From Flavobacteriales bacterium (GTDB lineage Bacteria > Bacteroidota > Bacteroidia > Flavobacteriales_D > Sanyastnellaceae), in assembly GCA_018402085.1 (NCBI GenBank), contig JAGYJM010000002.1, forward strand, positions 1,240,001 through 1,304,000: 64,000 bases of DNA, written 5' to 3'. The notes beneath the pieces were generated by a model, which did not search any database, was not told the DNA's origin, and saw only the letters and a program-made list of their open reading frames with translations. The stretch's first letter is position 1, and every line of letters starts with the position of its first letter. Shown piece by piece: positions 1-64,000 of this stretch. Position numbers and translations under genes: made by a program.

Positions 1-278
1 AAAACTGAAAAAAAAAACGGCGGGGCTATTGACTTTTACCTTTTTTAGACAATACTGCTCCCTTCGTGGAAATCTTGATTGACGCGGAGTTTAGGTGATT
101 TTGTGGCATAAAAAAAATACATTCGTCAAAAATTTTGCACGACGAATCGACAGGCTGCAGATAATGCGTGTTGAAGTTACCGTTACGACTGAAGAACTGT
201 CAATTTTGGCTGTTCGTAAATACTGCCTTAACCTTGCCTTAACGAATTTTGATCATTTAGGAATACAATACTTAACCT

Positions 279-680
279 ATGTTCAGCCATCAGACACAGG
301 TACGTGTAAGGTACAGCGAAACAGACCAAATGGGCTATGTCTACTATGGTCAATATGCATCTTTTTTTGAAGTTGCCCGGGTAGAGGCTCTGCGCAAACT
401 CGGAATGCCCTACCGCGCAATTGAAGAAAGTGGCATCATGTTGCCTGTAAGAACCTTCAGTGTGAGCTATCTCAAGCCGGCACGTTACGACGATCTACTG
501 ACCATTGAAACAGTGGTGCCCGTAATGCCTGGTGCTCGAATTCGCTTTACCTACAGGTGTTTCAACGATAAGGTGTTGCTGACTGAAGCTGAGACAGAGC
601 TGGTCTTTATTGACAAAGCAAGCGGAAAACCGACCCGATGTCCGGCATCACTCACTGCAGCCTTACAGCCTTACTTCTGA
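279..680 (+). CDS. YbgC/FadM-type acyl-CoA thioesterase (4HBT hotdog fold)
   Basis: 133 residues, the usual length of single-domain hotdog thioesterases. The N-terminal stretch reads YSETDQMGYVYYGQY, the 4HBT signature, with D16 in the place of the catalytic Asp of YbgC-like enzymes. Such enzymes hydrolyse acyl-CoA (or acyl-ACP) thioesters in the cytosol; the substrate cannot be read from the sequence. The gene converges on the cupin gene and the two overlap by 10 bp at their 3' ends. The longer reading frame starting at 95 in another frame looks spurious. The 278 bases upstream hold nothing else I recognise. Confidence 0.88.
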   Translation: MFSHQTQVRVRYSETDQMGYVYYGQYASFFEVARVEALRKLGMPYRAIEESGIMLPVRTFSVSYLKPARYDDLLTIETVVPVMPGARIRFTYRCFNDKVLLTEAETELVFIDKASGKPTRCPASLTAALQPYF

Positions 681-1081
681 GGCGGTCTGCGAAGAAAAAT
701 ACGGTCTTTACCTTTAAACTCAGGAGACTGTATTGACAGCACTTTCATTTGTGTATCGGCATTTACCTGAACTGAATGCAGCGTTTCAGACGGAATGTAA
801 ATCAAGTCTCCGGGCTTGACCGTGCGCGAGCTGTCTCCCAGTATCATCTCACCACTGCCTTCCAGCACCACCACATATTCGGTATGTTCCGCATGAAAAT
901 GGGCTTTCACTTCTGAAGATATCCAAATAATGAAGCTGCTCGCCAGGCTGTCTGATGCGATAGGCTGCACCTTGACCGGGAGATCACCTTCATAGCGGAT
1001 TTCACTAAGCTTATAAACATCCTGCGCTTTTGCGCAGAAAGCGAGAAAAATGGCCGCCAGCAGCGCAATATTGTTCAGCAT
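671..1081 (-). CDS. secreted cupin-domain protein
   Basis: 136 residues with a signal peptide ending near FCAKAQD, then a single cupin barrel. The first cupin motif is visible as HFHAEHTEYVVVLEG and the second as PGDLIYIPSETLHSV, giving the His/His/Glu/His metal-ligand set. Small secreted cupins bind a metal and may act as enzymes or sensors; the substrate is unknown. The C-terminal part of the signal peptide is encoded by a copy of the 19-bp palindromic element (1018-1036). It lies directly downstream of the QTMAN-like gene with a 6-bp gap, so the two are probably cotranscribed. Confidence 0.82.
   Translation of the reverse strand: MLNNIALLAAIFLAFCAKAQDVYKLSEIRYEGDLPVKVQPIASDSLASSFIIWISSEVKAHFHAEHTEYVVVLEGSGEMILGDSSRTVKPGDLIYIPSETLHSVQVNADTQMKVLSIQSPEFKGKDRIFLRRPPQK
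1018..1036 (-). repeat. 19-bp hairpin-GGATG element, copy 1
   Basis: Stem TGCGC, loop AAAA, GGATG on the minus strand. It reads in frame as CAKAQDV at the end of the cupin protein's signal peptide. Confidence 0.85.
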
Positions 1082-1087
1082 AACTTC

Positions 1088-2203
1088 CTATTTGGCGCGA
1101 AAGGTATGAAAGATGTCACTGAAGCATTGCGCATAGAGTGGCGCCATCGCCGACCAGTCATAGCGTGCAAGTCGCGCACGGTTCGGGTACCCATTGCGCC
1201 AGGCATTGCCTGTGATTAAGTGCCGTAGAGCGGTTGTAAATTCACCTTGTTTATACATGAAGCGCGCATCAGGCTCGTGCTCAGCATACACGCGATGGGC
1301 GGGCAGCAAGGGCCAGGCGCCTGCAGCAAGCGCTTCAACGGTTGATATTCCGAAGAAATCTTGCACGGCTGTAACCGGAAGAATATCGGAGGCCAGCAGC
1401 AGATCTTCGTACACCTTGCGATTGTTGGCATAGCCAAAGTGCAGCAGGCGGTGCGAAAGCCGATTGCGCGCATCAGCGAAGCAAGCAGGTTCTCGCGCAT
1501 ATGATGCACCGGTAACGATCAACTTGAAGGGGATGCCTTCTTGATCCAGTTGAAACAGTGCATTGAAAAAGGCTTCAGGTGACTTATCGTATTCCCAGCG
1601 GTGGTTCCATAGAATCGTTGGCGGCCCCTCGCGTTTTTCGCGCTTTGGCGCAATTAAATGTGAAAGATCAAGTCCGAGGTGTAAAACGCTGCTTTTCGCT
1701 TTGATCGAGTTGAGTTCTTCAATGAGATTGGGTTTTGGAAAGGCCGCGCAAAAGCGCGGGATGGCTTCGGTGAACGACTTCAGGTGCCAGGCAGAATTGA
1801 AAAGAACGTGGTCAGCAGCCAATGCGCTAGCGAAATGAATAAAGGCATAGTGTCGATCACGTCCGGAAGCAACGTCAGGATCATTCGGTGACCAGGGGTA
1901 ACTGAGCTGGTTTTCGTGAAAGTAATACACTGTAGGGAGGTGAATTCCGGCATGCGCCAGCAGAGAGCGCAGAATGCAGAGGTCAGTCATAGAGGTCACC
2001 AGCAGCAGCTCAGGCTGCCGCCCGTTTGCTGAAGCCTCGATGATTTGCCTTGCGAGGCTAACAGCGCCTCCGTGCATGCGCCATTTCCAATGATGGTCGC
2101 TCAGGGTGTAGAGGTCAACATCAAAATGCAGGTTACGGCAGATCCCATCTGCCCAGAGGCGATGGGAACCACCGTAATAACTTTCGACAAGACCAATCCG
2201 CAT
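1088..2203 (-). CDS. GTDC1/QTMAN-like glycosyltransferase (tRNA-queuosine alpha-mannosyltransferase family)
   Basis: 371 residues. The N-terminal half matches the DUF3524 domain of GTDC1: a start like VESYYGGSH, then YYFHENQLSYPW. The C-terminal half carries WNHRWEYDKSPEAFF, FGYANNRKVYEDLL and DFFGISTVEALAAG, the GT-B nucleotide-sugar domain of the same family. The vertebrate member (QTMAN) attaches mannose to queuosine in tRNA-Asp. Family assignment is firm from the paired motifs; activity on tRNA in this bacterium is inference, and no queuosine genes are in the window. A 19-bp palindromic element lies inside the gene (1745-1763). Confidence 0.82.
   Translation of the reverse strand: MRIGLVESYYGGSHRLWADGICRNLHFDVDLYTLSDHHWKWRMHGGAVSLARQIIEASANGRQPELLLVTSMTDLCILRSLLAHAGIHLPTVYYFHENQLSYPWSPNDPDVASGRDRHYAFIHFASALAADHVLFNSAWHLKSFTEAIPRFCAAFPKPNLIEELNSIKAKSSVLHLGLDLSHLIAPKREKREGPPTILWNHRWEYDKSPEAFFNALFQLDQEGIPFKLIVTGASYAREPACFADARNRLSHRLLHFGYANNRKVYEDLLLASDILPVTAVQDFFGISTVEALAAGAWPLLPAHRVYAEHEPDARFMYKQGEFTTALRHLITGNAWRNGYPNRARLARYDWSAMAPLYAQCFSDIFHTFRAK
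1745..1763 (+). repeat. 19-bp hairpin-GGATG element, copy 2
   Basis: Stem CGCGC, loop AAAA, GGATG on the plus strand, opposite to the gene. The gene reads through it as IPRFCAA. Confidence 0.85.
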
Positions 2204-2227
2204 ACCACGAAGGTAGTGCCTAAAGTG

Positions 2228-2779
2228 TCAATCGTTCAAAGCGGTCTGTTGTCCGAACCGGCGCGCAGCTTCAACGAACTGGTTGAATGCGGTTCGCGCG
2301 TAATTCATATCCCATTCAAGGCGTTCGCGCTCTTCATCATACGTACAACGTGCCACGGGTTGACGTTCGAAAGGTGAGAAGTTGCCTTTCTCGGGGCGTT
2401 TGAAGAGGGTAATGTCGGTGGCCATTTTGAAAGACTTTCGTTTCTCAAGCGGCATAAAATTGTCTGTCCGCACCTCTAGCTTCTTCTGAATGAAGCCGTC
2501 TTTGCTGAAGGTAACGGTGTAGTTTTGGCCTCCATCGAGGATGATGGAATAGAAGCCGGTAGGTCGGTTAGAATATTCCAGAATAACTTCACCGTCTTCA
2601 TTGTGCACGCTGATCATGACATCGGTGACCATCTGGTCTTGTTGATTTCGGTTTTCGGGTTGAAGTACATGTTCTACTTCACCGTGAATCACATTGCCGT
2701 AGAGCAGCACTTTCGGTAGGTCAGCCGCATTCAGGGCGGCGCTCAGGAAGAGAAGAGTGAAGAGTATGGTAGTCTGCAT
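2228..2779 (-). CDS. exported protein with a carboxypeptidase-regulatory-like beta domain
   Basis: 183 residues with a signal peptide (hydrophobic FTLLFLSAALNA, then ADLPK). Residues about 25-110 include GNVIHG, VMISVHNEDGEVILEYSNRPTGFYSI and YTVTFSKDGFIQKKLEV, the pattern of CarboxypepD_reg/CNA-B-type beta-sandwich domains. The last 50 residues are charged and probably helical. No catalytic motif is visible. It sits 24 bp upstream of the QTMAN-like gene on the same strand. Probably a periplasmic or outer-membrane-associated protein; no specific function can be given. Confidence 0.7.
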   Translation of the reverse strand: MQTTILFTLLFLSAALNAADLPKVLLYGNVIHGEVEHVLQPENRNQQDQMVTDVMISVHNEDGEVILEYSNRPTGFYSIILDGGQNYTVTFSKDGFIQKKLEVRTDNFMPLEKRKSFKMATDITLFKRPEKGNFSPFERQPVARCTYDEERERLEWDMNYARTAFNQFVEAARRFGQQTALND

Positions 2780-2867
2780 AAGGGTGAGTTTGTAAGTGTA
2801 ATCTGACCCTTATACTTCGCCATTACTGACAAGGTTACAGCATTTATGTTAAGAATGCCCCCATGGA

Positions 2868-3860
2868 CTAGTTATCGTGGATGCGCTTCATGAGTTCTTT
2901 CTTGGGCTCGCTGTTGAGGTCTTTGGCGATGACCTCCTGCATTTCTTCTTCATCTGGGGTATCGAAGGTGTCGAGGTCGGGTTGTCCGGCATCAATCCAC
3001 GCACTGAACCACATACTTCCGATCATGATAACAGATGCCCGCATACGCCGTTCTACCTGTCCGTTTAAACGTCGATGGTACTCATTGCTGTATTCCTCAG
3101 AGTAAACCTGTGTGAACACTCGTCCGCGCTCTTCGTAACTATACTTCTCATCAGGCGGAAATTCATCATTCAGCTCACGCTCAAAGGTGAGCACTGAATC
3201 AAGGGCCCAATGACTTCCTTGTACGATTTCCCAGGCGGTGCGCAGGGGATCGGAAATGTATTCTGCTTTTCCGACAAAAAAATCATAGTCTTCTTCATAG
3301 AGTTCCGGCAGGCGACTTTCCCAGAAGCCATGTATACCTTTTTGGTTGGTCATCTGACCGTTGTAATTCTCGGTAGTGTGCAGCGGTACTGATGCGTCGC
3401 CGATATAGTGCCCCAGCTCAGTAGAGATTCTCAGGATGCTCAGCACGTTCTTTTCTCGAAATGCATTGGTTAATCGTTGCTTCATGACCGGGATGTGCCA
3501 AGGAACGATTCCGTATGCACGCAGGGTATCTTCGCTGTATTCTGCCTTGGCGTCAGCCCAGTCGCGTGGCATCAGGTTGAAAGGATTGCATCGCGGAATC
3601 CCTTTGCAATAGTGATCAATATCAATAAAATGGCGTTCGGCTTCTCCTACTACACCGTATCGACGTTTATCGGGGTCAACGGCATGCTCTTTGATGAACT
3701 CGATGTGCTTTTTATAAAACCCAAACATCTCCTGTGGCAAGGTATATACCGCCAGTTCATTGATGCGTCGGTGTGCGAAAAAGCCCCAGGGGGCCATGGC
3801 CTGCACAGGCATTGCAAAAAGGAGGCCGATGAGCACGAGTTGGTTAATGAATCGCTTCAT
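2868..3860 (-). CDS. zinc-dependent phospholipase C / S1-P1 nuclease-like protein, exported
   Basis: About 330 residues. After a signal peptide the mature protein begins near APWGFFAHRRINELAV, resembling the N-terminal Trp and first His cluster of zinc phospholipase C/S1-P1 nuclease folds. Further likely metal ligands appear in ERHFIDIDHY, ELGHYIGDASVPLHTTENY and HGFWESRLPELY. The fold binds three zinc ions; whether this member cleaves phospholipid or nucleic acid cannot be told. I chose the internal Met at 3860, which begins a good signal peptide; a start at 3881 is possible. It overlaps comB by 17 bp, so the two are translationally close. Confidence 0.75.
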   Translation of the reverse strand: MKRFINQLVLIGLLFAMPVQAMAPWGFFAHRRINELAVYTLPQEMFGFYKKHIEFIKEHAVDPDKRRYGVVGEAERHFIDIDHYCKGIPRCNPFNLMPRDWADAKAEYSEDTLRAYGIVPWHIPVMKQRLTNAFREKNVLSILRISTELGHYIGDASVPLHTTENYNGQMTNQKGIHGFWESRLPELYEEDYDFFVGKAEYISDPLRTAWEIVQGSHWALDSVLTFERELNDEFPPDEKYSYEERGRVFTQVYSEEYSNEYHRRLNGQVERRMRASVIMIGSMWFSAWIDAGQPDLDTFDTPDEEEMQEVIAKDLNSEPKKELMKRIHDN

Positions 3861-4593
3861 AGTCGTAAGCAAGTTTTTCAAGCACTCCGTTGCGCAGAAT
3901 CGGAATGCTGTTTACGGTATTTGGTGTCAGGCAATACTTGACATCATCATTCAGGTTTAGTCTGCGCAGTCTTCTTCGGTGTGAAGAAGCCCTTAAAAAG
4001 CTGAACATATTTTCTTTCGCCGAACGGTAGATGAATTTTGCCGCGATGGTCGAATCTTCATTGGCTTTAAAGAGTCGCGATTCAATCAGCTGATCCGCAA
4101 TCGCTCCTGCGCAGATGGTATCTTCGAGGTTGAATTTCTCTTTCCATCCGGAGCCAAGTAGCAAGACATCTTTGCGCTGATCGAGGAGCCAGCGGCATAT
4201 GACATCGAGGTTTGAAAGTGAGCCGATCACCACCGTAGGTATTTCGGCCGCCATGTGGATGGCTTTTGTGCCATTGGTTGTGGTAAGCACGACTGACTTG
4301 CCTTTCAGGGCAGGATCCATGAAGGCATAGGGCGAGTTTCCGAAGTCGAAGCCTTCCACAACTTCGCCGTTTCGCTCTGCAGCTACGATGTATCCTTTTT
4401 GGTGGTATTCACGTGCCTCTTCGATGGTTGATACAGGAATCACTTCTTTGATGCCGTGGTCAATACCGGTCGAAATGGCTGAAGTAGCTCGCAATACGTC
4501 TATCACCACACAAATCTGGAAATCCGATTTGTACAGCTCAAACTGTCGGGGAGAGAAGCAGACTTCTACGCGGTTGCGATCTTCAAGTGACAT
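3844..4593 (-). CDS. comB: probable 2-phosphosulfolactate phosphatase
   Basis: 249 residues, the normal ComB length. Motifs CVVIDVLRATSAISTGIDHG, EVVEGFDFGNSPYAF, VLTTTNGTKAI and LGSGWKEKFNLEDTICAGAI match the family. ComB removes phosphate from 2-phosphosulfolactate in the coenzyme M/sulfolactate route of archaea and some bacteria. In Bacteroidota it may serve sulfolactate or sulfonolipid metabolism, but no partner gene is here, so the role is inference. It follows gcvT by 4 bp and is followed by the phospholipase-like gene with an overlap. Confidence 0.85.
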   Translation of the reverse strand: MSLEDRNRVEVCFSPRQFELYKSDFQICVVIDVLRATSAISTGIDHGIKEVIPVSTIEEAREYHQKGYIVAAERNGEVVEGFDFGNSPYAFMDPALKGKSVVLTTTNGTKAIHMAAEIPTVVIGSLSNLDVICRWLLDQRKDVLLLGSGWKEKFNLEDTICAGAIADQLIESRLFKANEDSTIAAKFIYRSAKENMFSFLRASSHRRRLRRLNLNDDVKYCLTPNTVNSIPILRNGVLEKLAYDYEAIH

Positions 4594-4597
4594 ATGG

Positions 4598-5695
4598 TCA
4601 TGGGGTGTAAAATGGGGGTCTTACGACTTTTGCCTTGAGTGCTTTTTTACGGATGCGGATATACACTTCAGACTCTGCCTTTCTAAAGCCTGATTGAACG
4701 TAGCCCATTCCAATGGCTTTATCTGCACTCGGACTCATGGTGCCACTGGTGACTTCACCGATAACATTTCCTGATGCATCTTCAATCGCGTATCCCTGGC
4801 GCGGAATACCACGCTCGAGCATCTCGAGTCCGACGAGCCTGCGTGCGGTACCGTTTTCTTTCTGTTCTTCGAGTCGTTTGCGATCAACAAAATCTTTGGT
4901 AAACTTGGTAATCCAGCCCAGACCTGCTTCGATCGGAGAGGTGCTGTCAGTGATGTCATTGCCATACAGGCAGAAGCCCATTTCAAGGCGCAGTGTATCC
5001 CTTGCGCCGAGACCAGCTGGAAGCAAGCCGAAGGCTTCACCAGCTTTCATCACAGCATCCCATACATCCGCCGCTTTTGCGGCGTCAACATACAGCTCAA
5101 AACCGCCTGCTCCGGTGTATCCGGTGGCTGAAACGATGACATTTTCAACACCTGCAAAAACGCCGGTTTCAAAGGTGTAAAACTCAATGGCGTTCAGGTC
5201 GAGCTCAGTAAGCGACTGCAGTGCCGTGGCGGCAACCGGCCCTTGCACGGCGAGTAGGGCATACTCTTCGCTTCGATCGGTCAGGCGCGCATCAAACCGG
5301 TTTTGAGATTCGATCCATGCACGGTCTTTTTCGATGTTTGAGGCATTTACTACCAGCATGTATTTTTCGTGGCTCAACCGGTAGATCAGGAGGTCATCAA
5401 CGATACCTCCTTTGCCGTTTGGCATGCACGAATACTGCACTTTACCATCAAGCAATTTGGCCGCATCATTAGAGCTGATCCACTGTATGAGGTCAAGCGC
5501 TTGCGGACCTTCAATAAAGAATTCGCCCATGTGAGATACGTCGAAGACGCCGGCTTTCCGGCGCACAGCGTGATGCTCTTCGGTCAAACCGGAATATTGC
5601 ACGGGCATTTCAAACCCTGCAAAGGGCACCAGCTTTGCACCGAGGTCAATGTGCTTCTGATAAAGTGGGGTTTGTTTCAGTGAAGTTTGCTCCAT
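4598..5695 (-). CDS. gcvT: aminomethyltransferase, glycine cleavage T-protein
   Basis: 365 residues, the family length. N-terminal TPLYQKHIDLGAKLVPFAGF and QYSGLTEEHHAVRRKAGVFD, central YTGAGGFELYV and GLGARDTLRLEMGFCLYG are hallmarks of GcvT. The enzyme passes the aminomethyl carbon from the H-protein to tetrahydrofolate, forming 5,10-methylene-THF and ammonia in the cytosol. The other glycine-cleavage genes are not in the window, as is common in this phylum. A palindromic element (5065-5083) encodes DAAKAADVWDA in the middle of the protein without altering overall length. Confidence 0.95.
   Translation of the reverse strand: MEQTSLKQTPLYQKHIDLGAKLVPFAGFEMPVQYSGLTEEHHAVRRKAGVFDVSHMGEFFIEGPQALDLIQWISSNDAAKLLDGKVQYSCMPNGKGGIVDDLLIYRLSHEKYMLVVNASNIEKDRAWIESQNRFDARLTDRSEEYALLAVQGPVAATALQSLTELDLNAIEFYTFETGVFAGVENVIVSATGYTGAGGFELYVDAAKAADVWDAVMKAGEAFGLLPAGLGARDTLRLEMGFCLYGNDITDSTSPIEAGLGWITKFTKDFVDRKRLEEQKENGTARRLVGLEMLERGIPRQGYAIEDASGNVIGEVTSGTMSPSADKAIGMGYVQSGFRKAESEVYIRIRKKALKAKVVRPPFYTP
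5065..5083 (-). repeat. 19-bp hairpin-GGATG element, copy 3
   Basis: Stem GCCGC, loop AAAA, GGATG on the minus strand. It is read in frame in gcvT as AAKAADV. Confidence 0.85.
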
Positions 5696-5740
5696 GGTTC
5701 TACTTTAATGCTACAAAGAAACTGCTTTTGCCGGATTTGT

Positions 5741-6820
5741 TTAGGTCTTCATCGACCGCCGGTAAATTTCGATCAGACGGGGTGCCCATACATCTTTGGC
5801 ATAGTGTCTGCGCACAAATGAAAGGGCAAGTTGCCCCATTCTTTCGCGCTGTTCGGTGTGGGCGATCAGGTAGTCAATTGCTTCAAACCATTCCTGGTCT
5901 GTATCAGCGAGCATACCGTTTTCTTCGTGTGAGATGATGTCGGTATTGACCCCAACAGGTGATGCGACCGCAGGCTTGCCAACAGCCATATATAGAAGGG
6001 CTTTCATACCACACTTACCGCGAGTCCAGGGATCATCCGGCAGGGGCATTAGTCCGATATCGAGTTCATTTAACGATTGGTTTTCAGTGTCTTTATGCCA
6101 GGGGATGTATTCAATCGGGAGGTCTGGTGCGGCTGTTGTTTTGGCGCCAACCGTCAGAAAGCGAATGCGACTACCCCATTTTTCGTGTAGTTTTCGGAGA
6201 ACAGGTAACACTTGCTCAAGGTGAGGAAGGGTAGTCAGGCTGCCGCTCCAGCCGATAGTAACGGGGCGTTCAGGCCGGGGGAGAGGGTAATGGTAGGCAG
6301 GGTCAATGGTAGACGGAATGATCTGTACATTAGCATTCAGCGCCCGTGCAAAGTCAGCGAGGTAGGCATTTCCTGCGGTGACCAGCGCACAGCCCGGAAG
6401 GATTTCCCGAATTTTACCGGGGTTCTTTAGCCACGCGACCCGACGATTGGCGGCCGATACGTCACGGATCCAGATGGCGTCATCAAAATCATACACCACC
6501 GGTATCCCGCTCGCAATCATACGTCGCTCGAAATATACTGAACGACTAAGCAATGCTTCCCGACAGATTACAATCAGATCAAATTCGTGCAGCCTTTTCA
6601 GGTCGAGTTGCCGCTTTCGGTATGAGCGCAGGGCGATCCTGCCTTTCGCCAGGTAATTGCCGGGGGCATAAAGAATCTCATCGTCTTCGCGGCTGATGAT
6701 GTAGGAGAGTTCGCAGAACATGCCTGCTTCTTCGAGTTTGTCAATATACATCTCGAAACGATAGCGCTGATTAGGTGCACGTCCCGGACGATGCGCCGCG
6801 ATGAAAAGGATGCGTTTCAC
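5741..6820 (-). CDS. glycosyltransferase, GT4-like
   Basis: 359 residues. It opens with a Rossmann strand (ILFIAAHRPG). The C-terminal half shows IGWSGSLTTLPHLEQVLPVL, LNELDIGLMPLPDDPWTRGK and GKPAVASPVGVNTDII, typical of GT-B retaining glycosyltransferases, with the acidic EENG segment near the donor sugar site. Acceptor and sugar are unknown; lipopolysaccharide or exopolysaccharide assembly is plausible. There is no cell-envelope gene cluster next to it. It ends 45 bp before gcvT on the same strand. Confidence 0.8.
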   Translation of the reverse strand: MKRILFIAAHRPGRAPNQRYRFEMYIDKLEEAGMFCELSYIISREDDEILYAPGNYLAKGRIALRSYRKRQLDLKRLHEFDLIVICREALLSRSVYFERRMIASGIPVVYDFDDAIWIRDVSAANRRVAWLKNPGKIREILPGCALVTAGNAYLADFARALNANVQIIPSTIDPAYHYPLPRPERPVTIGWSGSLTTLPHLEQVLPVLRKLHEKWGSRIRFLTVGAKTTAAPDLPIEYIPWHKDTENQSLNELDIGLMPLPDDPWTRGKCGMKALLYMAVGKPAVASPVGVNTDIISHEENGMLADTDQEWFEAIDYLIAHTEQRERMGQLALSFVRRHYAKDVWAPRLIEIYRRSMKT

Positions 6821-6881
6821 GAAGCGAAAGGGTTAGCGATTTTCATGGTTTCGCTCAAGCTCCGGTATGACGAATAGATGT

Positions 6882-9029
6882 TCATATTTCAAGGTGCGCT
6901 TTGAGATAGTTGATCACCTTGGTCATGAGGTGCACCCGATCTTTACCCCGCACGTTGTGCGGGTGGCCCGGATAAACAAAGAAGTCAAGTTGCACTCCGG
7001 CATCTACCGCTGCCTTGATCAATTTCATGCTGTGCTGCATGACTACAATGTCGTCAATGTCTCCATGTATCAGCATCAGCGCACCTTCAAGCTGCTCGAT
7101 ATAGTTAGTCAGGTCAGCGCGCTCAAATCCTTGAGGGTTTTCTTGTGGGGTGTCCATGTATCGTTCGGTGTACATGACTTCATAGAGGCGCCAGTCAATG
7201 ACAGGACCACCGGCAACACCCACTTTAAAGACGCCCGGTTTTCGGAGCATCAGCGAGCTGGTCATAAATCCACCGAAGCTCCAACCATGCACGCCGATGC
7301 GCTCCGGATCGACAAAAGGCAGTGATCTCAGGTATCCTACGCCTGCAAGCTGGTCTTCCATTTCAACGGTGCCAAGTTGCCTGAAAACGGCTTGCTCAAA
7401 GTCTTTACCCCGGTGAGCCGATCCTCGGCCGTCTAGGGTGAAAACTACGAAGCCTTCTGCTGCAAGGTGATGCATCCAGAGCGGAGCTCCGGCCATCCAA
7501 CGATTGCTGACAAGTTGCACATGCGGTCCGTTGTATACATATACCACAGCAGGGTAGCTCTTGTCAGGATCCATTTCTTTGGGCTTGATCAATCTGGCCC
7601 AGAGCTCCGTGCCGTCGTCAGCGTTAATGGTAAGCAGTTCGGTTTCTCCGATTTCCCGATCGGCGAGTGGGTTTTCAGAGCGGTGCAGTTCGGTAGTAAT
7701 TTTACCATTTGAACTGATGATTCGGGTGATTCCGGGTGTTTCTATGTTGCTGAAGCGGTCGATCAGGTAGCGACCACTTGCGCTCAACTGTCCGCTGTGT
7801 GTTCCCTCTGTTGAAGAAACTTTTGTCGTTTTCATGGAGCGCAAGTCAAGCACATACAGGTGGGTTTCGATTGGAGAGGGGCCATGCGCCTCAAAGAAAG
7901 CTTTTCGCCCTTTTTCATCAAACCCTATGAAAGAAGCAATAGGGAAGTTCAGATCAGTCTTGGCCAGTAGTTGGCCATTGGCATCATAGCGGTAGAAGTT
8001 GTCAAAACCGTCTCGCTCACTGATCCAGAGGAAATCTCCTTTGCTTCGCGGAATAAACAGAGGAGGATTTTCTGGTTCTACGTATTTCTCGTCGCTTTCA
8101 ACGAACAATACATCCAGCGGTTCTCCGCTGTCAGCATCAAAGCGTACCAGACGCATCTCATTCTGTTGACGATTAACCAATGCAGCGGTCAAACTACCAT
8201 CAGGCGCCCAGGCGAGGTTGGTGATATAATAGCTGTCATCTCGCCGTCTTTCATTCACATTGAGATAGGTTACCGAACGCTTTGCAAGGTTGTAAATGCC
8301 GCAGGCGGCAAATTCGCTCTGCTGACCGGCCATCGGATAGCGCAGGGAGCGCATGGTTGAAGTTTCGCTGTTGTGATCCACCAGGGGATACTCGGTGACG
8401 TTTCGCTCATCTTTTTCATAAAACGCGAGGTAAAGCCCGTCTTCAGACCAGAACAATCCTTCGGTAATACCAAACTCATAGCGGGCTATGGCTTGCCCGG
8501 CAGTCACGCCTTCGGGTAAATCCGTCACTTGCTGCTCAACCTCATTCAAATTGACCCAGACGTTATTGTCACGTGTAAAGGCCATATTACCAGTAGCTTC
8601 ATGAAGCTTATGATTGTCGCCCTGTGGAATATCTGTCCATTTATTCGCAGATCCGTCTATCGGGTTGTGGATGTACCACGCTTCGTTGTAACGATAGCGA
8701 AAGGTGCCGTCTGCAAGCCAATGAATGCCGGGAAAGCTCTTCATTTCAGGTGCTTCGCCCCCTGACTGCTTGGGAAAGGCCTTGCGCAATTCATCGAGTG
8801 AAACCTCATCGATCAGCTTACCTCTCGTGTCTTTAATAAGCAAAACATCTTCATCGATGTAGCTGTAATGGTCTTCTGCTGATAACCACTGAAGAGCCTG
8901 CAAGCCTTCGGGGTAGAACTCGTTATATTGACCGAGAACGGCTTCTTCGATCGACAATGACTGCGCTGCCGTGGTGATCACCAAAAGGCTAAGCGACAGG
9001 CTGAGGCTCAGAAATTTCTTCATTTGCAA
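6882..9029 (-). CDS. exported S9 family peptidase (dipeptidyl peptidase IV-like)
   Basis: 715 residues, usual for DPP IV homologues. A signal peptide is followed by the eight-bladed beta-propeller domain (to about residue 470), with QFAACGIYNL and AYYEKDE-like DPP-IV features (here AFYEKDERNV, the Glu pair that binds the substrate amino terminus). The C-terminal alpha/beta hydrolase domain has GWSFGGF (Ser584), the Asp in HGDIDDIV (near 657) and the His in PGHPHNV (near 689). It releases N-terminal dipeptides, usually X-Pro, in the periplasm or at the surface. The gene is divergent from the ParE-like gene with only 53 bp between. Confidence 0.92.
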   Translation of the reverse strand: MQMKKFLSLSLSLSLLVITTAAQSLSIEEAVLGQYNEFYPEGLQALQWLSAEDHYSYIDEDVLLIKDTRGKLIDEVSLDELRKAFPKQSGGEAPEMKSFPGIHWLADGTFRYRYNEAWYIHNPIDGSANKWTDIPQGDNHKLHEATGNMAFTRDNNVWVNLNEVEQQVTDLPEGVTAGQAIARYEFGITEGLFWSEDGLYLAFYEKDERNVTEYPLVDHNSETSTMRSLRYPMAGQQSEFAACGIYNLAKRSVTYLNVNERRRDDSYYITNLAWAPDGSLTAALVNRQQNEMRLVRFDADSGEPLDVLFVESDEKYVEPENPPLFIPRSKGDFLWISERDGFDNFYRYDANGQLLAKTDLNFPIASFIGFDEKGRKAFFEAHGPSPIETHLYVLDLRSMKTTKVSSTEGTHSGQLSASGRYLIDRFSNIETPGITRIISSNGKITTELHRSENPLADREIGETELLTINADDGTELWARLIKPKEMDPDKSYPAVVYVYNGPHVQLVSNRWMAGAPLWMHHLAAEGFVVFTLDGRGSAHRGKDFEQAVFRQLGTVEMEDQLAGVGYLRSLPFVDPERIGVHGWSFGGFMTSSLMLRKPGVFKVGVAGGPVIDWRLYEVMYTERYMDTPQENPQGFERADLTNYIEQLEGALMLIHGDIDDIVVMQHSMKLIKAAVDAGVQLDFFVYPGHPHNVRGKDRVHLMTKVINYLKAHLEI

Positions 9030-9070
9030 AGGGTTTCGCCGTAAAGATAAGAGGCTCGGCGAGTCTTTCT

Positions 9071-9078
9071 TACTTTTG
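9071..9078 (+). promoter_or_regulatory. Bacteroidota -7 box TACTTTTG for the ParE-like gene
   Basis: Exact TAnnTTTG match with four bases before the ATG at 9083, implying a transcript with almost no leader. No clear -33 TTTG is seen. Confidence 0.55.
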
Positions 9079-9082
9079 TGCT

Positions 9083-9367
9083 ATGGCAGCTTACAAGGTG
9101 ATCATAACCGACAGGGCGTACAATTCGTTTCGCAGAATACTCGATGTAGTGCGCTCAACCTCACTCATCGGGGCTGAAGACGCGCGAGTGGTGGTTCTAA
9201 ACCGTATGAAGAAATTGGCCTCCAATCCTGAGATCCAATCACGAAAGGCAAAATTTTTCAACCTTGAAGGCGATTACCGGTCAGTGCTGGCATGGAATTA
9301 TCGCATTTACTACAAGCTCGAAGAAAAGCGTGTCATCGTGCTGGATGTCATTCTTGACAAGTCTTGA
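9083..9367 (+). CDS. orphan ParE/RelE-superfamily toxin-like protein
   Basis: 94 residues. YKVIITDRAYNSFRRILDVV at the start and YRSVLAWNYRIYYKLEEKRVIVLDVILDK at the end fit the ParE/RelE barrel fold (helical pair followed by a beta sheet with R-x-x-Y/I-x-Y). ParE poisons gyrase, RelE cuts ribosome-bound mRNA; which applies cannot be told. No antitoxin-sized gene lies on either side: upstream is the divergent peptidase, downstream the convergent wbqC whose stop abuts this one (TGA next to TTA). It may be a solitary toxin, use a distant antitoxin, or have been tamed. Confidence 0.72.
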   Translation: MAAYKVIITDRAYNSFRRILDVVRSTSLIGAEDARVVVLNRMKKLASNPEIQSRKAKFFNLEGDYRSVLAWNYRIYYKLEEKRVIVLDVILDKS

Positions 9368-9964
9368 TTAGCCGGGGCTACTTTCAAGCACTCGGTATGA
9401 TTCTGGTCCACAGTTGAATAAGAGATCAAGCCCTGATAAATTAGATTCAAACGGAAACCGGTCACTGAACACCTGAGGATAGGCGGGTACTTGTACGTGC
9501 ACGCCCCGTTTGAATTGATCGCGGTAATCGACTTCAGGCGACTCAATGTAAGCATCCGAAACCTCAATTTTCGTTTCTATACCGAGGTGATCCAGCAGCC
9601 ATTGGGTGCTTTCCAGATTAAATTGAGCGAGGTACTCGTGGCCACCATAGATGAGCGCTTTGAGTTCGTCTTCGTAGTGCATGAAAAACGGCGATTTACC
9701 ACAGCACGAAGAGATACCTTTCCACGCTAGCCGCCGCCATTCATCGTCAACCATTCGGATTTCGCGCATCGGTAGGTGCTCTCCTTTGCGGCCTTCTACG
9801 TGCACGCTAATTGTCAGCCTACCGTTGGCCCCCAGCAGTTCGAAACGGTTTCGCAAGGTTTGTTTGCGGTAGTGTTCTCCTACGTCAATTTTTACTGCGC
9901 GAAAGCGCAGGATGCTACGGAGATAATCAATGCTGGGAAAGCTGCACGCAGGAAATACAGGCAT
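9368..9964 (-). CDS. WbqC-like family protein
   Basis: About 198 residues. PVFPACSFPSIDYLRSIL, then IDVGEHYRKQTLRNRFELLGANG and RLTISVHVE match the WbqC family (Y-P ... E-x-Y-x-KQT-x-RNR). The biochemical activity is not well established; some members occur in O-antigen clusters. I chose the Met at 9964, whose ATG overlaps the TAA stop of lepB (TAATG), implying translational coupling. The earlier ATG at 9994 would lie inside lepB. A palindromic element (9896-9914) encodes ILRFRAV near the N-terminus. Confidence 0.82.
   Translation of the reverse strand: MPVFPACSFPSIDYLRSILRFRAVKIDVGEHYRKQTLRNRFELLGANGRLTISVHVEGRKGEHLPMREIRMVDDEWRRLAWKGISSCCGKSPFFMHYEDELKALIYGGHEYLAQFNLESTQWLLDHLGIETKIEVSDAYIESPEVDYRDQFKRGVHVQVPAYPQVFSDRFPFESNLSGLDLLFNCGPESYRVLESSPG
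9896..9914 (+). repeat. 19-bp hairpin-GGATG element, copy 4
   Basis: Stem TGCGC, loop GAAA, GGATG on the plus strand, opposite to wbqC, which reads it as ILRFRAV. Confidence 0.85.
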
Positions 9965-11571
9965 TAGTCCACCAGCTGGAACATCCTGTCCCATCGGATT
10001 TTCGATTCTCCGTGTTGTTGTTCATTCTGGAGTGAGAGCCATGTGAACACGGCCTTACCGACGATATGCGTCTCAGGAACGAAGCCCCAGAAACGCGAAT
10101 CAGCGGAGTTATGGCGGTTGTCGCCCATCATCCAGTAGTAATTCTGACGGAAGGTGTAGCGATCGGTTACTTCACCATTGATGAGAATATCACCTGCCTG
10201 ATTCACTTCGAGTTCATTGCCTTCGTAAACAGCGATCGCCCTGTGATAAATCGGGAGGTTCTCTGCATTCAGGATGACCTCTTCACCAGCCGCAGGAATG
10301 TGCACCGGACCATAGTTGTCAGGATCCCAGGTATGGTAAGGTGAACGATTCATATTCGGAAACATACTCAATGATCCGCGCAACGGCGTCTGGTCATCCA
10401 CGTAAAGGGTGTCAGCCACGTCCATCGCCAGAAGTTTGTCGCGTTCTTTGTTGGTGAGAGAAATACGGTCTTCCATAATTCGTCCGGTGCGGGGGTCTCG
10501 GTCAAAGTCCTGATCGGTCAATTCAAGCACCTCGCGCACCTTATTGATCATAGCCGGATTCTTCAGTCTTAAGATATAGTCAAACTGCACACCATCAGGG
10601 TTGTCAACGTTCTCACCATTGATGAATACTTTACGATCGCGGATTTCAAGGGTCTCGCCAGGCAGGCCCATGCAGCGTTTAATATAGTTCTCCGCTTTGT
10701 CAATCGGTCGGCTTTTAATCGGAATGGGTGTGCCGGGATTTCGCTCGTAGCTCTTGCGCGCCTGCTCGTTGAACAATGCCGGATTTTGCTCATAAGCCTC
10801 GTAACTTTTAGCAATCTGAACGCCCCGGTCACGGATACGGGCATAGTAATCATGTCCGGCCAGTGCCGGATGCGCCAAAATGGTATCACCATGTGGAAAG
10901 TTGAATACAACCGGGTCATATCGGTCAACATCGCCAAAGCCCGGAAGCCTCATGTAGGGCAGCGATACCCACTCTACGTATGAGTTTTTCATTGACCCCG
11001 GCAGGGTGTTGTGCACAAAGGGGAAGGAGAGGGGCGTCTGCTGCACCTTTGCACCGTAGCTCATTTTACTTACGAAAAGGTAGTCACCCACCAACATAGA
11101 GCCTTCCATCGAGGCTGTAGGAATCGTGAAGGCTTCAAAGAAAAACGAACGAATGATCGTTGCAGCGATCACCGCAAAAATGATGGCCTCACCCCACTCA
11201 CGGAACATGCCTTTCTTACGTTTGCTCCAGTCACGCGGACCAACATATTTGGCATCTGTGCTGCGGAAGGCAAAATCCGGAACAGCCAGCCAGGGCAAGG
11301 CTCCGAAGTACCATTGCTCTTTGGCGCTGCGCTTGTTAAAAACGATGGCCATTTCAACGTTCATGATGGTAAGCATCAGAAGATTCACCCCCGGCACGAA
11401 GAGTACGAAGATCCAGTACCACGGACGTTTGATCATTTTGAGCCAGGTGACCCATTGCAAAACGGGTACAAAGCCGTGCCATGCCGGCAAACCTGCTTTC
11501 TTAAATACCTGAGGCAGGGTAGGGAAGTACACGAGGTACAAAAGGATCAGTAGAATCTCTGCAATGTTCAT
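9964..11571 (-). CDS. lepB: signal peptidase I with DUF5684-like N-terminal membrane domain
   Basis: 535 residues, about twice the size of typical bacterial enzymes. Residues 1-110 form several membrane segments and resemble DUF5684. The S26 core then begins: FFFEAFTIPTASMEGSMLVG holds the Ser nucleophile, NYIKRCMGLPGETLEI the general-base Lys, and MMGDNRHNSADSRFWGFVP the conserved box E. A long insertion of roughly 180 residues separates these motifs, as in other Bacteroidota. It cleaves signal peptides at the outer face of the inner membrane. Start ATG overlaps the dapB stop (ATGA). Confidence 0.93.
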   Translation of the reverse strand: MNIAEILLILLYLVYFPTLPQVFKKAGLPAWHGFVPVLQWVTWLKMIKRPWYWIFVLFVPGVNLLMLTIMNVEMAIVFNKRSAKEQWYFGALPWLAVPDFAFRSTDAKYVGPRDWSKRKKGMFREWGEAIIFAVIAATIIRSFFFEAFTIPTASMEGSMLVGDYLFVSKMSYGAKVQQTPLSFPFVHNTLPGSMKNSYVEWVSLPYMRLPGFGDVDRYDPVVFNFPHGDTILAHPALAGHDYYARIRDRGVQIAKSYEAYEQNPALFNEQARKSYERNPGTPIPIKSRPIDKAENYIKRCMGLPGETLEIRDRKVFINGENVDNPDGVQFDYILRLKNPAMINKVREVLELTDQDFDRDPRTGRIMEDRISLTNKERDKLLAMDVADTLYVDDQTPLRGSLSMFPNMNRSPYHTWDPDNYGPVHIPAAGEEVILNAENLPIYHRAIAVYEGNELEVNQAGDILINGEVTDRYTFRQNYYWMMGDNRHNSADSRFWGFVPETHIVGKAVFTWLSLQNEQQHGESKIRWDRMFQLVD

Positions 11572-12281
11572 TCGAGTGCGTTTTTAAGCAGGTCGCGCAT
11601 CGTGAAGATGCCGGTGCGACCGGTCAACCATTCGGCTGCCCGAATCGATCCAAGGGCAAATCCGTCGCGGCTAAAAGCTTCGTGTTGGATAGTGATTCGA
11701 TCGTGTTCTGAGGTGAAGTGTATCTGGTGCAATCCTTTAATGTCGCCTTCTCTTTGAGCGCTTACGGGTAGCTTACCGGGTGTTTCTTTGAGGCTCCAAC
11801 CGTCAAGATTCCGGTAATGATTGAGTACCAGGTCAGAAAGGGTCAGGGCGGTTCCGCTCGGGGCGTCTTTTTTACCGGTATGATGGGCTTCATGGATAGC
11901 GGGTGCGTAGCCTTCCATATTTTGCATCAGGGCGGCTGCATGATCAACCATCAGATTGAACAAGTTAACACCGATACTGAAATTGCTCGCATAGAGCAGG
12001 CTTCCATTTCTATGGTCGCACGCTGCACGCACTTCCGCAATGCGATTGTACCAACCGGTGGTACCTGATACACAAGGCACACCGGCGTCAAAGCAGGTGA
12101 GGATGTTTCCTACAGCCGCTTTAGGCTCTGTAAATTCGATGGCGACATCCGCTTTTTCGAGATGTTGTTTACCCGGTGGCGCTCCGGCCGTAGCGCGAAG
12201 AATCACTTCATGGCCGCGCGCTGCCGCAAGCCGCTCAACTGTCTTACCCATTCTGCCATAGCCGATGATCGCAATCTTCAT
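11568..12281 (-). CDS. dapB: 4-hydroxy-tetrahydrodipicolinate reductase
   Basis: About 237 residues. It begins MKIAIIGYGRMGKTVERLA, a Rossmann NAD(P)H-binding loop, and contains CVSGTTGWYN, FSIGVNLF, EAHHTGKKDAPSGTAL and FTSEHDRITIQHEAFSRDGFA, all diagnostic of DapB. It reduces the dihydrodipicolinate precursor in lysine and diaminopimelate synthesis. The start at 12281 rather than 12317 is supported by a -7 box (12287-12294) five bases upstream, which gives a near-leaderless message. It overlaps lepB by 4 bp. Confidence 0.94.
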   Translation of the reverse strand: MKIAIIGYGRMGKTVERLAAARGHEVILRATAGAPPGKQHLEKADVAIEFTEPKAAVGNILTCFDAGVPCVSGTTGWYNRIAEVRAACDHRNGSLLYASNFSIGVNLFNLMVDHAAALMQNMEGYAPAIHEAHHTGKKDAPSGTALTLSDLVLNHYRNLDGWSLKETPGKLPVSAQREGDIKGLHQIHFTSEHDRITIQHEAFSRDGFALGSIRAAEWLTGRTGIFTMRDLLKNALE

Positions 12282-12286
12282 GGCGT

Positions 12287-12294
12287 CAAAATTA
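12287..12294 (-). promoter_or_regulatory. -7 box TAATTTTG for dapB-lepB-wbqC
   Basis: On the minus strand the bases read TAnnTTTG exactly. It ends five bases before the dapB ATG and lies inside the 3' end of the DUF5683 gene, so dapB can be transcribed independently of parAB. Confidence 0.5.
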
Positions 12295-12855
12295 GAAATT
12301 AAGCGATAGCCCCACACCTGTCATAGGCTGCGGTCCGATATTGAACTGAGGCGTCCAGCGCAGGGTCAGTTCATCACTCACATCAAAAAAGAAGAGATGC
12401 GCATCTACATTCGCATCGATGATGTTCAAGGCATAAACGAGTCCGAGGCTGATATAGCTCAGGTCAAGCCATCTTCGGTAATCGTCAGAAATGGTGCGAA
12501 GCTGGCTTGAATTGAACGGTGTTTCATTGGTTGTGTCGGGGTTCCCGTCAAGCTCCGCGATGAGTTGGTTACGGTAATACTGGTAGTTCTGTGTATTGTC
12601 GTTGATGAAGTAGATGCATGTTCCGATGCCTGCATACAGAATCGGCACTTTCCACCACTTCCGGTTGTATACTTGTCCGAGCCCCGGCAATGCGGCGCTC
12701 ATGATGGTGGCTTTTTTCACGCTATGTATGCGATCTGAAGGCTGCTTCGCGACTTGCATGCTTGTCGTGTCGGCAGGTGTTTCGGCTTCTACTATCTGCG
12801 CAAAAGCGCAGGATGCGAACAGGATCAGGACGGCGAGAAGGCCTGTGTATTTCAA
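12292..12855 (-). CDS. DUF5683 family exported/membrane protein
   Basis: 187 residues with a signal peptide (VLILFASCAFAQ). ATIMSAALPGLGQVYNRKWWKVPILYAGI is the hallmark P-G-L-G-Q-x-YN-x-K-W-W-K box of DUF5683. A second hydrophobic stretch (LSYISLGLVYALNIIDANVDAHLF) and a C-terminal amphipathic strand ending in Phe suggest envelope association. In Flavobacteriia it is regularly found between parB and dapB, as here; function unknown. The signal peptide end is encoded by a palindromic element (12797-12815). It overlaps parB by 4 bp. Confidence 0.85.
   Translation of the reverse strand: MKYTGLLAVLILFASCAFAQIVEAETPADTTSMQVAKQPSDRIHSVKKATIMSAALPGLGQVYNRKWWKVPILYAGIGTCIYFINDNTQNYQYYRNQLIAELDGNPDTTNETPFNSSQLRTISDDYRRWLDLSYISLGLVYALNIIDANVDAHLFFFDVSDELTLRWTPQFNIGPQPMTGVGLSLNF
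12797..12815 (+). repeat. 19-bp hairpin-GGATG element, copy 5
   Basis: Stem TGCGC, loop AAAA, GGATG on the plus strand, opposite to the DUF5683 gene. It is read as SCAFAQI at the signal peptidase site. Confidence 0.85.
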
Positions 12856-13748
12856 GAGTTCAGCTTTTCAATCAGGTCTCGGAGGTCGTCTTCGTTTTCA
12901 AAGCGGATCTCCACTTTCCCGCTACCATCATCTTTGGTGCGCAAGTCAACGGAGCGTTTGAGTCGAAGCCGCAGGTCAGCCCTGAGTTTCTGCATTTCGA
13001 ACGATAGAGCATCGTTCTTTGTTGCCTTTTTTACGTTTTTTGATGAAGAGGCTGCTTCGCGCACCATTTCTTCGGTTTGCCGAACGCTGAGTCCGTTTTG
13101 AACTACCTGATCGAAAATACGCTTTTGCACATCGGGGTTTTCAACGGTAATCAGCGCGCGTGCATGCCCCATAGAGATCTTTTTCTCTATGATGCCTACC
13201 TGTATATTGGCGGGGAGCTTGAGGAGTCTGAGGTAATTACTGATCGTAGCGCGCTTTTTTCCTACCCTTTCGCTGAGGGCCTCCTGTGTGAGGTTACATT
13301 CTTCAAGCAAGCGCTGGTAGCTGATAGCGACTTCGATGGCATCGAGATTTTCACGCTGAATGTTTTCAACGAGAGCCATCTCGAGCATTTCCTGGTCATT
13401 CGCTTCGCGCACATATGCCGGAATTTCATTGAGTTCAGCAATTTGCGAAGCACGAAAGCGGCGTTCACCTGAGATGAGCTGGTACTTGCTGGCACCTATT
13501 TTTCGCACTGTGACCGGCTGAATAATACCCAACTCTGCGATGGATGCAGCGAGCTCATCCAACGCTTCTGCGTTGAACTTATTTCGCGGCTGATATGGAT
13601 TGGCTTCAATTTGTGCGATACGCAAAACAGCAATCGAGCCGGCGACGTTTCCGATGCTTCCTCGCTCTACCGGTTTGGGCTCCGGCGCGTTGGCTGCATT
13701 GTCTAGCAGGGCGCTCAACCCGCGTCCTAGTGCCTGTCGCTTAGCCAT
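12852..13748 (-). CDS. parB: chromosome partitioning protein ParB
   Basis: 298 residues. [16 protein letters not shown] and the following [29 protein letters not shown] form the ParB/Spo0J CTPase domain with the GERRxRA motif; the helix-turn-helix region is [24 protein letters not shown]. It binds parS sites, slides as a CTP-dependent clamp and activates ParA. It overlaps parA by 8 bp. No parS-like 16-bp palindrome was found by eye in the block. A palindromic element (13556-13574) encodes NAEALDE within the CTPase domain. Confidence 0.94.
13556..13574 (-). repeat. 19-bp hairpin-GGATG element, copy 6 (variant loop)
   Basis: Stem AACGC, loop AGAA, GGATG on the minus strand, read as NAEALDE in parB. 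The peptide also fits the conserved ParB sequence, so chance is not excluded for this copy. Confidence 0.5.
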
Positions 13749-14553
13749 CGCTTAGATCGATAAATTTTTCATCATTCTTTAACCGGGTCATCTCATTATT
13801 CTGGAGAATCTCTCTGGCGAGATTGAGGTAATTGATTGACCCCTTGCAGCTCGCGTCGTGCATGATGATCGTTTCACCAAAGCTAGGCGCTTCGCCGAGG
13901 CGAGTATTTCGGTGAATGATGGTATCAAAGACCATATCTTGAAAATGCATGCGCACCTCTTCTACCACTTGATTTGCCAGTCGGAGGCGGGTATCGTACA
14001 TGGTCAGCAAAATACCTTCAATAGACAGGTCGGTATTGAGTTTGGTTTGCACAATTTTCACGGTATTGAGCAACTTACCGAGCCCTTCAAGAGCAAAGTA
14101 TTCGCATTGCACCGGAATGATGGTTGAATCAGCAGCTGTCAGTGCATTGACGGTAATCAAACCGAGTGAAGGAGAGCAGTCAACAACGATGAAATCGTAG
14201 TCGTCACGGATCGGTTCAAGCGCCATTCGCATCATGTACTCGCGGTTGGGCATATTGATCAGCTCTATTTCGGCTCCCACAAGGTCAATGTGTGCGGGCA
14301 GCAAATCCAGGTTCGGATTGTCTGTGCTGATGATAATGTCTTTGGGATCGATTTGATCCACCACTGTTTCGTAGATGGAGGTCTTGATGTTTTTCGGATC
14401 AATACCCACCCCTGATGTGGCATTCGCCTGGGGATCTGCATCAACGAGCAGGGTTTTGTATTCCAGCACGCCGAAACTGGCGGCGAGATTGATGGCTGTG
14501 GTTGTTTTTCCTACGCCACCTTTTTGGTTTGCAACTGCAATGATCTTTCCCAT
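13741..14553 (-). CDS. parA: chromosome partitioning ATPase ParA (Soj)
   Basis: 270 residues, the chromosomal ParA length with no N-terminal [23 protein letters not shown] is the deviant Walker A with the signature Lys; [12 protein letters not shown] and [18 protein letters not shown] are the A' and B motifs. It forms ATP-dependent dimers on DNA that move ParB-parS complexes. It heads the block parA-parB-DUF5683-dapB-lepB-wbqC and starts 5 bp after the UPF0173 gene ends, so that gene may be in the same transcript. Confidence 0.96.
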
Positions 14554-14558
14554 TCTTC

Positions 14559-15236
14559 TTACGCGTCAAATTCTTCTCCGATGCCGGGCAGCAATAGTGT
14601 TTTGCCGGCATCTTTAAAGGCCATCACGGCCCGTTGGTGATCCATTTTTATAAATGGAAAGGTGTCGTAGTGCATACCGACAATCGCATCGCACCGGATC
14701 ATGTCAGCACAACGAATACTGTCTTCAATTCCCATGGTGAAATTATCTCCAATCGGCAGAAAGGCGAGGTCAGGCTTCCAGTAGCGGCCAATGAGTTCCA
14801 TATCCATGTGGAGCGCTGTATCTCCCGCGTAGTAGATCCGACGGCCATCTGCCTCGATGATGAAGCCCCCGGGGTTTCCCCCGTACGAACCATCAGGTAA
14901 CATACTTGAATGAACGGCATTGACATACTTGACCTTGCCGAACTCAAATTCATGTTCGCCACCATGGTTCATGGGCCAGCCTTTGCATCCTTTCTCTCCA
15001 AACCAGGTGACAATTTCAAAGTTACTGATGATCGTAGCATCGTTCCTTTTAGCGATGTCTTCAGCATCGGCTACGTGGTCAAAATGCCCGTGCGTTAGCA
15101 GCACATACTCTGCATCGATCGTGCCTACGTCTATAGCCGATGCCAACTCGTTCTTACTGATGAAGGGATCAAAGATCAACTTCGTCTTTGATGTCTCCAC
15201 CGTAAAGCATGAGTGTCCCAGGTACCGAAACTTCAT
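14559..15236 (-). CDS. UPF0173 metal-dependent hydrolase (metallo-beta-lactamase fold)
   Basis: 225 residues. [15 protein letters not shown] opens the family; [12 protein letters not shown] is the H-x-H-x-DH metal site; [19 protein letters not shown] and VGMHYDTFP supply the remaining ligands. UPF0173 proteins are soluble hydrolases with uncertain substrate. It lies immediately upstream of parA on the same strand. Confidence 0.9.
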
Positions 15237-15388
15237 TGAAGATTCTATTTTTGGCAGCGATTGAACGAATCAGTGATCCGCTTGTTGCTGCAACGTTAAT
15301 CTGAAAGGATAAAGTTAGGATTTAGCGTCCACACGGTCAGCATAAGTTTTGCACAGCGGCAGGTGGACATCAGGTTGATAACAATTCG

Positions 15389-15922
15389 ATGAAAAGACAA
15401 GAACAGTTTGCGGTAATCACAGGTACAAACCTGAAGGGTGGCAAGACGGAATATCTGGCACGGCATTATATTGCCTTGCTGGAGAGCAGCGGACAGCAGG
15501 TTACCTATTTCAACCTTGCAGATCTTCCGAGAGACTTCATATTTGCTGATTTGTGGAACGGCCCGTCAGCGACCTTGAAAAATGTGATCGACACGCACTT
15601 GCTGCCGGCTACAAAATTTGTGTTCGTCATTCCTGAGTACAATGGAAGTTTCCCGGGAGTACTAAAGGCTTTTATCGACTGCCTGCCGAGGGAGGTGTTT
15701 TACGGTAAGAAGGCCGGGCTTATCGGTATGTCTTCAGGGCACACGGGTGCGTTGCGTGCTATGGATCAGTTTGGCGATATACTGAACTATCTTCGCGTTT
15801 CAGTCTTATATGCGAAGCCTAAGCTGTCAAACATTGACGACTGTTTCAACTCAGATCAACTGATCAACGAGCGTGCTGTCAGATTGCTGGAGCATCATTG
15901 CGAAGAGATGATCAATTTTTGA
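15389..15922 (+). CDS. NAD(P)H-dependent FMN reductase family protein
   Basis: 177 residues with a flavodoxin-like fold: ITGTNLKGGKTEYLARHY is the phosphate-binding start, FVFVIPEYNGSFPGVLKAFID the FMN-binding PEYN-x-S-x-PG motif, and KAGLIGMSSGHTGALRAMDQ the third strand and loop. Such enzymes reduce FMN, quinones or azo compounds. The TGA stop abuts the TCA (reverse-strand stop) of the convergent PUR-like gene, leaving no intergenic base. Confidence 0.87.
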   Translation: MKRQEQFAVITGTNLKGGKTEYLARHYIALLESSGQQVTYFNLADLPRDFIFADLWNGPSATLKNVIDTHLLPATKFVFVIPEYNGSFPGVLKAFIDCLPREVFYGKKAGLIGMSSGHTGALRAMDQFGDILNYLRVSVLYAKPKLSNIDDCFNSDQLINERAVRLLEHHCEEMINF

Positions 15923-16330
15923 TCAGTCTTCCAGATCATCAAAGTCAACATTGGTAAAAGAGGTGACCTTACCTTTGTTTTCTTCAGAATGATTCTCTTC
16001 GTAAGTGTGGTCGCGATCATAATCGTCTTCACGATCATAGTCTGAAACGCTGTCAGCATCCTGGAATTCGCCACTCTGCTGCAGTGCACGGATGCGCTCA
16101 ATGGTTTCTTGAAGACCTTCGGCGAACTTATCGAAGTCTTCTTTATAGAGAAACAATTTGTGTTTCTCGTAGTGGTACTTTCCGTCGTCGGTAAAGCGTC
16201 TTTTACTTTCCGTAACAGTTAAGTACAGGTCATTACCTTTGGTTGCTTTGACGTCGAAGAAGTAGGTACGCTTCCCCGCCCGGACAGCCTTTGAGAAAAG
16301 GTCATCCCTATGATTCGCTCCATCTGACAT
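15923..16330 (-). CDS. PUR-alpha-like DUF3276 protein
   Basis: 135 residues. GKRTYFFDVKATKGNDLYLTVTESKRRF and KHKLFLYKEDFDKFAEGLQETI match the DUF3276 / bacterial Pur-alpha fold (a Whirly-like single-strand nucleic-acid binder). The last 45 residues are very acidic (Asp/Glu-rich, with YDREDDYDRD), resembling an acidic tail. Likely a small RNA- or DNA-binding protein of Bacteroidota; specific target unknown. Confidence 0.85.
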   Translation of the reverse strand: MSDGANHRDDLFSKAVRAGKRTYFFDVKATKGNDLYLTVTESKRRFTDDGKYHYEKHKLFLYKEDFDKFAEGLQETIERIRALQQSGEFQDADSVSDYDREDDYDRDHTYEENHSEENKGKVTSFTNVDFDDLED

Positions 16331-16413
16331 ACCCGATAGTTTTGGTTTTGGTTCACCTAAAAATAGGAAATAATTACTAAACCTCTTGTATTTCTTCGCT
16401 TTAAGGCTACTTT

Positions 16414-16456
16414 AAAAAAACACAAGCCTCGTTCAGGCTACCAAACGTGGCTTGTG
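16414..16456 (-). terminator. rho-independent terminator of the BNR-protein gene
   Basis: Perfect 8-bp stem CACAAGCC/GGCTTGTG with a 20-nt loop, followed on the minus strand by seven T. It lies 21 bp beyond the stop of the minus-strand gene ending at 16477. Confidence 0.75.
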
Positions 16457-16476
16457 ATGGGTTGGTCTTTGCTTTA

Positions 16477-19400
16477 TTATTCATTGCCCCACCCGGCATC
16501 GCGTCCGGGTGTATAGGGTACTTTCAGCTCAACGAGCTTTTTTTCGAGAGCATTGACATTTGCGACAAGTGTGCGCATTCTATTCAGCAGCTCGCTGTAG
16601 TCTTGTTTTGCAATTTCAAATTGGTTGCGGGCGGTTTTTGTAGGTTCTGCGGTGTTCCACCAGGTGGCGTAAGCAGCATAACCGAGACGGTCATTCAGGC
16701 TGGGTGAAGTTTCAAATTCACGCGATGACCGGGTAGGGTCGCCAAAGAGTATCAATCGAAGCTCGTACATTTCTTCTTCGAATTCGTTGACGTTTTCCAT
16801 CAAGTTCAAAGGAGCAGTGGGGTAGGTCTTAACAGCCTGCTCCATAAATTTAAGTTTCTCTTCGGTTTCACTGTAGAGCTTGTTGGTACCGCCCAAAGAT
16901 CTGCTGAGTTCCGCTACTTCCTGCTGAAAGGCAAGTACCTCTTCACGGTCTTTAGCCAGAAGGGTCTGGCGGTTCAGGGGCTTCACCTCAAAGTTCACAG
17001 CTTCATGCACGGAGGTGAACACACCGTTCACATTCTTGAAAATTTCTACGGAGTAGGTGCCGGGCAATGCGAGCATGCCCTCATCGGGCGACGAATAGCG
17101 GCCGGGTACACTTTCACTGAGCTTTATGGGGGAAGTGGTCGTGTGGCGAAGGTTCCAGTATATGCGGTGCATGCCCTTTGAAGCGCTCTGCTTGATTTTA
17201 CGAACCGTGTTTCCCTGACTGTCTTTGATCACGAAGATAAGGTATGGCTCTTCTTCGCGATCTTCTTTGCGCAGCTCTTCAAGTGAAGGATAGTATTCGT
17301 CTTCATAAGCTTTACGCGCTTCAGATTCAGCCTCTTTACGTTGTTGTTTCAGTGTCTTCAACTCGTCACCGTAGTAGTAGGTGATCGCCGCGCCGAATTC
17401 CGGATTCTCAGCAGTGTAAAACATCTCGCCCTGGCTGCTCTTTCCCCGGCCACCGTATCGGTTGTCTTCTATGTAAAGCAGGGCATCTTTGACAGGGAAG
17501 ATATGTGCAGATTTATTTAGCAGTTCTTCATTGAGATCGCGCAAGGGTGAGTAATCGTCCAGCACGTAGAACCCCCTGCCGAAGGTGGCCAGCACAAGGT
17601 CATTCTCACGCTTCTGGATTTCCATGTCTCTGACCGCAATGGGAGGCAGGCCCCGCTTGATTTGTGTCCACGAATCACCGCCGTTATTGGTGAAAAACAC
17701 TCCAAACTCCGTACCTATGAAAAGTAATTCGGGCACAAGGTGATCCTGCACAATGGCATAGACTGATCCCCGTTCCGGAAGATTCGACGCAATGCTCACC
17801 CAGGAAGCGCCTCGATCCGTGCTTTTTAGCACGTAGGGTTTAAAGTCACCATTTTTATGGTTGTTGAAAACCGCGTAAACCGTGTTGGCGTCATGTAATG
17901 AAGCTCTGATCATATTGACATACGTGCGCTCCGGAACACCCGGAAATTTTCCGTAATCCGTCCAGTTGCTACCCCCGTCTTCTGAAACCTGAATCAATCC
18001 GTCATCCGTCCCCGCATACAATAGTCCTTCAGCAACAGGAGACTCCTCTAGCGCAACAATATTGCCGTAGATGGAGGTCGACATGTTCTTCATGACTGCA
18101 TCCGGCCCCCAGATTTTACCCATGACTTTCATCTGATTTCTGTCGAGTTGGCGGGTGAGGTCCGGACTAATGGTTTGCCAGGAGTCGCCTCGGTCAGTGC
18201 TCTTGAATACGCGGTTTGCCGCGAAGTATAGGGTGGTGTAGTTGTGCGGACTAATGATCAGCGGGGCGTCCCAGTTCCAGCGGTAAGGTGCTTCGTCACG
18301 CGACGGTTGTGGACGAATTGCCACGCGTTCACCGCTTGCCTTATCATAGCGCACCAACCAGCCGTACTGAGCTTGGCCATACACAATGTTCGGATCTACC
18401 GGGTCAATGGCCGGTTTAAAACCGTCACCCCCATTGGTAATGAACCAGTCACTGTTCAAGATACCATGCTGGCTGGTGGTGCGCGATGGTCCGCCCTGCG
18501 TATTGTTATCTTGCGTACCTCCGTATACATTATAGAAGGGCTCTTCATTGTCAACGGCGACTTTGTAGAATTGCGTAATCGGAAGGTTAGGATAGTATTT
18601 CCAGTCGCCCGCGGCATTGAATGTTTCGTACAACCCGCCATCGCAACCTACCAGCCAGTGCTCCGGGTGGTTAGGATCAATCCACATGCAGTGGTTGTCA
18701 ACGTGCTTACTTTTTTCACCTGTTTGCTGAAAGGTTTTCCCGCCATCTTCAGTATGGTGCAACCAGGTGTCCATACTGAACACCACATCAACATCATACG
18801 GATGGCATAAAATTTCCTGATAGTAATTGCCGCTGGTTTGATGGGCACTCATTTTCTTCCAGCTTTCGCCTCGATCGTCTGAACGGTAAAACCCGCCATT
18901 ATCTGTGGCTTTAACGATGGCGTAAACGACATCCGGATCAGCAGGGGAGATATCGATACCTATACGCCCCAAATCATTTGAAGGAAGGCCATTTGAGAGT
19001 TTACGCCAATTCGCTCCTCCGTCTTCGCTTTTATAGATGGCTGACTCGGGCCCGCCGTCAAGGTAAGTGAACACATGGCGTCGACGCTGGTGAGCTGTCG
19101 CGTACAAAAGATTGGGATCACGCGGATCCATATGTATCTCATTGAACCCTGTATGCTCTGAAACCTCCAGGATTCTTTCCCAGTTTGAACCGCCATCAGA
19201 AGTTTTATAAATTCCGCGCTCACCGCCGGCACTCCAGAGCGGACCATAAGCTGCGACATATACGATGTCAGGGTTGGTTGGGTGAATGGCAATCATTCCG
19301 ATATGCTCTGATTGCCCGAGCCCCATGTTGGTCCAGCTCTTGCCGCCGTCGGTACTCTTGTAAACACCATCGCCGTATGCTACACTGCGCTGGTTGTTAT

Positions 19401-19746
19401 TCTCTCCCGTTCCGACCCATACGATGTTCGGATTGGAAGGAGCGAGGCTCACACAGCCAATAGAGTACGACGATTGACCGTCAAAAACAGGAGAGAAGGT
19501 GGTGCCGCCATTTTCTGTTTTCCAAACGCCGCCTGAAGCAACGGCCAGGTAAAAAATGTGTGGCTTCACCGGGTGCACGGCGAGGTCAGCAATGCGGCCT
19601 GAGGTCAGCGCCGGACCGATGCTTCGGAAAGACAATCCGTTGATGGCTTCAGGTTCGTATGCTTTAATATCGTCGCTCTTGCGTTTTTGAGCGTTGGTCG
19701 AAAAGGTGAGCATTAGGCACACCAGGAGAAGAAAACTTGCTCTCAT
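16477..19746 (-). CDS. large exported BNR/sortilin-like beta-propeller protein
   Basis: 1089 residues with a signal peptide (LVCLMLTFSTNAQ). The mature part has repeated BNR/Asp-box units such as GVWKTENGGTTF, GVYKSTDGGKSW, GIYKTSDGGSNW, AIYKSEDGGANW and GFYRSDDRGESW, forming two propellers as in VPS10/sortilin-type proteins, to about residue 730. The remainder has a beta domain (VRKIKQSASKGMHRIYWNLRH) and a helical C-terminus. Members of this group are often called glycosyl hydrolases, but no catalytic residue set is visible. No T9SS sorting domain is present. Confidence 0.8.
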   Translation of the reverse strand: MRASFLLLVCLMLTFSTNAQKRKSDDIKAYEPEAINGLSFRSIGPALTSGRIADLAVHPVKPHIFYLAVASGGVWKTENGGTTFSPVFDGQSSYSIGCVSLAPSNPNIVWVGTGENNNQRSVAYGDGVYKSTDGGKSWTNMGLGQSEHIGMIAIHPTNPDIVYVAAYGPLWSAGGERGIYKTSDGGSNWERILEVSEHTGFNEIHMDPRDPNLLYATAHQRRRHVFTYLDGGPESAIYKSEDGGANWRKLSNGLPSNDLGRIGIDISPADPDVVYAIVKATDNGGFYRSDDRGESWKKMSAHQTSGNYYQEILCHPYDVDVVFSMDTWLHHTEDGGKTFQQTGEKSKHVDNHCMWIDPNHPEHWLVGCDGGLYETFNAAGDWKYYPNLPITQFYKVAVDNEEPFYNVYGGTQDNNTQGGPSRTTSQHGILNSDWFITNGGDGFKPAIDPVDPNIVYGQAQYGWLVRYDKASGERVAIRPQPSRDEAPYRWNWDAPLIISPHNYTTLYFAANRVFKSTDRGDSWQTISPDLTRQLDRNQMKVMGKIWGPDAVMKNMSTSIYGNIVALEESPVAEGLLYAGTDDGLIQVSEDGGSNWTDYGKFPGVPERTYVNMIRASLHDANTVYAVFNNHKNGDFKPYVLKSTDRGASWVSIASNLPERGSVYAIVQDHLVPELLFIGTEFGVFFTNNGGDSWTQIKRGLPPIAVRDMEIQKRENDLVLATFGRGFYVLDDYSPLRDLNEELLNKSAHIFPVKDALLYIEDNRYGGRGKSSQGEMFYTAENPEFGAAITYYYGDELKTLKQQRKEAESEARKAYEDEYYPSLEELRKEDREEEPYLIFVIKDSQGNTVRKIKQSASKGMHRIYWNLRHTTTSPIKLSESVPGRYSSPDEGMLALPGTYSVEIFKNVNGVFTSVHEAVNFEVKPLNRQTLLAKDREEVLAFQQEVAELSRSLGGTNKLYSETEEKLKFMEQAVKTYPTAPLNLMENVNEFEEEMYELRLILFGDPTRSSREFETSPSLNDRLGYAAYATWWNTAEPTKTARNQFEIAKQDYSELLNRMRTLVANVNALEKKLVELKVPYTPGRDAGWGNE

Positions 19747-19846
19747 GCTATGTAATTGAAAATTCGAGAGCGAAAAGATAAGGAATGATCAGTGCCTTCA
19801 ACCAATCAAAGGCTGAACTCCAGCTAGGAGTAATGCATCGAAGAAC

Positions 19847-20644
19847 TCAAGGGTTATAGTACTGCAGGGCTTCGGGCATGAACGCATTCAAATCTTGAAT
19901 GCGCGTGTCATGGTTGGGGTGGGTTGATAAAAACTCAGGCGGTTGCGCGCCTCCTCCTCCACTCATGCGCGTCCAGAAACCCGGAGCCTCTTGAGGATTG
20001 TAACCAGCTATGGCCATAAAAACAAGCCCCATTTTATCGGCTTCACTTTCGTGCTGTCGGCTAAACGAAAGAGCACCCAGTGTGGTGCCGACGCCGTATG
20101 ACATGAGAAAGAGATCCTGAGCCTGCTGCGGACGATCATGGAGCAGTGTGGCGAGTGTCACTCCTCCGGCTTGAATAATGAGTTGCTGACTCATGCGTTC
20201 ATTTCCGTGACGGGCAATGGCGTGCGCAATTTCATGTCCCATAACCACCGCGAGACCTGCTTCGTCTTCACATACCGGCAAAATACCGGTGTAGAAAACG
20301 ATTTTACCACCGGGCATACACCAGGCATTCACCGCCGGGTCATTGACAAGGTTGAACTCCCAGTTGAACCCGGCAATGCGGTTTTCCATGTGGTTATTGT
20401 GCATATACGTCTGAACGGCAGTGGCGATGCGTTCACCCACTCGTTTTACCATGGCTGCGTCAGGATCCGAATCTGATACCACCGAGTTTTGACTAAGAAA
20501 GTTATTGTATGACTGGTAAGACATGGCCATCATCTGACTTTCAGGAAGCAGGTTCATTTGCTTTCTTCCGGTGATAGGAACGGTGGCGCAAGAGATCAGG
20601 TAAGCAATCAACGCAAATAGAAAGAGAACGCGTAGCTTTTTCAT
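19847..20644 (-). CDS. M48-family metallopeptidase lipoprotein (BepA/LoiP-like)
   Basis: 265 residues. Signal peptide ends in the lipobox LISC (Cys19), followed by TVPITGRKQMNLL, the usual N-terminal motif of M48B lipoproteins. The zinc motif HEIAH is at 137-141, with AWCMPGGKIVFYTGIL before it and EADKMGLVFMA providing the third ligand Glu. Family members act in the periplasm in outer-membrane protein quality control. It follows clpS by one base, suggesting an operon pairing a protease adaptor with a protease, though they act in different compartments. Confidence 0.9.
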   Translation of the reverse strand: MKKLRVLFLFALIAYLISCATVPITGRKQMNLLPESQMMAMSYQSYNNFLSQNSVVSDSDPDAAMVKRVGERIATAVQTYMHNNHMENRIAGFNWEFNLVNDPAVNAWCMPGGKIVFYTGILPVCEDEAGLAVVMGHEIAHAIARHGNERMSQQLIIQAGGVTLATLLHDRPQQAQDLFLMSYGVGTTLGALSFSRQHESEADKMGLVFMAIAGYNPQEAPGFWTRMSGGGGAQPPEFLSTHPNHDTRIQDLNAFMPEALQYYNP

Positions 20645-20645
20645 A

Positions 20646-20939
20646 TTATTGAATCTCTGCCGTCAGCCCACGATCGAGTAAGGCCGTGCACATGGGTTCA
20701 AGTTTTTCGAAAGTTCCTTCTTTAACGGCACATTTGCCCTTGAAGTGTACAATGAGGGTGCATTGTTCTGCCTGTAGCGGGTCATGCCCACACACAGACA
20801 TGAGACTTTCAATGACAAAGTCAAAGGTGTTCACTTCGTCGTTGAACAGAACCAGCTTCTTCTCATCCACCTCTTCCGTAAGTTCGATGGTTTCTTCGAG
20901 TTCAGCAGGATTCGAACCATTTTCAATCAGCCACATCAT
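20646..20939 (-). CDS. clpS: ATP-dependent Clp protease adaptor ClpS
   Basis: 97 residues from the chosen start. KKLVLFNDEVNTFDFVIESL contains the N-degron pocket motif (N-D-E/D), and CGHDPLQAEQCTLIVHFKGKCAVKEG the rest of the ClpS fold. ClpS delivers N-degron substrates to ClpAP. The frame stays open to 21071, but the extra 44 residues are unlike ClpS. The start at 20939 is supported by a -7 box (20946-20953) six bases upstream. Confidence 0.92.
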   Translation of the reverse strand: MMWLIENGSNPAELEETIELTEEVDEKKLVLFNDEVNTFDFVIESLMSVCGHDPLQAEQCTLIVHFKGKCAVKEGTFEKLEPMCTALLDRGLTAEIQ

Positions 20940-20945
20940 AGGATG

Positions 20946-20953
20946 CAAAAATA
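20946..20953 (-). promoter_or_regulatory. -7 box TATTTTTG for clpS
   Basis: Exact TAnnTTTG on the minus strand, six bases before the clpS ATG; it decides the start codon against the longer frame. Confidence 0.55.
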
Positions 20954-21051
20954 ACACAATACAATCCCAAATTGCTTTCTTAAAGGTATAAGAATGCGAT
21001 GAACAAGCACCTCTGTGCGTTGTTCTTAAAAATAAAAGAATCGCAGTCAAG

Positions 21052-21819
21052 ATGGAAAATACACCCGACATCGTCGTTATCGCCGACGAGGCGAAAGTGA
21101 AGGCAGAATTGGAATCATTGCTGACTGCGCTAGGTTACGACCTGGAGGTCTTCGATGAATTTCCGTCACCTGAGGCTTTTCAAGCCTCCGGACAATTTCC
21201 CGATTTGCTCTTTCTACAGGTAAACCCTGAAAATTTTGAAAGGGCAGAACAGATCGTGAAGGCTGCTAACCAATACCGCAAAACCCCTGTTATTTATTTG
21301 ACAGACAACAAAGAAGAAGTTTTCTTCTCTCGAGTGAAAGATACCCGGCCTTTTGGCTTTATCACGAAACCGCTTGATCTTGGAGGCATTCGCCGTATTG
21401 TAGAATTAGCTCTGCTCTATGATGCAGGAACGGTGCGCACAGGTGAAGACACCGTAATAACAACTCCTTTCTCGTTTCAGGAGAATGCAGCACAGGGACA
21501 TGAAACCTATTTCTTTACGAAGGTTGGAAACAAACTCAAGAAGATTGCTATCGACGAGGTACACTACGTTGAGGTGGAAGGAAAGTATAGTAGCATCTTT
21601 CTAGACGGACGCAAGTTCAATGTAAAAGCAAGCCTTAAGGAGTTGCTGGAAAAATTCCCAAGTGATCGCTTTGTGCGCGTGAGTCGAAATTACATTGTCA
21701 ACCTTGAATTCATTGATCACATTGATACCATGCAGTATTTGGTCAAAGTCGCCGATCGTGAAATTCCGATCTCACGAACTTACAAAGACGAGTTAATGAA
21801 CCGCATCAGTCTCCTCTGA
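21052..21819 (+). CDS. LytTR-type DNA-binding regulator with degenerate receiver domain
   Basis: 255 residues. Residues 5-120 have the receiver fold: IADE for the acidic pair, VIYLTDN with the conserved Thr and FGFITKPLD with the Lys. However the phosphoacceptor position in PDLLFLQVNPENF is Gln56 instead of Asp, so it probably cannot be phosphorylated there. Residues 150-255 are a LytTR domain (KIAIDEVHYVEVEGKYSSIFL, FVRVSRNYIVNLEFIDHI, REIPISRTYKDEL) that binds direct repeats in promoters. No histidine kinase is adjacent. The stop abuts that of the convergent OmpA-like gene. Confidence 0.88.
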   Translation: MENTPDIVVIADEAKVKAELESLLTALGYDLEVFDEFPSPEAFQASGQFPDLLFLQVNPENFERAEQIVKAANQYRKTPVIYLTDNKEEVFFSRVKDTRPFGFITKPLDLGGIRRIVELALLYDAGTVRTGEDTVITTPFSFQENAAQGHETYFFTKVGNKLKKIAIDEVHYVEVEGKYSSIFLDGRKFNVKASLKELLEKFPSDRFVRVSRNYIVNLEFIDHIDTMQYLVKVADREIPISRTYKDELMNRISLL

Positions 21820-24027
21820 TTAGGGATTTCCGATTTCTGCTGCCAGGGTTAATTCGAATGGCTCTTTGCGAACATTCGTGAATAGCAGCACTTGTCTTGC
21901 GACCATACCACGCTCTTTGGCGGGGTTAAATGATACGTCGATGCGTGCTTGCTCCCCGGGGGAAACAGTCTCCTTGCTGATCATTGGAACAGTGCAACCA
22001 CACCTGCTCTGCACAGAGTCAATTTGAAGTGTGTCTGTGCCCACATTCGTTAGTATAAAGTGAGTTTCTACCGATTCAGCAGAAGACAGTGATCCGAAAT
22101 CATGAATTCTGCGGTCAAAATCAATAGCTGCAAACAGACTGTCAGGTATGCCGCGCTGCACGTTTTGTATCTCGATCTTTCTCTCCATGCGTGCACCGCG
22201 CGAATAGATCGATTGCTGCTCGTTGCTTAAATCATCACTCACCGAACGGTCAGCTCGGTACTCCCCAAAAGGAACCCCCTCAAAACGCAAGGTGGCATGG
22301 TTGTCAGCGTCTTGTACAATGTATGATAGCAGGGCTCCCTCGTTCCAGGCAGACAAGTAATTGACGAGACTCGAGATGCGCCTTCTGGTAAGATTTACGT
22401 TGTAATCACTTTTAGCTCTTGGAGACGCAAACCCTTTTATTGTCAATACAATACTATATCCTTTCTCAAGCTCTACTTTAAGTCTCTGGGCAAACTCTTT
22501 GAGGTCATCCATCCCACGGTCTACATTGTATCGGAAAAAGTCGTTCACGTCATATTCGGCGTCTTCTTTTTCCTCACCCCGAAGCCCTCTGCTGTTCTCT
22601 TTTTCATATTTCTTCTCGAGCGCCAAATAGGAGTTATAACATTCAGCATAGCTTAAAGTAGTCGAAGTGTCACGTGTGTTAGGGTTTGGCTCGTCGTTAT
22701 GAAAATACAATGTCACGGGCAGAAATTCATTTAATTGGCGAAGTGAAACCACTATCTCAGGTTCTTCAACCGGAAGCGAATCCCTGAAAATGACCTGATA
22801 AAGGTCATTGCAACAATAGCCTTCTTCTTCCATTCCGCCTTTACGATTGGAAGCCAGAAGGGCTGATCTGGTCGCCTCAAAATAGCGGTAGTAAAGGTCG
22901 TTATTGGGAGAATTAATAGGGTAACCTAAATTTTCCGGAAGGTCGAAACTCCTCGGGTAACCTTTTGAACGAAAGACATCCAATCCGCCAAAACCCACAT
23001 GCCATTCACTGCTGTAATACAGATAGTTATCTGCGTAAAACGGAGTCAACTCGTTGTCAGGAGTATTCACGTTATCTCCGGCATTTACCGGTGGTCCCCA
23101 TTCTCCCGCTTCGTTTCGCAACGACCACCAGATGTCCAGCTTTCCGCGTGTTCCCGGACGATCACTCGCAAAGTACAGCACTTCCTGCCCTTTGTACATT
23201 CCTATCCACGGCTGCGTGCAGTACACACCCTCCTGGTTGATCGTCGGAATACTCCGTCCTGCTTGAATACGGCCTTCTACAACATCAGCTTCGAGAATTC
23301 TACAGATGCTGTCCGGACATTCAGTATAATAGGCACGAGAGCCGTCAGGTGAAAACACAAGGTTACCACTGTCAAAAGGTTTTTCCCATTGCGCGGTGAA
23401 TGGTGTATCGCGGGTGAGGGTCGAGTCTTGCAAGGTTGCGCGAAGCGTTCCGAGGCGTTGTTCGCTGCTGACATCCGTAGTGTAGTACATCAGACTGTCA
23501 TTGATCAAGAAGGGAGCAATTTCAGCACGGGTGGTATTTATATCGCCCAGAAATGGGCGGATGCGAACGCTGCCTGTGCTCCGACGGGCGTTGATGGAGA
23601 AATCGCAACTCTCCATCTGCTGAAGGCTTTTTTGATAGAGGTAGCCTTCTTTGTCTCTTTTCTGTTTCTTGCTGAATTTCTTATAGTTACGAAGTGCTTC
23701 GCGATATCGTTCGTTGTGCATTTGAACCTCCCCCAGGTAATACAGGCTCATTGGGTATAGCCGGCCTTTGTCTTTGTCATAGGCTTTCTGATACAGCCAT
23801 TCTGCAAGCTGGTAGCGCCTCGCATTCCGAGAAGCATCAGCATAACTCACGGTCAGATTAAAATCACTGCTGTCTAGTGACCAGGCCTCAGAAAAATATT
23901 CTACCGCATTCAGGTACTCTTCATTTTCCAGAGCATCTTCTCCAAGGGCAACCCATTGTTTGTATGTCTGCGCCATAAGCGCGGGGTAAAACACCACCAG
24001 GGCAAATAAAAGGCATGCACGTCTCAT
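21820..24027 (-). CDS. envelope protein with TPR, PD40 propeller, OmpA-like and DUF1573 domains
   Basis: 735 residues with a signal peptide. Order: TPR repeats (about 25-145), PD40/WD40-like propeller (about 160-400; GSRAYYTECPD, LYFASDRPGTRGKLDIWWS, YYSSEWHVGFGGLDVFRS), an OmpA-like peptidoglycan-associating region (about 500-600; IVLTIKGFASPRAKSDYNVNLTRRR without its first four bases of context), then a C-terminal DUF1573/Ig-like domain (FGSLSSAESVETHFILTNVG, RCGCTVP). The TPR-PD40-OmpA order resembles PorE of the T9SS; the DUF1573 end is not part of PorE as I know it. Probably a periplasmic protein linking peptidoglycan to an outer-membrane system. Confidence 0.8.
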   Translation of the reverse strand: MRRACLLFALVVFYPALMAQTYKQWVALGEDALENEEYLNAVEYFSEAWSLDSSDFNLTVSYADASRNARRYQLAEWLYQKAYDKDKGRLYPMSLYYLGEVQMHNERYREALRNYKKFSKKQKRDKEGYLYQKSLQQMESCDFSINARRSTGSVRIRPFLGDINTTRAEIAPFLINDSLMYYTTDVSSEQRLGTLRATLQDSTLTRDTPFTAQWEKPFDSGNLVFSPDGSRAYYTECPDSICRILEADVVEGRIQAGRSIPTINQEGVYCTQPWIGMYKGQEVLYFASDRPGTRGKLDIWWSLRNEAGEWGPPVNAGDNVNTPDNELTPFYADNYLYYSSEWHVGFGGLDVFRSKGYPRSFDLPENLGYPINSPNNDLYYRYFEATRSALLASNRKGGMEEEGYCCNDLYQVIFRDSLPVEEPEIVVSLRQLNEFLPVTLYFHNDEPNPNTRDTSTTLSYAECYNSYLALEKKYEKENSRGLRGEEKEDAEYDVNDFFRYNVDRGMDDLKEFAQRLKVELEKGYSIVLTIKGFASPRAKSDYNVNLTRRRISSLVNYLSAWNEGALLSYIVQDADNHATLRFEGVPFGEYRADRSVSDDLSNEQQSIYSRGARMERKIEIQNVQRGIPDSLFAAIDFDRRIHDFGSLSSAESVETHFILTNVGTDTLQIDSVQSRCGCTVPMISKETVSPGEQARIDVSFNPAKERGMVARQVLLFTNVRKEPFELTLAAEIGNP

Positions 24028-24057
24028 CGCTCACGAATGTAGCGAATGCGTCTGAAA

Positions 24058-24465
24058 TCAGCTCTTTACTCCTGAACCGGGATTCAAAAAAGTGTAACTC
24101 ACAAACTGCACATGCTTCACCTTCTCCAGAATATCCAAATCAAATGACAGCCCACTCTGCAGGTTTACCAGCTCCGCACGATCCGCCAATTGTACGATAG
24201 CGTAATGCTGGGTACGCGGAAAAAAGCCACCGTGCTTCACTTTGATGATGTCATTTACAAAGAGCGGACGCTGCCGGTTGTCGTATCGTCCGATACAAAC
24301 ATCGACTTGCTCGTGCTGAATGGCAGTGCCATTCCACCAGAAAAGGTCTTTACTAAAATACAGCCGACCGGATTCTTCGCGGCGATAACCGGCAATTTTA
24401 GTACCGTTGCGCAAGCGCTCGAGTGACTTGATTTTTACGCTATGTGGTGAGCCAGACATATGCAT
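24058..24465 (-). CDS. YopX-like domain protein
   Basis: 135 residues. VDVCIGRYDNRQRPLFVNDIIKVKHG resembles the closing motif of YopX proteins (I/Y-T-G-x-x-D-x-N-G-x-x-I-Y-x-G-D-I-V-K), preceded by LERLRNGTKIAGYRREESGRLYFSKDLF. YopX proteins are mostly phage or mobile-element genes of unknown function; here the neighbours are ordinary chromosomal genes. The start could also be the Met two codons later. The call is moderate because the match is short. Confidence 0.5.
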   Translation of the reverse strand: MHMSGSPHSVKIKSLERLRNGTKIAGYRREESGRLYFSKDLFWWNGTAIQHEQVDVCIGRYDNRQRPLFVNDIIKVKHGGFFPRTQHYAIVQLADRAELVNLQSGLSFDLDILEKVKHVQFVSYTFLNPGSGVKS

Positions 24466-24614
24466 TAAGCAGGGGAGAGGGGTGCTTTGTTCGAATCAGA
24501 ACACGTTTTGAACCCTATTCAATCTGACATGATTTCGTTCACCCGGCATTCTGAATCCGGCGAACGTTCATGTTAGAAGCGACCTTTTGCAACGCCTGAT
24601 GAAATGCGTAGTCC

Positions 24615-25472
24615 TCAGTCGAGCGGCACACCGGCGAATTTTCCGCGCTGGTAGTCGTCAATGGCTTCCCGGATCTCTTCCTGGGTGTTCATTACGAACG
24701 GACCGTAACTTACAACAGGCTCCTGCAGGGGGGTACCGTGAGCGAAAATGACTGTTGACGCATCCAGCGCTTTTGCGCTGATCAATTCACCTTCAGAGCT
24801 GAAATGCACGCGTTCAAAGGCTGAAGCGCTTTCACCGTTCACTTCAAGTTCGCCTGAAGCGACATAGAACAACACCTGGCGCGATCCGGGCACACGGAGC
24901 TCAATGCACTGTCCCGGTTGGAAGGTGATCCAGGACGTGAAAAGGCCGGTCATGCTGTCAATCGGCCCCTTGTGGCTGTGGTAATCGCCGCTGATCAGGT
25001 GGAGGGTGGCAGGGTCGTCACCCGGCTGAATGTTTGGTAGCTCATTGAAATGGAGTCCGCGATAAGCCGGCTCCGTCATTTTGAGCTTCGAAGGAAGGTT
25101 CATCCACAACTGAAGGATGTCGACAGTACCGCCCGTTTCGCGAAAAGCATCGCTACTTTCTTCAGCGTGAATAATACCTCTGCCGGCCGTCATCCATTGC
25201 ACGCCGCCCTTTTCACTGCGGTGCTCCTTTCCGGTGTTGTCGCGATGCACAAGTTCACCGTCGAGAATGAAGGTCAGCGTCTCAAAACCGCGGTGGGGAT
25301 GTGGCCCGAAGGGCAATCCGCTGTTATTCGGTTCAAAACGCTGCGGACCATGGTGATTCAGCAGCAGAAACGGATCTAGATCGATCCCCTGAACAGGAAA
25401 GACCTGACGTGTCATGAGGTTTCCAATATCGTGTCGGGGTGCGCTGTGTATGCGCTCAATTCTTCGTTCCAT
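24615..25472 (-). CDS. pirin family protein (bicupin, quercetinase-like)
   Basis: 285 residues. DPFLLLNHHGPQ, GLPFGPHPHRGFETLTFILDGEL, GGVQWMTAGRGIIHAEES and FTSWITFQPGQCIEL match pirin; the two His and later Glu in PHPHRGFE/HAEE form the metal site. Bacterial pirins can have quercetin 2,3-dioxygenase activity or bind metabolic enzymes. The start at 25472, not 25487, is supported by a -7 box at 25477-25484. A palindromic element (24761-24779) encodes SAKALDA near the C-terminus. Confidence 0.9.
   Translation of the reverse strand: MERRIERIHSAPRHDIGNLMTRQVFPVQGIDLDPFLLLNHHGPQRFEPNNSGLPFGPHPHRGFETLTFILDGELVHRDNTGKEHRSEKGGVQWMTAGRGIIHAEESSDAFRETGGTVDILQLWMNLPSKLKMTEPAYRGLHFNELPNIQPGDDPATLHLISGDYHSHKGPIDSMTGLFTSWITFQPGQCIELRVPGSRQVLFYVASGELEVNGESASAFERVHFSSEGELISAKALDASTVIFAHGTPLQEPVVSYGPFVMNTQEEIREAIDDYQRGKFAGVPLD
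24761..24779 (-). repeat. 19-bp hairpin-GGATG element, copy 7
   Basis: Stem AGCGC, loop AAAA, GGATG on the minus strand; read in the pirin gene as SAKALDA. Confidence 0.85.
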
Positions 25473-25476
25473 TGCA

Positions 25477-25484
25477 CAAATATA
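25477..25484 (-). promoter_or_regulatory. -7 box TATATTTG for the pirin gene
   Basis: Exact TAnnTTTG on the minus strand, four bases before the ATG. Confidence 0.55.
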
Positions 25485-25486
25485 CA

Positions 25487-25499
25487 TACATTAAATGTA
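25487..25499. promoter_or_regulatory. possible operator: inverted repeat TACAT-3-ATGTA
   Basis: Perfect 5-bp inverted repeat with 3-bp spacer just upstream of the pirin -7 box, in an AT-rich stretch with further TACAT-like words. It could bind a repressor; no regulator gene is adjacent. Confidence 0.25.
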
Positions 25500-25542
25500 C
25501 CTACATATATATATTAGTCGTGTAGAAGATGTTGAAATGATC

Positions 25543-25561
25543 TGCGCAAAAGCGCAGGATG
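25543..25561 (+). repeat. 19-bp hairpin-GGATG element, copy 8 (intergenic)
   Basis: Stem TGCGC, loop AAAA, GGATG on the plus strand. It is the one copy that is clearly intergenic, between pirin and the AlbA_2 gene. Confidence 0.85.
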
Positions 25562-25604
25562 GCTTACGGAGTCGTTCTAACTTTAAGGCTTAAAGCACAT
25601 AGAG

Positions 25605-26558
25605 GTGAAGGATCCGATACGTGTAGAATATCCGCTGAAGGTTCGCAAGTATACCAAGGCGCACCTTGAGTACCTGATTCGCTCTCAGGCAGAAGAGTCT
25701 GTGCACATTGAATTCAAAAGTGGCAGTGCACTGGGTCGAACCGATAACAAGAAGAAGGAAATCAGCAAAGACGTAAGCAGCATGGCCAATGCTGACGGCG
25801 GCATCATCATCTACGGACTTACCGAGCGTGACCACAAGGCTTCCGGCTATGGTTTTATTGACGGTAACAAGTATCCGAAAGAATGGCTTGAGCAAGTCAT
25901 CAACTCCAAGATTAAGCGCCGTATTCCTGATTTGACCATTGATGTCATCCGTATACAGAATAAACTGACGCAAAGTATTTATGTAGTGCGCATACCGCGG
26001 TCACCAGAAGCTCCGCACATGGCGAGTGACGGCCGCTATTACAAGCGGTACAATTTCGAGTCAGTACAGATGGCAGAATACGAGGTTCGCGACCTTTTCA
26101 ACCGCACCAGTGAAACACGGCTGAAGCTGTTGCCGGTTGAATTTAAAGGTGAAGTGATTGAAAATGGTACAGCAGGCATAGGTACATATCGCCTTCATGT
26201 GGTACTGGATGTTCACAATGTGAGCAGAAGCATTGAGAGTGTCTATAAAACCATCCTGCGGCTTCCCGCAGAAGTATTTGAGAACAGCAAGGCTAATGGG
26301 CTCGACCGTTACTTCAGGAAATATAAGAAAGGCGAGGCGCTCTTGAATATTCCGGCAAGCACGCCGCTTTTCCCGCAAGAGGTCAATACGCTGGCCAACT
26401 TCTACCTTGATGTTCGCAAAGAACATCTTGACAGCCTTTCAAAGCTCCCGATGAAGATTCGTTTCTACTACAGCAACGGTATTTATGAGCTCGAATACTA
26501 CCTCGATACCAAGCTGAAAGTGCAGGGCAAGCAGCTAAGGGTAGGGGATTTTGCTTGA
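25605..26558 (+). CDS. Schlafen AlbA_2-domain protein
   Basis: 317 residues from a GTG start. Residues 15-150: LEYLIRSQAEESVHIEFKSG, KEISKDVSSMANADGGIIIYGL and PRSPEAPHMASDGRYYKRYNFE, the AlbA_2 (divergent AAA_4) domain, seen in ATP-binding or nucleic-acid-binding regulators. The second half (EFKGEVIENGTAGIGTYRLHVVLDVHN) looks like a beta-sandwich of unknown type. Not obviously part of a defence cluster. A variant palindromic element lies at 26252-26270. A GTCTGGN heptamer array follows the stop. Confidence 0.75.
   Translation: MKDPIRVEYPLKVRKYTKAHLEYLIRSQAEESVHIEFKSGSALGRTDNKKKEISKDVSSMANADGGIIIYGLTERDHKASGYGFIDGNKYPKEWLEQVINSKIKRRIPDLTIDVIRIQNKLTQSIYVVRIPRSPEAPHMASDGRYYKRYNFESVQMAEYEVRDLFNRTSETRLKLLPVEFKGEVIENGTAGIGTYRLHVVLDVHNVSRSIESVYKTILRLPAEVFENSKANGLDRYFRKYKKGEALLNIPASTPLFPQEVNTLANFYLDVRKEHLDSLSKLPMKIRFYYSNGIYELEYYLDTKLKVQGKQLRVGDFA
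26252..26270 (-). repeat. 19-bp hairpin-GGATG element, copy 9 (variant loop)
   Basis: Stem TGCGG, loop GAAG, GGATG on the minus strand; the AlbA_2 gene reads it as ILRLPAE. Confidence 0.55.
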
Positions 26559-26561
26559 TCA

Positions 26562-26589
26562 GTCTGGGGTCTGGTGTCTGGGGTCTGGA
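26562..26589 (+). repeat. heptamer array, four units GTCTGGN
   Basis: Units GTCTGGG, GTCTGGT, GTCTGGG, GTCTGGA in tandem directly after the AlbA_2 gene, in the 44-bp gap before the convergent GT2 gene. Confidence 0.8.
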
Positions 26590-26602
26590 GACCGGGTGAA
26601 TC

Positions 26603-27616
26603 TCAGTTGAAAAACCAGTAGTGCACTCGTGGTTTTAATTGATATGCCTCCAGTTCCTGTTCGATTTCTTTTTGACCGTCAGGGGAGGCTACCACAATGA
26701 TAATCTGAGGGTTCTCGAGTGCAGCGATCGTATCCGTGGCTTGCATGATCACACCGTAGACATCGTGTCCGATTTTGCGTTCATTGTCGCATACCCAGGA
26801 AAACGTTAAGTTCCGGTCAAGGAGTAGCTTAGCCATATCTTTGCCATTGCGACCTGCGCCCCATAGGACGAGCGGACGGTCGGCTTCGCGGTCAATTTCC
26901 AGAAAGTAGCGAAGCTTCATTTCGTAGTAGCGGTTGTCTTTGTACACTTCCCAGGTGCGGGAGATGCGGTCAGAGCGATCGCGCCAGTGGTGCAAGACCT
27001 TGTCAATTCCAATTATGTTGAGCCGGTGACGGTACATTCGAAAAGTGAGGTCGTAGTCTTCTGGGTAGATTTCGGGGTTGAATGCATCAATGGCGTCGAG
27101 GTCATCTTTATGCAGGAGCCAGCAGTGTGAGGGGATGACACACTCGCGATAGATCTCTTGCAGATGCAGTTGCTCTTTTGCTACATGATTCAACCAGCGA
27201 TCGTAACGCTGAAATCCATCACCCACTTCGCCGTCGTCGCAAAAGTGCTCAGTGCCCCCGGCGATGACGTTTCCTTTGCCGTGCTTCATCCATTCAGCAA
27301 CCATCACCTCTAGCTTGTCAGCCGGCATACGATCGTCTGAATCCATACGGTTCATCAGAGGGCCGTTGCAATGCGCATAACCTTCTTTTAGTGCCGGAAT
27401 GAGCTTACGACGTTTGCTGTGCACCAATTTGATGCGCGCATCGCGTTTAGCATAATCAGCTATGATTTCTGGCGTAGCATCGTCAGAGTGATCGTTGATG
27501 GCGATGAGCTCCCAGTTGGTATAGGTCTGCGCGATGATCGAGTCAAGACATTGAGCAATGTAAGGGGCGGTGTCTTTCGCCGCCATGATAATGGATACAA
27601 GTGGCTGTTTGGACAT
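26603..27616 (-). CDS. family 2 glycosyltransferase
   Basis: 337 residues from the chosen start. PLVSIIMAAKDTAPYIAQCLDSI and YTNWELIAINDHSDD form the nucleotide-binding half; NRMDSDDRMPADKL holds the D-x-D motif; YPEDYDLTFRM matches the ED acceptor-base motif. The last 90 residues form a Rossmann-like module (PLVLWGAGRNGKDMAKLLLD) unlike a plain GT2, as in some proteins of surface-polysaccharide synthesis. The start at 27616 begins the conserved fold; a TAnnTTTG-like box with one mismatch lies just upstream. Confidence 0.83.
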   Translation of the reverse strand: MSKQPLVSIIMAAKDTAPYIAQCLDSIIAQTYTNWELIAINDHSDDATPEIIADYAKRDARIKLVHSKRRKLIPALKEGYAHCNGPLMNRMDSDDRMPADKLEVMVAEWMKHGKGNVIAGGTEHFCDDGEVGDGFQRYDRWLNHVAKEQLHLQEIYRECVIPSHCWLLHKDDLDAIDAFNPEIYPEDYDLTFRMYRHRLNIIGIDKVLHHWRDRSDRISRTWEVYKDNRYYEMKLRYFLEIDREADRPLVLWGAGRNGKDMAKLLLDRNLTFSWVCDNERKIGHDVYGVIMQATDTIAALENPQIIIVVASPDGQKEIEQELEAYQLKPRVHYWFFN

Positions 27617-27644
27617 AGCGCAAAGGTCGTGATCTTCTTCCTCC

Positions 27645-27674
27645 AAAAAAGAAAGCCTCCCGAAGGAGGCTTTC
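27645..27674 (-). terminator. rho-independent terminator of the 1236-residue T9SS gene
   Basis: 10-bp stem GAAAGCCTCC/GGAGGCTTTC with loop CGAA, followed on the minus strand by six T. It sits 22 bp beyond the stop at 27696. Confidence 0.85.
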
Positions 27675-27695
27675 ACAATTTGTTTTCACTCAGGT

Positions 27696-30600
27696 TTACC
27701 GTCCGAGTACTACCTTCTTTCGTGTGCCTTGTTGACCATTGGTGAGTTCAACAATATAGACACCGGTGCTGAGTCCTTCTAGCAAAGTAACTTCGCGTCT
27801 TTCAGAACCTGCAGGCAGATTAAACGAATGCACACATCGTCCGCTGATGTCGTAAATGTTCACCAAATGGTTACGGTCGAGCTGTGGAGTCTGAATGGTG
27901 AGCTGAATGCCGGAACTGAACACCTCGAAAGAATCTTGGGTTCTTCCGTTTACACTAACCGCTGATTCTTCTACGATGATTTCGAAGGATACCGTTTCAG
28001 TGCATTGCGCATTGTAAGCCGTTACCATGATGGTATAAACACCGGGCTCCGCAACCGCGTACTGCAGTTCACCCATGGTGTTGACCAGGTTGCCGTTGAC
28101 TGTCCAGTACCAACTTTCGGCATTGTCAGTGAAGGCTGAGGCCTGCAGCAATGCGGTTCCGTTCTCAAGCATCACCAGTTCGTTGTAGGCCACTTCAATT
28201 TCAACAGTTTCTTCATCGAAGAGGGAGTACGACTGCATACCGGTGTTGCAAACGGTGGTTACCCACGCTGTGTAAAAGCCAGGGTCGAGTCCACCTATCT
28301 CATAGTCTTGTGCCTGTCCTTCAAAACTATTGATGATGTTGTCGTCGCTGTCTACGAGCTCGATGCTGAAGTCGCCATTTCCGCTCATATCGAAAGAAAG
28401 TACACCTGTTGCGTCTTCATTACAAGAGGCTGGCGTTGTCACTACGGTGACATCAGGATTTGTTGGCTCTTGAACGATCAGCTCGAAAGTATGCAACGGA
28501 CACACGCCCGCTTCATCGGTTACGGTGAGCTCGAAGTCACCTGCACCAATGCCGTTGATGATTTGTTGGTTGGTCAGCAAACCGTCAAAGAGGATGGCAT
28601 CGTTGACATCAGTGAGCACAGCGTTAAGCGGGAATACAGAGACGTTGAGTTCAATGGATCCGTTTAGGTCGCCTTCACATTCGGGTGAGGTCGTGGCTGC
28701 AGCAATAGGGTAGGCGTGGTGCAGCATGAGTCGGATATCGTTGAAAGTCTCCTCGAATGTCAGTTCAATGCTTTCTCCTTCTTCAACAGGGTAGAAATCT
28801 CCGGTAAAAAGATCTTCGATGAAAAGACAGCTGAGGTCATCTAAGTTCTGCACTGTTTCAACTGTGAAGGTCACGGTTCCCGGCTCATTGATTTCAAAGT
28901 AGATGCCTGCAGAAGTCTCTGCGCCATTATGAGGGCGACGGTCTACCACAAGCAATTCACCGGTAGAGGCTGTCATAGACATTTCCGGTGCCGCGTTGTT
29001 CATACTTCCGAGGTGCACAGCATCTCGGCCGGGTTCAAAAGCAGCTTGAGCATCCTCTTCGAAGACCAGATGGCTCTCCTGGTAGGTGTTGCCCTGGCTC
29101 AGGCTGAAGGTAATTAATTGATGGTCACCATTTGAACGTTCGAACGAAGTGCCGTTGTCAGACTTGTGGCTCTCCTGCCAAAGTAAAGATGATGGAGTGG
29201 CTATCGTTTGCACCCAGAAACTTTGACTGGAAGCGATGTATCGATTGCCACTTCCAATGCCCAGGTCTGCCGTATAGGTCAGGTAAGCTCCTGATTCGGC
29301 ATCGTATATATAGTAGGTGTCGCCAATATTGGTGGATGCGTCATGCAGTGCCTCGAAATCAATTTCTGAAGGATAAATGTTACTGACCAATTCCCATCCG
29401 TCGTTGGCAGCAACACCAGAGTTGTTATAATTCAGATTGACGGTAACCTCGCCTTGTTGAATCGATCCTGTGACATCAATGTTTTGGCTGGTTGCAGTCA
29501 TGTAGACCATATACCCTCGCTGATGGTCAAGGGCATCTGTCATATCTGCTGCTCCATCCCAGCCATCATTAAGCAAACCAGTGACCGTTTCGTCGTAAAA
29601 TTGAACGTTGTTGAGTTCATAGTTCGGGAACTGCGACCCGGTGAAACCGGTGGTGAAGATGTCGTCATCCCATGCCGCAAGGGTATTGCCGGGCAGCGCA
29701 TTGCCGAGGTTTACCCAGTTCTGAATTCCCGAAGGAATGTAGCGCTGCAGAGTTACTTGACCGCTGAAGGTAGACCCACTTGAGATTTGTCCGATAGACG
29801 CAGTGCGGCTCGCGGTTGAGAGCAAGGTGAGCGTATTTGCGCCCATATTGACATCTCCGTCGTCAAGAATGAGGCGTCCGGTCAGGGATAGGTTACTATT
29901 AACGGATAATCCTGCTGCATTATTCAATGTGATGTCGTTAAGGCTGGCGTCGCTACTTAGGTCTTGAGCCGCAGCACCATTGAATAAGAAACCACCCTCT
30001 GTATCTTCGACCACACCGCCGCTGACGGTCATATCTCCGCGGACTTCAATGGTATGATCTGCGCCGAATTGCAGGTTGCCTGCGCCGTTGGCATCTTCTA
30101 CGGTAAGGTCATCGCAAACAAACCCTGCATCAACGGTCACCGTTTGTCCGTTGCGCACCACAAACGAAGACGCCGCACCGAAGACTGCAGACAGTCCTGT
30201 GCCGCTTGCCGGATCAGGGTTCCAGATAGCTCCGGAGCTGTTTCCGCTAGCCACCGAGTACCAGACGTAGGTACAGGAGCCGTCGTCAGTTGTTGCAGTA
30301 GCATCATAATTTGTTGCATTCGAATTGGTACAACCGGGAATGTCGGCCGTAACGCAGAAGCTTTCTGTTACAGATGAGCCGAAATCAGGGCTCGCCATTT
30401 GAACAAGCACGGTTCCATTCTCATTCGTCACAGAGTAGTTGCCATCTGTGGTGCACTCTTGGTATTGCGAACCAAACATACCATCACCAAAGGTATCTTC
30501 CACTACCCATTCGTAGCACCCTACAGGTAGGCAGTATGTCCAGGTGTTGGTTGACTCATTTGCCAGTGTCCCTGAATTGATAAAGTCAATCAGATTGCCA

Positions 30601-31406
30601 TTTGCATCTAACAAATCCCAACTGGTTTCATCGCCCCAGCAATCAGTATCAATTTGGAAGGTCACGTCAACACATTCACAGGTGCCGTTGGTCCAGGTGT
30701 ACGTTGTAGAAACGCTCCCATCGCTTGTGGTGAAGTAGAATTCGTAGTCAGCATTCGGAGTGGTACCTGTCAAAAACAGATCGTTTGAAGCATCGGCAGT
30801 AATGTTCTGAGCGTTGAGGTCAACGCATGTCCAGGTATTGCCTACCGTCCGGTAGCAGAATTCGGTCACGTTGCACGGCCCATTGATATCGAAATCAAAA
30901 CCAATGGTGGGCGTAGTGCCATTTTGGTCTATCTCGCAATCATCTTGATAAACAACCATGCTGATGGGGGTACAGTCTATGATCTCCGCTTCGATCTCTC
31001 GTATCATGATCTCTCCCCAGCCACCGCCGCTGCCGCAGTTTGGTTTATTCACGTGAATGTCAACATTACCGGTATATGTTGCGGTCCAGCTTATAAATGA
31101 TTTGTTCCCGCAGAAATCGTCGTTATAGGCAAGAAACGTTCCGTCCGTCTCACGCAGTGTGAATTGTGAATTATAAGGAATCTCGGCGTCGTCAGAATTA
31201 CACCCTGAAAATTCATAGGTATTTCCCTGCGTAACCGCTACACGAATAAAACGCCCTGCGGGAAGGGAGCGGTCCTGGAATTGGTTGGTGGGATTGAAAA
31301 TACCTCCTTGCTGTGTGCTGTTATCACACTGTGCGCCAAGGTTTAAGGATACAAAAAGTAAGGAAGCAAGCGGAAATATCCCGCCAAAGAATTGTCGTAA
31401 TGTCAT
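27696..31406 (-). CDS. large T9SS-exported adhesin-like protein
   Basis: 1236 residues. Signal peptide, then a domain rich in Cys and aromatic residues (FRI-like FIRVAVTQGNTYEFSGC), a GCTNSNATNYDATATTDDGSC repeat motif common in marine Bacteroidota, a beta-helix-like stretch (about 400-560), further Ig/PKD-like domains (EPTNPDVTVVTTPASCN), and a C-terminal type A sorting domain (LVNIYDISGRCVHSFNL, STGVYIVELTNG, KKVVLGR). It should be exported by the T9SS and anchored or released at the surface. The N-terminal domain may bind a ligand. No enzymatic motif seen. Confidence 0.85.
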   Translation of the reverse strand: MTLRQFFGGIFPLASLLFVSLNLGAQCDNSTQQGGIFNPTNQFQDRSLPAGRFIRVAVTQGNTYEFSGCNSDDAEIPYNSQFTLRETDGTFLAYNDDFCGNKSFISWTATYTGNVDIHVNKPNCGSGGGWGEIMIREIEAEIIDCTPISMVVYQDDCEIDQNGTTPTIGFDFDINGPCNVTEFCYRTVGNTWTCVDLNAQNITADASNDLFLTGTTPNADYEFYFTTSDGSVSTTYTWTNGTCECVDVTFQIDTDCWGDETSWDLLDANGNLIDFINSGTLANESTNTWTYCLPVGCYEWVVEDTFGDGMFGSQYQECTTDGNYSVTNENGTVLVQMASPDFGSSVTESFCVTADIPGCTNSNATNYDATATTDDGSCTYVWYSVASGNSSGAIWNPDPASGTGLSAVFGAASSFVVRNGQTVTVDAGFVCDDLTVEDANGAGNLQFGADHTIEVRGDMTVSGGVVEDTEGGFLFNGAAAQDLSSDASLNDITLNNAAGLSVNSNLSLTGRLILDDGDVNMGANTLTLLSTASRTASIGQISSGSTFSGQVTLQRYIPSGIQNWVNLGNALPGNTLAAWDDDIFTTGFTGSQFPNYELNNVQFYDETVTGLLNDGWDGAADMTDALDHQRGYMVYMTATSQNIDVTGSIQQGEVTVNLNYNNSGVAANDGWELVSNIYPSEIDFEALHDASTNIGDTYYIYDAESGAYLTYTADLGIGSGNRYIASSQSFWVQTIATPSSLLWQESHKSDNGTSFERSNGDHQLITFSLSQGNTYQESHLVFEEDAQAAFEPGRDAVHLGSMNNAAPEMSMTASTGELLVVDRRPHNGAETSAGIYFEINEPGTVTFTVETVQNLDDLSCLFIEDLFTGDFYPVEEGESIELTFEETFNDIRLMLHHAYPIAAATTSPECEGDLNGSIELNVSVFPLNAVLTDVNDAILFDGLLTNQQIINGIGAGDFELTVTDEAGVCPLHTFELIVQEPTNPDVTVVTTPASCNEDATGVLSFDMSGNGDFSIELVDSDDNIINSFEGQAQDYEIGGLDPGFYTAWVTTVCNTGMQSYSLFDEETVEIEVAYNELVMLENGTALLQASAFTDNAESWYWTVNGNLVNTMGELQYAVAEPGVYTIMVTAYNAQCTETVSFEIIVEESAVSVNGRTQDSFEVFSSGIQLTIQTPQLDRNHLVNIYDISGRCVHSFNLPAGSERREVTLLEGLSTGVYIVELTNGQQGTRKKVVLGR

Positions 31407-31504
31407 AGTGTCTCAGTTTCTCGTTCACAAAAAATCTTTCCCTCGTTGAGACGTGCAAATCAAGCGGTTTAAGAGCGCTTATCAGAGACGTTCGTAGAGC
31501 AATG

Positions 31505-31512
31505 CAAAGATA
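31505..31512 (-). promoter_or_regulatory. -7 box TATCTTTG for the T9SS protein gene
   Basis: Exact TAnnTTTG on the minus strand, about 98 bp before the start, so this gene has a real leader, unlike its neighbours. Confidence 0.45.
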
Positions 31513-31602
31513 CTCTCAGAATACGCCGCTTACCTTTTTTGCCGGTCATTAATCGACGTGAAGCAGGTATTCATCGATGATTTGTTTGTGTTTGACGTGA
31601 AA

Positions 31603-32634
31603 CTAATGATGCTCCTTGGCAGCTTGCACCAAAAAAGCGCGAAGGTCTTCGAGCTGCTGATTGCTCATGCGGTCAGCGGTGTAGAGTGGCATGTACTGAC
31701 GGTGTCCGGGTTCAGCGTAAGTGCCGTGTCGAATGATGTCGTAAAGGGCGTACGGACTATCTTTCCAGATGTTCTTGGCGAAGAGCTTGTACGATTTCTT
31801 TGAATGGTCGAGCACGAAGAGCGACGGACCACCATAGCGGTGGCAAGTCATGCAGCTTTTATCGTAAATCATTCGTCCGACATCAGGGTCTCCCGGTTGG
31901 GTATCCGCATAGCCTTTCCATCGGTCTTCGGGAGGCTCAACAAAATCGGCAGGTGAGGCGAGGAGGTACTTGCTTTTCAGTATTCGGATAGCCTCTTTTC
32001 GTTGATCGTCACTGTCGCCATCCATCGCTTTTGCGATGAAAGAAAGCTCTGGATCACTCAAATCGAGGTCACCTATATGAAGCTGGATCGTCCAGTAATA
32101 ATGATTGATCGCCTCGGCCTCCCATTCTTCGAGATAGCGTCCGCTCGAGCACTCACGAGCGCAGAGTTGAGTGGCTTCATACAGACTGCTTCGGGCAGGA
32201 TCTACCAGATCACCGTACTTCTGAACGTAATCGTCATTGTACCAGCTCTCACGGTTAACCATGCCCCAAAAGGTGGTTGATTGCAGAAAGGGAAGGTTTC
32301 GCTCAATGGCATATTTCAGCCGATCTTCGGGATTCGGGCGAGCAAGTACCGGATCTTCGCGCACCTGATTGTGGCAATCGGTACAGACATAAATGGCTGA
32401 TATGTACTTTGAATGACCGCCATCAGGCAATTCGGCGCGCCCTTCATGCACCATCTGTTCGCCCATGCGTGCCTTCGTGCTGTCAATTTCAGCGATGTAG
32501 TGCGCCGGTGCTTCTTCGCCAAGCGCCATCAATACATCAATGACGGGGGTCTCCGGAGCGATCGGTGGGGTGTTTGGTCGCCAGCCGAAAGCAGCGATAA
32601 CCAACGCAAGAATGATGAGGGTGCGGTATATCAT
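31603..32634 (-). CDS. exported c-type cytochrome, two CxxCH sites
   Basis: 343 residues with an N-terminal hydrophobic export segment. Haem sites are CTDCH (about residue 90) and CMTCH (about 270); the second lies in a class I-like domain (DPDVGRMIYDKSCMTCH ... HRQYMPLYTADRMSNQQLEDLRAFL, giving the axial Met). It is probably a periplasmic electron carrier or oxidase subunit. Last gene of a four-gene minus-strand operon; overlaps the DUF5777 gene by 4 bp. A palindromic element (32019-32037) encodes IAKAMDG between the haem domains. Confidence 0.82.
   Translation of the reverse strand: MIYRTLIILALVIAAFGWRPNTPPIAPETPVIDVLMALGEEAPAHYIAEIDSTKARMGEQMVHEGRAELPDGGHSKYISAIYVCTDCHNQVREDPVLARPNPEDRLKYAIERNLPFLQSTTFWGMVNRESWYNDDYVQKYGDLVDPARSSLYEATQLCARECSSGRYLEEWEAEAINHYYWTIQLHIGDLDLSDPELSFIAKAMDGDSDDQRKEAIRILKSKYLLASPADFVEPPEDRWKGYADTQPGDPDVGRMIYDKSCMTCHRYGGPSLFVLDHSKKSYKLFAKNIWKDSPYALYDIIRHGTYAEPGHRQYMPLYTADRMSNQQLEDLRAFLVQAAKEHH
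32019..32037 (-). repeat. 19-bp hairpin-GGATG element, copy 10
   Basis: Stem ATCGC, loop AAAA, GGATG on the minus strand; read in the cytochrome gene as IAKAMDG. Confidence 0.85.
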
Positions 32635-33482
32635 TTCGGACCTCTGATTCGGAAATCTCGTGTGATGTTAAAGCCTAGCCCAATGCCGCCGTCAAGCCAC
32701 GACTGGGTCGTCTCGGTGATGAAAATCTTTTCGGTCATACCGAGTGAGTTACTCAGGCTGAGCTGAAACTGGTGTCCTTTTGTTTCAATATCAACGCCGA
32801 TACTCAAGGGCATCGTATACAGATCGGCGAGTTGTCCGTTCGGAATGTAATACCCTTCGGCCTGAATCGCCAGGTGATGGGTCAATTGGTAACGCAGGGC
32901 GCCACCGAGGGCCAGCACATCGTGTGAGATTTCGGGCGTCTCTACCAGATTGCGGTGCACCAGCGTTGGCATGAGCTGGGCAGCAAATGACGGACTAAAT
33001 CTCTTCGCGATCAGTATCTGATGCGTGTAGAAAAGCCGCGAGCTGAAGAAGTTTTCGCGCTCCGGATTCGCCCACTCGAGGGTGTTGATGGCGGTGTTGC
33101 TCATGAGGGTGACGCTGACCGGGCTGCCGCCTTCCTCGCCTTGTACCAAAAGACGGTATTTGGCAAAAGCGTCGTAATGCTTACCGAATGAGGAGCGTCC
33201 GGCGCCCACCGTCAGGCGATCGGTCACACCGTAATCAAGTCCGATGCGAATCGTGCTCTGGTCAAGTCCAAAAAGCTCATAAAATCCACCGTTCAGCGCG
33301 CCGAAGCGGTGCGAAATGATGAATTTCATGCCGCCCTTGAAGTTGTTCTCAACTGAGTGACCATTGATCACACGGGTGTCTTTGAACGTCTGCACCCAGC
33401 CATCGGTCTGGGCGATTGCTGTACTGCCGGCCAGAAGGCTGACAAACAACAGGATTATTGCGGAGCTCCTTGTGCCAGCCAT
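32631..33482 (-). CDS. DUF5777 family outer-membrane beta-barrel protein
   Basis: 283 residues with a signal peptide. FKDTRVINGHSVENNFKGGM, HRFGALNGGFYELFGLDQS and IRIGLDYGVTDRLTVGAGRS are the DUF5777 features; alternating hydrophobic strands throughout suggest a barrel. In Bacteroidota it accompanies haem c proteins, as here. Function unknown. It overlaps the upstream lipoprotein gene by 28 bp and the downstream cytochrome gene by 4 bp. Confidence 0.82.
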   Translation of the reverse strand: MAGTRSSAIILLFVSLLAGSTAIAQTDGWVQTFKDTRVINGHSVENNFKGGMKFIISHRFGALNGGFYELFGLDQSTIRIGLDYGVTDRLTVGAGRSSFGKHYDAFAKYRLLVQGEEGGSPVSVTLMSNTAINTLEWANPERENFFSSRLFYTHQILIAKRFSPSFAAQLMPTLVHRNLVETPEISHDVLALGGALRYQLTHHLAIQAEGYYIPNGQLADLYTMPLSIGVDIETKGHQFQLSLSNSLGMTEKIFITETTQSWLDGGIGLGFNITRDFRIRGPK

Positions 33483-33829
33483 GCTTCAATAAGTTGTTGT
33501 TGACAATCGGGTAGGGGGCCACCTGGCGGCATGCTTTGGGAGATGATCACCACTTCTTCGAAACTGCCGTTGTTCACTTTTGCGAGCACGCCTTCAAAGG
33601 TTTCAAAGTTGCCGTTGGCATTTCCGCCGCTCACGTGGCAGTTGGGTGTTGCGCATGATGCGCTGATGATCGGCTCAATGTGAAAATCGTAAGATACGTT
33701 TTCAGGAACCTCGCAATTATTCTCAGGGTACAACTCTGATTCTACGTCGTAGTAGCATCCTGAGAGGGCCGTGATTGCTATGATCGCCGCAAAAGCGGCG
33801 GATGCGAACTTAGTCGTTCGGTGCGCCAT
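33455..33829 (-). CDS. small lipoprotein with CX4CH haem-like motif
   Basis: 124 residues. Lipobox LSGC follows a signal peptide. SYDFHIEPIISASCATPNCH contains CATPNCH, a C-x4-C-H variant of the haem c site; SMPPGG and the end IEAWLAQGAPQ match the C-terminal helix of Planctomycete-type cytochrome C domains. It is a close relative of each half of the next gene. The signal peptide is encoded in part by a palindromic element (33786-33804), read as SAAFAAI. Confidence 0.72.
   Translation of the reverse strand: MAHRTTKFASAAFAAIIAITALSGCYYDVESELYPENNCEVPENVSYDFHIEPIISASCATPNCHVSGGNANGNFETFEGVLAKVNNGSFEEVVIISQSMPPGGPLPDCQQQLIEAWLAQGAPQ
33786..33804 (+). repeat. 19-bp hairpin-GGATG element, copy 11
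   Basis: Stem GCCGC, loop AAAA, GGATG on the plus strand, opposite to the lipoprotein gene, which reads it as SAAFAAI inside the signal peptide. Confidence 0.85.
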
Positions 33830-34508
33830 TTTGGATCCATTTTTCTAACATCACCAACTTACAATCGGAGAGTGGTGTTCCATTGTACGGCATCAGTGTA
33901 AACCCACCGGTACCGTTGACTGAATTCCAGAGTGAACCATCGAGTGCAATGCCTGCAATCTGATCGTAAGTTACGAGTGTGAGTCCGGCATTCGGATTGG
34001 GTCCGCTGTGGCACCCTTCGCATGAATTCACAAAGAACGGTTCGATGTGTGTACTAAATGCAACATTAATCGTGTCGCAAGATAGCGACTCACACGAGTT
34101 GTTTTGCGCGCCCTGTTCAATCCACCCTGCGATCAGTTGGATCTGCTCGCTCGTCAGCGGATCATTCGGTGGGGGAGGCATGATGTCATCGGGGTCGCTG
34201 TCGGTGATGTTCTCATACACATCGCCATCGCTCAAATCACCGGGCACCACTTCACCACTGCTCATAATGCTGCTGTAGCTGTCAAGCACAATGCCATCCT
34301 CAGCTGTGGCCTGGTCATGACAACCGGGCATGGCGCAACTGCTCTGAAAAATGGGCAGCACTTGCTGCTGAAAGTAGATGGTGTTCGGGTCACAATCATC
34401 TACTTCACTGATGGGGGCGTTCGGGTCAATGGGTATTTGCGGAATGTCATGCTTGCAGCCAAACATCACCGCTGCCAATACCAACGGAAGCCATAAGATG
34501 CGTTTCAT
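33810..34508 (-). CDS. di-haem-like lipoprotein (Planctomycete-type cytochrome C)
   Basis: 232 residues with lipobox MFGC. It holds two repeats of one module: FQQQVLPIFQSSCAMPGCHD (C-x4-CH) with DIMPPPPNDPLTSEQIQLIAGWIEQGAQ, and FSTHIEPFFVNSCEGCHSG (standard CxxCH) with LMPYNGTPLSDCKLVMLEKWIQNGAP. Likely an outer-membrane- or periplasm-attached electron-transfer protein. First gene of the operon running to 31603; overlaps the next gene by 20 bp. Confidence 0.78.
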   Translation of the reverse strand: MKRILWLPLVLAAVMFGCKHDIPQIPIDPNAPISEVDDCDPNTIYFQQQVLPIFQSSCAMPGCHDQATAEDGIVLDSYSSIMSSGEVVPGDLSDGDVYENITDSDPDDIMPPPPNDPLTSEQIQLIAGWIEQGAQNNSCESLSCDTINVAFSTHIEPFFVNSCEGCHSGPNPNAGLTLVTYDQIAGIALDGSLWNSVNGTGGFTLMPYNGTPLSDCKLVMLEKWIQNGAPND

Positions 34509-34573
34509 GGAATCTGATTTCTAAACAAAGGTGGCACTTTGAAAACGGTTAATTATCACGGAAATATCAATTA

Positions 34574-34622
34574 CCGTCAGCCGTCAGCCGTCAGCTGTCA
34601 GCTGTCTGCTGTCTGCTGTCTG
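34574..34622 (+). repeat. heptamer array, seven units CCGTCAG to CTGTCTG
   Basis: Three CCGTCAG, one CTGTCAG, three CTGTCTG in perfect 7-bp phase, between the haem operon and glnS. A second short array, GACCGTTC twice then GAC, follows at 34645-34663. Confidence 0.9.
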
Positions 34623-34680
34623 CACTATGCCCGTCAGACCATAAGACCGTTCGACCGTTCGACTTTCACCCCGAAGTCGT

Positions 34681-34688
34681 TACTTTTG
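34681..34688 (+). promoter_or_regulatory. -7 box TACTTTTG for glnS
   Basis: Exact TAnnTTTG, 17 bases before the ATG at 34706, leaving a short leader that contains GAGG. Confidence 0.55.
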
Positions 34689-34705
34689 CGGCACACATCT
34701 GAGGT

Positions 34706-36385
34706 ATGAGCGAAACCACCGAAAAATCACTGAACTTCATTGAGCAAATCATTGAAGAAGACTTGAAGAATGGGAAGCATGACAAGCGTATCCACACGCG
34801 TTTCCCGCCTGAGCCGAATGGCTTTTTGCATATCGGACATGCGAAGGCGATTTACGTGAACTTCATGATCGCCCAAAAGTACGGTGGTAAAACCAACCTG
34901 CGCTTTGACGATACCAATCCGGTCAAAGAAGACACCAAGTACGTAGAGGCCATCAAGCGCGACATCCAGTGGCTGGGCTTTGAATGGGAAGGCGAGCCGC
35001 TCTACACCTCAGATTACTTTGGCAAGTTGTACGCGTTTGCGCAAGACCTGATCAAAAAAGGACTCGCCTACGTGGATGACCAGAGTGCTGAAGAGATTGC
35101 ACAACAGAAAGGAACACCCACTGAGCCGGGTAAAGAGTCGCCACACCGCAGCCGCAGTGTAGATGAGAACCTCGACTTGCTCGAGCGCATGAAGAACGGC
35201 GAGTTTGACGAAGGCAGCCATGTGTTGCGTGCGAAGATTGATATGGCGCACAGCAACATGCACATGCGTGACCCGCTCATGTACCGCATCAAGAAGGTAA
35301 CCCACCACCGCACGGGTGATGATTGGTGTATCTACCCGATGTATGATTTCGCTCACGGACAATCAGACTCCATTGAAGAGATCACACACTCACTGTGCAG
35401 TCTTGAATTTGAAGTGCATCGACCACTTTACAACTGGTTCATTGAGAAGCTTGAGATCTTCCCAAGCCGACAGATCGAGTTTGCACGACTCAACCTCAAC
35501 TTCACGGTGATGTCGAAGCGAAAACTTCTGCGACTGGTCGAAGAAAACGTGGTTGATGGTTGGGACGACCCGCGCATGCCGACGATTTCGGCCTTGCGTC
35601 GACGTGGCTACACGCCTGAGTCCATTCGTGACTTCGCAGAACGGGTTGGTCTTGCCAAGCGAAACAACATTATAGACCTCGGTCTGCTTGAATTCAGCAT
35701 TCGTGATCACCTCAACAAGATTGCGCCTCGTGTGATGGCGGTATTGCGTCCGCTCAAAGTGGTCATCACCAATTACCCTGAGGGCAAGACAGAGATGCTG
35801 ACCACCGAGAACAACCCTGAAGACGAATCGGCAGGTACACGCGAGTTGCCGTTCGGACGCGAGATTTACATTGAGCAAGAAGACTTCATGGAGGATGCTC
35901 CGAAGAAGTTCTTCAGACTCGCTCCAGGAAAGATTGTGCGTCTCAAGTCAGCGTACATCATTGAATACGTAGACCACAAAAAAGATGCGGTTGGCAACAT
36001 TACTGAAGTCCACGTGAAGTACTTTGAAAACTCACGCAGCGGACAAGATACCAGCGGCATCAAAGCCAAAGGAACCCTGCACTGGGTATCTGCAGAGCAC
36101 GCACAAGACGCAGAGGTCCGCATGTACGATCGACTTTTCAACGACGAAGCACCTGACGGACATAAAGGCCGCGACTTCATGGAGTTCCTCAATCCGGATT
36201 CGCTCGAGATCATCACGAACGCCAAAGTTGAACCATCATTAGTGGAAGCCAAAGAAGGCGACCGTTTCCAGTTCCAGCGTCTCGGATACTTCTGCGTTGA
36301 CAACACCTACAGCGAACCGGGCAAACCTGTCTTCAACCGCACCGTGACCTTGAAAGATGCGTGGGCTAAAATGCAGAAACGGTAG
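34706..36385 (+). CDS. glnS: glutaminyl-tRNA synthetase
   Basis: 559 residues, the usual length. [20 protein letters not shown] carries the HIGH motif (42-45), FDDTNP follows, and [17 protein letters not shown] carries the KMSKS-like loop (MSKRK). [23 protein letters not shown] and the C-terminal beta-barrel anticodon-binding domains are complete. It attaches Gln to tRNA-Gln. Having GlnS means Gln-tRNA can be made directly. Codon use appears more biased than in the neighbours, as expected for a highly expressed gene. Confidence 0.97.
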
Positions 36386-36471
36386 GGACGCGATTTATCG
36401 CGTCCGGATTGGTTGCGTCTGTAATCATCACTTCTTGTCTGCTGCCAGGCGGGTCTGCACTTAGCGAAATA

Positions 36472-36517
36472 GTCTGGAGTCTGGAGTGGGCTAACCGCAG
36501 TCCGCTGACGGCTGATG
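36472..36517 (+). repeat. heptamer units left of the IS3 element
   Basis: GTCTGGA twice (36472-36485), then GCAGTCC, GCTGACG and GCTGATG (36497-36517), running up to the left end of the IS3 element. Confidence 0.75.
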
Positions 36518-36565
36518 ATGACCAGAAAAAGTTGACACTTTTTGAGCCATAAAAGAGACAGATTT

Positions 36566-36943
36566 ATGGCAAATCGAAATCAACTACGAGACCGGAAGGT
36601 CTACAGCACAGAGCTGAAGCTCCACATCGTAAAGCAAATCGAACGTGGAGAACTCGGCGTGACAGATGTCTGCCGGGCTTACGGGGTAAAGAGTCGTGAC
36701 ACGGTGTACAAATGGATCTACAAATATTCCCGATCTTTAGAGAAAGGAACCTTATTCGTTGTGGAGAAAGACAGTCTATCAAAGAAGCTAGCGGAGCTGG
36801 AGCGCCGCAACAAAGAGCTTGAAGCGGCCTTGGGTCGCAAACAAATGGAGTCTGATTTTTACAGAACCATGATCGAGCTTGCAGAGGAGCGTCATGGTAT
36901 CAGTATAAAAAAAAAGAGTGGCGAGGAACCGTCGAGCGACTGA
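36566..36943 (+). CDS. IS3-family transposase OrfA
   Basis: 125 residues from the ATG at 36566; a TTG at 36542 lies inside the terminal repeat and is less likely. KVYSTELKLHIVKQIERGELGVTDVCRAYGVKSRDTVYKWIYKYS is the helix-turn-helix that binds the ends; KKLAELERRNKELEAALGRKQMESDFYRTMIE is the leucine-zipper-like coiled coil. The 3' end holds the slippery sequence for fusion with OrfB. Confidence 0.9.
   Translation: MANRNQLRDRKVYSTELKLHIVKQIERGELGVTDVCRAYGVKSRDTVYKWIYKYSRSLEKGTLFVVEKDSLSKKLAELERRNKELEAALGRKQMESDFYRTMIELAEERHGISIKKKSGEEPSSD
36910..36916 (+). other. programmed -1 frameshift site A AAA AAG
   Basis: A nine-A run ends in G so that the heptamer A AAA AAG is in phase with the orfA codons. 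Slipping back one base joins orfA to the orfB frame, which is open from here, adding a segment ending FFGVTRQAYYKK in front of the GTG usually taken as the start. Confidence 0.8.
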
Positions 36944-36984
36944 GAGGCAGTTATACGCTGACTAGTTTATGGGGTTTTTTTGGC

Positions 36985-37866
36985 GTGACGCGCCAGGCAT
37001 ACTACAAGAAGTCGAGGCGTCCAAAAGGCTTTAGTCCATCAGAGATCACAACACTTACTCAACGGGCTCTCCGTGAACGTTCAAGATGTCCTGAAACAGG
37101 ATGTCGAACAATCGCTGAAGGGATGCCTGAGGGTTGGTCTTATGGTCGTCTGAAGACAGAGAAAATGTTGCTGAGTCTTGGCTTTGGTGTAAAGCGTAAG
37201 GGTAAGTATGTTATCACAACGACTCCCGGGAAGGTGCGCTTACCAAACTTGACACTTGGCCTGGAACTCACAGGTGTCAACCAGTTGTGGAGCTCAGACA
37301 TGACCTACTTTCATACCCAAGATGGTAAGGTGAACTATCTGATCTTCATTGTTGACTGTTACTCTCAGAAGGTCATCTCTCATGGGGTCTACTCGGACTA
37401 TCCAGCGGAGAACTTCCTGGAAGTACTCAACAAAGCTGTCAAGCTCCGCCCTGAGGCTAACCTGAAGAAGCTGATCTTTCACTCTGATCGTGGTTCACAG
37501 TACGGAAGTGATCTCTTCAGAGGTCGTTTGAAGGACTTGGAGATAAGGCAAAGTATGTGCATTTACAGTTGGGAGAACCCCATTGCTGAGAAAACCAATG
37601 ATCTGATTAAAAATAGATACCTGCGCCACTGGAACCCCAGAAACATCAGAGAGTTAAAAGCAATGACCAGCAGAGCCGTGAAGCATCACAACACCAAAGC
37701 CACTAAGCGAAAGCTCGGAAGGATGAGTCCAGACCAGTACGAAACAATGTTGACCGAAAAACGAATCAATCAACCAAAAACAATGAGACCCTTGAAGCAA
37801 TATGGCTACAAACTTGTACCGGCTTCTTGTGCTCCAAACCAGATGAAGTATATTCAACCATCTTAA
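36985..37866 (+). CDS. IS3-family transposase OrfB (DDE integrase domain)
   Basis: 293 residues from a GTG, but the frame is open back to the frameshift site, so the working product is probably an OrfAB fusion. The rve catalytic core has the first Asp in NQLWSSDMTYFHT, the second in IFHSDRGSQYGSD, and the Glu in NPIAEKTND, about 33 residues after the second Asp; family members usually have a spacing of 35. HTH_21-like segment SRCPETGCRTIAEGMPEG-type residues precede it. The core appears complete. Confidence 0.9.
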   Translation: MTRQAYYKKSRRPKGFSPSEITTLTQRALRERSRCPETGCRTIAEGMPEGWSYGRLKTEKMLLSLGFGVKRKGKYVITTTPGKVRLPNLTLGLELTGVNQLWSSDMTYFHTQDGKVNYLIFIVDCYSQKVISHGVYSDYPAENFLEVLNKAVKLRPEANLKKLIFHSDRGSQYGSDLFRGRLKDLEIRQSMCIYSWENPIAEKTNDLIKNRYLRHWNPRNIRELKAMTSRAVKHHNTKATKRKLGRMSPDQYETMLTEKRINQPKTMRPLKQYGYKLVPASCAPNQMKYIQPS

Positions 37867-37905
37867 AACAACAACAGGCTCGAATGTGACAACCTGTTTT
37901 GGTCA

Positions 37906-37954
37906 TTGTCAGGCAGACCGCTGACGGCAGACCGCTGACGGCCGACGGCCGACG
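37906..37954 (+). repeat. heptamer array right of the IS3 element
   Basis: TTGTCAG, GCAGACC, GCTGACG, GCAGACC, GCTGACG, GCCGACG, GCCGACG in 7-bp phase, reaching the 3' end of cca. GCTGACGG is the reverse complement of the CCGTCAGC seen before glnS. Confidence 0.85.
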
Positions 37955-37957
37955 GTC

Positions 37958-39373
37958 TCAGGCCTTCACCGGCGTCAACCCGATTTCTTTGCCTTGCTTG
38001 AGCATGAACGTAAAGGCCTCTTCGTAGTCGTTCTGGATTTCACCATCGAGAATTGCGTCTTTGATGGCATTTTTGATCACACCCACCGGCTCAGAGGGAG
38101 GGATATCAAAGGTTTGCATGATGAGCTCACCTGAGATCGGTGGTTGAAAGTTTCGCACCCTGTCTTTTTGTTCGACGCTGATGAGTTTCTCTTTGACAAG
38201 CTCGTAGTTCTTGAGATAGCGCTTCACCTTCGCGTCGTTCTTGGAAGTGATATCGGCCTGGCACAACAGCATCAAATCGTCAATGTCGTCGCCGGCGTCA
38301 AACAGCAGTCGGCGAATCGCACTGTCGCTGATCTCTTCTTTGGTGAGGGCAATCGGACGTAAATGCAGGGCAACGAGCTTCTGCACGTATTTCAGACGGT
38401 GATCTGTGGGTAATTTCAGACGCTTAAAGATCTTAGGCACCATCCGCGCACCTTTATCTTCGTGTCCATGAAAGGTCCAGCCTTGACCAGGGTAAAAGCG
38501 TTTGGTCTGGGGCTTGGCAATATCGTGCAGAATTGCTGACCAGCGCAGCCAGAGGTTTTCGGTGTTGCGCGAGAGATTGTCAAGCACCTCAAGCGTATGG
38601 TAGAAGTTGTCTTTATGGCCTACACCGTTAATCCGTTCGACGCCTTTCAGCTTGACCATTTCAGGAAAGAATTGGTCCAACAATTGCGTTTTAAGGAGTA
38701 GCTTGAAGCCTATTGACGGACGTTTTGCCTCGATGATCTTGTTCAGCTCCACACTGATGCGCTCCATGCTCACGATGTTGATGCGTTCGGCATTTCGGCG
38801 AATAGCATCGAGGCTTTCAGGTTCTATAGTGAAACGAAGCTGAGTGGCAAAGCGGATCGCCCGCATCATACGCAGTGGGTCGTCACTATAGGTCACGTCA
38901 GGATCAAGTGGCGTGCGAATGAGGCGCGCGTCGAGATCGATTAAGCCGTTGAATGGATCAACCAGTTCTCCGTACTGCGCTTTGTTCAGCGAGATGGCCA
39001 TGGCATTGATCGTGAAATCGCGGCGTTTCTGGTCATCATCAAGGGTGCCGTTTTCTACTATGGGCTTTCGTGAATCACTGCGGTAGCTTTCTTTTCGAGC
39101 TCCTACAAATTCAATTTCGTACCCCTCATGGTGAAACATCGCGGTACCGAAATTCTTATAAACAGTTACCTTTTTTACGCCCAATGCTTTTGCAGCCGCT
39201 TTGGCAAGTTCAATGCCGCTGCCCTCTACCACAATATCAATATCTTTTACCTGACGATCAAGCAGGCAATCACGTACGTAGCCACCAATGGCAAAAGCTT
39301 TTTCGCAGTTCTCATCTGCTATTTGGCCTACGATTTCAAATACGGGATGCCGGAGGTGCCGGGTAAGCTTCAT
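37958..39373 (-). CDS. cca: CCA tRNA nucleotidyltransferase with HD domain
   Basis: 471 residues. AFAIGGYVRDCLLDRQVKDIDIVV is the class II nucleotidyltransferase site with the DxD pair; RRDFTINAMAISL and DPLRMMRAIRFATQLRF follow; the HD phosphohydrolase domain has FYHTLEVLDNLSR and RWSAILHDIAKPQT. It adds or repairs the 3' CCA of tRNA; the HD part may remove cyclic phosphates. A -7 box four bases upstream (39378-39385) fixes the start. Confidence 0.93.
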   Translation of the reverse strand: MKLTRHLRHPVFEIVGQIADENCEKAFAIGGYVRDCLLDRQVKDIDIVVEGSGIELAKAAAKALGVKKVTVYKNFGTAMFHHEGYEIEFVGARKESYRSDSRKPIVENGTLDDDQKRRDFTINAMAISLNKAQYGELVDPFNGLIDLDARLIRTPLDPDVTYSDDPLRMMRAIRFATQLRFTIEPESLDAIRRNAERINIVSMERISVELNKIIEAKRPSIGFKLLLKTQLLDQFFPEMVKLKGVERINGVGHKDNFYHTLEVLDNLSRNTENLWLRWSAILHDIAKPQTKRFYPGQGWTFHGHEDKGARMVPKIFKRLKLPTDHRLKYVQKLVALHLRPIALTKEEISDSAIRRLLFDAGDDIDDLMLLCQADITSKNDAKVKRYLKNYELVKEKLISVEQKDRVRNFQPPISGELIMQTFDIPPSEPVGVIKNAIKDAILDGEIQNDYEEAFTFMLKQGKEIGLTPVKA

Positions 39374-39377
39374 TGTG

Positions 39378-39385
39378 CAAAAATA
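39378..39385 (-). promoter_or_regulatory. -7 box TATTTTTG for cca
   Basis: Exact TAnnTTTG on the minus strand, four bases before the ATG, implying a leaderless message. Confidence 0.55.
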
Positions 39386-39423
39386 GGAAAGGCTGCCTTA
39401 GCGCAGTAGGGTAGAGCAGCAAC

Positions 39424-39999
39424 TCAATTCAGGTTCGGATCTTGCGGCAGGTTAGCAAGATGCGCATACTCACTACCCAATTGCCTCACCAGTTCGTTCC
39501 AAAGCTCTTGTTCATCTGTATTCATTAGCATGGTGCGGGTCGAAGAAGTCACAAACCATGAGTTGCGCTCAAGCTCTTCGTCGAGCTGCTCCGGAGCCCA
39601 ACCACTGTAACCAACAAAAAAGCGAAGCGCATCCTCAGGTACCTCTTCATTCATCAAGAGTTCTTTGAGCTGCTCAAAATCACCGCCCATATAGATACCG
39701 TCGATGACTTCGATGCTTCCGGGCAGCTTGTCTCCAAGTGTGTGAACGTAATAGAGGTTGGTGTTCTTAACGGGGCCGCCAACTGAAATTCGTCCTTCAA
39801 AATAAGGCATGCCATCCATCACCTCATGAATGCCTGCATCAATGTAATTGTTGAGCACAAAGCCAAAAGAGCCCTCTTCGTTGTGTTCGCACAAAAGAAT
39901 CACAGTGCGCTTGAAGTGGGGATCATCCATGAAGGGCTCCGCAAGAAGAATGCTTCCTCGCGCGGGTTTTTGTTTCTGATCCGGACCAAATTTCAACAT
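39424..39999 (-). CDS. YqgE/AlgH family protein
   Basis: 191 residues. RGSILLAEPFMDDPHFKRTVILLCEHNEEGSFGFVLN is the N-terminal signature of YqgE; GGPVKNTNLYYVHTLG and GYSGWAPEQLDEELERNSWF complete it. A cytosolic protein conserved in many bacteria, with no settled molecular function. It is divergent from the M14 peptidase gene with a 60-bp gap. Confidence 0.93.
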   Translation of the reverse strand: MLKFGPDQKQKPARGSILLAEPFMDDPHFKRTVILLCEHNEEGSFGFVLNNYIDAGIHEVMDGMPYFEGRISVGGPVKNTNLYYVHTLGDKLPGSIEVIDGIYMGGDFEQLKELLMNEEVPEDALRFFVGYSGWAPEQLDEELERNSWFVTSSTRTMLMNTDEQELWNELVRQLGSEYAHLANLPQDPNLN

Positions 40000-40059
40000 A
40001 GACTCCCTTCTTTATCCTCTTGCAAAGTTGCTAATTTTAACGCTCAAGCCTGAACGATT

Positions 40060-41808
40060 ATGCATAAGCACACGGTACTTCTCTCATTCTTGTGGATCAC
40101 TTTCTCCGCTGAAGCGCAAATTGACAGTCGTTTTAGCGGCAATGAATCCGTTACCTGGCAAGAGGCGATTGGCATTTATCAAGCTCTGGCAGCTGAGCAT
40201 TATCAAGACGCCCGTTTAACGGAGGCAGGACTCAGCGATGTTGGTAAGCCGCTGCATTTGTTTGTTATAAACAAAGGAAAATCCGGACAAATTGAAGAAG
40301 AGCACACCAAGCCCGTATTATTCATAAATAACGGAATCCATCCGGGCGAGCCTTGTGGCATTGACGCCAGTATCAAGCTGGCTCGCAATTTGTTGAGCGG
40401 CGAAGAGCCTTACAACAGCCTGCTTGATAGCGTAATCGTAGCCATCATCCCGGTCTACAACGTAGGAGGGGCTCTGAATCGAGGTTGTTGTGTACGTGCC
40501 AACCAAAACGGACCCGAAGAATATGGCTTCAGGGGCAATGCCCGCAACCTTGACCTAAACCGTGACTTTATTAAAATGGATTCATTCAATGCGCAGTCGT
40601 TCGCGCGAATCTATCACGCACTGCGACCTGAAGTAATGATTGACACCCACACATCCAATGGTGCTGATTATCAGTATATCATGACGATGATTGCTACGCA
40701 GCCAGATAAAGCGGGAGAAGAGATAGGGGCGTACATCCGCAATAAGATGAACCCGGCACTCTACCACACAATGGATGAACGTGGGTTTGGCATAACACCT
40801 TATGTGTATACAATCGGACGCACACCAGATGAGGGTATCCGCGATTATCTCGAAATACCCCGATATTCAACAGGTTACGCTGCGTTGTTCAATACGATAG
40901 GATACACCAGTGAAACGCATATGCTGAAGCCTTTTGCCCAGCGGGTTGAAAGTACTTATCAATTCTTGCTGTCAACCCTTGAGTTCATGCACCGGTATGC
41001 CTCAGAATTGGTGAGCATGAAAAGGCGGGCTGATGAAAAGGTGACGAAGCAGAAAACCTTTGATCTTCAATGGGAGCTTGATACTACGCGCTGGAGAGAA
41101 ATCCCGTTTAAGGGTTACGAGGCCGGCTATAAACCGAGTGAAGTGCATGGTGAAGATCGTTTGTACTACGATCGCGGGCGTCCGGTGCAAAAGAAGATTC
41201 GATACTATGATCGTTACAAGGCAACTAAATCGGTCAACGCACCGCTCGCTTATGTAATTCCTCAGGCCTGGCGCGAGGTGATTTCGCGTCTTCAAATGAA
41301 CAATGCGTCGCTTTATGAACTCGAAAAAGACACGGTAATTGAACTTTCAGTGTACTACGTGCGCGACTTCAAGAGCAGTGCGCGGGTCTATGAGGGGCAT
41401 CATCTAAACACTGTGAATAAGCTCGATAAAGTCACGGAAGAGGTGCAATTATTCAAAGGCGATTTCATTGTCACCCTTGACGAGCAAAACAAGCGATATG
41501 TGGTAGAAACCATGGAGCCGGAGGGGGTTGATTCATTCTTTAGCTGGAATTTCTTTGACAGCGCCATGCAGCAAAAAGAATGGTACAGCGATTATGTTTT
41601 TGAAGATACTGCAGCACGATTGCTTGAAGAGGATGATGATTTACAAAGGTCGTTTAACGCCGCAAAAGCGGCGGATGCTGAATTGGCGCGCTCGCCAGGC
41701 AAGCAACTCTACTGGATATACGTACACTCGCCTTTCTATGAAGGCACGGCCAACCGATACCCCGTATTCCGTGTAGAAAGTGAAGCGAAACTAAACGCGC
41801 TGTTTTAA
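40060..41808 (+). CDS. exported M14 family zinc carboxypeptidase
   Basis: 582 residues with a signal peptide. The first zinc motif is H94-P-G-E97 in NNGIHPGEPCG; NARNLDLNRDF holds the carboxylate-binding Asn-Arg; the second zinc His is in MIDTHTSNG; a catalytic Glu is likely in GYTSETHML. The last 250 residues form an extra beta-rich region (CYVIPQAWREVI-like) of unknown role. Probably a periplasmic or surface peptidase for peptide or murein fragments. A palindromic element (41659-41677) encodes AAKAADA near the C-terminus. Confidence 0.88.
   Translation: MHKHTVLLSFLWITFSAEAQIDSRFSGNESVTWQEAIGIYQALAAEHYQDARLTEAGLSDVGKPLHLFVINKGKSGQIEEEHTKPVLFINNGIHPGEPCGIDASIKLARNLLSGEEPYNSLLDSVIVAIIPVYNVGGALNRGCCVRANQNGPEEYGFRGNARNLDLNRDFIKMDSFNAQSFARIYHALRPEVMIDTHTSNGADYQYIMTMIATQPDKAGEEIGAYIRNKMNPALYHTMDERGFGITPYVYTIGRTPDEGIRDYLEIPRYSTGYAALFNTIGYTSETHMLKPFAQRVESTYQFLLSTLEFMHRYASELVSMKRRADEKVTKQKTFDLQWELDTTRWREIPFKGYEAGYKPSEVHGEDRLYYDRGRPVQKKIRYYDRYKATKSVNAPLAYVIPQAWREVISRLQMNNASLYELEKDTVIELSVYYVRDFKSSARVYEGHHLNTVNKLDKVTEEVQLFKGDFIVTLDEQNKRYVVETMEPEGVDSFFSWNFFDSAMQQKEWYSDYVFEDTAARLLEEDDDLQRSFNAAKAADAELARSPGKQLYWIYVHSPFYEGTANRYPVFRVESEAKLNALF
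41659..41677 (+). repeat. 19-bp hairpin-GGATG element, copy 12
   Basis: Stem GCCGC, loop AAAA, GGATG on the plus strand; read in the M14 peptidase as AAKAADA. Confidence 0.85.
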
Positions 41809-41988
41809 CACCTTGAAATCACCTTAAGTGCGGTGTACATCTTACTGGCTGACAAGGCATTCATTTCTTAAAGATCGAGATGGCGCTCATTATTCGAGGC
41901 ACTGTGAACAATGATCTCCAACTCAAAGTCAAAGACCAGATCAGGCAAGAGTGCTGACCTACGTCAGTTGGATCTGAGTGAACACTCT

Positions 41989-41996
41989 TATCTTTG
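41989..41996 (+). promoter_or_regulatory. -7 box TATCTTTG for the alpha/beta hydrolase
   Basis: Exact TAnnTTTG, four bases before the ATG at 42001, with a TTG 18 bases further upstream as -33 element. Confidence 0.6.
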
Positions 41997-42000
41997 AGGC

Positions 42001-42924
42001 ATGGGCAAAGTGCACTACCAACTCGTCACCACTTACTATCGTCTGATGCGAAAACTGCGCTCTGCCGGCGTAGAGCCTAAACCCCAACAATTGCGCGCGG
42101 CGGCTGATCGCCTGGGTGCGATCTATCCCATGCCTGTAGGTACGAGTCTGAGCATGACCAACCTGGGAGGGTGTGCTGCCGGAAAGGTTTCTTATCGAGG
42201 GGGGAGCGATGAGCGGCTTCTTGTTTTTATTCACGGCGGAGGCTTTGCCTTTGGTTCAGCGAAAACACATCGCGTTGCGGTTGCTCATCTTTGCAAGTTT
42301 ACCGGAATGACCGGTTATATCCCTGAATACCGCCTTACGCCGGAGTATCAATTTCCAACGCCCCTTCAAGATTGCATTGATTTTTATGAGGGACTACAGC
42401 AACACTATCCAGGCAAGGAGATCGTACTGATGGGCGATTCAGCAGGAGGCAACCTTGCTGCTGCGCTTACCGTTAGCCTTCGTGAAAGAGGAAAAACCTT
42501 ACCAACACGCCTGGTACTGATGTCGCCCTGGCTTGACCTTGCACCTGATTCTGAAAGTGCCCGAAGAAACCGGGATGAAGACAGCCTGTTCGACAGCAAT
42601 GACCTTTTGCACTACAGCAGGCTCTACCTCGGCGACCACAACCCTAAAGATTCTGAAATATCACCCCTTCATGCTTCTGTTGAGGGCTTCCCGCCTACAC
42701 AAATACAGGTAGCACAGAACGAGTTACTCTATTATGACTCCCTCGCTTTTGCAAAAAAATTAGAAGAGGCAGGTGTCAGCGTCGATCTGCGGGTAGAACA
42801 AGAGTTGTTTCACAGTTGGCAACTCTTCCCAAACTTCATCCCCGAAGCCCGCGCATCACTTGAGCAGGCTGCTAACTTCAGCGGATCATCGCGGAGTGTC
42901 CAAGGTTCTCCAGTGCCAGGTTAA
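42001..42924 (+). CDS. alpha/beta hydrolase (hormone-sensitive-lipase-like esterase)
   Basis: 307 residues. VFIHGGGFAFGS (HGGG at 78-81) makes the oxyanion hole, VLMGDSAGGNLAAAL carries the nucleophile Ser147, and LFHSWQLFPNF the catalytic His. This is the HSL/GDXG esterase family, acting on short acyl esters. The last 47 bp overlap the convergent lipoprotein gene. Confidence 0.9.
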   Translation: MGKVHYQLVTTYYRLMRKLRSAGVEPKPQQLRAAADRLGAIYPMPVGTSLSMTNLGGCAAGKVSYRGGSDERLLVFIHGGGFAFGSAKTHRVAVAHLCKFTGMTGYIPEYRLTPEYQFPTPLQDCIDFYEGLQQHYPGKEIVLMGDSAGGNLAAALTVSLRERGKTLPTRLVLMSPWLDLAPDSESARRNRDEDSLFDSNDLLHYSRLYLGDHNPKDSEISPLHASVEGFPPTQIQVAQNELLYYDSLAFAKKLEEAGVSVDLRVEQELFHSWQLFPNFIPEARASLEQAANFSGSSRSVQGSPVPG

Positions 42925-43471
42925 GCCGAAGAACATAGAGGTCATTCAGTGCCTCGAGATCCGGATCCGATTCTACGTCAAATGATAAGTGGCTGAGGTC
43001 AGGTTGCATATCATTGATCTTACCTCGACGTGAAAGAACATTGACAGCTTCATGATGACTGTTGTACAAAAGTTTCAGCTCTAAACGGGTCAGGTCTTCT
43101 GCCCTGGTACTGACGTGCAGGTCTTTTCGGTGAGTGCTGAAAATAAGCCTTCCTTCTTCGTTGAAGACATAGCGGTCATGCTCGTCGCTCTCAGGCCAAT
43201 GCAAATCCAGGCGGAGGAGTTTACCTTCATCTACGTACCCTGCAATCGTGCCTTCTGCCTTGCCGCTCCGAATACGTCTTTCGATCAGACTGCCTGTTGA
43301 GTCAGCGCGCGCATTCTGGCGGTTGACCTCAGGTGAAATGCGTTCCAGTTCAGTATTGACACTGTCGCGGTGTGCTGCTGCAATACGGGCAGAATCCGTG
43401 GTTCCATCTGAACTGCAGGCGATGAGTATCAGTACAAAAGACGGCAGAATTAGTGTTTTCAAGATGCGCAT
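42878..43471 (-). CDS. hypothetical lipoprotein
   Basis: 197 residues. Signal peptide with lipobox LIAC followed by SSDGTTD. The central part (GTIAGYVDEGKLLRLDLHWPESDEHDRYVFNEEGRLIFSTHRKD) looks like a small beta domain. I recognise no family. It overlaps the 3' end of the hydrolase gene by 47 bp in convergent orientation. Confidence 0.65.
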   Translation of the reverse strand: MRILKTLILPSFVLILIACSSDGTTDSARIAAAHRDSVNTELERISPEVNRQNARADSTGSLIERRIRSGKAEGTIAGYVDEGKLLRLDLHWPESDEHDRYVFNEEGRLIFSTHRKDLHVSTRAEDLTRLELKLLYNSHHEAVNVLSRRGKINDMQPDLSHLSFDVESDPDLEALNDLYVLRLNLALENLGHSAMIR

Positions 43472-43651
43472 ATATACAAGTTAGTGAGGTGTACGAGTAT
43501 TTACTCAGTAGGTTCTACTTAATCCTAATGCAATGTGTGGTTAAAGATCAATTAAAGGTAGCGATAGAAATTGCTGTCGGATTAAGGAATGAACTTGTAA
43601 AGGTTCGTTATTCTCAGTCTGGAGGTTCTCAGCAAGATAATGCCGATACCC

Positions 43652-43709
43652 AAAATGCATTATCCCAAGGCATGTGGCCATCGCTAACGAGCGGTGGCCT
43701 TTGCATTTT
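43652..43709 (-). terminator. possible terminator hairpin after the DUF1801 gene
   Basis: Inner stem 43676-43699 (10 bp with one G-T pair, loop AACG) nested in outer arms AAAATGCA/TGCATTTT. It lies directly after the DUF1801 stop; the T run is weak. Confidence 0.4.
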
Positions 43710-44152
43710 CAGCGCTTGTAGTTCTGCTCATATAGATCAATCCACTCGCCTACGGTCATTTTCTCCATCAGCTCACCGATCAGGTCGTAGGGAATCTGAT
43801 CCATTTTCTTGAAGCGGATGCAGCTCTTGCCCATGTCGAGCTTGGTCGGGACTTCTTCTGCATAGCGTTTTTTTAACCACTCCATCAGTTCCGGCTTGGA
43901 GTATATGCCCATGTGATAGAATCCGATGTGCCCCTTAGAGTTGCCGAGCGACAAGAAGGGTAGTGGCTCCTCGGGTTTGCAGTGGTATCCGTCAGGATAG
44001 GTTGAATGAGGGACGACGAATGCCGGCATTCCGTACGAAAGATCTTCGTTGAACCCAGCCGGGATATGATCATTCACTACGCTTCTCAGTTTCTGAAAAG
44101 CTACGCGACGTTCTTCAGGAATGGCTTCGATATAGGCGTCAATGGTGCTCAT
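43709..44152 (-). CDS. DUF1801 (YdhG-like) family protein
   Basis: 147 residues from the chosen start. STIDAYIEAIPEERRVAFQKLRSVV, LSYGMPAFVV, PFLSLGNSKGHIGFYHMG and LDMGKSCIRFKKMDQIPYDLI match DUF1801. Small cytosolic protein of unknown function. The frame begins at 44188, but the Met at 44152 starts the conserved domain and a TAnnTTTG-like box with one mismatch precedes it. Confidence 0.83.
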   Translation of the reverse strand: MSTIDAYIEAIPEERRVAFQKLRSVVNDHIPAGFNEDLSYGMPAFVVPHSTYPDGYHCKPEEPLPFLSLGNSKGHIGFYHMGIYSKPELMEWLKKRYAEEVPTKLDMGKSCIRFKKMDQIPYDLIGELMEKMTVGEWIDLYEQNYKR

Positions 44153-44196
44153 CTTCAGTTCTTTGTCCAAAGATGCAAACTTTGACACAATTCCGG

Positions 44197-46773
44197 TTAA
44201 TAGTGCAGACGAACCACTTCTTCGCGCACACCATCTGTGACGCGAAGCAGGTAAATACCGGGTACACCTGGCGTTAGGCGCAGGAAATCTGAGGGCATTG
44301 CCCTACGGCTCTCCAGCAATTGTCCGCCGGCGCCATAAAGCTCAACGGTTACCGGACGAACTCCGCCAATGGTGAGCGTCCAGCCTGCACGATCGTGTTG
44401 AACGTAAAGGAAAGTGTTCGCATCCGGCGTTTTTACGCCGGTATCAATAAGAGAGAAAAACTCAGCCCACGAGCACCCATTTTCATCAAACACCAATACG
44501 CTGTGCACTCCTTGCGGCAATCCATCGGCAGTTAGTCCGGTCTCACCATTGCTCCATTGCACACTGTAAGGAGGCGTGCCACCGTTAATAGAAATGGAAG
44601 CTCCTCCATTAGCGCCATCAAAGGGGTCAGTCACGTTGATGATCGCTTCAAGCATATCAGGCTCGGTAATTTCGAAGGTCTCTGTCACGAAGCATCCATG
44701 CTCATCAGTAGCAGTGAGCTCATATGCGCCGGGAGCAAGGTTGTCTGGATCTGTATTGTACCAATTCAATTCAATGCTGCCGGTACCCCCTTCGACCAAA
44801 GCCTCCACCTGGCCTGAGTCTCCATGGCAAGGGGGTTGGACAGTGGAAAGATCAATCATTATTTCAGCAGGCCAGACGATGTTTGCGGCTCCTTCAAAGC
44901 TGCAATCATTTGTATCTGTAATCGTGTAATGATAGGTGCCTTCAGTGAGGTTTTCAGCAGTCGGTTCTGTTGACTCCGTTTCGAGCCAATCAATGCTGAT
45001 GCCTTCTATGGTCTCTGCAAAAGAAAGGTTGATTGAGCCTGAAGCATCTCCGAAACAGAGAGGTTGCTGAATACTCACCGAAGGCTCAGGAAGTGGATTG
45101 AAAGTGACGTCAAACTCAACGAAGGCCGAAATACCGGAGGGAGTTTCGGCGAGGGCGGTGTAAGACCCGCCTGAATTCACCTCAATGCTGTTGCCGCTTT
45201 CTCCCGTAGACCAGTTGATCGAAGCTTCGCTATTGGTGATAATATTCAAGGTCTGGGCGCCTCCTTCACAAGCAAATCCGGTCACCTGGGTGGTCTTAAT
45301 GAGGCTTTCGCCTTCAGTAATCAAGAGAGCCTGATCTGCCGGCACGTCGTAGAGGCGGTCAATATAGCCTGAAGGCCAGATCACATGGAGAGAATCAATA
45401 CTTTCTGAACCTGCAAGTCCGAAGAAATTGTAGAGACTGTTTTGGCCGAGAAAATTTTCGCCACAATAGGTGAATCGCGCCTGCTCCACGTCATCAGTCC
45501 ATACTTTGATGCGGCTGCCGATTCCTCTGCTGTTTGACAGGGTGCCTTTGAGTGCCACTTTCAGCCAGTGGTTATCACCACCGGTATTGTTCATAAGCCA
45601 GCAGGTCTGCCCCAGCGTATGCAAGAAGATATCAGGGTACCCATCGTTCTGGAAGTCACCCATTACGGGGGCATAAACATTCGACGTGTTATTTTCAATC
45701 AGGCTGTTGTTTTCAGTAAAGTTGATACCACCGCCGTTCACAAAAAATGAATTGGGAGAAGAGGCTGATCCCCAGGGGTAGGTAGCAACGTAAAGGTCTT
45801 GCAGTCGGTTATTGTCGTAGTCGCACCAGATGGCACCCCAGCAAACGTCATTGACCTGGGTTCCGTTTTGCACTGCATAATCTGTATATCCGCCATTCTG
45901 CCAGGAGAGAAACAGGTTACCTTCGAGTCCGTTGGTCACGTACATATCAAAGTCTGAGTCATTATCGTAATCTCCGCAGGTCAAAGACATGGCATAGATC
46001 ATTTGATCGAAATTGACAGCTTCTGAAACATCATCAAAGGTGCCGTCCTGGTTGTTGATGTACAGCGCATTGGGATAGATGAGCCGATCATTGATCACAA
46101 AAAGATCGAGCCAGCCGTCGCCGTTCACATCATACCATAGTGACTGGAAAGTATTCTGCACATCGTTGCTGCAATTGCACGAGTTCGTCACATCTGAAAA
46201 GGCGCCATTTCCGTTATTTTCGTAGAGGTAGTTAGTGGTGGTGCCGGTAACATTATAGTTGTTGAGGTAGACATCAAGGTCACCGTCATTGTCATAGTCG
46301 CCGAAAGACGCACCAAAAGTTTGCCAGGCGCTGGTTTGTAAAATGCCGCAGCTTGCTGAAACGTCAATAAAAGTCAGGTCACCCTGGTTTTTGAACAGCC
46401 TGATGGGCTCTTCGAAAATGGTAGCAAAAAAGTCGAGATCATCATCATTGTCCACATCCACCCAGAGCACTTGTTTAATGTCGCCACTGATGTAAATGCC
46501 CAGGTCTACCTGAACAAAACTGGTGCCGGTTCCCCGATAAAAATGCACCCCGTCTGACGCGGTGGCCAATGTAAGGTCATCAAAACCGTCGCCATTAAAA
46601 TCTACATAACTGGCGCCATTCCCATTGTAGCCGTTGGCATCGGCATCAATCGCAGAAATGGTGATGACGTCAAACTGGGCATGCAGATCGAAGCCTGCAA
46701 TGAATAAGAAGCAGAGCAATATCAAGGGTGAAAGTACATGTCTCACTTCAGGTGTGCGTTGTCGAAACATCAT
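44197..46773 (-). CDS. T9SS-exported FG-GAP/ASPIC-UnbV repeat protein (copy B)
   Basis: 858 residues with a signal peptide. Residues 40-420 carry FG-GAP/VCBS repeats (VDFNGDGFDDL, VDVDNDDDLDFFA, GDYDNDGDLDVYL, DVNGDGWLDLFV), Ca-binding beta-propeller units; then the ASPIC/UnbV domain (SRGIGSRIKVW, SLHVIWPSGYIDRLYDV). Beyond about 500 come SprB-like repeats (PACHGDSGQVEALVEGGTGSI) and a degenerate type A sorting domain. Probably a surface protein. Its start overlaps the stop of the paralogue upstream (ATGA). A palindromic element is at 44421-44439. Confidence 0.85.
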   Translation of the reverse strand: MMFRQRTPEVRHVLSPLILLCFLFIAGFDLHAQFDVITISAIDADANGYNGNGASYVDFNGDGFDDLTLATASDGVHFYRGTGTSFVQVDLGIYISGDIKQVLWVDVDNDDDLDFFATIFEEPIRLFKNQGDLTFIDVSASCGILQTSAWQTFGASFGDYDNDGDLDVYLNNYNVTGTTTNYLYENNGNGAFSDVTNSCNCSNDVQNTFQSLWYDVNGDGWLDLFVINDRLIYPNALYINNQDGTFDDVSEAVNFDQMIYAMSLTCGDYDNDSDFDMYVTNGLEGNLFLSWQNGGYTDYAVQNGTQVNDVCWGAIWCDYDNNRLQDLYVATYPWGSASSPNSFFVNGGGINFTENNSLIENNTSNVYAPVMGDFQNDGYPDIFLHTLGQTCWLMNNTGGDNHWLKVALKGTLSNSRGIGSRIKVWTDDVEQARFTYCGENFLGQNSLYNFFGLAGSESIDSLHVIWPSGYIDRLYDVPADQALLITEGESLIKTTQVTGFACEGGAQTLNIITNSEASINWSTGESGNSIEVNSGGSYTALAETPSGISAFVEFDVTFNPLPEPSVSIQQPLCFGDASGSINLSFAETIEGISIDWLETESTEPTAENLTEGTYHYTITDTNDCSFEGAANIVWPAEIMIDLSTVQPPCHGDSGQVEALVEGGTGSIELNWYNTDPDNLAPGAYELTATDEHGCFVTETFEITEPDMLEAIINVTDPFDGANGGASISINGGTPPYSVQWSNGETGLTADGLPQGVHSVLVFDENGCSWAEFFSLIDTGVKTPDANTFLYVQHDRAGWTLTIGGVRPVTVELYGAGGQLLESRRAMPSDFLRLTPGVPGIYLLRVTDGVREEVVRLHY
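44421..44439 (-). repeat. 19-bp hairpin-GGATG element, copy 13
   Basis: Stem GGCGT, loop AAAA, GGATG on the minus strand; read as GVKTPDA just before the sorting domain. Confidence 0.8.
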
Positions 46774-49349
46774 TGTTCTACCACAATTCGTTTGGTTAGG
46801 GTAAAGTCCACTCCATGCGCTTGCAGCAGGTAAATACCTGCTGGGAGTGAGTGAACAGGGAGCCTGACAAATTCTTTATTGGCTGGTATTGCAAACTCCA
46901 TGATAAGCTGACCCGAAGCATCTGTAAGGTGCAGATACTGAATAGCATCACTTGTAAGCTGCACCGTTAGCTGCTCAAGAGCTGGAATGGGGAATACTGC
47001 CCACCGTGAGTCACTATTTTCTGTCACGAAGACAATACTTTCAACCACCACGGCATGGGTGTGTATGCAGTTGTTCGCATCAATGATAAAGGCATTGTAA
47101 ACCCCCGGTGCCTCTGCTTCAAAGCTGAAAGTGTCAGAAGTGAACCCTTCCGGACCGTTCCAGGATACCTGATAAGGGGCTGTACCTCCTTCAACAAATA
47201 GTTCAACGGTGGTGCTTTCTTCACCAGGCTGTACGGAAGATGCCGCCAATAAAGGATCAGGCACGGCTATGTTGAATGCACCGCTGACCTGGCATCCTTC
47301 GCTGTCTACAATCGTGTATGCGTAGTTACCTGCACTAAGTTCATTGGGGTTGTTACCCTCCAGGTCGAGCGCATAGGGCGGATTTCCGTTCATAATGGTA
47401 TAAACGAAACTGCCCGCTTCACCGGCGCAAGCGGCATCGTTCACTTCTTCGACCACTTCAAGGGCAGGGGTATCAGGAACCACTATTTCAAAAGCAGCAG
47501 CGCAACCAATTTCATCTTCGATCAATAAGTTGTAGAAGCCAGGCGATACCCCGTACACCATAGGTTCAGCCATTTCACCGTCAAGCAGGATCTGATAAGC
47601 CTGGTCATCCGGTATGGCAATGGCAATCAGTCCGTCTTCGCCACCGTGACATGTAGGGCCTTCTGCAATCCACGTGGCGGTGGGGGCTGGCTGTTGGTCA
47701 ACCTCAAATGTTTCACTCTCAAAAGGAAGCCCGATTTGTGTAAAGGCGTTGTAGCTGTAACTACCTGGTGTATTTACCCATAGACTGTTTCCTGTGGCTC
47801 CGTTGTTCCAGGTCACATTCATCCCGGAAGGCGCCGTCAGCAGCAGAGAATCACCTCCGCAGAATGCATTGGCTTCTGCCTGAACCATCCCTGTCAGGCT
47901 CATACCTTCAGTGAGCATGTGAAGAGCATCTGCCGGCAGATCATAAAGCTTATCAACATGTCCGCTGGGCCATTCAATGATCAACGAGTCAACTTCAGTT
48001 GCAGTGCCTAAGCCGAAAATCTCGTATTGCGAGTTTTGTGTCATATAGCCTTCACCGCAATGGGTGTAACGAAGTAGGTGCATATCATTGGCATAAACGT
48101 TAAGCCACGCACCAATACCGTCGCTATTTGAAACCACGCCTTCAAGACCTACTTTGATGTAGTGGTTCTCGTTGGGTACACATTGAAATAGTCTTGAGAT
48201 GTGGGGCCATTCCTGCACGATAAAGAGGTCAGCAAATCCGTCGTTGTTAAAGTCGCCACTCGCACTTGAGTTTGATTTGCCCTGATCGATTTCAAAGCCA
48301 TTATTGAAGTAATTCGCAGTAAAGGTGCCATCCTGGTTGTTATAGAAGAAGCGGTTCTGGCCCGGTTCGTTCCAGAAAGGGGAGCAGCAGACATGGAGGT
48401 CTTCCCAGCCGTCATTATCCGCATCGATCCATTGCGCACTCCAACTGTGGTCGTTCACCTGAACTCCGAGGTCAGTAGCGATCTCATCAAAAGTGCCGGA
48501 ATCCTTATTGTAGTTGTGTAGGAGATTGCCTGTTGGATTATTCGAAACATAAATATCGAGGTCACCGTCATGGTCATAATCGGCACAACTGTTGTTCATT
48601 GAAAAGATGTAGTAGTCAAGACCGAGCTCAATGGTCACATCTGACCAGGTGCCGTCTCCGTTGTTACGGTACATATTGTCAGAAGCCGGCAGGCGGTCAT
48701 TAATGACAAACAGATCAGGCCATAAATCGTGGTCGTAATCAATGAATGCCGGCTGGAAAGACCACACACTTCCATTGTCGATACCTAAATCTGAAGCTCG
48801 CTCGGTGAAGGTGCCGTCACCGTCATTTTCGAAATAGAAATTTGTTACACCATCAGCATTGTAATTGCAGAGGTATAAATCCAGATCTCCGTCGCGATCA
48901 GGGTCGCCCCAAGCCTGCCCGTAGGTTAAATAATTTGTATTGTTAGGCAATCCTGCGAAACTGGTATAATTCGTCATCGTCAAGAGGTTGCCTTCATTCC
49001 GAAGAAGTGTCCACGGACCACCGTAGCGGGTGATGAAGAGGTCAGCGTCGCCGTCGTTGTCATAATCGACCCAAACGACTGACTTCGCCTCATGTTGGTT
49101 GGTAGTCAGCGAAATAGGAGGTGCGAAGGTGCCGCCTTCATTGAGGTATAAACGAATAGGCATACCTGCCGTGGCCACGGTGATATCATCCCAGCCGTCT
49201 TTGTTGACGTCGTAAAAACTGACACCACCGCCATATTCGATACCCATGTATTGGTATACGATGCCGACTTCAGACGCGACCTCAGTGTAAGATTGCGCAT
49301 ACATAAAGCACGGCAGACACTGCAAAACAATCAGCGCAAGCCTTCTCAT
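46770..49349 (-). CDS. T9SS-exported FG-GAP/ASPIC-UnbV repeat protein (copy A)
   Basis: 859 residues, almost the length of the next gene and with the same plan: signal peptide, FG-GAP units (YDVNKDGWDDITV, VDYDNDGDADLFI, GDPDRDGDLDLYL, ADYDHDGDLDIYV), ASPIC domain (GIGAWLNVYANDMHLLRYTHCG, SLIIEWPSGHVDKLYDLP), SprB-like repeats (GPTCHGGEDGLIAIA) and a type A sorting domain (LHLTDASGQLIMEF, LPAGIYLLQAHG, KRIVVEQ). Clearly a tandem duplicate with copy B. Contains no palindromic element. Confidence 0.87.
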   Translation of the reverse strand: MRRLALIVLQCLPCFMYAQSYTEVASEVGIVYQYMGIEYGGGVSFYDVNKDGWDDITVATAGMPIRLYLNEGGTFAPPISLTTNQHEAKSVVWVDYDNDGDADLFITRYGGPWTLLRNEGNLLTMTNYTSFAGLPNNTNYLTYGQAWGDPDRDGDLDLYLCNYNADGVTNFYFENDGDGTFTERASDLGIDNGSVWSFQPAFIDYDHDLWPDLFVINDRLPASDNMYRNNGDGTWSDVTIELGLDYYIFSMNNSCADYDHDGDLDIYVSNNPTGNLLHNYNKDSGTFDEIATDLGVQVNDHSWSAQWIDADNDGWEDLHVCCSPFWNEPGQNRFFYNNQDGTFTANYFNNGFEIDQGKSNSSASGDFNNDGFADLFIVQEWPHISRLFQCVPNENHYIKVGLEGVVSNSDGIGAWLNVYANDMHLLRYTHCGEGYMTQNSQYEIFGLGTATEVDSLIIEWPSGHVDKLYDLPADALHMLTEGMSLTGMVQAEANAFCGGDSLLLTAPSGMNVTWNNGATGNSLWVNTPGSYSYNAFTQIGLPFESETFEVDQQPAPTATWIAEGPTCHGGEDGLIAIAIPDDQAYQILLDGEMAEPMVYGVSPGFYNLLIEDEIGCAAAFEIVVPDTPALEVVEEVNDAACAGEAGSFVYTIMNGNPPYALDLEGNNPNELSAGNYAYTIVDSEGCQVSGAFNIAVPDPLLAASSVQPGEESTTVELFVEGGTAPYQVSWNGPEGFTSDTFSFEAEAPGVYNAFIIDANNCIHTHAVVVESIVFVTENSDSRWAVFPIPALEQLTVQLTSDAIQYLHLTDASGQLIMEFAIPANKEFVRLPVHSLPAGIYLLQAHGVDFTLTKRIVVEQ

Positions 49350-49431
49350 CAGAGAGTATAGTTAGTTTTAGATAGGGACAGCGTACCACACGCTGCTACT
49401 CTCTTGACGTAGATTTAACAATAAGGATGCC

Positions 49432-51792
49432 TTAGTTTGATAAAAAAATCAGTTGACTGCCGTTTTTTGATGCTTTCATGTGCTGCGGCCTGAAAAGGCC
49501 GGATGCGTATAGAGGGCCCTGGTCAAAGAAATACGGCGAACGAAGATGTCCGCTCTGACCACACGGAGCAATGCTCAGGCTGCTGTCAACAGCGGCAAAA
49601 TCAATGATGATCCGCATCTGTGCTCCATGCTTGGCGTAGGTTCGGATGTCGGGGTTCAGTTTAATGCCTGATTGGTTAATGGTTTCATTACCCCCTTCTA
49701 TCGGAAACTCTCCAGGTCGAAAAATGCGACCAATGACCGGAAGATCTGCAAAAGGGTGTCGTGGCTCCCAGTAATGGGCTTCTCTCCATGACCAGGACGA
49801 AACATCATTGCCGTAGGCAGCCTCAAGACGCGCACACACTGATTTAAATACACCTGGCGCGATATCTGACAGCCTTTCTGTAGGGGTGGTCGTGCGAATG
49901 TCCCATACCGGGTGTTCATTCTCTGTTAGTGAGAGCTGCATGAGTCGCTTGAGCCAATGGGTATGGCAGAAGCGCTCAAATTGCTCGGGGGTCATATCAT
50001 CTTCCATGGCTTTTTGAAAGAGTGCAACCTGAAAAGGCTGCCAAAGTACCGGAGCAGCTGCGTCTAGCGTGTAGTCACCACTCCATTCCAAGAGTGCTAT
50101 GCACTCCTTTTCAAAGGCTGTCCAGCCATCTTGCGCAACCAACAATTCATACATGAACGCCGCCATTTTAGCGTCTTCATCGTTACGAGCATCGAGCAGT
50201 AAAGACTTCATTTTTTCGGTGCTCCAAGCATCATCTTCGGCGAGCAATTTGCGAATTCGATTTCCTCTTCCCGGAGGTAAATAATAACCAAAGACATAAT
50301 TGCTATCAGCTAATGCTGCCAATTCATTGGCCGATGCAAGAAAACCACTTTCCGGATTGATACAGTGTGGATTTCTGCTGAAGTCGAGGTAAGCTGAAAT
50401 ATCGTGCTCAGGATAGCTTCCGTCAATGATGGCTTTAGGCATAACACCTTTCGGGTATTCAGGTATGCGCGCACATGACCACCAGGCAATGTTACCCGCT
50501 GTATCAGCGTACATGACATTGACACCGGGAGCATGGATGCTGCGCAAGGCGGATTCAAATTCAGTCAGGTTGTTTGCCAGGCTCATTTGGCGGTACGACT
50601 CAATGAGTGCATTTTCTCCCTGAGTATACTCCCAGCGCATGGTAATGGGTGGAAAGTCGTCTTGAAATGCCAACGCTCCGTTGATCACCGGCCCGTGCTT
50701 TGATTCGAGCACAGTATAGGTGGTGTCTTGTTCGTCGCGCACCGAAATGGTCACTTCTCGGGTAAGAGGAGCATAAGCTGAGTCTCCATACATAATGAGT
50801 CCGTCTTCATTGAACCGTTCACGGTAGAAGTCGATGTCGTCATTCTCAAACATAGTGAGCCCCCAGCCATGGCTTCGACTGTGGCCTACGAGGGCGTAAG
50901 GAATACCGGGAAGAAAGTTTCCGTAGAATTCGAAATCCGGACAATCAATAGCGGCTTCGTACCAGACCTGTGGAAGCGAGTAGCCGATATGTGTGTCATT
51001 GCACAGCATGGGTTTGCCCGAAGCTGTTTTAGTTCCAGCTACTGCCCATGCATTTGATCCGATCAGCTCCGGAACCCCAAAGGCTTCAGGAAAAGCACTA
51101 AAGAGCTTAACCTCCGGCAAAGAGTCAGTGCAGGTAGGGTTAATGGGTTTTAATTCTTCCGCAAGAATTCCCATAGCTGCCACCCAATCACTTCCATGCT
51201 GCCGAACCATTTCATTTGCGAGGAAATCAGTCTGCACACCGATGCTAAAGCTGTAGGCCAGGTAGGCCGCCATCCCGTAGAGGTCTTCAACTTCGTAGGG
51301 CGTCATTTCTATTCCGGCAAGCTCGAATTCAAGGGGAGGCGTGCCGGTTTCAACAAATGCATTGACCCCGCCAAGAAAAGCATTCACTTCATCGCGCAGT
51401 TCCTGTGGGGCTTCACGCAAAAACACATCCGCCGATTTCTCGGCGTGTAAGACAATGCCACTGGTATGAAAAAAGACGTCGCTTTTAAGACCACGCCGAC
51501 CCAGCACTTCTGCCATTCTTCCGGTTCCGAGGCGACGAAGCAGCTCCATTTGAAAAAGGCGCTCTGAAGCCATCAGGTAGCCCAGTGCACGAAAGGCATC
51601 CAGGCGATTTTTCGCCTGAATATGCGGAATACCATATTCATCAAAAGTGGTGACTACCCGGTCTGCTAAACCCGGCAGTGATTGCTCTCCTTCATATGAA
51701 GGCACCGGCCGGCCGGCATACCAATACCCGAAAATCAATGTCCCGATCGCGATAACCACGATGGTGATGAGAAAGCGTTTGATCCATTTCAT
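49432..51792 (-). CDS. penicillin acylase family protein (Ntn hydrolase)
   Basis: 786 residues, typical for the precursor. An N-terminal membrane anchor/signal (IVVIAIGTLIFGYWYAG) precedes the alpha chain (GIPHIQAKNRLDAFRALGYL, RLFQMELLRRLGTGRMAEVLG). The Ser of GSNAWAVAGTKTASGKPML becomes the N-terminal nucleophile of the beta chain after autocleavage. GGNETINQSG and the C-terminal MRIIIDFA fit the family. Substrates range from beta-lactams to acyl-homoserine lactones; none can be inferred here. Two palindromic elements, plus a 6-bp-stem variant near 51594, lie in this gene. Confidence 0.92.
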   Translation of the reverse strand: MKWIKRFLITIVVIAIGTLIFGYWYAGRPVPSYEGEQSLPGLADRVVTTFDEYGIPHIQAKNRLDAFRALGYLMASERLFQMELLRRLGTGRMAEVLGRRGLKSDVFFHTSGIVLHAEKSADVFLREAPQELRDEVNAFLGGVNAFVETGTPPLEFELAGIEMTPYEVEDLYGMAAYLAYSFSIGVQTDFLANEMVRQHGSDWVAAMGILAEELKPINPTCTDSLPEVKLFSAFPEAFGVPELIGSNAWAVAGTKTASGKPMLCNDTHIGYSLPQVWYEAAIDCPDFEFYGNFLPGIPYALVGHSRSHGWGLTMFENDDIDFYRERFNEDGLIMYGDSAYAPLTREVTISVRDEQDTTYTVLESKHGPVINGALAFQDDFPPITMRWEYTQGENALIESYRQMSLANNLTEFESALRSIHAPGVNVMYADTAGNIAWWSCARIPEYPKGVMPKAIIDGSYPEHDISAYLDFSRNPHCINPESGFLASANELAALADSNYVFGYYLPPGRGNRIRKLLAEDDAWSTEKMKSLLLDARNDEDAKMAAFMYELLVAQDGWTAFEKECIALLEWSGDYTLDAAAPVLWQPFQVALFQKAMEDDMTPEQFERFCHTHWLKRLMQLSLTENEHPVWDIRTTTPTERLSDIAPGVFKSVCARLEAAYGNDVSSWSWREAHYWEPRHPFADLPVIGRIFRPGEFPIEGGNETINQSGIKLNPDIRTYAKHGAQMRIIIDFAAVDSSLSIAPCGQSGHLRSPYFFDQGPLYASGLFRPQHMKASKNGSQLIFLSN
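49487..49505 (+). repeat. 19-bp hairpin-GGATG element, copy 14
   Basis: Stem GGCCT, loop GAAA, GGATG on the plus strand, opposite to the acylase gene, which reads it as SGLFRPQ. Confidence 0.8.
51426..51444 (-). repeat. 19-bp hairpin-GGATG element, copy 15
   Basis: Stem GCCGA, loop GAAA, GGATG on the minus strand; read in the acylase gene as AEKSADV. Confidence 0.8.
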
Positions 51793-51831
51793 GCAGGAAA
51801 GGTAATGCCTTGCCGCAAAAAGTGCAGTTGT

Positions 51832-53733
51832 CTAAAGTGCGTTTTCTTTGATGTGATCTACCACATCCGGATCAAGCAGGGTAGAAGTGTCGCCGAGGTT
51901 CGAAGTATCGCCCTCGGCTACTTTGCGAAGGATGCGGCGCATAATTTTCCCGCTCCGTGTTTTTGGCAGGCCGGGCACAAACTGAATTTTGTCAGGGCGT
52001 GCAATTTTACCAATCTCTTTCACCACTGTTTCAACAATTTCTGCGCGCAGTCGATCAGGGTCAGCCGGCTCACCTTCACGGCAAATGACATACGCATAGA
52101 TGCCCTGTCCTTTGATAGCATGCGGATAACCTACCACTGCAGATTCAGCAACTTCATCGTTCGCATTGATCGCATTTTCGATTTCGGCAGTCCCGAAACG
52201 GTGCCCTGACACATTAATCACGTCGTCAACACGGCCAATGATACGGTACATTCCGTTGGCATCCCGTTTGGCACCGTCTCCCGTAAAATAATAGCCTTTG
52301 TAGTGACTAAAATAGGTCACCCGGCAACGCTCATGGTCACCGTAGGTCGTGCGCAACATTCCGGGCCAGGGGTGTTTCACACAGAGGTAGCCTTCTTGCT
52401 CATTGGCTTCAATCTCATTACCTTCTGCATCGAGCAGCACCGGTTGGATGCCCGGTAAAGGGTAACCCGCGTGTGAAGGTTTCATAGGGCTGTGGGCACC
52501 AAGGCCTGAAATCATGATGCCGCCTGTTTCGGTCTGCCACCAGGTATCAACAATCGGACATTTTTCTTTACCCACATGAAGGTGGTACCATTCCCATGCC
52601 TCTTCATTGATCGGTTCACCCACTGAGCCAATCACTTTGAGTGAGTCAAGGCTGTATGAAAGCACATGGTCATCACCTGCTGCCATGAGCGCGCGAATAG
52701 CAGTTGGGGCAGTGTAAAACTGGTTTACACCATGTTTGTCACATACCTGCCAAAATCGCCCATAGTCAGGATAGGAGGGCACGCCTTCAAACATCAAAGT
52801 AGTTGCCCCGTTGAGAAGCGGACCATAGATTATGTAAGTATGACCGGTGATCCAGCCGATGTCTGCCGTACACCAGTAGACATCACTTTCTTCATACTGA
52901 AAGACATTCTTGAAGCTGTAGCCTGCATAGACCATATACCCACCTACGGTATGAACCACGCCTTTGGGCTTGCCGGTAGAACCTGAAGTGTACAATATAA
53001 AAAGCATGTCTTCAGCCTCCATCGGTTCAGCCAGACATTCTTTACCAACGGTTGGCAATTCATCGTGTAGCCACACATCTCGTCCTTCAACCATGTTCAC
53101 TGCCCATTTGGTGCGTTCTGTTACGATGACTTTCCGGACTGACGGACAGGTTTGCAGGGCCTCATCCACAATCCGCTTTACGGGAATCTCCTTCGCACCG
53201 CGATAGAGCCCATCTGAAGTCAACACCACCTTTGCCTCGGCATCATTGATACGGTCTGCGAGGCTGTGTGCCGAGAAACCGGCGAAAACCACAGAGTGTA
53301 CGGCACCGATGCGCGCGCAGGCAAGGGTGGCAATGGCCAGTTCAGGCACCATAGGCATGTAGATAGCCACTCGGTCGCCTTTCTCCACACCGTGTTTTTT
53401 GAGCACATTCGCATATTCGCATACGCGCTCGTACAGTTCGCGGTAGGTGAGTCGTAGAAAGCGCTCTTTAGGGTCATTGGGCTCCCAAATCAGTGCGAGC
53501 TTATTGCCTCTTTTCTCAAGGTGACGGTCAATACAGTTCACCGTGATATTGGTCTGAGCGCCTTCAAACCAGCGAATGTCCGGTTTATTGAAGTCGTAAG
53601 ACAGAACCTCATTCCAGGGTTTACTCCATTCGAAGTTTTCTGCTATGCCTGCCCAGAAGTGTTCTGGGTTTCGCACACTCTCGCTGTAGGCCTCTTCGTA
53701 GTGCTCACGTGAGCGAATGTGGTAATGATCCAT
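51832..53733 (-). CDS. acs: acetyl-CoA synthetase
   Basis: 633 residues, the AcsA length. VSNCIDRHL-like [17 protein letters not shown], the phosphate loop [45 protein letters not shown] and the C-terminal hinge and Lys region [19 protein letters not shown] are all present. It makes acetyl-CoA from acetate, ATP and CoA via acetyl-AMP; the Lys in RSGKIMRR is the usual acetylation-regulated residue. Transcribed toward the penicillin acylase gene, 39 bp away. Confidence 0.97.
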
Positions 53734-54334
53734 ACGTCGTTTTGCTTTTTTCGGTCAGCATGAAGGTCGTTCAATGCAGATAGAGGTGATTAAATCGGCT
53801 CAAAAGCTAAGAGAAAGCAGAGTATGAGGCAATTTTTTGACTGCTGAACACAGACACAATCCTCTCATTTCATCTGGTCTTCTTCTTGAATAACCCCTCT
53901 TCAATGCATCAAACGGCTGAAACGAAAGGCTGTTCACAACGGGTCAGAAGCATACAATCTTCGCCGAAACATACGCTGCGAGTTCAGTGTGTTGCACCAT
54001 ATCCACCATCTTTTTACCTGACTCAGCCAGCGGTAAAGACGGTGCCTCTTGCTCTGCTATTGTCAGCTTGCTTCTTTGCAAAAGCAAAGGATGCGAAAAG
54101 CGCAACTCATACAGAAGTTGCTGAAGATCTTGAATCAGCACGTGTGACTTCACATGCATGTGACCGGCTGTACCCTGCAAGTGTATAACGAGAGCCAACC
54201 CGCCATAATGCTCAACAAGAATGTAACATCCCGGGCATTGCAAGCGTTGTCAAAAGAACGTGGAAAACGGACGGCAATCATCCGATAAATGGCTTGGTGA
54301 ATACCAAAACGTTGTTGCACCTTTGAAATCAACT
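53734..54334. other. 600-bp region with no confident gene
   Basis: Between the divergent acs and the 1490-residue protein. It holds one palindromic element (54075-54093). A plus-strand stretch at about 54036-54188 encodes a lipoprotein-like signal (PLALLLSACFFAKAKDA) ending at a stop, but no start codon lies in front of it, so it may be a decayed small lipoprotein gene. Overlapping frames on both strands give no recognisable protein. Confidence 0.5.
54075..54093 (+). repeat. 19-bp hairpin-GGATG element, copy 16
   Basis: Stem TTTGC, loop AAAA, GGATG on the plus strand. In the possible remnant it would read FAKAKDA, the same frame as in real genes. Confidence 0.8.
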
Positions 54335-60816
<6,482 letters not shown>

Positions 60817-60890
60817 ATTTGTTTCGATGAATGTCAGGTAATGGTATGAAAGCCTAACAATTAGTTTACGCTAAATAGCTTGAAGCTTCG

Positions 60891-60898
60891 TATGTTTG
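60891..60898 (+). promoter_or_regulatory. -7 box TATGTTTG for the glycine-rich protein
   Basis: Exact TAnnTTTG, 23 bases before the ATG at 60922; supports that start over upstream TTG and ATG codons. Confidence 0.5.
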
Positions 60899-60921
60899 GC
60901 TACGCAATAACCTTTACCAAC

Positions 60922-63186
60922 ATGCTTAAAGCTTTACTTTCTTGCGCAGCATTCGCAATCGTTTTCATCTCTTCAGCACAACAAAGCTGTTCGCTGATCT
61001 ATGCTACTCCCACAGGTACAGGCTTGGAGGGCACCCTTGAGGCTCCGGCGAACCTGCTTCAGGCAATTGATATTCACCTTAATGATCCCTCACGCGATCT
61101 GATCTACCTCCTTGAAGGAAACCACAACCTCTATCAAACACTTGAGGTGCCTACCGGACTGACCATAGAAGGGGGATATTTTAACTCCGGTAATGGCTGG
61201 GTCAAAAACAGTGACGCCCTGACCATTCTCAATATCAATCCGCCCGTTCAGGATGTAAATGGTACCGGACAAATTCTGGGTGTATCCATTGACAACACCG
61301 ATAATGTAGCCCTCCGTGACCTTGAAATCCGCGTGGCGATTGGCGTCAACCCAGGGAACTTTAACACCAACGGCGTGAGCATCACGGGCGTGCGCGCCGC
61401 GAACTCCAGCAACTACACCCTCGAACGTGTAACCATCGTCACCGGAGTTGCCGGCAACGGTATTGCGGGCTCAAACGGTTCATCAGGTGGAAATGGCGCT
61501 ATCGGTGAAACTGGTCAGCAAGGTTGTAACGACTGTGGCGACGGCGCCTTCGGAGGTAACGGCGGTGCCGGTGGCAACGCAGGCGGTGCCGGTGGTCGCG
61601 GTGGTTATGGCAATACTACAGGTGATACCGGCAACCCTGGTGGAGGTGCGAATGGAGGTTCCGGCGGTGGCGGCGGATCAGGTGACAATAGCACCTGTAT
61701 TTTCGGCTGCAGTGAAGCCGATGCCGGTAATCCCGGAGCGAACGGCTCTGACGGTGCCAACGGTGCCGGAGGTGGCGGTGGATTCACCGACTTTGTGAAT
61801 GGATGGTTCATCCCGATTGCCGGACAAAACGGCGACAACGGCCAGGCCGGCGGCGGCGGCGGTGGTGGTGGCGGTGGCGGCGGCTCTGCCTGTTGCCTTG
61901 ACGATCGCGGTGCCGGTGGCGGCGGCGGCGGCGGTGGCGGCTTCGGTGGCCTCGGCGGCACTGGCGGTGGCACCGGCGGTAGCTCAATCGCTTTCCTCAC
62001 ATGGAACAACAACAATGGTGGCCTACTGCGCGATGTTAATCTTAATCCCGGCGATGCCGGACTTGGCGCTGCAGGCGGACAAGGTGGTGCAGGTGGTATC
62101 GGAGGCGACGGTGGTCCCGGAGGTACAGGTCTCGATGAAGGCGGCGACGGTGGCCCCGGTGGAACCGGCGGTACAGGCGGAGCTGGTGGCCAGGGCGGTG
62201 CAGGCAGCAATGGTGATGTACACCAGCTCTTCGAAAATGGCACACCTGTCTCGGTTCAAACCACAGGCTGGCCTTTCAACGAAACTTACACTGCCAATAC
62301 CTTCTACGGCTGTACCAATAGTGCCATCACCCTTACCAAGAGCACAGGTAACTGGGATTTCGACGCAATGGGCACGGCGGTCATCAATGATCTACTGCCA
62401 AATGCCTCCAGCTACAGCGCAGTAGATAATACGGTAGAGGTCTCGTACACGCTCCTCGGCGAGAAAGACCTCGTGACTGAGCTCAGCACCCTCTCGAACT
62501 TCTTCGAGATTCGTGAAAACAGACCACTCCCAACGATCGAGGCCATTCCGGATACCCTCTGCGCGGAAGAGTTGCTCAACCTGACCACCAATGAAGTAGG
62601 GGTGGCTTATGACTGGACCATCCTCAGCGAAGCCGGTGATGAAATCGCCTCGCGAACAGGAGCAAGTCCGGCACCCGTAGAACTGACCAACTCTGGAAAA
62701 TACTATGTGAAACTTCAGGTGCGCGATGCCTGCTGCGGCTGGTCAGTACCGGTGTACGACTCAACCGTTGTTCGCTTGCCGATTGAAACACTCAACGCCA
62801 TTCAGATCTGCGAAACGGATTCTGTATTCCTCGAAGGAGCATGGCAAAACGAAGAAGGCATCTACGTGGATGTTCTGACCACGGTCAATGGCTGTGACAG
62901 CATCGCAACCAATGTACTCTTCATAGGCCAGTGCGTTGACTTTGGATGTACAGATCCTGCAGCAATCAACTACAACCCACTCGCTCTTGAAGACGATGGC
63001 TCTTGCATCTTCGTGAACCAGGAAAACTTCTGCGGGCCGGGCACCATATTCGATCCGGAGCTCGGTCAATGCGTTGTCGCCTGCCCGGGTGATCTCGATA
63101 ATAATGGCGTTATACAAACAGGAGATCTTTTGGTATTCTTATCTGTTTTCTCACTAACTTGCGAAGAGGCTTACGGAAACGATTAA
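60922..63186 (+). CDS. exported glycine-rich protein with dockerin-like C-terminus
   Basis: 754 residues from the ATG at 60922, which gives a clean signal peptide. Residues 20-165 resemble a right-handed beta-helix start (IEGGYFNSGNGW, NVALRDLEIRV). Residues about 180-435 are Gly-rich, with GGNGGAGGNAGGAGG-type runs broken by Cys-rich inserts. Then a Cys-containing domain, a GCTDPAAINYNPLALEDDGSC motif, and the end CPGDLDNNGVIQTGDLLVFLS, which looks like one dockerin-type Ca loop. No type A sorting domain is visible. Probably extracellular matrix or surface material. Confidence 0.82.
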   Translation: MLKALLSCAAFAIVFISSAQQSCSLIYATPTGTGLEGTLEAPANLLQAIDIHLNDPSRDLIYLLEGNHNLYQTLEVPTGLTIEGGYFNSGNGWVKNSDALTILNINPPVQDVNGTGQILGVSIDNTDNVALRDLEIRVAIGVNPGNFNTNGVSITGVRAANSSNYTLERVTIVTGVAGNGIAGSNGSSGGNGAIGETGQQGCNDCGDGAFGGNGGAGGNAGGAGGRGGYGNTTGDTGNPGGGANGGSGGGGGSGDNSTCIFGCSEADAGNPGANGSDGANGAGGGGGFTDFVNGWFIPIAGQNGDNGQAGGGGGGGGGGGGSACCLDDRGAGGGGGGGGGFGGLGGTGGGTGGSSIAFLTWNNNNGGLLRDVNLNPGDAGLGAAGGQGGAGGIGGDGGPGGTGLDEGGDGGPGGTGGTGGAGGQGGAGSNGDVHQLFENGTPVSVQTTGWPFNETYTANTFYGCTNSAITLTKSTGNWDFDAMGTAVINDLLPNASSYSAVDNTVEVSYTLLGEKDLVTELSTLSNFFEIRENRPLPTIEAIPDTLCAEELLNLTTNEVGVAYDWTILSEAGDEIASRTGASPAPVELTNSGKYYVKLQVRDACCGWSVPVYDSTVVRLPIETLNAIQICETDSVFLEGAWQNEEGIYVDVLTTVNGCDSIATNVLFIGQCVDFGCTDPAAINYNPLALEDDGSCIFVNQENFCGPGTIFDPELGQCVVACPGDLDNNGVIQTGDLLVFLSVFSLTCEEAYGND

Positions 63187-63218
63187 TAAGCTCCTTGACC
63201 TTACCCAAAATACGACCG

Positions 63219-63253
63219 GCCCTCTTGCCTCAAGCAAGAGGGCTTCTCGTTTT
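63219..63253 (+). terminator. rho-independent terminator after the glycine-rich protein
   Basis: 10-bp stem GCCCTCTTGC/GCAAGAGGGC with loop CTCAA, followed by a T-rich stretch TTCTCGTTTT. It lies 32 bp beyond the stop at 63186. Confidence 0.85.
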
Positions 63254-63273
63254 CAGTACCAGACCATTTTCAA

Positions 63274-63858
63274 ATGCCGCGCTACTTCGCCTTTTATAAA
63301 CCGTACGGAATCTTGTCGCAGTTCAGCGACGAAGGACAAAAGAAGGGGTGGGGCTCGGTCATTGATCTGCCGCCTAATGTCTACGGAGTCGGCAGACTTG
63401 ACGCTGATAGTGAAGGACTCTTGCTGATGACCGATGATAAATCGATCAACGAACGCCTGCTACATCCTTCTAATCGTCATTGGCGAACCTATCTCGTTCA
63501 GGTAGAAGGCGAGATCAGCGCAAAAGCGCTGGATGCGTTGAGAAGACCTATGTCGCTAAGATTTAAAAAGAAGAACCACCAAACCCTTCCCGCGAAAGTA
63601 GAATGGCTAACCGAAGAACCTGAACTTCCCGAGCGCAACCCGCCCGTCAGGTTCCGAAAATCTGTGCCAACATCCTGGATTCGCCTCTCCTTGCAGGAAG
63701 GCAAGAACCGTCAGGTTCGTAAAATGACGGCAGTAGTGGGTTTCCCCACGCTTCGACTGGTGCGGGAGTCCATCGAAGACCTGCAGATCGGTGAGCTCCA
63801 GCCCGGCGAGGTCAGAGAGTACGAGCAACAGAACTTTCTTCGGCTCTTAGATCTTTGA
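63274..63858 (+). CDS. 23S rRNA pseudouridine synthase, RsuA/RluE type
   Basis: 194 residues. GVGRLDADSEGLLLMTDD is the catalytic motif, with D43 the nucleophile; FAFYKPYGILSQF at the start and LQEGKNRQVRKMTAVVGFPTLRLVRES complete the core. There is no S4 domain, as in RluE, which converts U2457 of 23S rRNA; the exact target is inference. A palindromic element (63517-63535) encodes SAKALDA in the middle of the protein. Confidence 0.93.
   Translation: MPRYFAFYKPYGILSQFSDEGQKKGWGSVIDLPPNVYGVGRLDADSEGLLLMTDDKSINERLLHPSNRHWRTYLVQVEGEISAKALDALRRPMSLRFKKKNHQTLPAKVEWLTEEPELPERNPPVRFRKSVPTSWIRLSLQEGKNRQVRKMTAVVGFPTLRLVRESIEDLQIGELQPGEVREYEQQNFLRLLDL
63517..63535 (+). repeat. 19-bp hairpin-GGATG element, copy 21
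   Basis: Stem AGCGC, loop AAAA, GGATG on the plus strand; read as SAKALDA in the pseudouridine synthase. Confidence 0.85.
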
Positions 63859-63882
63859 TAGCCACGCTTCAGCCGCTTTCAG

Positions 63883-63890
63883 TAGCTTTG
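63883..63890 (+). promoter_or_regulatory. -7 box TAGCTTTG for the last partial gene
   Basis: Exact TAnnTTTG, five bases before the ATG at 63896. Confidence 0.5.
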
Positions 63891-63895
63891 CGCCA

Positions 63896-64000
63896 ATGCG
63901 TTTGATCATTTTACTCATCGGCTATCCACTGTTTTTAGTGTGGACCATCATCTCGGGCTTCACCGGGATGTTCATCGCTGCGGTGCTGCGGTCTCCACAA
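63896..64000 (+). CDS. N-terminal part of a membrane protein, cut by the window end
   Basis: 35 residues starting MRLIILLIGYPLFLVWTIIS, with one strongly hydrophobic segment, still open at the window end. The start is supported by a -7 box (63883-63890) five bases upstream. Family cannot be told from so little. Confidence 0.5.
   Translation, partial: MRLIILLIGYPLFLVWTIISGFTGMFIAAVLRSPQ

Follow-up and report, generated by a model that had tools for sequence, protein, structure and literature searches.

A 64,000-nucleotide stretch of DNA (hereafter, the window) encodes an exported, glycine-rich protein whose short C-terminal end recurs across the source genome far beyond chance. This end, hereafter referred to as the tail, is a Cys-bracketed EF loop of ~28 residues, and it closes 71 open reading frames (ORFs), most of which carry a predicted signal peptide. 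It probably serves as an address, so far unrecognised, by which proteins get to the cell surface or are kept there. Judging from sequence, we take it, with a probability of roughly 55%, to be a C-terminal module for sorting or anchoring that replaces the type A and type B signals of the T9SS, with the T9SS as its likeliest route. This reading rests on the shared terminal end, from the exclusion of type A and B signals, and from the exchange of the tail with T9SS signals among homologous proteins. The initial annotation had suggested either a new kind of matrix or adhesive protein or an unrecognised anchoring end, which other exported proteins would be expected to share. The shared end is indeed there, and what is new is the tail itself, found on enzymes and adhesin-like proteins alike, and not a kind of matrix protein. 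A literature search, at the level of titles and abstract openings, returned no description of such a tail.

The window protein lies on the + strand at 60922-63186 and counts 754 residues from its ATG at 60922, with a TTG in frame 5′ of this start at 60880. It opens with a Sec signal peptide (residues 1-19; 60922..60978), assigned from the sequence with a cut site set by eye and a crude hydrophobic test with an internal control, and in this it shares the N-terminal feature of T9SS cargo. The subsequent N-terminal domain (residues 20-185; 60979..61476) had been described as beta-helix-like, which is a likeness by eye only and was not confirmed, as neither Pfam nor NCBIfam gave a match to the domain and PDB gave none at E ≤ 0.01. 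Behind it lie a Gly-rich block (residues 186-455; 61477..62286), a GCTNSxI segment with an Ig/PKD-like region (residues 456-627; 62287..62802), where Ig_7 matched below threshold at residues 537-604, and a Cys-containing segment of the form CETD...GCDS (residues 628-672; 62803..62937; from sequence). These are followed by a GCTDPAAINYN...DDGSC unit (residues 673-697; 62938..63012), in which the motif GCTDPAAINYN, correctly spotted earlier, occupies residues 675-685, and by a linker of CGxGT type, CGPGTIFDPELGQC (residues 704-717; 63031..63072), resembling stretches in a number of other tail proteins. The proposed sorting or anchoring module is the Cys-bracketed single EF (dockerin-like) loop CPGDLDNNGVIQTGDLLVFLSVFSLTC (residues 721-747; 63082..63162), after which seven more residues, EEAYGND, extend past the last Cys (63163..63183). 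The sub-threshold Ig_7 match (E 0.026) was all that Pfam gave for the full protein, and a Pfam scan of the last 150 residues gave CBM_14 on the linker, again below threshold (E 0.043). NCBIfam returned no match to the protein at E ≤ 1, TIGR04183 and TIGR04131 included. AlphaFold, run on single sequences, gave only poor models (mean pLDDT 35.2 and 38.6). The neighboring ORFs, named by eye, are flavin oxidoreductase-like upstream and pseudouridine-synthase-like downstream.

The Gly-rich block, noted earlier as about 250 residues with Cys breaks, is present as described: Gly accounts for 117 of its 270 residues (43-44%), with GGX runs, and Cys interrupts it at residues 202, 205, 259, 263, 324, and 325. 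Between residues 197 and 452, Gly recurs at every third residue (lag 3, 81 versus 48.2 in shuffles, z 8.4; lag 6, z 4.4). The GGX richness and the period of three resemble PE_PGRS and other polyglycine-rich proteins, and one could picture a slippery, length-variable repeat of the PE_PGRS or silk type to which the C-terminal motif is incidental. The PGRS block of PE_PGRS proteins is described as varying in size (PMC7550000), whereas the block studied here measures 270, 271, and 271 amino acids in three orthologs (not strains of one species) at 57-63% identity, with its Cys pairs kept. On this constant length we rejected a PE_PGRS or silk-like slippery repeat, and since the tail is moreover common to proteins across the whole genome, we regard the combination of such a repeat with an incidental end as highly improbable. 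In addition, the window protein has no PE domain (Pfam at E ≤ 1 gave Ig_7 only), and TRF found no DNA tandem repeat scoring 50 or more in 60000-64000. The constant length and conserved Cys pairs suggest that the block is no slippery repeat but folds as a domain, possibly a polyglycine-II bundle.

Searching the 3.78-Mb source genome with the 44 C-terminal residues gave 86 matches at E ≤ 1, and a profile built from 26 tails gave at least 92 matches (150 of 166 candidates scored), distributed over 74 ORFs. In 71 of these ORFs the match is terminal, ending at most 11 residues from the stop, and the remaining three (L088, L089, and L103) have an internal or N-terminal match. L089 and L103 carry an EF-type loop near the N-terminus, behind the signal peptide, and L088 has an internal tail-like unit followed by GCTD-type units and a C-terminal stretch of ~200 residues. 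Two tandem matches occur in 18 of the 74 ORFs; by profile, 53 of the 71 terminal tails are single-loop, as is that of the window protein. Six positions are invariant in the 26 aligned tails (C1, D4, D15, L17, L20, and C27), where D4 and D15 correspond to EF-loop positions 1 and 12, while EF-loop positions 3 and 5 are mostly Asp/Asn by eye. The tails accordingly carry the dockerin ligand pattern at positions 1, 3, 5, and 12, and a calcium site is predicted from it. The last Cys stands 0-2 residues from the end in 64 of 71 tail proteins, and exactly one residue from it in 52. The window protein, with its seven residues past the last Cys, departs from most members, which speaks against a sorting role, and its G008 ortholog likewise has seven residues there.

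The proteins to which the tail is attached are diverse. Among ten tail proteins that we chose for a Pfam scan, passengers included subtilase, PAD_porph deiminase, GSDH, PETase-like hydrolase, Trypsin_2, Amidase_2, copper-binding, SpoIID, GH18, and M36 domains, and adhesin-like proteins also carry the tail. By our own pattern, 50 of 71 tail proteins have a GCTDPAAINYN...DDGSC-type unit ahead of the tail, and none of the 25 Pfam families shown (of 33 matching the 71 tails) obviously accounts for it. By the same kind of pattern, GCTDxxAxNYxxxAxxDDGSC-type units reach up to 30 copies per ORF (L093).

Signal peptides were scored by a crude hydrophobic test, and by this measure 62 of the 71 tail proteins have an N-terminus in frame (L062 and L075 among them being unconvincing), compared to 8 of 1,257 internal windows in the control. 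A stricter test of the start, with a cut-site pattern, was passed by 55 of 71. L041 fails the hydrophobic test, yet its signal peptide is plausible by eye. Ten tail ORFs lack a convincing start (L040, L043, L045, L047, L050, L051, L092, L062, L075, and L090); at the first seven of these, an upstream ORF that is not continuous with the tail ORF opens with a signal peptide, pointing to a broken reading frame, whether in the gene itself or through the assembly. SprA of the source genome is likewise split, into two adjacent ORFs (1519 + 952 aa; C2:2716693-2723858), and is a single 2468-aa ORF in two genomes of the source genus; taken with the seven apparently frame-broken tail ORFs, the split may reflect either indels of the assembly or true breaks.

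Known T9SS signals are abundant in the same genome, and they do not overlap with the tail. Type B gave 47 matches (40 above cut-off) and type A, for which 150 of 189 candidates were scored, at least 150 (143 above cut-off); none of the 74 tail ORFs holds any of them, so that a hidden type A or B signal in these ORFs was rejected within that scored set. Neither TIGR04183 nor TIGR04131 is among the 15 NCBIfam families matched by the 71 tails. The earlier view of the window protein's end as a single dockerin-like loop instead of a type A signal thus holds, and it extends to an unrecognised end that many proteins share. Two type A signals above cut-off lie elsewhere inside the window, at 27708-27905 and 46779-46997 (-) (C2:1267708 and C2:1286779).

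Like type A (TIGR04183) and type B (TIGR04131) signals, the tail sits at the extreme C-terminus of Sec-exported modular enzymes and adhesins, and it takes the same place in homologous proteins; it differs in being a Cys-bracketed EF loop of ~28 residues, as opposed to models of 72 or 85 positions. Its much smaller size compared to known T9SS signals, and the lack of a match to any T9SS model, count against a sorting role. A review names CTD types A, B, and C (PMC10202324), of which type B is described as needing PorP/SprF partners (PMC10202324, PMC12618676). Type C, represented by ChiA (NF033708), is like the tail in being C-terminal and in belonging to neither type A nor type B (PMC10202324), but NF033708 is not among the 15 families that the 71 tails matched. 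Short T9SS signals of 43-55 aa are described for Prevotella intermedia, with the known motifs kept (PMC11969387). As for the machinery, SprA was present in 99 of 100 genomes searched (98 above cut-off) and the PorV family in all 100 (2-8 matches each), and because both are universal or nearly so, their co-occurrence with the tail cannot discriminate. An expansion of the PorV family into a dedicated shuttle was dismissed, as its copy number, by eye, is not higher in the tail-rich genomes among these 100. Our searches brought up no receptor for the tail, which also weighs against a sorting role.

The tail and the T9SS signals replace one another at the ends of homologous proteins. Using the N-terminal domain of the window protein as query, we found homologs in its own genome and in five of the 100 genomes searched besides. 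The two from the same family, in G016 (58% identity) and G008 (45%), both end in the tail. In another family, all five readable homologs (three in G082, two in G088) end in TIGR04131 above cut-off. One more homolog, in G090, runs off its contig. The N-terminal domain is kept with either end; in the five type B homologs, all with a Gly-rich block, it is only 32-36% identical to that of the window protein, which weighs against the sorting reading. A similar exchange was seen for GSDH proteins, where we read 30 of 55 listed matches. Inside the family, 20 of the 21 loci read carry the tail (L157 by eye, where our pattern missed it) and one, L140, has a type A end above cut-off. Of the nine read outside the family, six have type A ends above cut-off, two (L159 and L160) have type A below cut-off (20.0 bits versus 23), and L163 ends in two dockerin-like loops without a terminal Cys, a case that speaks against the sorting reading.

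For the deiminases, 30 loci were read of about 90 listed matches, and 29 of the 30 are from the source family. Eight have the EF tail, which is complete in four and cut short by the edge of the fetched stretch in the other four (L173 assigned by eye); 20 end otherwise, 19 of these matching TIGR04183 at E ≤ 0.01, and two run off the stretch before the end could be read. The source genome itself holds two deiminase paralogs, 69% identical in the catalytic domain and 59.6% over 539 aa, of which one bears a doubled tail and the other a type A end. Finally, the M36 protein L101 scored 895 bits against the NCBIfam T9SS-dependent M36 model (cut-off 885) over positions 2-783 of 869, and the part of the model that it does not cover is the part matched by type A tails. 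The NCBIfam M36 families (T9SS-, rhombosortase-, and myxosortase-dependent) are similar in that one peptidase family bears lineage-specific sorting ends, with the difference that no processing enzyme is assigned to the EF tail. Exchange and mutual exclusion of the tail and type A/B signals hold for the cases given, of which GSDH, deiminase, and M36 were picked by us and are not a random sample of the 71 passengers, which limits the case for the sorting reading. The loss of the T9SS signal could equally mean that tail proteins are no longer exported.

That possibility is contained in a different account of the tail, in which the T9SS signal was lost, the proteins are periplasmic or released, and the tail is only a calcium-stabilised C-terminal cap that keeps the end stable or shields it. 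Proteins are commonly stabilised by EF loops and disulfides; a generic cap would, however, not be expected to sit strictly at the last residues of unrelated passengers, to trade places with T9SS signals across four protein families, or to exclude type A/B signals, and we consider this account unlikely.

The resemblance to dockerins raises another alternative, namely that the tail is a docking module: tail proteins would be exported by some route, and their EF loops would bind a cohesin-like surface receptor or scaffold, as in a cellulosome. The tail shares with type I (PF00404) and GC-type (NF041540) dockerins the C-terminal EF (F-hand) loop pattern. The 26-tail profile matches PDB type I dockerins with a best E of 1e-8, and at E ≤ 0.1, Dockerin_1 (PF00404) matches 30 of the 71 tails and dockerin_GC (NF041540) 15, with neither matching the window protein itself. 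The 18 ORFs with tandem loops also fit docking. On the other hand, dockerins have two tandem loops where most tails have one, and the tail loop is Cys-bracketed. The genome gave no match to Pfam cohesin (PF00963) at E ≤ 1, by which measure a cellulosome-type cohesin partner was rejected, although a partner of an unrecognised kind may exist, and docking leaves export unexplained. Overall, it appears to us a rather doubtful explanation.

For the sorting or anchoring module that we favor, the following route can be proposed. Sec would carry the tail protein across the inner membrane, as its signal peptide indicates; the EF loop, with its dockerin-type ligand pattern, would bind Ca2+; a disulfide between the two invariant cysteines may lock the loop; and the folded tail would be read at the outer membrane, whereby the protein is delivered to the surface or kept on it, most likely through the T9SS. 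In this way the Gly-rich domain of the window protein would be exposed outside the cell. A more specific version, which we put forward tentatively and at somewhat under even odds, would add the tail to the known classes of T9SS signal, as a mini-dockerin of ~28 residues that depends on Ca2+, is closed by a disulfide, evolved in one family, is read by the T9SS or by a dedicated outer-membrane receptor, and brings ~70 proteins to the surface. If the sorting reading is true, dozens of proteins are missing from the predicted surface proteome of the source genome and of the tail-rich genera of its family, since annotation relies on the established signals alone. A tail that is very small, calcium-dependent, and of quite another kind could then stand in for a T9SS-type address, which would narrow down the features that the outer-membrane machinery recognises, and the 28-residue tag would be handy for display.

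In our sample of Bacteroidota, the tail hardly occurs outside a single family, whose members we take to be Flavobacteriales-like. Scanning 100 genomes (the source and its relatives; at most 83 candidates scored per genome) with the profile at E ≤ 0.001, we found it in 60 of 61 genomes of the source family, 37 of them with at least 30 matches each and ten, of genera g4 and g20, belonging to the 61 with 0-2. In other families of the order, four of 39 genomes have the tail, with 1-2 matches each. A sample of the phylum at E ≤ 1e-7 (at most 24 candidates scored per genome) yielded, among the matches listed, three of 345 genomes: the source genome, a second from the same family, and a third from the same order. 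A scan of named genomes with six tails gave two loci, one in a Cryomorphaceae MAG and one in a Planctomycetia MAG, where the latter ORF ends, by eye, in two dockerin-like loops without Cys.

Within the source genome, Gly-rich stretches accompany the tail in 26 of the 74 ORFs, several as large repeats. A region of ~100 kb at C2:733364-832130 contains 14 tail ORFs (L040-L053), all with Gly-rich stretches. Several of them are built from large tandem repeats of ~350 aa each, and in L049, an identity of 95% or more to the sequence one repeat onward was found for 63% of the 300-nt windows.
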